Source: a virus
Direction: 5' to 3' (one strand)
Virus record (IMG/VR): IMGVR_UViG_3300027973_000220
Span: 1 to 23,867 of that record
Length of the DNA stretch: 23,867 nt
Numbering within the stretch: the stretch's first letter is position 1; each line of letters opens with the position of its first letter. The notes below the pieces were generated by a model, which was not told where the DNA came from, made no database searches, and was given only the letters and a program-made list of their open reading frames with translations. Both the position numbers and the translations under genes were made by a program. Shown piece after piece: positions 1 to 23,867 of the stretch.

Positions 1-3000
1 CCCAGTAAATTATTTAAAACATACTTTGCCTCATTAGTTACACGGTTTACTCGGGCTGCATTTACGTTTTTAGCATACCCTAAGGCAGACTTTGCTTGAT
101 CCATTACCGTAGCTTCCCCAGCCACACTGCCTCGTTGTACTAATACAGGTTTTCCTTCTTTGTATGCAATTCCTTGATTGGTGTAACGTCCATTATTGAG
201 TACCGTGTTGCTCCTAGTATCAACAAATTGACCTTGTGGCCCTACTCGTTCTAAAGCAGATGTGTTTGTAGACTCAATAGGTCCTACAACAGCAGAAGCA
301 GCTGCTGAGGTAGGGCTCTCCCCGAGTGCAAAGTTTATAGCTGCGTCCCCAAGCAACCCACCGGCAACATGTTTGGGTTTTATATTATGCAGCAGATCCG
401 TTGCGCCTCTAGCTGCTGCTGTTACAGGATCGGTTGCATAATATGCTTTAGACGTAAGAGGAACTCTACTTTGCGAAACAAAAGCTTCGCCTTGATTATT
501 AAACTTAACACTACCCGCTAAGGCCCTCTCAGGTCGCCCTTGCTGTAAGGCCAGTGCTGTTCCTTCAGGTGTCACGTATAGGTACTGATGTCTACTTTCA
601 GAGGTTGGGCCAAAACCTGCTCGTGTGTACGCGGCCCCTCGTTTGTTGTAAGGAAGACCTGTGAAATTTTCCGCTTTGCGTACAGTAGCGCTATCCGAAC
701 CTCTCGTTAATTGTTTGTTTTCTATGTAGTCGCTGGAGGGATTAGGGCTATTAGATAGTATTGTTCCCGGTCGCAGCCCAGCCACGGCGGAACGTGATAT
801 CTCCTGCTGGAATACGTCAGAAATCTCTTTAGGAAGTTGTTTAGCTACGTAATTGTAGGATTCCGTAGGGGTTTTAGTTTGAAAGCTTATAGAGGAGGCT
901 TCGCCGACGACGGGATTATCCCTCAAAAATTTAAGTACATTAAGTGATGCATTTTCTTCCCCACGAACACTGCGAAGTAGTTCAAAATCAGCACCCCCGG
1001 TTCTATGGATTTTAACGCCGTAAGTGCCTTTAGTGTCAAGCGGAACCTCCTCAACTTGCCTAGTCAGCGGATCAAAAGTATACCTAAACTCTGAAGGAGC
1101 GGAATCTCCTTTAAATCTTGGGTACCGTTCTTCAAGTACATCAAGGTCCAATTTTTGGACAATTCTATTTATGGTATTTGCTCGGGTCCTTATATGATCC
1201 AATATAGATTCGGCTTCGGAGTCAGTTCGGATATCGTCAAATCCTACATAGCGCTCCCCTCCAATAATAGGTTTACGAGAAGATGTAGCAGATGACCCCA
1301 TAGCCCCAAGCTCATCGTACCCTTGACTGGATAACGCTAGAATTGCTTCCTGTTGCTTCGCGGTATTTCCGCTGGTGTATGCGGACTCTATACCAGAAAG
1401 CACTGAAGGTTCCAGGCCCTTCTCGTTCCTTATTCTGTTATATAGCGCTGCACGTTCTTCGGGCAGGGATACGCGTTGTTGTGTGTCAATATACTGGTCG
1501 TACCGTTTAGCTGTATCTTTTCCTGCAGCAGCGGGCCTAGCGATATCCAACGGAGAACTTTCATATAAATTTTTTACCTCGGGGTATTTTTGTAATGCCT
1601 CATCTAAGAGGACCAGAGCTTGGCGTTTTTCCTTTGAAGGAGCTTCTGAAGCTATCAACATCATTTGTTCTCTAAGCCCCGTAATTACGGGTTGCTTTAC
1701 ATCCCCACTCCCTTTCGTTGCAAATGCGTCGGCTACATTTAAGTCGGATTGCGGAGTGAAAACGACACTGCGCAGACTGTCCTCAGCGCGTTCCGCTTCT
1801 CGACGTGCGACAGCTTCACTAGATATTGCTCGCTGTTCATTATATTGAGCCTTTTGAAGCATAATTTTTGCATCGTGTTCTCCAAACTTATTAACAATCT
1901 CATTTAAAATTGCATCCGTACCTAGTTCCTGATTATCTAATGTTCTGTTGTACTCCCTTGTTAAATTCTTTGCTACATTACGCAGTGCTACTGTTCTATC
2001 CTCGATATCAACCCGGTTGGCAAAAGAATCGTTCTGCGTCAATAATTGGGTTGCATTTTCCGCTTCTTTAGGAATAACGTCAAAAGGTAAAGCAGGCTGC
2101 GTTGCGTGTACTACTTTACTTGATTTACCTGTACCTCTCTCATAATTGTAAGGCGCTTCATAATATAAATCGTCAGCTGTAGGGCGACCACGCCCCACTG
2201 CGTACTCTGCATTACGGGGTCTTGGTTCTCCTGTCTTGGGAGTATATGCCTTATAAGAAACATCTTTTTCCTGGATGCCCTTGGCTGCTTTTATTTTATC
2301 CACAACAACCTCTAGGTTATCTCTTGCTACGTTGTAGTCGTTAGAATCCCTAATAGCTTGATTTACAAAAGGTCCAACCTCGTCTAAAGACTCACGTACA
2401 TTGCCGTATACATTCTGAATACGTGGTATCTGAGCGTTTCCGGTACCAGCTATATTAACTATATGAGCAATAGTATCGGCAGTGTGTCCCGCGCCGCTTA
2501 AAATACGAGACTCCCCAGAATCTATTAAATCAGTTAACAAAGTAGTAGAATTGTGTCTTTCCGTTGCAGGAAGTTGTTGTAGATGCCTAACAATATCTAG
2601 ATGTAGTTGTTCAGGGTTAGCCAATACAAGTGGATGTTGTTCAAAAAAGTATTGGGTCTTGGGATTCTGGTTAACAGCGTTGTACACACCATAATTCTCG
2701 TTATAAACATCATGGGGCACACCTGCTATGGGAACGCTATCGAAATCATGAGGAGAAGCATTGCGGCGCAGTCCGGGTATATCTATAGGAGCATCCGATC
2801 CCTCAGAGTGCCATTGACTTAATTGCGGATCAAGATCTCCTCTCACTAGAGCCGACTCAAAAAGAAACTGATGTGCGTTCTCCGAGGAGAAAGCATCAGG
2901 TCCTTCCTGCTGTGCCCGTAAAGCTTTAGCGGCATTGAGTAAGTCCTCAACACTTAAATTTCGTGTTCCTAATGTCGGATACTCTGTTCCTGGGCCACGC

Positions 3001-3041
3001 TGGTCTTTAGCTCCGGCCCAACTGTTAAAGGTGTCCGGCAC
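1..3041 (-). CDS. Large virion-type protein, 5' part only (runs off the left edge)
   Basis: One uninterrupted minus-strand reading frame of about 1013 codons runs from 3041 to the window edge with no stop, so the C-terminus is missing. There is no nearby ATG. Two GTG codons stand in tandem (3044 and 3041), preceded by an AGAGGG ribosome-binding-like stretch and, in frame, a TAA at 3054-3056; I chose the second GTG for its spacing. The protein is hydrophilic and rich in Ala, Asn, Gln, Thr and Arg, with long helical or coiled stretches (for example around codons 420-470). A glycine/alanine-rich hydrophobic segment, beginning KHVAGGLLGDAAINFALG, lies at about codons 885-905. Size and composition resemble phage internal virion or tail-associated proteins, but I recognise no family and see no enzymatic motif. 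The reading frame is clear; the virion role is inference from size, composition and phage context. Confidence 0.75.
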   Translation of the reverse strand, partial: MPDTFNSWAGAKDQRGPGTEYPTLGTRNLSVEDLLNAAKALRAQQEGPDAFSSENAHQFLFESALVRGDLDPQLSQWHSEGSDAPIDIPGLRRNASPHDFDSVPIAGVPHDVYNENYGVYNAVNQNPKTQYFFEQHPLVLANPEQLHLDIVRHLQQLPATERHNSTTLLTDLIDSGESRILSGAGHTADTIAHIVNIAGTGNAQIPRIQNVYGNVRESLDEVGPFVNQAIRDSNDYNVARDNLEVVVDKIKAAKGIQEKDVSYKAYTPKTGEPRPRNAEYAVGRGRPTADDLYYEAPYNYERGTGKSSKVVHATQPALPFDVIPKEAENATQLLTQNDSFANRVDIEDRTVALRNVAKNLTREYNRTLDNQELGTDAILNEIVNKFGEHDAKIMLQKAQYNEQRAISSEAVARREAERAEDSLRSVVFTPQSDLNVADAFATKGSGDVKQPVITGLREQMMLIASEAPSKEKRQALVLLDEALQKYPEVKNLYESSPLDIARPAAAGKDTAKRYDQYIDTQQRVSLPEERAALYNRIRNEKGLEPSVLSGIESAYTSGNTAKQQEAILALSSQGYDELGAMGSSATSSRKPIIGGERYVGFDDIRTDSEAESILDHIRTRANTINRIVQKLDLDVLEERYPRFKGDSAPSEFRYTFDPLTRQVEEVPLDTKGTYGVKIHRTGGADFELLRSVRGEENASLNVLKFLRDNPVVGEASSISFQTKTPTESYNYVAKQLPKEISDVFQQEISRSAVAGLRPGTILSNSPNPSSDYIENKQLTRGSDSATVRKAENFTGLPYNKRGAAYTRAGFGPTSESRHQYLYVTPEGTALALQQGRPERALAGSVKFNNQGEAFVSQSRVPLTSKAYYATDPVTAAARGATDLLHNIKPKHVAGGLLGDAAINFALGESPTSAAASAVVGPIESTNTSALERVGPQGQFVDTRSNTVLNNGRYTNQGIAYKEGKPVLVQRGSVAGEATVMDQAKSALGYAKNVNAARVNRVTNEAKYVLNNLL

Positions 3042-3073
3042 CACTTGCCCTCTTTAAGCTTTGATGTCACTTA

Positions 3074-3102
3074 ACTCTAGCTAGGTAAAAACCGTACGGC
3101 AA
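3074..3102 (-). promoter_or_regulatory. Candidate sigma70-type promoter for the large left-end gene
   Basis: Read on the minus strand, TTGCCG (3102-3097) and TAGAGT (3079-3074) are separated by 17 bases, about 30 bases upstream of the GTG start at 3041. Both boxes are imperfect. Two 8-base palindromes, CTAGCTAG (3077-3084) and CCGTACGG (3092-3099), overlap it. Inference only. Confidence 0.3.
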
Positions 3103-3110
3103 CCCGAACC

Positions 3111-3138
3111 TTGCGTTCTGTGCCTAGGGTCCTATATT
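3111..3138 (+). promoter_or_regulatory. Candidate sigma70-type promoter for the rightward early-type genes
   Basis: TTGCGT (3111-3116) and TATATT (3133-3138) lie 16 bases apart, about 25 bases before the ATG at 3164. The position in the divergent gap between opposed genes supports a promoter; the -35 box is weak. Confidence 0.35.
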
Positions 3139-3163
3139 ACACCTTGTGTTCCCTCCATCAACA

Positions 3164-3544
3164 ATGCACAACTCCATGCTCGCCCTTCAATTATACCGCA
3201 ATGCCGGTACTTGGTGCTTTACAGACGAATCTAGGAATCTTACAAACGAACCTTTTGTCCTCGGAATGCCGACAATTATTGACAAGGTTATCAAGGATAA
3301 CAATATAGATAGTCCAACGCCAACAGTTATTTTTTCGTCCGAAGAATTTCCGCAGTGTCAAGGGTATTTAGCCTACGAAATGTCTGAACAAGGAGGTGTG
3401 TGGTACAGCTTGCAGGAATTGCATAAATCCCTCAAGTATCCAGGTGAAACCCTGCAAGGCTGGCTGTGCCCTGCCACGCTGAAGTTTTTTGACACGCACC
3501 CGAAAAGGATTTACTTCAAGCTTGAGGACCCCTCAAAGCCGTAA
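3164..3544 (+). CDS. Small conserved phage protein resembling DUF6717
   Basis: This encodes 126 residues if it starts at ATG 3164; ATG 3176 and an upstream GTG at 3146 are alternatives. I prefer 3164 because related phage proteins begin with a short N-S-M/I stretch, as here (MHNSMLALQLYRNAGTWCF). Features that recall DUF6717 are the aromatic TWCFTDE segment, EPFVLGMPTIIDKV at about residues 30-43, a FSSEEFPQCQG stretch, a tryptophan/tyrosine pair, and a C-terminal GWLCPATLKFFD followed by P-K-x-I-Y-F-K. The function of that family is unknown to me. It is the first gene of the rightward cluster, 62 bases before the next one, probably read from the promoter at 3111-3138. The family call is from memory of its conserved pattern. 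Confidence 0.7.
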   Translation: MHNSMLALQLYRNAGTWCFTDESRNLTNEPFVLGMPTIIDKVIKDNNIDSPTPTVIFSSEEFPQCQGYLAYEMSEQGGVWYSLQELHKSLKYPGETLQGWLCPATLKFFDTHPKRIYFKLEDPSKP

Positions 3545-3606
3545 CTATGAAATTTTTCTAAAGGCGCCTCCCTTGCCGCCTTGGTCCTTATACACTGCCC
3601 TTGTCA

Positions 3607-4407
3607 ATGGACTTTGCAATGAACTTCAGTTTCAACTACGGGGGTCAAACCCTGAACAAGCCCGAAGCAGATGCACTTTTTCAAGCCGCAGCTTCTTCCC
3701 AGTCTCAGCCCTTTGAGATCGATCTGAGCAAACTTATTGATGTGCGAGTGGTGGACAGCAGCAAGCTGTTTGAACTCAGCGTCTATCAACATAATCCCAC
3801 GCTGGCTTCCCTAGCATTTAAGCTAGCTACCGCCACTCCGGCACCCGCAATCAAGGCTCCTATCAAGGCGCCCGCCACAAAGAAGTCTCCAGCCTCACTC
3901 CTAAAGCCTGGTAACGCAGACGACATCATTGCGGATCTTAATAAATCCGCATGCTACCGAAGTGTAGGTGCAGCACTTTTGTTGCAGTACGCAGACTTAG
4001 AAATGCCTAAGGTTATGCGGGACACCGCTGTAGAGTTTGCCAATGACTGCCTGACTACTCACAAGGTCAAGCCTTCTTCAATTGTGTACAAGGGTTTCAC
4101 TCTAACCAACCTAGGCCTTGTACCTAAAGACATCTCCCCGGACGTACCTCGCCGTGCTACTTTCCACGTCAGCCCCGTTTACCTCTCTCTACGTGAGGGT
4201 CTTGCTTACTGTGAGCATAATGGTTTGCTATCTATCCGGCGGCACTACTCCAGTGGATCGCACCGCACAGACGTACATCCCATCGCTGAAAAGCTAAAAC
4301 GTATGTACTACACCTTTGTTCTTACGGACAAGGGTGCAGAGGTAAAAGAAAGCTGGGGCGATATGGAAACCTTTATTGTTAAGTTCTTCAAAAATCGGCA
4401 CGTTTGA
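3607..4407 (+). CDS. Hypothetical protein with linker and possible C-terminal winged-helix-like domain
   Basis: This is a 266-residue protein from ATG 3607; a TTG two codons upstream would extend it slightly. I do not recognise it. The first ~75 residues appear globular, followed by an Ala/Pro/Lys-rich linker (about residues 75-100) with repeated KAP units. The C-terminal ~165 residues form another domain ending in a tyrosine-rich helix and a short FVLTDKGAEV stretch reminiscent of the last strand pair of winged-helix proteins; that is a guess. The N-terminus contains YGGQTLNK, similar to LGGQTLTK at the start of the 7243 gene, which may be coincidence. The next gene starts two bases beyond its stop codon, so the two are probably co-translated. 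Confidence 0.75.
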   Translation: MDFAMNFSFNYGGQTLNKPEADALFQAAASSQSQPFEIDLSKLIDVRVVDSSKLFELSVYQHNPTLASLAFKLATATPAPAIKAPIKAPATKKSPASLLKPGNADDIIADLNKSACYRSVGAALLLQYADLEMPKVMRDTAVEFANDCLTTHKVKPSSIVYKGFTLTNLGLVPKDISPDVPRRATFHVSPVYLSLREGLAYCEHNGLLSIRRHYSSGSHRTDVHPIAEKLKRMYYTFVLTDKGAEVKESWGDMETFIVKFFKNRHV

Positions 4408-4409
4408 TC

Positions 4410-4718
4410 ATGTTCTTTAACTCAAACATCGATCCGCTAAGGCAGCGCACCCTGGACCTAGCCGTTGAATCTTGCGTGGAAGACTTTGAATCCACGGTGG
4501 GAGATGCCCTAGACGAAAACTTGACACCCTTTGAAATCCTGGATTGTTTTAAGGCTTCATTGCTAAAAAAAGTCGACTATTACGTTGACCAAGCGACAAA
4601 GTACAGTGTCTTACTGCATGGCTTAAATGAATACAAAGATCAAGACCCAGACGCGGTATACGAAGAGGAAGACCTAGAGAAGCCTGATGAAGCACCGGAC
4701 CTGAACGACATATACTAA
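4410..4718 (+). CDS. Small acidic hypothetical protein
   Basis: This encodes 102 residues from ATG 4410, two bases after the stop of the upstream gene (TGA at 4405-4407); a TTG at 4404 would overlap that stop. The body is predicted helical, and the last ~30 residues are strongly acidic (D/E-rich, ending DLNDIY). I recognise no family. Acidic tails of this type are common in phage proteins that mimic or bind nucleic-acid-binding surfaces, but nothing here proves that. It is the last gene before the hairpin at 4733-4766. Confidence 0.7.
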   Translation: MFFNSNIDPLRQRTLDLAVESCVEDFESTVGDALDENLTPFEILDCFKASLLKKVDYYVDQATKYSVLLHGLNEYKDQDPDAVYEEEDLEKPDEAPDLNDIY

Positions 4719-4732
4719 GCTTAATGTTGACG

Positions 4733-4766
4733 GCGTCCTCGCCCTTCGGGCTGCGGGGGCGCTTTT
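4733..4766 (+). terminator. Probable intrinsic terminator after the early-type cluster
   Basis: A GC-rich hairpin: bases 4733-4744 pair with 4748-4762 around a TTC loop (GCCC/GGGC at the tip, a three-base bulge, then GCGTCC with GGGCGC allowing one G-T pair), followed by TTTTA. It separates the small genes from the DNA polymerase gene, which would then need its own promoter in the short AT-rich stretch 4765-4775. Confidence 0.6.
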
Positions 4767-4788
4767 ACTATATACCACTGAGATTCTG

Positions 4789-6687
4789 ATGAACATCAAC
4801 TACATTGTTGACCCAGCCGAATACACCAAAGCAATTGAAGTTCTAACCGGATACAAAAAACTCTGCCTTGACTTTGAGACCACGGGGCTTCAAGCCAGCA
4901 TCGCTAAACCCAGACTCCTTCAGCTCTGCGATTCAGATCCGACCGTCGAGGATCGTATAGTTTACGTCTTTGACCTATTTAAAGTACCAGCCAACGCAGC
5001 CTTAAAAGACTTAATCGAGTCACGGGAGATGCTGATCGGTCAAAACCTAAACTTCGACCTACAGTTCCTATTCACACTCGGCATTGACTTCAAAGGGAAG
5101 ATCTTCGATACTTACGTGGCTGAACGAATACTTCGTGCTGGGTTTAAAGAGAAGCGAATCAGTCCTGTAGCTCAGAAGACATACTTCGCTGACGTGTCTT
5201 GCAGCTTGAAATCAATAGCCTTACGTCGCCTAGAGCTTGAACTCGACAAAGAACAACGTCGTACGGATTGGTCCCAGCCCGACCTCACTCTTGAACAAAT
5301 TGCATATGCCGCCACTGATGTTGACATTCTTCCACGCATCGCGGCTGATCAGTTAGAAGAACTCCGCGAGGAATCTCTAACCCCGATCTACAGTATCGAG
5401 TCTCGGTGTATCCGACCAGTTGCTTTGATGTGTTACAACGGATTTGGTGTCGATGTTACAAAGTTAAAAGAACTACGAGTGAATCTTGAGCAAGATCTTA
5501 AAGATAAGACAGAGCAGTTTATATCCGGGCTAGATGCACAGCTGCCTGAAGACCAAAAGCTTCCTAGGGACGCAGAAGGGCTTATAGCTATAGGAAAGAA
5601 GCCTAAGAAAGAGTTTAACCCAGGAAGTCCTGTTCAGGTAATTGCGGCTTTTACTGCTTGCGGAATTGAGGTTCCCAAAGATACTATCACCGGCAAACCT
5701 ACGCTGAACCAGATTGCTTTATCTGAGTTTGACAGTGAGGATCCTACGATGGCGCTGTACAGAGAACGAGCAAAGATTGAGACTCGCTTGGAGCACATAA
5801 GCAAACTTATTAATAATGTAAATCCCGTTACACATAGAATTCACTCTTCGTATAACCAAGTTGGTGCAAACTCTGGCAGATTCACATGTTCCGGGGCTCC
5901 TAAAACAAAAGCAAAAGAAAACAAATCAGTATTTGCAGTGAACATGCAACAAATCCCACGCTCGTCGGATTTCAGAGCTTGTTTTATAGCGGCACCTGGA
6001 TATGTTCTAGTGATTGCTGACTACAACCAAATGGAGCTGAGGCTGCTTGCGGAATTAGCTAACATTCCGCAAATGCAGGAGGCTTACAACAGGGATATTG
6101 ATCTTCATACATTGACAGCCGCGTTAATGAATAGTTGCCCTATTAGCGAAGTGACCAAGGCGCAACGCCAGATGGCGAAGGGGGCTAATTTTGGGATGAT
6201 CTTTGGCATTGGGTTTAAGAAGTTTAAAACGTACGCAGCATCTTCTTTCGGATTGCATTTATCACTTTCAGAATCAAAGATTCTTCATTCTAAGTTTCAC
6301 AGTTCATACCCTAGATTACGTGAATGGCATATGGAACGTTCAGCTTTAGTTCAAGATGGCTGGTGTTATACACGCACAGCTATGGGACGGAGGCGTCTAT
6401 TGTCTTACGATGACTGCAAAATGACTACTGCGGCAAACACGATCATACAAGGATCGGGGGCAGATATTTTAAAGGTGGCGTTAGGTGAGTTAGGTCCAGA
6501 CCTAAATCAAGATGTGCGTTTAGTTGCGGTGGTTCATGATGAAATAGTACTTGAGGTCAAGGAAGGTTTAAGCAAACAATGGGAGATAAAGCTGCCTGAA
6601 ATAATGACTAGAGCAGGTTCCACGGTGTTTGAGAAAACCAAACTCACCGCAGAGCCTGGAGTCGGCCCCGATTGGTCAAGCAAATGA
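4789..6687 (+). CDS. polA: Family A DNA polymerase with 3'-5' exonuclease
   Basis: This 632-residue polymerase copies the phage genome. The N-terminal DEDDy proofreading exonuclease is intact: D28 and E30 in LDFETTG, D90 in GQNLNFD, and Y173/D177 in YAATDVD. The polymerase domain has motif A (DYNQMELR, D411), motif B (K464 to G475, AKGANFGMIFGIG) and motif C (VVHDE, D584). There is no 5' nuclease domain, as is usual for phage enzymes. F468 corresponds to E. coli Pol I Phe762, and F472 occupies the position of Tyr766, a conservative change. It starts at ATG 4789, 70 bases after the previous gene and just past a terminator hairpin, and its stop overlaps the next start (ATGA). Function is certain at family level; the gene symbol is used generically. 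Confidence 0.97.
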   Translation: MNINYIVDPAEYTKAIEVLTGYKKLCLDFETTGLQASIAKPRLLQLCDSDPTVEDRIVYVFDLFKVPANAALKDLIESREMLIGQNLNFDLQFLFTLGIDFKGKIFDTYVAERILRAGFKEKRISPVAQKTYFADVSCSLKSIALRRLELELDKEQRRTDWSQPDLTLEQIAYAATDVDILPRIAADQLEELREESLTPIYSIESRCIRPVALMCYNGFGVDVTKLKELRVNLEQDLKDKTEQFISGLDAQLPEDQKLPRDAEGLIAIGKKPKKEFNPGSPVQVIAAFTACGIEVPKDTITGKPTLNQIALSEFDSEDPTMALYRERAKIETRLEHISKLINNVNPVTHRIHSSYNQVGANSGRFTCSGAPKTKAKENKSVFAVNMQQIPRSSDFRACFIAAPGYVLVIADYNQMELRLLAELANIPQMQEAYNRDIDLHTLTAALMNSCPISEVTKAQRQMAKGANFGMIFGIGFKKFKTYAASSFGLHLSLSESKILHSKFHSSYPRLREWHMERSALVQDGWCYTRTAMGRRRLLSYDDCKMTTAANTIIQGSGADILKVALGELGPDLNQDVRLVAVVHDEIVLEVKEGLSKQWEIKLPEIMTRAGSTVFEKTKLTAEPGVGPDWSSK

Positions 6688-7007
6688 AACCTTTAAACAT
6701 TAAGAAAACGGAAACCCTTAAAAACATGACTAAACTTGCTACGACCCCTCGTTTGTACACAGAAGTCGAAATGGCTTCCCATCCTGGACTACGCTTTAAA
6801 GAAACCTGGACCATTGTGTCCAAGGACGGGCTGTACGTACACAGTTATTTACAAAACAATAAAATAGCAGAATACTCCTCCGATGAAAAAAAAGCGGACG
6901 TTTTTACAACGTACGAGGATGCTTTAACAAGACTCAGGACACTGGATATGATAAGCCGCACTAAACACACCCTTAGACGCTTCATGATCGAAAACACAAA
7001 CCCCTAG
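6684..7007 (+). CDS. Hypothetical protein coupled to the DNA polymerase gene
   Basis: This encodes 107 residues from ATG 6684, whose ATGA overlaps the polymerase stop, which argues for translational coupling. A second ATG at 6726 would shorten it by 14 residues. The protein is basic, with lysine/threonine-rich ends and a central region (about residues 30-85) of likely beta-strands containing W-T-I-V and Y-V-H-S-Y. I do not recognise the family. Position right after the polymerase suggests a replication accessory role, but nothing in the sequence demonstrates it. Confidence 0.65.
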   Translation: MKPLNIKKTETLKNMTKLATTPRLYTEVEMASHPGLRFKETWTIVSKDGLYVHSYLQNNKIAEYSSDEKKADVFTTYEDALTRLRTLDMISRTKHTLRRFMIENTNP

Positions 7008-7041
7008 ACTTGCTAAGATAGAGCAGATCTTATTTGCGGTC

Positions 7042-7218
7042 ATGCGGTTTGCAGGAGATACTTTTAGTCGTTCGGAACCTTCTCAAACTAGAAATGACGA
7101 CGAATCCGTGCTTAGTGCATACTTTCCGGATCTAAGGAAGGTGTATAAGCCTAAGTTTAAAGCTAAGGCCGCTACGACTGCCGCCACGGGGGGCAATACG
7201 CCTTCTGCTGCTGGTTGA
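7042..7218 (+). CDS. Small hypothetical protein, 58 residues
   Basis: An open frame from ATG 7042 to TGA 7218 fills most of the gap between the 107-residue gene and the 7243 gene. The N-terminal half is charged and polar; the C-terminal half is Lys/Ala-rich and then Ala/Thr/Gly-rich. No family is recognised and no strong ribosome-binding site is visible. I include it because it fits neatly between two genes on the same strand in an otherwise fully packed region; it could also be non-coding spacer. Confidence 0.45.
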   Translation: MRFAGDTFSRSEPSQTRNDDESVLSAYFPDLRKVYKPKFKAKAATTAATGGNTPSAAG

Positions 7219-7242
7219 AATCTTTAACTTGAGTGTGACGTA

Positions 7243-8733
7243 ATGGCTTTCCAGTTAGGTGGACAAACTTTAACAAAAGATACCGCATTCAGCGCGAACG
7301 GGACAATGTTCCCAAAAAACTGGCTTGCCCTAGCTTCACCAGAAGAACGGAAAAATATAGGTATTACTGAAACACCCGATACTCCGACCATAGAAGACAC
7401 CCAGGCTCCTATACGAATGGCTGGGTCCGTAGATCAGCCAGCAGATTCGACTAACACCGACACCTCTACGTCTTCGACTACTCCTACGTCTGGACCTGGA
7501 AGTGACGCAGAATGGGATAATTTTATTACAGCTCTTAACTCAGGGACAGACCTATTTGCTGGTGAACGATTTACCCCTTCCAGCGGCAGGGGTATAACCT
7601 ATGACAAGCCCGTCGGTGGGCATGGGTCCGCACTACGTTTTAACAGACCGGATGCCCCTAATATTCCCGAACCGGCGACACCTACAACAACACCAGCAAC
7701 AACACCAAAAACTCCTGCTGCCACCCCTCCCGCTGGGGGATCCCCCGGTGTTAACTACACACCGCCCGCAGCGTACCAAGCTCCCAGTGATTCAGGTGAC
7801 GGAGGCAACGGCTCCCAACCAGACTACACTCCTTCCGAATTTACGCCTACAAAAATAAAAACAGACACCGCCGATCCTGTAACTCCTGTAACTCCTGCAG
7901 CTCCCGCAGCGACGCCGACTCCGGCCAGTACTCCTCAAACGTTTGCCATGGAGCGCTTTGTTGATCCAAAAACGGGAGGTCATTTATACACAAGTAATGT
8001 ACAGGAAGGTAACTTGGCTGGACTTTCTTCGGAGGGTCAGGCATTCCAATTATTTAAAGACTCTGGTCAAGCGACGGGTGCTTCCGACGTTTATCGGTTA
8101 TTCAACCCCACAACGGGCGATCATTTTTATACGGCCACGGCTGCCGAAAAAGATGCGGCGGCAGCTGCCGGCTATCGAGTTGAAGGAGCAGTCGGGGCGG
8201 CATACACAACTCCAACTGCAGGATCAGAGGCTGTTACCCGTTATCTCCAAGCAAGTACCGGCCAGCATTTCTACTCAAATAACGAAAACGAAGCAGGAAA
8301 CTTAAGTGCACTAGGCTACCAAAAAGAAGGCATAGCTTTTTATTCTCCGGTAGTTCAAGCTGCCCAAGCGGCTCAGTCTTATTCCTCTTCGTCCGCAGGA
8401 GATTCTTCGCAATCATCTGGCTCATCCGATCAACCCCAAAGTAGTTATTCCGAACCCGCTCCCGCTCAGCCTTCGCAAGCTTCAGCACCAGCACCAGCAC
8501 CAGCATCAGCACCAGCACCAGCATCAGCACCAGCACCAGCACCAGCACCAGCACCAGCACCAGCACCAGCACCCGCCCCTGCTCCGGTGGCGCAAAGTCC
8601 CGCCGAGCAATATTGGCAAGCGGCAAATACTACTCCAGCTGTTGAGCCTGCGCCCTCTGTTGATACCGGTTGGTATTGGAACGACGATAGCAATGGATGG
8701 TATAAAGCTACGGGAGGAAGTGGGGACGGATGA
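7243..8733 (+). CDS. Virion-type protein with tail-like N-terminal module, DUF5648-like repeats and Ala-Pro linker
   Basis: This is a 496-residue mosaic. Residues 1-50 carry an N-terminal module seen in phage tail proteins (FPKNWLALASPEERKNIGIT), also present in the gene at 23190-23750. Residues ~50-230 are Thr/Pro/Ser-rich linker. Residues ~234-370 contain three repeats of about 45 residues with the pattern R-(F/L/Y)-x-(D/N/A)-x-x-T-G-x-H-(L/F)-Y ending in a G-Y/EG-A-F type strand, as in DUF5648, a repeat often found in secreted or surface proteins. A Ser/Gln-rich stretch and then an almost pure Ala-Pro tract (~415-445) follow, and the C-terminus is tryptophan-rich (GWYWNDDSNGWYK). I infer a tail fibre or surface-decorating protein. 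It is odd to find it inside the replication block, coupled by ATGA overlap to the HNH-like gene downstream. Confidence 0.8.
   Translation: MAFQLGGQTLTKDTAFSANGTMFPKNWLALASPEERKNIGITETPDTPTIEDTQAPIRMAGSVDQPADSTNTDTSTSSTTPTSGPGSDAEWDNFITALNSGTDLFAGERFTPSSGRGITYDKPVGGHGSALRFNRPDAPNIPEPATPTTTPATTPKTPAATPPAGGSPGVNYTPPAAYQAPSDSGDGGNGSQPDYTPSEFTPTKIKTDTADPVTPVTPAAPAATPTPASTPQTFAMERFVDPKTGGHLYTSNVQEGNLAGLSSEGQAFQLFKDSGQATGASDVYRLFNPTTGDHFYTATAAEKDAAAAAGYRVEGAVGAAYTTPTAGSEAVTRYLQASTGQHFYSNNENEAGNLSALGYQKEGIAFYSPVVQAAQAAQSYSSSSAGDSSQSSGSSDQPQSSYSEPAPAQPSQASAPAPAPASAPAPASAPAPAPAPAPAPAPAPAPAPVAQSPAEQYWQAANTTPAVEPAPSVDTGWYWNDDSNGWYKATGGSGDG
8485..8572 (+). repeat. Hexanucleotide GCACCA microsatellite coding for Ala-Pro
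   Basis: About 14 near-perfect copies of GCACCA in a row, with GCATCA variants at two places, encode the Ala-Pro(-Ser) linker of the 7243 gene. Because the unit is six bases, slippage would change linker length without breaking the frame. Confidence 0.95.
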
Positions 8734-9314
8734 ACTCCGAAAAAAACTATCAACTAGAGATAACTAAAGATAACCAAGCTGTAAAAGTACTAATTGAAGC
8801 TAATAATAATAACCACGCTGTGGCACAAGCCGAGGATATTTGTCGTGCGTTGGATGCAACTTCTTTCAACCTTCATTACACGCAATGTAAAGAAACCCCC
8901 CTCTCTTCACTTTTTAAAAAGTTAGCCACTAATGCGTACGATTATAAAAAATGTGAACCTTGGGTAGAAACATTCAGTAATAGCGTACCCTGTATCTACG
9001 TATTTAAGCAGCGATTCTACGTCCGAAACCTGATTCTTAAATACTTAGATATACCCAGAGAAGGAGTCGTAGCTCGTCCGAGCTGCAACTGTAAATCCTG
9101 CGTTAACCCGTACCACTTCTCGTACAAACCCGGAAAAAACTCAAAATTGACTGGCGCAGATACCAACATGCTGCTAGCATTCCTTGGCCAAGGCTCCGGG
9201 GTAAACCAGGCTGCCAAGGCATTAAAGGTCCACCGTTCAACAATTTACCGGAAACTCAACCGTGAATGTCTTTCTACTCGGTCTGACGATCACAGACTCA
9301 GCCCAAGAAAATGA
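8730..9314 (+). CDS. HNH-like (His-Me finger) protein with C-terminal helix-turn-helix
   Basis: This encodes 194 residues from ATG 8730, overlapping the upstream stop by four bases. The core at about residues 110-135 has R-P-S-C-N-C-K-S-C-V-N-P-Y-H, the zinc-binding loop typical of phage HNH/His-Me finger homing-type endonucleases (C-x-C/C-VNP-xH). The C-terminal 40 residues form a helix-turn-helix of Fis/resolvase type (GVNQAAKALKVHRSTIYRKL). The combination of a cleavage-type core and a DNA-reading HTH is standard for free-standing homing endonucleases, but a regulator is also possible because the usual upstream DH motif is not obvious. Its last 53 bases overlap the start of the SSB-like gene in another frame, an unusually long overlap. 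Confidence 0.75.
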   Translation: MNSEKNYQLEITKDNQAVKVLIEANNNNHAVAQAEDICRALDATSFNLHYTQCKETPLSSLFKKLATNAYDYKKCEPWVETFSNSVPCIYVFKQRFYVRNLILKYLDIPREGVVARPSCNCKSCVNPYHFSYKPGKNSKLTGADTNMLLAFLGQGSGVNQAAKALKVHRSTIYRKLNRECLSTRSDDHRLSPRK

Positions 9315-9906
9315 AGGCGCACTAAACGTCTTAGCCGATTCTCTCCCATCTAACGACAAACGTGTACACACAAAGGTTCAACTGATCCAAAACAAGGAAC
9401 ACTACGTTGGAAAACTTCTACAGGGACTGAAAAAAGCAGACACTATACTTGCGATTGGCCCTACGAGGCCCACGCTCGACGGTGTTTTGCAAATGCAGCC
9501 CATGCTGATTGTAACGAAAGAGAACTTCGACGATTTGCTCGCCATTAACTTGTTTATTGCAACAGGTGGTCTGGGACCTAAGTCTGACGAGGTGGAGTTA
9601 TCCGACACGACAGTAACAAACCGATCTTTGGCATGGCAATCTGAGAACTCAGAAACCAACTGGATTAAACTCACAGCGTGGGCAGAATTATCTAAACAGC
9701 TGTCCGAGTTAGCTCCGGGAACACCCACGATCGCTGTTGGGAAGGTCTCTACTAGCGAAAAAGACGACAAGAACTACCTAAACTACACACTGGACAAGAT
9801 CCTTTACCTACCCAAGTCAACGAAGTCCGCACCCAAGAAAGCTGCCGATCCTGAAAAAGGAAGAGTAGCTGCTGCGGCTATTGGTTCTATTGATTTCTCC
9901 CTCTGA
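9262..9906 (+). CDS. ssb: Single-stranded DNA-binding protein (OB-fold, SSB-like)
   Basis: This is a 214-residue protein from GTG 9262; no better in-frame start exists for over 150 bases, so the 53-base overlap with the upstream gene appears real. The C-terminal half (about residues 90-180) follows the SSB pattern: a first strand INLFIATGGLG, then TVTNRSLAWQ, WIKLTAWAELSKQL, a L-x-P-G-T turn with IAVGKVS, and a last strand YTLDKILYL. The N-terminal ~90 residues show similar alternating strands and a KKADTILAIG turn, so it may hold a second OB fold; that is inference. The tail ends DPEKGRVAAAAIGSIDFSL, with a short aromatic tip but little acidity. Expected role: covering single strands during phage replication and recruiting partners. 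Confidence 0.75.
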   Translation: MNVFLLGLTITDSAQENEGALNVLADSLPSNDKRVHTKVQLIQNKEHYVGKLLQGLKKADTILAIGPTRPTLDGVLQMQPMLIVTKENFDDLLAINLFIATGGLGPKSDEVELSDTTVTNRSLAWQSENSETNWIKLTAWAELSKQLSELAPGTPTIAVGKVSTSEKDDKNYLNYTLDKILYLPKSTKSAPKKAADPEKGRVAAAAIGSIDFSL

Positions 9907-9920
9907 TTCAGGTACAAACT

Positions 9921-10736
9921 ATGGTATTCATCGCTGGCAATTTCTCCGAAGACGAGATTCTCGCAAACGTTCCGCCTCATACTCTACGTATTGATCTCCA
10001 GGCTCGCCGTTGGAAGTCAGACGTAGACTCGGATTCTGCGATCGTAGATGCAAACGACAACGGAATTCCCATCGAGTTTATCCTTCTAGGATTTACTCCT
10101 TACTTCGGGAACCTTGGGATGCGAAACCAAGAAGAATTTCTCCGTATCGCATACATTGGCGTCTCCCCTAACCACCGGCTTCTTCCGCCACGGTGTGTGA
10201 CTACCTCGATGATTTCTGGCAAATCTAGCCAGAAGAATTTTATCGCTTACTTTCAGACCCTGTATAACAACAGGATCAACTGTGCCTCGGTAGTAACTTC
10301 TAGCAAGTTTGTAACGAAATCTTTTAACGAGAGGGATCCCGTTACAGGTGCAGACGGAAACAAGATCAACTACAACGCTCTTGAATTCAAGGACCGTCCT
10401 GCAGGCTCCGATGTAGAAAAGAAGCTTATAGACGATGTAAACGAGTGGCTACATGCCGAAGGAGCTAGCTCCACGGCGCACTGCCTCAAGTCCCATATTC
10501 CTGGGGCCAACTTGGTGGAGCTGCCTTTGGGCTCGGACCACTCGACCATCAAAGCTCAGTTTGCTGCCGAAAACCCAGCACAAGTCAGTGGTTCCTCTGG
10601 GTTCCAGCCGTCGCTGCCTTCGGCAAGCGTAGCGGACACCTCTGAAACGCCAGCTGAAGCCCCACCGCAACCCAAGCGGAAAAAGGCTGTGGAGTTGACG
10701 GAGGAACAGGCAAAAGCTCTGGGGGTCGACTTCTGA
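9921..10736 (+). CDS. Unrecognised replication-block protein with disordered tail
   Basis: This encodes 271 residues from ATG 9921, 14 bases after the SSB-like gene and last in the block before a strong terminator. Residues 1-205 look globular with mixed alpha/beta content (for example IDLQARRW, EFILLGFTPYFGNLG, FLRIAYIGVS). Residues ~205-255 are a Ser/Pro/Ala-rich flexible segment with a KRKK patch, and the last residues, LTEEQAKALGVDF, form an acidic-aromatic tip of the sort used by single-strand binding proteins to contact partners. I cannot name a family. Position and tail suggest a nucleic-acid-binding replication partner; this is inference. Confidence 0.75.
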   Translation: MVFIAGNFSEDEILANVPPHTLRIDLQARRWKSDVDSDSAIVDANDNGIPIEFILLGFTPYFGNLGMRNQEEFLRIAYIGVSPNHRLLPPRCVTTSMISGKSSQKNFIAYFQTLYNNRINCASVVTSSKFVTKSFNERDPVTGADGNKINYNALEFKDRPAGSDVEKKLIDDVNEWLHAEGASSTAHCLKSHIPGANLVELPLGSDHSTIKAQFAAENPAQVSGSSGFQPSLPSASVADTSETPAEAPPQPKRKKAVELTEEQAKALGVDF

Positions 10737-10762
10737 GGTACACTGTCTAGTGAAGCCAAATG

Positions 10763-10789
10763 AGCACCGGTCGCCCGGTGCTTTTTTTT
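10763..10789 (+). terminator. Strong intrinsic terminator closing the replication block
   Basis: A perfect 7-bp stem, GCACCGG (10764-10770) with CCGGTGC (10775-10781), loop TCGC, followed by eight T residues (10782-10789). It lies 27 bases after the 10736 stop and just beyond the convergent nblA stop; on the minus strand it lacks a U-tract. Confidence 0.92.
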
Positions 10790-10796
10790 GTCTGCG

Positions 10797-11042
10797 CTAG
10801 GTAGCCACGGGGGCTCGTTTAATCTCCTGTGGAGCAAGCAGCGTGTCGAACGACGGCAGTAACTGCCCATTTTTAACGTTGTGTTTTACTAACCCGGTAA
10901 ACAACCTGTTACGTATAAGCGACTGCTTATGAACCATTTCAAACAACTTCAACAAATCCTCTTTAGTTAACTTTTTGGCGTCCATAAGAACTTGTTGATG
11001 TACAAAATTTTGTTCTGCGTCAAGCCATTCAAAACTTAACAT
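10797..11042 (-). CDS. nblA: NblA-like phycobilisome degradation adaptor, with C-terminal extension
   Basis: This is an 81-residue protein from ATG 11042. NblA is a small helical adaptor that binds phycobiliproteins and brings them to the ClpC protease, causing antenna breakdown in cyanobacteria. The first ~56 residues follow the family pattern: an N-terminal L-x-x-E-x-L-x-x-E-Q-x-F segment, a polar middle helix with a K-E-D-L-L-K-L-F-E-M step, and a final helix reading L-I-R-N-R-L-F-x-x-L-V-K-H, whose Leu/Lys lie where cyanobacterial NblA contacts the antenna. Known NblA usually ends near this KH; here 27 more residues follow. Phage nblA genes are established in Microcystis phage Ma-LMM01 and in uncultured marine cyanophages. 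The gene faces its neighbours on both sides and has its own candidate promoter. I am fairly sure of the family; activity is untested. Confidence 0.82.
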   Translation of the reverse strand: MLSFEWLDAEQNFVHQQVLMDAKKLTKEDLLKLFEMVHKQSLIRNRLFTGLVKHNVKNGQLLPSFDTLLAPQEIKRAPVAT

Positions 11043-11063
11043 GCTTTTTGTGCGAACAGTCTA

Positions 11064-11092
11064 AATCTAGCGACTCTCTTGTGGACAGACAA
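11064..11092 (-). promoter_or_regulatory. Candidate sigma70-type promoter for nblA
   Basis: On the minus strand, TTGTCT (11092-11087) and TAGATT (11069-11064) are exactly 17 bases apart, and the -10 box lies about 22 bases before the nblA ATG at 11042. This fits a short-leader host-type promoter. It lies upstream of the divergent gene if that gene starts at ATG 11123. Confidence 0.45.
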
Positions 11093-11122
11093 GGTGATCT
11101 GCATTACAGTGCGGATCTCGGC

Positions 11123-11671
11123 ATGATCCTCATGAGCGACTTCTACACAACCCCTGCAGGGGTTACCCACACACTGGTAAAGCACACATTCATTACGGGA
11201 ACCGTGCTAGTGCCCTACGATCCAGATAAAACACTTACTCAAGAGCTGCAAAAACACAACTACGTAGTGACCACTAACGATAATCTTGCAAATATAACGG
11301 ATTCCAATTGGTGGATTCAGATGCGGGAAAAAAAGTTTGAATGGATCGTATGCTCAACGATGGGTCTAAAAGAACTGAGCGAATATATTCTGGAATACGG
11401 TATGTCCATAGCAGTCAACGGTATTGCTGTCTTAGACCGACTTTCTTTCTTAGAGCCTGTAGCTAAGCGCAGAACTTTTCTACTGAAAAATAAGCTGTCC
11501 AACATAGTGGTCTTGTCCCCACGCCCCCGATTCAGATCCATCGGCTCAGCTAAAGATTCTGTGACAGCCTGTTGGTTTGTGTTCCAAAAACCTGAAATGT
11601 GGAGGGATGGTACGATGGTCTCGTATGCTGTAAATTGGGAGGACATTGGTGCCCTTCCGGAACTACCATGA
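11123..11671 (+). CDS. Adenine-methyltransferase-like protein lacking SAM and catalytic motifs
   Basis: This encodes 182 residues from ATG 11123; GTG 11081 or TTG 11048 would add 14 or 25 residues. The overall pattern matches phage SAM-dependent DNA adenine methyltransferases: D-F-Y-x-T-P at the start, G-T-V-L at the SAM-loop position, W-I-V before motif IV, then R-L-S-F-L-E-P, P-R-P-R-F and K-D-S-V-T-A-C-W-F-V-F near the end. However, the expected SAM loop (E-P-x-x-G-D-G) reads V-P-Y-D-P-D-K, and the catalytic N/D-P-P-Y/W motif reads C-S-T-M. It is therefore probably an inactive relative. A scaffold or decoy role, for example against host modification or restriction systems, is possible but speculative. 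Its stop overlaps the next start (ATGA). Confidence 0.75.
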   Translation: MILMSDFYTTPAGVTHTLVKHTFITGTVLVPYDPDKTLTQELQKHNYVVTTNDNLANITDSNWWIQMREKKFEWIVCSTMGLKELSEYILEYGMSIAVNGIAVLDRLSFLEPVAKRRTFLLKNKLSNIVVLSPRPRFRSIGSAKDSVTACWFVFQKPEMWRDGTMVSYAVNWEDIGALPELP

Positions 11672-12030
11672 AATCACGATCAGAAAAATTTGAATCCTTT
11701 CAAAAATCTGTGTTAGACCATCTAACTAAGGTAAACGATAAACTAGATAAACTCTGTGCGCTTGCCATATCGAATCAATTACTTCAAGAGTGCGTCAGTC
11801 CTGATGGTAGTTCTAGGAGCGCAGAAGAATGTGGCGAAGTTGTAGTTGAGTCGTACATGGCGGGCATGTGTATGAGCGAAGAGTTGGAGTCCCACACAAA
11901 GGACTTTCAATACCACAAGTCAGAATTCTTTCTAGGCGACGAGGATGACGTGGATACAGAAGAAGATGGTGACGACTGTGCAGATAATTCCGGTTATACG
12001 CCTCCTAGATTACCAGTTAATGCGTTTTAA
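11668..12030 (+). CDS. Small coiled-coil protein with acidic C-terminus
   Basis: This encodes 120 residues from ATG 11668, overlapping the stop of the methyltransferase-like gene by four bases; an upstream GTG at 11599 would lie deep inside that gene and is less likely. Residues ~5-42 form a heptad-like helix (F-x-x-F-x-x-S-V-x-x-H-L-x-x-V-x-x-K-L). The last third is very acidic (DEDDVDTEEDGDD) and ends in a Pro-rich segment. No family is recognised. Coupling suggests that it works with the methyltransferase-like protein. Confidence 0.7.
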   Translation: MKSRSEKFESFQKSVLDHLTKVNDKLDKLCALAISNQLLQECVSPDGSSRSAEECGEVVVESYMAGMCMSEELESHTKDFQYHKSEFFLGDEDDVDTEEDGDDCADNSGYTPPRLPVNAF

Positions 12031-12069
12031 CTAGTATGCGCTAGAGTTTAGTTAATTCGACACGTTGTT

Positions 12070-12840
12070 GTGTCTCAAACAAGGGTTACTCTAAACGGCT
12101 TACGGCACTACAACTGTCAAGGTGTTCCCCGACCACTACCATCAGTAACCAGTGTTCTTTCTGCAACTCAGACAGCAGAAACTCAGCAAAAACTTGCACA
12201 CTGGAATGTAATGAACCCAGGCGTGGCCGATGCAGCGGCTGCAAGAGGTACCTGGATTCACAATGCTGTAGAAAACTATATTCGTGGATTGACGGTACGT
12301 CCGTCAGCAGAACTGATGCCATTCTGGGAAGACCTGCCAGAAAAGTTAGACGAATTATTTGAAGGTGGTAAAATTCTATGGTCTGAAAAACCCTACAATC
12401 AACCACAGTGGTCAAAGTTTGTAGGGGATGATGGCGTAGGTCGAATCCACTACTACGACGAAGTAACGGGTCATGGTTACGCTGGGTGCCCCGACATCGT
12501 TTATAAAGATTCCACCGGGGAATTAATCCTCGGAGACTTTAAGACATCTGCGGGTCCCTATAGTTATAAATTTCCAAAAGCCGGGAGTGGATTAGACGAG
12601 AAAACCCGAAAAGCTTTAGTAAGCGGAGTATTCAAACTCAAGAAAACAAAGCTGCAATTGGCTGCATACGCTATAGCAGCCGAACATTGTCTAGGAACTA
12701 AAATTGAAAAGACACGTATAATCGTAGCTACGCCAATTAAGGACTATTCAGTACAAGTATTTACGTTCGGCCCTAGTGAAGTTGAAAAAGATAAAGAAAT
12801 GTGGTTGGCGGTATTGCGCAAGTTCTACGAACAAGCTTAA
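12070..12840 (+). CDS. PD-(D/E)XK nuclease of the RecB/Cas4-like type
   Basis: This is a 256-residue protein from GTG 12070. Motifs in order: R-G-T-W-I-H-N-A-V-E with H64; G-C-P-D-I-V with D142; L-G-D-F-K-T with D156 and K158; and the helix Q-L-A-A-Y-A with Q196. Together these define the PD-(D/E)XK fold as found in RecB-like and phage exonucleases. Residues ~170-190 are a basic loop that could hold DNA. There is no cysteine cluster like the iron-sulfur site of Cas4. Lying 48 bases before the primase-helicase gene, it probably processes DNA ends during phage recombination, replication or host DNA breakdown. The family is clear; the exact substrate is not. Confidence 0.88.
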   Translation: MSQTRVTLNGLRHYNCQGVPRPLPSVTSVLSATQTAETQQKLAHWNVMNPGVADAAAARGTWIHNAVENYIRGLTVRPSAELMPFWEDLPEKLDELFEGGKILWSEKPYNQPQWSKFVGDDGVGRIHYYDEVTGHGYAGCPDIVYKDSTGELILGDFKTSAGPYSYKFPKAGSGLDEKTRKALVSGVFKLKKTKLQLAAYAIAAEHCLGTKIEKTRIIVATPIKDYSVQVFTFGPSEVEKDKEMWLAVLRKFYEQA

Positions 12841-12888
12841 CGGTATTTCCCTAGTAGTCCATGGCGGGGGTTCCCTTGTCGTGGCAAA

Positions 12889-15642
12889 ATGAGTGAACGG
12901 AGTGGGTCTATGAAGTTCGTTTGTTCAATCAACGCCAGGGTACGGGAGCACGTCAGCCGCAAATCAGGGAAGATACATGCTGGTGGGAACTTTAAAGCAT
13001 TCAATGAAAATTGGATACGTGCTGAGCTATCTATAGAAGAAATAGCAGCTGATATTGCTAAGGGTGCAGGTTTATGCGCGTGGCATTTAGTTAACGGTAA
13101 GCGTGTCAAAGATACGACCGGGTGCATCCAGGCTGGGTTGGTAATCATTGACATAGACAACCAGGCAGACGGTAAGACAGAAGAAGGTGATAAGATACAG
13201 AAGCAAGAGTTATCTGTTCAACAAGCATTAGATCTAGGTATATGCAAAGAGTATCTTTCGTACGCTTATTACTCTCCTAGTTCCACGCCGGAGTGGCCCC
13301 GCTTCCGTCTTGTTTTTGGATTAGAGAAGGTAATTATCGATCCAGAGTTTTTTCAGTGGTTTACTAGAAAGATCGCCGCAAACATTCCTGGCTCAGATCG
13401 TAGAGCAACTTCAATAGTAAACCTGTTTTACGGTGCTAAAGCAGACTCAGATAATATTTGCGTAACAGATAAGTTCATACCCGAAGAGAAGATAGATCAA
13501 GCTCTAGCAACATTCCTAGCGGAACCAAAAGAAGTCTCTACTGAGAGTGACCCGGAGGAAGCTCTTAATACCCAACAAGCTTACGACGGAGTTGACTTAG
13601 TTAAACTAGTCAGCAACTCAGTAAAGTCCATTCTTGAAGGGGAGCCAGTAGAGGATCGATCCTTCGCCATGGCTATGGCACTGAAGGAGATTATGGGGTG
13701 GGCCAACTGGCTAAAAGAAGCTGGACTAGCTACCAAGGAAAAACCCCTTGACATAGCACACCGTGCGTTCTATGCTCTGTATGACTACGCCCCAGAGCTA
13801 GACGGAAAATTCAACCGCATTTTAAACAGCATTACCGATTCGTTTTCACTAAAACCAGCTATTTCAATGGCTGCTGAAAACGGCGAATTGGCTCCATGGA
13901 AAAAGATAAAGATAAGCAACAAGGACATTTTTGATGCTCACTGCCCGGACGAAATTAAAGACAGTATCAGTAATTCAAAACCAAAACCAACAAATTCAAT
14001 TTTAGCTTTTGACATTTTTTCATCAGAACCAAAACAAAATCAACAACCTCTAGAAGACATGGTAACCACGCCGACTACACCGACTCAACTTATTAACTTG
14101 CAACCAAATAACAAACAGTTTTCCGAGAATGACATTGCCGATGTGATTGTTAATAATTACGGCGATAGATTTTTATTTGATTCCACATTGGACGAGTTCT
14201 TTACGTACGATGAGGATCAAGGTATCTGGTACCTACAAGACGATCAACACATAAAGCGTAGGATTGTGAAGACACTAGATACGTTTATTACTGCAGGAAT
14301 ACTGCCTAGATATACGTCTGCGACTGTTACTTCTGTATATCAAATCTTAAAAGCAAAAATGCTTAAGTCGATTGACGGAGGACGTACCCCTATTTGGAAT
14401 AAAGGGCGTCGCTTTGTGGCATTCAAAAATGGTATCTTAGATCCAGATAAGCAGCAATTTAGCGCAGGTAATCATAAGGATTTATATATGAGAACTAAGT
14501 TGGGTTACGATTACGACCCGGCGGCAAAATGCCCTCTCTTCTTGTCCTGGCTAGAGCAGGCAGTGGGTACCGAGAAAGTAATCATTTTGCAAGCATTTTT
14601 ACGTGCTTTGGTTACTGGATATGTAACAGGTGAGAAATTTCTTCATTTGATTGGTCCCGGAGGAACAGGGAAATCCACGCTGCAACAAATCTTGATTGCT
14701 CTGGCTGGTTACGGTGGGACTCACACTAGTGATCTGGAAACCATCGAGACCAATAGATTTGAGACTCACAACCTTATTGGCAAACGGCTGCTTCTTCTGA
14801 CAGACGAAGCGTCTTTTTCCAAGCGATTGGACACCCTCAAGAAGTTAACTTCCTCCTCCGATACACTTCGGGCTGAGCGTAAGTACGGCACACAGACAAT
14901 CAATTTCAAGCCTGAGTTGATGGTCTGTATTGCGTCTAACGAACACATTTCATCATCTGATATCAGTAGTGGCTTGGAGCGCCGCAGACTGACCATTGTG
15001 ATGGATAAAGTTGTGGCTCCCTCCCAACGAAGGAACCTGATAAACGTATTTGAGGATCGCATAGAAGGAGAGTTGGCGCCTGAGCTTTCCGGTATTGTCA
15101 GCTGGGCTCTGTCTATGAGCTACAGCGATATGCGAGACGTGTTAAGTAATCCGGTAAAACACTGCCCGACCCTCAACACCACGGACATTGAGGCTTTGGT
15201 CTTCAACAACCCTATTTGCGCGTGGCTGTCGGACTGTTGCCTGTTTGCTCCTAATTCCGTGACCGCTATAGGTGGAGGTGCGTTTAGACCTTCGACAGAC
15301 GAGAGCGAACGAGGGCTTTACGTGAAGAACGCATACGTCGAGCTGTACGCTAGTTATGTAAATTTCTGTAAGTCAAACGGATACAAACACGCCGCTAAAC
15401 AGAGGTTTGTGGATCGGCTGAAGGAGACCGCACAGAATGTCTTGAAAGTTCGTGGTGTGGAACCTAGGTTGGTTGGCGGTAAAGCGGTCGTAACTGGTCT
15501 AAGATTGAAAGCGTTCGACGTTACGACGGATCGAGCGACCTATGGCGATTCTCGCTTACCATCTCCTATAGAATGGGCATCAAACCCTTCACTTGATACT
15601 TGGAAAACTGCTTTTGAAACCCATGACGGAACATCCAACTAA
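12889..15642 (+). CDS. Primase-helicase: AEP-type primase domain fused to D5_N and SF3 helicase
   Basis: This 917-residue replication initiator/helicase starts at ATG 12889 (ATG 12910 is an alternative). Residues ~1-215 form an AEP-type primase domain: V-I-I-D-I-D-N supplies the metal-binding pair D88/D90, and S-P-S-S-T-P-E-W-P-R-F-R (129-140) sits where the sxH motif and basic residues are expected, though no histidine is seen. Residues ~240-420 are a helical connector and a flexible Asn/Gln/Pro-rich linker. D5_N follows (about 425-570), then an SF3 helicase: Walker A G-P-G-G-T-G-K-S-T (589-597), Walker B L-L-L-L-T-D-E (D639/E640), and motif C ending in N684 (C-I-A-S-N-E). The C-terminal ~200 residues look like a DNA-binding region of the kind seen in phage/plasmid D5 proteins. 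It would lay primers and unwind DNA for the phage polymerase. Confidence 0.95.
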   Translation: MSERSGSMKFVCSINARVREHVSRKSGKIHAGGNFKAFNENWIRAELSIEEIAADIAKGAGLCAWHLVNGKRVKDTTGCIQAGLVIIDIDNQADGKTEEGDKIQKQELSVQQALDLGICKEYLSYAYYSPSSTPEWPRFRLVFGLEKVIIDPEFFQWFTRKIAANIPGSDRRATSIVNLFYGAKADSDNICVTDKFIPEEKIDQALATFLAEPKEVSTESDPEEALNTQQAYDGVDLVKLVSNSVKSILEGEPVEDRSFAMAMALKEIMGWANWLKEAGLATKEKPLDIAHRAFYALYDYAPELDGKFNRILNSITDSFSLKPAISMAAENGELAPWKKIKISNKDIFDAHCPDEIKDSISNSKPKPTNSILAFDIFSSEPKQNQQPLEDMVTTPTTPTQLINLQPNNKQFSENDIADVIVNNYGDRFLFDSTLDEFFTYDEDQGIWYLQDDQHIKRRIVKTLDTFITAGILPRYTSATVTSVYQILKAKMLKSIDGGRTPIWNKGRRFVAFKNGILDPDKQQFSAGNHKDLYMRTKLGYDYDPAAKCPLFLSWLEQAVGTEKVIILQAFLRALVTGYVTGEKFLHLIGPGGTGKSTLQQILIALAGYGGTHTSDLETIETNRFETHNLIGKRLLLLTDEASFSKRLDTLKKLTSSSDTLRAERKYGTQTINFKPELMVCIASNEHISSSDISSGLERRRLTIVMDKVVAPSQRRNLINVFEDRIEGELAPELSGIVSWALSMSYSDMRDVLSNPVKHCPTLNTTDIEALVFNNPICAWLSDCCLFAPNSVTAIGGGAFRPSTDESERGLYVKNAYVELYASYVNFCKSNGYKHAAKQRFVDRLKETAQNVLKVRGVEPRLVGGKAVVTGLRLKAFDVTTDRATYGDSRLPSPIEWASNPSLDTWKTAFETHDGTSN

Positions 15643-16231
15643 GTCATTTTTCGGTGCTGCGATAGCTACGGCGTTAACTGCGAGCCTTGCATCAGCCGCC
15701 TTTGCCCCACAGGTGTTCTCGCCAGTCTTGGCAGCGTCTGGTGGGGTCTTGGCAGGTGCTGCCTTGCTAGAGGACAAAAAAAGAATTAAAGAACGCGAAG
15801 ACGCGGAAGCAATACGGGTTGCAGTTTCATTTAGCCACCTTTACGAGTCCAACAAAGGTATTGTTTCTCCGGAACAACTTTCAATCCACACGGGAGTACA
15901 GTTAGATAAAATCCTAGAGTTTCTTGATAATTTAACTTCCGCACAAAACGGCCAGCGAATTACAGCAAATAGTACTGTGATTTATTCGTTCCCTCACCCA
16001 AAAAATGCTCTATCAGAGCTAACCGCAAACGCCCAAAACTGGGCTTCTGCACAAACAGAATCTCTAATGCAGCAGATCGGAGCGCTGCAACAGCGACTAA
16101 CTCTTTTGGCGGCGCACCAAAGCAGTTTGCAAGCCAAAAACCAACCTCCAAGCGGGCTAACTCCGCTGCAACCATTAAGTAATGATACGAATGATCGAAA
16201 TAGGATTGACCCTTGGAATAATCTGTTATGA
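15623..16231 (+). CDS. Membrane protein with probable winged-helix domain and coiled coil
   Basis: This is a 202-residue protein from ATG 15623, overlapping the end of the helicase gene by 20 bases; a TTG at 15593 would add 10 residues. Residues ~8-50 hold two hydrophobic helices rich in Ala/Gly, the second ending at E-D-K-K-R. Residues ~65-120 read like a winged helix: V-S-F-S-H-L-Y, then V-S-P-E-Q-L-S-I-H-T-G-V-Q-L-D-K-I-L-E-F-L as a helix-turn-helix, and I-T-A-N-S-T-V-I-Y-S-F as the wing. A Gln-rich coiled coil follows (~130-165), then a disordered tail. I do not recognise a named family. It may tether DNA or the replisome to the membrane, or act as a membrane-bound regulator; both are inference. 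Confidence 0.75.
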   Translation: MTEHPTKSFFGAAIATALTASLASAAFAPQVFSPVLAASGGVLAGAALLEDKKRIKEREDAEAIRVAVSFSHLYESNKGIVSPEQLSIHTGVQLDKILEFLDNLTSAQNGQRITANSTVIYSFPHPKNALSELTANAQNWASAQTESLMQQIGALQQRLTLLAAHQSSLQAKNQPPSGLTPLQPLSNDTNDRNRIDPWNNLL

Positions 16232-16262
16232 TGAAAGAACGCGGAAGCTAGGCGAACTTCTG

Positions 16263-16292
16263 GGCGGGCCTAATTCAAGCCCGCCTTTCGCT
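16263..16292 (+). terminator. Intrinsic terminator between the convergent blocks
   Basis: The stem GGCGGGC (16263-16269) pairs perfectly with GCCCGCC (16279-16285), nine-base loop, followed by TTTCGCTT. It lies 31 bases after the membrane/winged-helix gene and 10 bases before the end of the convergent thyX gene, so it ends the rightward block. Confidence 0.85.
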
Positions 16293-16301
16293 TAGTTGGC
16301 G

Positions 16302-16997
16302 TCAAATATTAAGCCAACCACGCAACGAGTGGTCGCTTTTTGCTGCAATTTTAAGTGCTTCTGTGATCATAGGAAACACATCGCTTAGTATTTTACCTAT
16401 TTGAATTGCGATTAACCGGTGTTCTTTTTGAGTTTCGTGAGAAGCCCTAACACCGACGTAATGAATAAAAGACCGTAAGTTTCCCGCCATATGCAAACGA
16501 GTCGGGGTACATAATGGTAAGATATTTCTTGCACACTCCTTAGCCACGCCGTCGGCAAGCATATCCTTATACAAATTTTTAAGTAGCCAGTAAGCGTCGG
16601 ATATACGCTGTTTATACTTGGCAGCAATCTCGATATCTAAATCATCTGTTGAGTTTTGACGATTCTTGGTGTCTTGTCGGCGTAAGTCAAAATCCCAACA
16701 AACCTCCTCGGCATCTTCTAAAATAGTTAACGGATCACAATACCGTTGACTTGTTTCTTGAAAACTTAAAGAACTATGCCTCAGGATCTGGGGCGAAATT
16801 GCCCGCGTGGTAATAATTTCAAAACTTACCGAAACTTGCTGGAACACGCTCCAGTGTCCTTCTTTAACACAGTAACGGAGAAGTTTTGTAAACTCCACAC
16901 GATCGGGCGATAGAGTGCTAACCCGCGCATGTCTAGCAACGACCCTCTCGGCATCCGGTGTCACCCAGTCAAGTGTTACTTTGTGCACAAAAAGCAA
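16302..16997 (-). CDS. thyX: FAD-dependent thymidylate synthase ThyX
   Basis: ThyX makes dTMP from dUMP using methylenetetrahydrofolate and reduced FAD, supplying thymidine for phage replication. The protein has 231 residues from TTG 16997; the nearby GTG (codon 4) is an alternative, and no clear ribosome-binding site is seen. The signature segment R-H-S-S-L-S-F-Q-E-T-S-Q-R-Y spans residues 73-86; relative to the usual RHR-X7-S motif, the third position is serine (S75). The nearby N-L-R-S-F-I-H-Y and the later R-A-S-H-E-T-Q segments match the family's dUMP/FAD-binding region. It is the last gene of the minus operon, 31 bases after the mini-gene. The family assignment is firm. Confidence 0.93.
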   Translation of the reverse strand: MLFVHKVTLDWVTPDAERVVARHARVSTLSPDRVEFTKLLRYCVKEGHWSVFQQVSVSFEIITTRAISPQILRHSSLSFQETSQRYCDPLTILEDAEEVCWDFDLRRQDTKNRQNSTDDLDIEIAAKYKQRISDAYWLLKNLYKDMLADGVAKECARNILPLCTPTRLHMAGNLRSFIHYVGVRASHETQKEHRLIAIQIGKILSDVFPMITEALKIAAKSDHSLRGWLNI

Positions 16998-17028
16998 TTC
17001 AACTGAACAAGTTTACCCCACGGGAGAA

Positions 17029-17157
17029 CTAGCTACGGGGAAAAGCTTCTTGATAGCGCAGGCGGCGGGTTACTTCCGAAGGAGTAATACCGGCCAACCG
17101 TGAGGAATCTATTCCCAAGCCCGCCCCTGCCATTCGCACAGGAAAATCATTATCCAT
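17029..17157 (-). CDS. 42-residue mini-protein overlapping the upstream gene
   Basis: The frame runs from ATG 17157 to TAG 17029. The ATG lies inside the last codons of the upstream gene (stop at 17150-17152), giving an eight-base overlap typical of coupled phage genes. The product is basic with an Ala/Gly-rich start and a helix reading I-T-P-S-E-V-T-R-R-L-R-Y-Q-E-A-F. I recognise no family. The overlap and the lack of any other gene in this stretch are the reasons to call it. Confidence 0.55.
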   Translation of the reverse strand: MDNDFPVRMAGAGLGIDSSRLAGITPSEVTRRLRYQEAFPRS

Positions 17158-17668
17158 TACCGGAAATTTGCTTCTGTGCTTTAACTTTAGCCATAGCCAT
17201 CAAATTGGTTGGAGAATTATGACTCGTAACAGTCTTATTATCCGAGATTTGCTGGGTATTTAAAAAATATTGACCTTGACCTAAGGTCAAACCTCTTAAA
17301 AGCTCCCGGTGTTGGGGAGTGTTCGCGGCTAAAGAGGACATGTACTGAAGCTGACTCATATCGTCAGCACTGTCCTTGATCGGGATCTGCCGCTGGTTGT
17401 ACCCGGCCACGCCGGTCAGCTCCGTGCTCTTCTTGATGTTGCCTTCAGTATACTCAACAGGGCCTATAGGCGGCCTTGTGTACACACCGCGATCGTGTTG
17501 GAGCTGGGCTGTTACCCTCCCAGAGTCATCGATAGTCATTCCCCTACGTATCCCTATGTCCCCCGGAGTATTAGTCCCCATGGCGCTAGGAGGCAGCACT
17601 TGAAGACCGCCAATAGGTTTCATTTCAGCGGGAAGTTTATTCTCGCCAGGCTTAGGTAAGATTGCCAT
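17150..17668 (-). CDS. Hypothetical protein, possibly virion-associated
   Basis: This encodes 172 residues from ATG 17668, sharing one base with the stop of the upstream HNH-like gene (TAATG). It is hydrophilic and poor in aromatic residues, with many Gly, Pro, Gln and Asn: a Pro/Gly-rich N-terminal 45 residues, a middle region with several V-Y/Y-T/I-P steps, and a helical C-terminal third (S-Q-L-Q-Y-M-S-S-L onward). There is no signal peptide, membrane helix or catalytic motif. Such composition is common in phage head-tail or scaffold-like small proteins, but I cannot assign it. Confidence 0.75.
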   Translation of the reverse strand: MAILPKPGENKLPAEMKPIGGLQVLPPSAMGTNTPGDIGIRRGMTIDDSGRVTAQLQHDRGVYTRPPIGPVEYTEGNIKKSTELTGVAGYNQRQIPIKDSADDMSQLQYMSSLAANTPQHRELLRGLTLGQGQYFLNTQQISDNKTVTSHNSPTNLMAMAKVKAQKQISGNG

Positions 17669-17898
17669 TAATGCCGAGCCCTATTGGTGCTACGAGAGAC
17701 CACCCTAATATTAGCATCGCTGTTATTAACAGGGTTATGATCTTTGTGATCTATATCTTTACCATCTCCTTTATGTACACGACCTTCTTTTTCTAACCTA
17801 CGACGAGCTTTATTGCGGGCCGCCCTCCGTGTTTTTTGAGCTTCGGTTCCGTGAAAATCCTCATACTCCTTCTTATAGTCACGACTCTGGTCAGTCAT
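17668..17898 (-). CDS. Small HNH-like protein
   Basis: This encodes 76 residues from ATG 17898 (a GTG two codons earlier is less likely). A highly basic helix fills the first 45 residues. The second half carries D-I-D-H-K-D-H-N-P-V-N-N-S-D-A-N-I-R-V-V-S, the DH...N...N pattern of small phage HNH proteins; I recall similar short proteins, ending in V-S-R-S-T-N-R, in many marine phages. Nicking or cleavage activity, perhaps linked to packaging or recombination, is plausible. It has no zinc-binding cysteines. It sits between a 49-residue gene and the 172-residue gene in the minus operon. Confidence 0.72.
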   Translation of the reverse strand: MTDQSRDYKKEYEDFHGTEAQKTRRAARNKARRRLEKEGRVHKGDGKDIDHKDHNPVNNSDANIRVVSRSTNRARH

Positions 17899-17910
17899 AC
17901 ACAAAAGCGG

Positions 17911-18060
17911 TTACTTATAGTTTAGTCCAGGTGTGGGCTCAGAAAGAGATTCCCCACGGCAGGCTCTACACGCTTGCCTGTAGAAGAAACAGTCCGTCTT
18001 GTTGGCCGCTTCCAAAGCAGTTTTAATTTTCCGCCATTTTTCCAGTAAGTGCTCTTCCAT
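17911..18060 (-). CDS. Conserved small phage protein, 49 residues
   Basis: The frame from ATG 18060 to TAA 17911 shares one base with the upstream stop (TAATG). The product starts MEEHLLEKWRKIKTALEAA and continues N-K-T-D-C-F-F-Y, a pattern I recall in short proteins of cyanobacterial phages (a helix followed by K-T-x-C-x-F-Y). Three cysteines follow. Function is unknown to me. It completes an otherwise unexplained 150-base gap in the operon, which supports its being real. Confidence 0.65.
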   Translation of the reverse strand: MEEHLLEKWRKIKTALEAANKTDCFFYRQACRACRGESLSEPTPGLNYK

Positions 18061-18374
18061 TAATAATTAGCAATAGTTTGAATTAAGGCTCTATTTTCCC
18101 AAGTATCGAGTAAATACCCAAAGTCCCTGGGCTCCGTTACCGCTTTGTACTCTTTGCACACGCCGCAAGTCCCACTATGATATGTGCTATATCGCATAGT
18201 ACCTGTATCTTTAGTGACCATTTCTGGTTGAAATAGCAGCCCAAACTCTCTTCCACAATCGTTACACACCCAATCAGGCTGGTTAACCGCAGATTCTTTT
18301 CTCATAAGTACCCAACCAGTCAAATCATAAAACTCCTGCTCTGGCAGGGACGAACGAGAGAATGCGGATGTCAT
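18060..18374 (-). CDS. Zinc-ribbon-like conserved phage protein
   Basis: This encodes 104 residues from ATG 18374, overlapping the upstream stop (ATGA). Two cysteine pairs, W-V-C-N-D-C-G-R-E-F-G at about residues 35-45 and Y-H-S-G-T-C-G-V-C-K at about 65-75, form a likely zinc ribbon; the following A-V-T-E-P-R-D-F-G-Y-L is characteristic of a small protein common in cyanophages and other marine phages. It probably binds a nucleic acid or protein partner. The zinc-binding pattern is visible; the role is not known to me. Confidence 0.75.
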   Translation of the reverse strand: MTSAFSRSSLPEQEFYDLTGWVLMRKESAVNQPDWVCNDCGREFGLLFQPEMVTKDTGTMRYSTYHSGTCGVCKEYKAVTEPRDFGYLLDTWENRALIQTIANY

Positions 18375-18577
18375 GCTTTTTCTGACACAGGAGTGTCGGC
18401 AAGCTCCTTTAAAACTAAATCTCTAAAGTAATCAGCAATATCTTCTTTGAATTTTTTATAAAGTCCTGTGTATGTGTGATCTGCGGGCGCATACAACTCG
18501 TACAACCACTCCAAAAAGTCAGCTTTACGCTGTTCTTTTTGCGTGTCCCACTCAATCAAAATATTCTCGGTGCCCAC
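18371..18577 (-). CDS. Small conserved helical phage protein
   Basis: This encodes 68 residues from GTG 18577; no ATG is available in frame. It reads as two or three helices rich in Glu, Lys, Tyr and Leu, with L-Y-E-L-Y-A-P near the middle and T-Y-T-G-L-Y-K-K-F-K-E-D-I-A-D-Y-F after it. I recall similar short proteins next to the zinc-ribbon gene in cyanophage genomes, without known function. Its stop is inside the next gene's ATG (ATGA). A 71-base gap separates it from the 49-residue gene upstream. Confidence 0.68.
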   Translation of the reverse strand: MGTENILIEWDTQKEQRKADFLEWLYELYAPADHTYTGLYKKFKEDIADYFRDLVLKELADTPVSEKA

Positions 18578-18648
18578 GGGTGCCTTGCGTGTCTAGCGAT
18601 CCTAGCGCCAACCTTGCTTAAAAAACCTAGAGCAACTGTTAAGCTAGT

Positions 18649-18798
18649 TTACAGATCATTGCCTAGTTTCTGGTCCTTCTTGGCTTGCTTCCGGGCTTTC
18701 CTCTCCCGCAGCCATAGATGGAAATACGTGATCTCCTCTGTTGTATAAAGCCAGAAATTACGTATAGCCTCTTTAACTAGTTTTTTGCGAGAAGCCAT
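18649..18798 (-). CDS. Small basic conserved phage protein, 49 residues
   Basis: The frame runs from ATG 18798 to TAA 18649, eight bases after the lysozyme stop with a TGAGG ribosome-binding-like stretch. The product begins MASRKKLVKEAIRNFWLYTTEE, continues as one long basic helix (R-E-R-K-A-R-K-Q-A-K-K-D-Q-K) and ends shortly after. The S-R-K-x-L-x-K-E-A-x-R-N-x-x-L-Y-T-x-E-E-I pattern is one I recall from short proteins of cyanophages. Function is unknown; its charge suggests nucleic-acid contact. Confidence 0.65.
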   Translation of the reverse strand: MASRKKLVKEAIRNFWLYTTEEITYFHLWLRERKARKQAKKDQKLGNDL

Positions 18799-18806
18799 GG
18801 AAAACC

Positions 18807-20048
18807 TCATTTTTTAGCTTTAACAAACCAGCCCGTACCGGGGCCTTCGACAAGCCATCGGGGGGACAAGTTCTTCTTTGAATATACCAGATGCTTGCCG
18901 TTAGAGCTGACATACCCTCCATTAACTAGATCTAGGTCTCCGTTAGGATCGTTAACTATATAGGCAGTATTATCCTCGTTTCGTCCAATAATGAGAATCC
19001 AGTGGCCCCCTCCAGTGGGAGAGGAACTAGATCCATGGTGAAGGATTCCAATTGGTACAGGAATACCCGCCACTAATTGAGAATCAATATCAGTTAAACC
19101 TCCGTTCTGTCTAAACTCGGCCTCGACCCCGTAGTGAGCTAAAGCATTTAATTGTGTCGAAGCATCGGTCGTATCACCGTACTCAAATACCGTCTGTATG
19201 TATTCATCGTCTCCTGAAATACTATTTGGCTTTAAGTACTTCAAAAGCATCGCACACGAACTACTAAAGCATGTGCGTTCTGGACTTACTGCGTTATCTC
19301 GTTGAGAAAAGTAAGGCACATCTAGCACTAACTTTGCCGGGTGCTTAAATGCAGCCGGTTCCTCAACAACTTTTGGGTCATTAATTATTTTCCAATGGGT
19401 TGGAAAAAACCACCACTCGGCATCGGGCTGAGCCGACAGTGATACTTTATAATGAGTTTCTCCGGGCACAATACTGATGCCTTGCCACTCGTGGGCGGCT
19501 CCTTTGGGAACGAACAGCTTCTCGGTAGCTTCTAGATCGGAAGCTTGAAGGGGCTTCCGTTTAAGCCAGGTGTCGCGTTGAGCAATAATTGTATGTGCCA
19601 AAATGTCGTTTTTTGCGCCCTTTAAGAATAGCTCTTGTTCGGTTTTTCGTCGGGTAACTAAGCCTGGAAGTGTTTGATCTCCGGCTTTAACCCATTTAAG
19701 AAACTCCCCAGCAACTATTTTTTTATCAGTTTTACTATTTAACAGTTTTAATAAAGTAGATGACTGCAGAGCGCCCACGCCTACATTGTATGAAAAACTA
19801 ACTAGAGCGTCGAACTGATTTTGATTTACAGGTACTTTTAAAGAAGACTGAACGCTTTCTTCAAAATACTTAAGATCCTTGCGTAGCAGCTGCTCCGCTT
19901 CACTTTCAGAAATTACCTGTTGCTCGTGTACATCCGGACCTGTGTGACCGTACCCAATGGTTAAAACGCCCACGGCGTCGTGATACGACGTAAGCTCGCA
20001 CCCCTCAAACTTTTTAATAAGCTCGATACCGGTTGCGGAAGTTGTCAT
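18807..20048 (-). CDS. Endolysin: GH24 lysozyme, SH3-like linker domain and C39-like peptidase domain
   Basis: This is a 413-residue protein from ATG 20048 (GTG 20051 just upstream); its start overlaps the previous stop (TGATG). Residues 1-145 are a T4-lysozyme-type muramidase with the catalytic triad E15, D24 and T30 (spacing identical to T4 E11/D20/T26) and I-G-Y-G-H. Residues ~165-225 resemble the small SH3-like module of cyanobacterial wall-acting proteins (L-F-V-P-K-G-A ... H-Y-K-V-S-L). Residues ~240-400 look like a C39-type papain-like fold: V-P-Y-F-S-Q-R-D-N, T-C-F-S-S-S-C-A-M with the likely catalytic Cys, G-G-H-W-I-L-I-I-G with the His, and Y-I-V-N-D-P with the Asp. It cuts host peptidoglycan for lysis; the C39-like part may cleave peptide bonds or bind the wall. 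No signal peptide is seen, so it depends on a holin. Confidence 0.92.
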   Translation of the reverse strand: MTTSATGIELIKKFEGCELTSYHDAVGVLTIGYGHTGPDVHEQQVISESEAEQLLRKDLKYFEESVQSSLKVPVNQNQFDALVSFSYNVGVGALQSSTLLKLLNSKTDKKIVAGEFLKWVKAGDQTLPGLVTRRKTEQELFLKGAKNDILAHTIIAQRDTWLKRKPLQASDLEATEKLFVPKGAAHEWQGISIVPGETHYKVSLSAQPDAEWWFFPTHWKIINDPKVVEEPAAFKHPAKLVLDVPYFSQRDNAVSPERTCFSSSCAMLLKYLKPNSISGDDEYIQTVFEYGDTTDASTQLNALAHYGVEAEFRQNGGLTDIDSQLVAGIPVPIGILHHGSSSSPTGGGHWILIIGRNEDNTAYIVNDPNGDLDLVNGGYVSSNGKHLVYSKKNLSPRWLVEGPGTGWFVKAKK

Positions 20049-20488
20049 CACTGCTCGTAGAGGTCCACCCCAATACGATACTCGCTTCCGCTACGCCCAT
20101 TTAGTTCGATGTACAGATAATGTGCACCAGATGCGGCAATACGTGTCTGGGTAGTAGAATTATTGCGGCTGCTGAACTTAGAAGGCTTGGCGTACACAAC
20201 AGGAGCGCCGGTGCTGCTAAGAATTACTACATCGCGGACATTATTCTGATCTCGGATATTAACTTGAAGAATACCAGTACCATTAACAGTTAAAGGATAG
20301 TAATCAGAGAGCCCAAAATACCCATCTACCGTGTATTCCTTAGAATTGGCTGTGTCTACAACCACGCCGCTGCCGCTAACTAACCGACGTTGGTCAAAGT
20401 GAGATGATTCTGTACGTTGTAGCCCGCCAGTAGAAGTCCCACTGGCAAGAACGACATCAAGCTCTAAATTTTTTGAAAATTCAGACAT
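20048..20488 (-). CDS. Beta-sandwich virion-type protein (PPC-like pattern)
   Basis: This encodes 146 residues from ATG 20488 and is the first gene of the long minus operon, so it is likely close to the operon promoter. The sequence is nearly all alternating beta-strands with Gly/Ser/Asn turns, ending in H-Y-L-Y-I-E-L-N-G-R-S-G-S-E-Y-R-I-G-V-D-L, a pattern typical of pre-peptidase C-terminal-like jelly-roll domains. The front contains R-R-L-V-S-G-S-G-V-V-V-D and a Y-x-L-T-V-N-G strand. I infer a tail or surface protein that binds carbohydrate or decorates the virion; no enzymatic residues stand out. Confidence 0.7.
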   Translation of the reverse strand: MSEFSKNLELDVVLASGTSTGGLQRTESSHFDQRRLVSGSGVVVDTANSKEYTVDGYFGLSDYYPLTVNGTGILQVNIRDQNNVRDVVILSSTGAPVVYAKPSKFSSRNNSTTQTRIAASGAHYLYIELNGRSGSEYRIGVDLYEQ

Positions 20489-20505
20489 GCGATTTAGTAT
20501 CCGAT

Positions 20506-20511
20506 ATTCTA
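20506..20511 (-). promoter_or_regulatory. Candidate -10 box for the minus operon
   Basis: TAGAAT read on the minus strand, 18 bases before the ATG at 20488. No convincing -35 box at 17 bases. The leader would be short. The same 86-base divergent gap must also serve the rightward holin-type genes. Confidence 0.3.
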
Positions 20512-20574
20512 AGTTTAGCCTACAAAAAATCTTATGGGTGATTAGACTCTATTTGTAGATAAAAATGAGGGGCG

Positions 20575-20823
20575 ATGGAGGCCATCGTAACTGGAGTCGC
20601 CGCCATTCTTGGCTTACTGGGATGGACATACGAACAAAGGCAACGTGTAACAGATAAGCGGTTTGAGAACATAAAAACACGCTTAAATGCAGTGGAAGAA
20701 AAAATTGAAAAACTACCGATTGACTATGTGCTTAAGAAAGATTTAAACAATGATTTAGATGAAATTAGGACATGGTTGCGTTCGATCAATGACAAAATAG
20801 ACACACTGATTCTCTCCCGCTAA
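20575..20823 (+). CDS. Small membrane protein with coiled coil, possible antiholin or lysis accessory
   Basis: This encodes 82 residues from ATG 20575, directly after a strong ribosome-binding stretch (GAGGGG, about two bases away). Residues ~4-18 form a short hydrophobic segment (I-V-T-G-V-A-A-I-L-G-L-L-G-W), and the rest is a heptad-type helix (I-K-T-R-L-N-A-V-E-E-K-I, then D-L-N-N-D-L-D-E-I-R). One membrane anchor plus a coiled coil, next to a holin-like gene, recalls lysis accessory proteins such as XhlA-type or antiholin proteins, though XhlA has the anchor at the other end. The role is inferred from context. Confidence 0.65.
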   Translation: MEAIVTGVAAILGLLGWTYEQRQRVTDKRFENIKTRLNAVEEKIEKLPIDYVLKKDLNNDLDEIRTWLRSINDKIDTLILSR

Positions 20824-20849
20824 CATAAGGGAGAACATGCAAACCTGTA

Positions 20850-21038
20850 ATGTCTCTCTTAGCCGCCTACATTGGCCTGCATTGGGCCGAAATACTAGCT
20901 TTAGGTGCCGCCCTCCACGGGGCTGCTTTAATAATTGTAAATCTCACCCCCACCCCGAAGGATAATGAGATTTACGGTAAGCTGTACAAAATAATAGAAA
21001 TTGTAGCTGGTATAGTTACAAAGCTAGCTAAGCGGTAA
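20850..21038 (+). CDS. Holin-like small membrane protein
   Basis: This encodes 62 residues from ATG 20850, 26 bases after the previous gene. One long hydrophobic stretch (about residues 3-31, ending A-L-I-I-V-N-L-T-P-T-P-K-D) is followed by a charged turn and a second amphipathic helix (I-I-E-I-V-A-G-I-V-T-K-L-A-K-R). I recall this N-L-T-P-T-P arrangement in short holin-like proteins of cyanophages. It would open the inner membrane for the lysozyme encoded on the other strand. Its stop abuts that of the C1q-like gene, with no terminator between. Confidence 0.65.
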   Translation: MSLLAAYIGLHWAEILALGAALHGAALIIVNLTPTPKDNEIYGKLYKIIEIVAGIVTKLAKR

Positions 21039-21737
21039 TTAAGCTACTTGGTCAAAAGTGACAATTAATGACGGTATGTTTGCGCGGGTTGGGTTAACCA
21101 GCCCGCTGTGTGCTGCAATTTTTATAGACGCTGAAGCCGGTACCCAAGCTATTTGGATATTATCTCCCTGTTCAAGAGTTAACATATAATTCCACGCTGC
21201 TATTCCTTGCCCGTTATTACCCGTTATAGTAAATCGTGAATTAGACCAAGGAACACTTGTATTGTTTTTAACAAACCAAACGTCAACACTATCATTTCCA
21301 GTATCTGATTTTTCAAATTGAGCTGAAAATTGAAGATTATAAATACCTGAAATAGGCATAATAAAACGAGTCCCAGAAACGACAGTTACTCCGTCAGAAG
21401 TAAGCTCAGCGTTATTACACCTCATATAAGTTGTAGTCGTAATCCCCGAACTTATCTGATCTGATGTGTCGTAAAACGTACCGTACGCATGATTAACTTG
21501 TCGAAGCGTATCCTGTACTATGCCACTGATATTTTGCTGAAAAGAAGGTAGCGTAGCTAATGAAGAAGATACTCCACCAAGCGACACTTGTTTTGGTTGT
21601 GCTAGAGCTTGTATTTCGTTAGTGTCAAGAACTAAAAATATATCATCCTGTGTTACATTACTAGTAGGTACAAGATCGTTAAGAGGAAGCACAGCACGAC
21701 TAAAGTCAAGTGCTTTACTAAGATTCTTGCGGGCCAT
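21039..21737 (-). CDS. C1q/TNF-like tail or surface protein
   Basis: This encodes 232 residues from ATG 21737. The first ~75 residues are a polar, coil-like N-terminal region suited to attaching to the virion (A-R-K-N-L-S-K-A-L-D, then T-Q-D-D-I-F-L-V-L-D and a Q-Q-N-I-S-G-I helix). Residues ~80-232 look like a C1q/TNF-type jelly roll, common in cyanophage structural proteins: Y-G-T-F-Y-D-T, G-I-Y-N-L-Q-F-S-A-Q-F, V-D-V-W-F-V-K-N-N, and L-E-Q-G-D-N-I-Q-I-A-W-V. Such domains often form trimeric tips that bind host surfaces. It sits 32 bases after the HNH gene on the same strand. Confidence 0.85.
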   Translation of the reverse strand: MARKNLSKALDFSRAVLPLNDLVPTSNVTQDDIFLVLDTNEIQALAQPKQVSLGGVSSSLATLPSFQQNISGIVQDTLRQVNHAYGTFYDTSDQISSGITTTTYMRCNNAELTSDGVTVVSGTRFIMPISGIYNLQFSAQFEKSDTGNDSVDVWFVKNNTSVPWSNSRFTITGNNGQGIAAWNYMLTLEQGDNIQIAWVPASASIKIAAHSGLVNPTRANIPSLIVTFDQVA

Positions 21738-21769
21738 GCGGCTAAAGAGAAGTACTTATACTATACCTA

Positions 21770-22186
21770 CTACGTAGAGTCTTCGGCATCTCCCAAAGCT
21801 GCGCTCGGTAAGGAAATAGGTACTCTACAAATCTTTTCGTACTCTCTAGCAGCAATACTTTGCTCATGATTATAACTAAGCCAATCATACACGGCTTTTT
21901 CTCGTTCTTCTGTCCAGAAAGTCTGAGACCTGTACCAGAGTAACATATCTGTATCTGATTTATCTAAATTACAGGTAGGACAACAAGCCAGTAAATTACC
22001 ACGCTTGGTCGAACCTCCTTTCGCCCGTGGGACAATGTGATCTAACGTATGCGCACGATCGCTGCCGCAATACGCACATAAATTAGCCCAAGCTTCTAAT
22101 ATATCTTTTCTAAACCGTTTTCTGGCGGTGCGTCTTTGAAGGCAATTGAGGTCAAATAAAAGCTCATTTTCCTCCGCAGCGCTCAA
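21770..22186 (-). CDS. HNH endonuclease
   Basis: This encodes 138 residues from TTG 22186; the only ATG nearby is in another frame. The core is a classic zinc-bound HNH: C37-x-x-C40, L-D-H-I-V-P with the catalytic D49-H50, a Gly-rich K-G-G-S loop, N64-L, and C-C-P-T-C (69-72) followed by N-x-x-K. It matches free-standing phage HNH nucleases involved in homing or packaging. It lies divergent to the integrase gene, sharing a 118-base upstream region, and is followed by the C1q-like gene. The family is certain; its target is unknown. Confidence 0.9.
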   Translation of the reverse strand: MSAAEENELLFDLNCLQRRTARKRFRKDILEAWANLCAYCGSDRAHTLDHIVPRAKGGSTKRGNLLACCPTCNLDKSDTDMLLWYRSQTFWTEEREKAVYDWLSYNHEQSIAAREYEKICRVPISLPSAALGDAEDST

Positions 22187-22191
22187 AATAC

Positions 22192-22207
22192 GGCAGTTGC
22201 AGCTGCC
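22192..22207. repeat. Short inverted repeat upstream of the HNH and integrase genes
   Basis: GGCAG and CTGCC flank six bases (TTGCAG), in the divergent gap between the HNH gene and the integrase gene. It could serve as an operator or a recombinase arm site; a 5-bp arm is too short for confidence. Confidence 0.3.
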
Positions 22208-22304
22208 TACAATCTAGCCGTAAAAATGCCTAAATTGAGGTTAAGGAGATTATTTAAAATATTAGAAATAACTTTAAAATTGCTATGCGCTACAAAAGAT
22301 TAGT

Positions 22305-23189
22305 GTGGTAGACTACTCCTTTCACTTCAACATCGTGCCTACATTACTTAAAGACGCCTGGTCCCAATTCAAAGCTGAGCGGGCGATAACCCTGTGCCCA
22401 ACGAGCCTGGTTGCCGATTATAGACAGGTAGAAAAATGGATAAATCGCTGCCCGGTGGTCCATTTAGAGGATGGACGGCAAGTTATGACGTGGGTTTTAG
22501 GCGAAAAACCGGTCAAATCAAGCCGCCGAGTGGCTATGTATGTAAAAAGCCTGTACCGGTGGGCATCTAACGAAGATATCGGTTTATTGCAGAAAAACCC
22601 AATATCTTCTTTTCGGATGCCCAAACCTCCGCAAGAAGACGAAGACATTATTGTGATACCTCAGACCGAAACGGCCATAGTTTTGCTGGCATTAAGTAGT
22701 AAACCCACGCGGAACGGGGCAAAATGGGGCGATTACGCCGAGTTTATGTTACAAACTGCAATGCGGACCGGAGAGGTGCGGGCACTAAAGTGGACGGATA
22801 TAAAAGATGATAAAGTCTTAGTACATAGTAACTATACCCTTACACACGGGCTTAAAAACTCAACTAAGACAAATCGTAAGAGGTGGGTTCCCTTGAACGC
22901 CAGATGTAAAGAAATACTAGAAAGTACTGCAAAAGTGTCAGAATATATCTTTCCGTGGAATCGTTATGCGTTTCAAAGTTATTTTTATGACCGCATGAAG
23001 GAGTTACATAGTGCCGGATTGACCGAACACCGGTATCGCCCATATGATCTTCGTCATACCGCTATTAGTCGCTGGATCGAAGCGGAAATCCCCGTTGCTC
23101 AAGCAGCTAAATGGGCCGGTAACAGCTCAGAAGTTATTTGGAAACACTATGTGAATGTAACTAAAGAGTATGAAGTGCCTGTGTTGTGA
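22305..23189 (+). CDS. int: Tyrosine recombinase (phage-type integrase)
   Basis: This encodes 294 residues from GTG 22305; the frame has no ATG upstream before a stop. Residues 10-110 form the core-binding domain. The catalytic domain has box I M-R-T-G-E-V (R154), a beta-hairpin lysine around K188-K192 (S-T-K-T-N-R-K-R-W-V-P-L), box II Y-D-L-R-H-T (R250), and the nucleophile K-H-Y-V-N (Y282). In the usual H-x-x-R the first His is Tyr (Y247), and in the L-G-H-S motif the His is Asn (N273). The scaffold and the RKRY residues are intact, so it may still be active. It would insert the phage genome into the host chromosome. I saw no tRNA-like attP segment near it. Confidence 0.93.
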   Translation: MVDYSFHFNIVPTLLKDAWSQFKAERAITLCPTSLVADYRQVEKWINRCPVVHLEDGRQVMTWVLGEKPVKSSRRVAMYVKSLYRWASNEDIGLLQKNPISSFRMPKPPQEDEDIIVIPQTETAIVLLALSSKPTRNGAKWGDYAEFMLQTAMRTGEVRALKWTDIKDDKVLVHSNYTLTHGLKNSTKTNRKRWVPLNARCKEILESTAKVSEYIFPWNRYAFQSYFYDRMKELHSAGLTEHRYRPYDLRHTAISRWIEAEIPVAQAAKWAGNSSEVIWKHYVNVTKEYEVPVL

Positions 23190-23750
23190 TTAGAAAATAG
23201 TACTTACATCAGAACCGAAAGCGCTTGAAGTGGAGTTAATTGAGAAGACAACATCTGAATTAACTCCACTGGGTGTTTCTACCACGGGGGCATTTAGTTG
23301 CGGCCACAACGGGTACCCGGACCCAGTTATGTAAACTGCAAGTTCGTCGGTGTTATTGGTAGTGCCGATATTCAGCACCTTGTCATTGCAAGCATACCGA
23401 ATATCCTGGCGCCAAGTTTTAATGCCACTGGATACCGGGGTTCCGTTATCGACTTCACGGACAATCGCCCAATCGGTGGGGCTTAACAGAGTATTTGCGG
23501 TCGTCCGAGTTTGATCAGTCCAACCAGAAACTAAAACTCCGTGATCTTTGGGAATCAAAGTACCACTGGCTGTGTAACCCCAGTAGAACCTCTGATCATA
23601 ATACGGAGTAGGTGAGTCGGGGACTTCTGTGATCCCGATAGCTGTCCGTTCTTCGGGTGATGCCAGACGAAGCCAGTTTGCGGGGAAAAGAGTATCCCCT
23701 GCTTCAAAGGGAACGTCCAAGGGTAAGGGATTTCCGTTTAAAACAAACAC
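23190..23750 (-). CDS. Tail-type protein sharing an N-terminal module with the 7243 gene
   Basis: This encodes 186 residues from GTG 23750. Residues ~15-50 are the tail-protein module F-P-A-N-W-L-R-L-A-S-P-E-E-R-x-A-I-G-I-T-E, nearly matching residues ~20-50 of the 7243 gene. A region with many Trp/Tyr and beta-strands follows (G-Y-T-A-S-G-T-L-I-P, W-R-Q-D-I-R-Y), then a Ser/Asp-rich tail. This N-terminal segment is typical of phage tail fibre proteins. Its stop is directly behind the integrase stop (convergent, no gap). I infer a receptor-binding or fibre-like part. Confidence 0.8.
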   Translation of the reverse strand: MFVLNGNPLPLDVPFEAGDTLFPANWLRLASPEERTAIGITEVPDSPTPYYDQRFYWGYTASGTLIPKDHGVLVSGWTDQTRTTANTLLSPTDWAIVREVDNGTPVSSGIKTWRQDIRYACNDKVLNIGTTNNTDELAVYITGSGYPLWPQLNAPVVETPSGVNSDVVFSINSTSSAFGSDVSTIF

Positions 23751-23774
23751 GGCTGAAGATTTTTACGTACCCTA

Positions 23775-23780
23775 ATTATA
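23775..23780 (-). promoter_or_regulatory. Candidate -10 box for the right-end tail gene
   Basis: A perfect TATAAT on the minus strand, 25 bases before the GTG start at 23750. No good -35 is visible. The remaining stretch up to 23867 shows no convincing gene. Confidence 0.4.
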
Positions 23781-23867
23781 ACGGTTATTCCCGGAGGAAA
23801 AAACTTGGTTTGGTTTGTCATTCCAGTGTCTTGCCACACCAGCAACGATAAACAAATTAGTTAAGAA

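Follow-up and report, generated by a model that had tools for sequence, protein, structure and literature searches.

A remote viral NblA homologue of 81 residues with a conserved C-terminal tail in a probable cyanophage

Background

The NblA protein of cyanobacteria is a dimeric adaptor that joins phycobilisomes to ClpC (PMC7966870, PMC7760959). It is already known that phages possess NblA proteins as well, including highly diverged marine forms whose recognition requires HHpred; these phage proteins are expressed during infection and phycobilin is lost when they are expressed in cyanobacteria (PMC9602691). In the light of work from 2025 cited in PMC12892361, it matters which phages carry nblA.

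The freshwater phages Ma-LMM01, MaMV-DC and PaV-LD possess NblA proteins that score 45-52 bits with the Pfam model PF04485 and have either a tail of 12 residues or practically no tail. The NblA of the marine phage S-SCSM1 (QFG06501), which was recognised by HHpred only (PMC9602691), comprises 54 amino acids, has no tail and does not match PF04485 at all.

Here we describe an nblA-like gene on a linear virus record from IMG/VR (23,867 bases), the whole of which is referred to as the window. Like the genes of the three freshwater phages, it encodes a virus-borne NblA core, probably also in a freshwater cyanophage, and like the S-SCSM1 protein its product is recognised only by remote-homology methods. 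However, with 81 amino acids it is considerably longer than the latter. What appears to be new is a lineage of 81-residue viral NblA homologues with an invariant C-terminal motif.

Results

Organisation of the locus

An initial annotation had placed a phage nblA gene in this region without naming the strand. The reading frame is indeed intact, fills the interval exactly with 81 codons and a stop, and lies on the minus strand, while the plus strand is interrupted by stops over the same stretch (Table 1). Within the replication genes that extend from polA to the primase gene, no other gene lies on the minus strand, and the nblA-like gene occupies the same place in every relative that is long enough to show the locus, including a contig of 51 kb.

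Table 1 Features of the nblA-like locus, with positions in the window
Feature	Position	Strand	Basis or remark
nblA-like gene, 81 aa	10797..11042	-	intact ORF; Pfam, NCBIfam, PDB and profile-profile matches
NblA core, residues 7-54, with L7-x-x-E10-Q11-x-F13 and L51-V52-K53-H54	10881..11024	-	gapless hhalign alignment
Variable linker, residues 55-61	10860..10880	-	window and relatives disagree at 5 of 7 residues
Invariant tail motif LPSFDTLLAPQEIKR, residues 62-76	10815..10859	-	no amino acid changes in 15 relatives
Loose C-terminal end, residues 77-81	10800..10814	-	2-3 of 5 residues differ
Candidate sigma-70-type promoter TTGTCT-N17-TAGATT, upstream of nblA	11063..11091	-	8/12 consensus
Intrinsic terminator of convergent gene 9921-10736	10762..10790	+	hairpin in relatives too
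Convergent neighbour, 271 aa	9921..10736	+	no Pfam match
Divergent neighbour	11123..11671	+	weak phage DNA-methyltransferase match (phrog_799, E 6e-9)

The divergent neighbour probably starts at the ATG at 11123 and not at a TTG at 11048, since the relatives have no start codon aligned with the latter; about 80 bases therefore separate the starts of the two genes. The candidate promoter of the nblA-like gene falls below the threshold of our promoter scan (9/12), but the upstream alignment shows that its hexamers are almost unchanged among the relatives, with a variable spacer. Downstream of the gene, the relatives retain the terminator hairpin but differ in the bases of its loop. NtcA boxes (GTA-N8-TAC) are about as frequent as expected by chance, and none was found near the nblA-like gene.

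Homology of the core to NblA

The only Pfam and NCBIfam match of the protein is NblA, and it is sub-threshold in both collections. PF04485 gives 15.9 bits (E 0.019, residues 10-55), compared with the much higher scores of the freshwater phage proteins and with a gathering cut-off of 25 bits; the relatives score 14.7-16.9 bits and thus likewise stay below the cut-off, and the NCBIfam match has an E-value of 0.086. Because of this we speak of a remote NblA homologue, as which the sequence comparisons identify the protein, and do not claim membership by Pfam's own rule. The initial annotation had named a search without a match to PF04485 as grounds for rejection. At the curated cut-off the protein does lack such a match, NblA being its best Pfam match below that score; but the criterion itself is too strict, since the published NblA of S-SCSM1 gives no match at all. 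As this accepted marine phage NblA also fails, the cut-off discriminates poorly where viral proteins are concerned.

In a phmmer search of the whole PDB, the top match was the NblA of S. elongatus (3cs5, E 0.039, residues 7-54). When the search started from the family alignment, 3cs5 (E 0.13) ranked just behind an unrelated chain (E 0.1), both being insignificant, so that this search alone proves nothing. The profile-profile comparison is much clearer: hhalign aligned the family profile to a profile of eight known NblA sequences from Nostoc, S. elongatus, Ma-LMM01, MaMV-DC and PaV-LD with a probability of 94.4% (E 9e-8), gapless over residues 7-62. The originally proposed NblA pattern of residues 1-54 thus holds for about residues 7-54.

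The sub-threshold scores might also be explained by a chance resemblance, the protein being an unrelated small helical phage protein, and weak NblA hits were indeed seen in some non-cyanobacterial control genomes too. However, the window protein alone scored 37.9 against the NblA profile, twice any control: among 250 ORFs of four other phages the highest score was 18.8, and shuffling gave maxima of 16.6 (300 shuffles of residues) and 18.0 (300 shuffles of the family's columns). Among the 64 ORFs of the window it was the only hit, the next best scoring 13.9. Together with the gapless alignment, the matching residue numbers and the cyanophage context of polA, primase, ThyX and integrase described below, this makes a chance resemblance very improbable.

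The identity of the core to cyanobacterial NblA (PF04485; Anabaena 1ojh, S. elongatus 3cs5) is about 25%, and the alignment is gapless over residues 7-54. L7, E10, Q11, F13, L51, K53 and H54 align with the Anabaena/Nostoc protein at identical residue numbers, so that the L-x-x-E-Q-x-F stretch and L51-x-K53 are shared in the same numbering. L7, E10, Q11 and F13 in the N-terminal stretch as well as L51 and K53 are unchanged in the window and its 15 relatives. The stretch of Nostoc NblA is, reportedly after Karradt (2008), the contact to ClpC, while L51 and K53 at the end of helix 2 of Anabaena NblA are said, after Bienert (2006), to bind the phycobilisome. We take the corresponding residues of the viral protein to occupy the positions of these two host sites. 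Host NblAs were compared via Nostoc plasmid copies and PDB sequences; scans of genome collections for host relatives found none.

The C-terminal tail

Cyanobacterial NblAs comprise 59-65 residues. Typically, though not by definition, an NblA is about 60 residues long and stops shortly after helix 2; the viral protein with its 81 residues departs from this. The initial annotation counted 27 extra residues after position 54. The tail does exist, but Nostoc NblA ends at residue 65, and since proteins of the Anabaena type already extend about 11 residues beyond His54, only about 16 residues are truly in excess; in Ma-LMM01, 12 residues follow the equivalent of His54. Unlike cyanobacterial NblA, the viral protein carries an invariant motif, which begins only at residue 62 and is preceded by a linker (55-61) and followed by a loose end (77-81).

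The protein is encoded at one fixed locus on 15 further IMG/VR contigs, always with exactly 81 residues. These relatives represent eight distinct sequences that are 80-86% identical to the window protein, and no tail-less version was found among the IMG/VR relatives, even with a query of the core only. In the block 62-76, none of the 15 residues is changed in any of the 15 relatives, despite 7-10 synonymous codons in each. Between window and relatives, dN is about 0.06 for the core and about 0.24 for the tail, at a dS of at least 1.7, which is near or at saturation; as the relatives are close to each other, this is effectively one deep comparison of the window with the rest, plus shallow ones. 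Judged from these codon comparisons, the core and the motif 62-76 are under purifying selection. Since the block is invariant at the protein level in spite of synonymous changes, the tail is, by the same measure, a tethered peptide under selection and not run-on sequence.

The tail alone has no match in the PDB, and no similarity beyond chance was detected to the tails from S-EIV1, S-LBS1 and Ma-LMM01; against the end of Nostoc NblA it is marginal (p 0.05).

An NblA-like core with a conserved C-terminal extension is also found in the hypothetical protein AHV82245 of the Synechococcus phage S-EIV1 (KJ410740, 73902-74222) and its IMG/VR relatives. AHV82245 is NblA-like by hhalign (86%, E 5e-6), scores 16.3 bits with Pfam and matches the NblA structure 1ojh with an E-value of 0.007; genes of this type occur on 31 IMG/VR contigs. 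Its tail, D-x-P-T-x-x-E-L-x-E-L followed by an acidic run, has no detectable similarity to the tail in the window. Since both families stay below the standard Pfam and NCBIfam cut-offs, they would escape routine annotation.

In S-LBS1, the 98-residue hypothetical protein SLBS1_A32 (L034:21726-22022), encoded downstream of the lysozyme gene, shows a faint NblA-like pattern by eye. It did not exceed shuffled sequences against the S-EIV1 profile and did so only marginally against NblA; it was the best-scoring 'negative' among the 250 phage control ORFs.

Host and phage context

The neighbouring genes point to cyanophages, mostly of Synechococcus. The integrase is 66% identical to that of S-LBS1, whose host is a phycoerythrin-rich lake Synechococcus (PMC6157547), and the best match of the primase is in S-EIV1. 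ThyX is about 50% identical to proteins of marine Prochlorococcus and Synechococcus phages, although a Pantoea phage scores alike. Pseudanabaena phages are near the top of the matches of polA, and the 51-kb relative encodes a cyanobacterial RpoD-like sigma factor. The host is, by these gene matches, probably a cyanobacterium of the freshwater Synechococcus/Cyanobium type. The view that the gene is a phage NblA homologue and implies a phycobilisome-bearing host, as first proposed, is thus well supported by profile-profile homology, key positions and cyanophage neighbours.

The integrase raises the question of when the protein acts. It might serve during lysogeny rather than as a lytic gene, allowing a lysogen without nblA to recycle its antenna; this concerns the timing only and is compatible with an NblA function. 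In favour of this, the gene stands by itself on the minus strand, keeps its locus and has a putative promoter to itself; moreover, neither nblA nor nblB is present in at least one picocyanobacterium (PMC6337551). However, the 51-kb relative keeps the nblA-like gene while no integrase was detected there, and S-LBS1 was isolated as a lytic phage for which integration was not found (PMC6157547). We therefore consider a role in lysogeny unlikely.

The integrase gene of the window (22305-23189) lies between an HNH gene and the gene at 23190. At this one site it is swapped in the 51-kb relative for the gene of the sigma factor (L103:9092-9991). The window (16302-16997) and relative L008 both have thyX, but no such gene was detected at the corresponding position of the 51-kb relative (G005).

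Discussion

We propose, with a probability of roughly 0.8, that the phage produces the protein as a ClpC adaptor of its own, which sets off the breakdown of phycobilisomes, with the tail tuning partner choice or stability. By homology to NblA, whose helix-loop-helix subunits pair into a four-helix bundle, the viral NblA would dimerise as a helix-loop-helix protein. The end of helix 2 with L51 and K53 would bind phycobilisome subunits, and the N-terminal L-x-x-E-Q-x-F stretch would recruit the host ClpC unfoldase. The antenna would thus be dismantled in infection; amino acids would be set free and the light input would fall. As the contact positions are kept, the same action as in known NblAs is most likely in this virus as well, although binding to the antenna, delivery to ClpC, the bleaching itself and whatever the tail may do are inferred.

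The tail can be pictured as a flexible linker with an invariant 15-residue peptide that adjoins the antenna-binding end. This peptide may be a second docking site that adjusts which phycobiliprotein or host partner is engaged; alternatively, it may shield the adaptor from degradation along with its cargo. A more far-reaching version, which we put forward only tentatively and hold to be rather improbable, is that the peptide redirects the adaptor by adding a second site of recognition, so that a phage-evolved two-site degradation adaptor results. Its targets might then be, for instance, the phycoerythrin rods of picocyanobacteria or another host protein destroyed by ClpC.

The position of the tail directly next to the phycobilisome-binding end, and a core that has diverged from every known NblA, would also fit a protein that keeps the NblA fold with a changed function. 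As an antagonist or decoy that occupies host NblA/ClpC or the phycobilisome, it would slow down bleaching in the course of infection, with the tail blocking delivery to ClpC. However, the position of the host ClpC-binding motif is kept with L7, E10, Q11 and F13 invariant, and the viral NblAs assayed so far are active adaptors (PMC9602691), which makes an antagonist quite unlikely. The invariant tail offers a small and directly testable way into the question of how a protease adaptor is fitted by phages to the antennae of picocyanobacteria.

Two further observations concern other genes of the window. The gene at 18807-20051 encodes a lysozyme fused to a C39-like peptidase domain, that is, a two-domain protein of the lysis type. 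Moreover, the products of 7243-8733 and 23190-23750 resemble each other over some 48 residues at the N-terminus, a segment that in both cases matches one stretch of the relatives (52-58%); the product of 7243-8733, in which a DUF5648 domain occurs together with a long PA repeat, is therefore probably tail-fibre-like.
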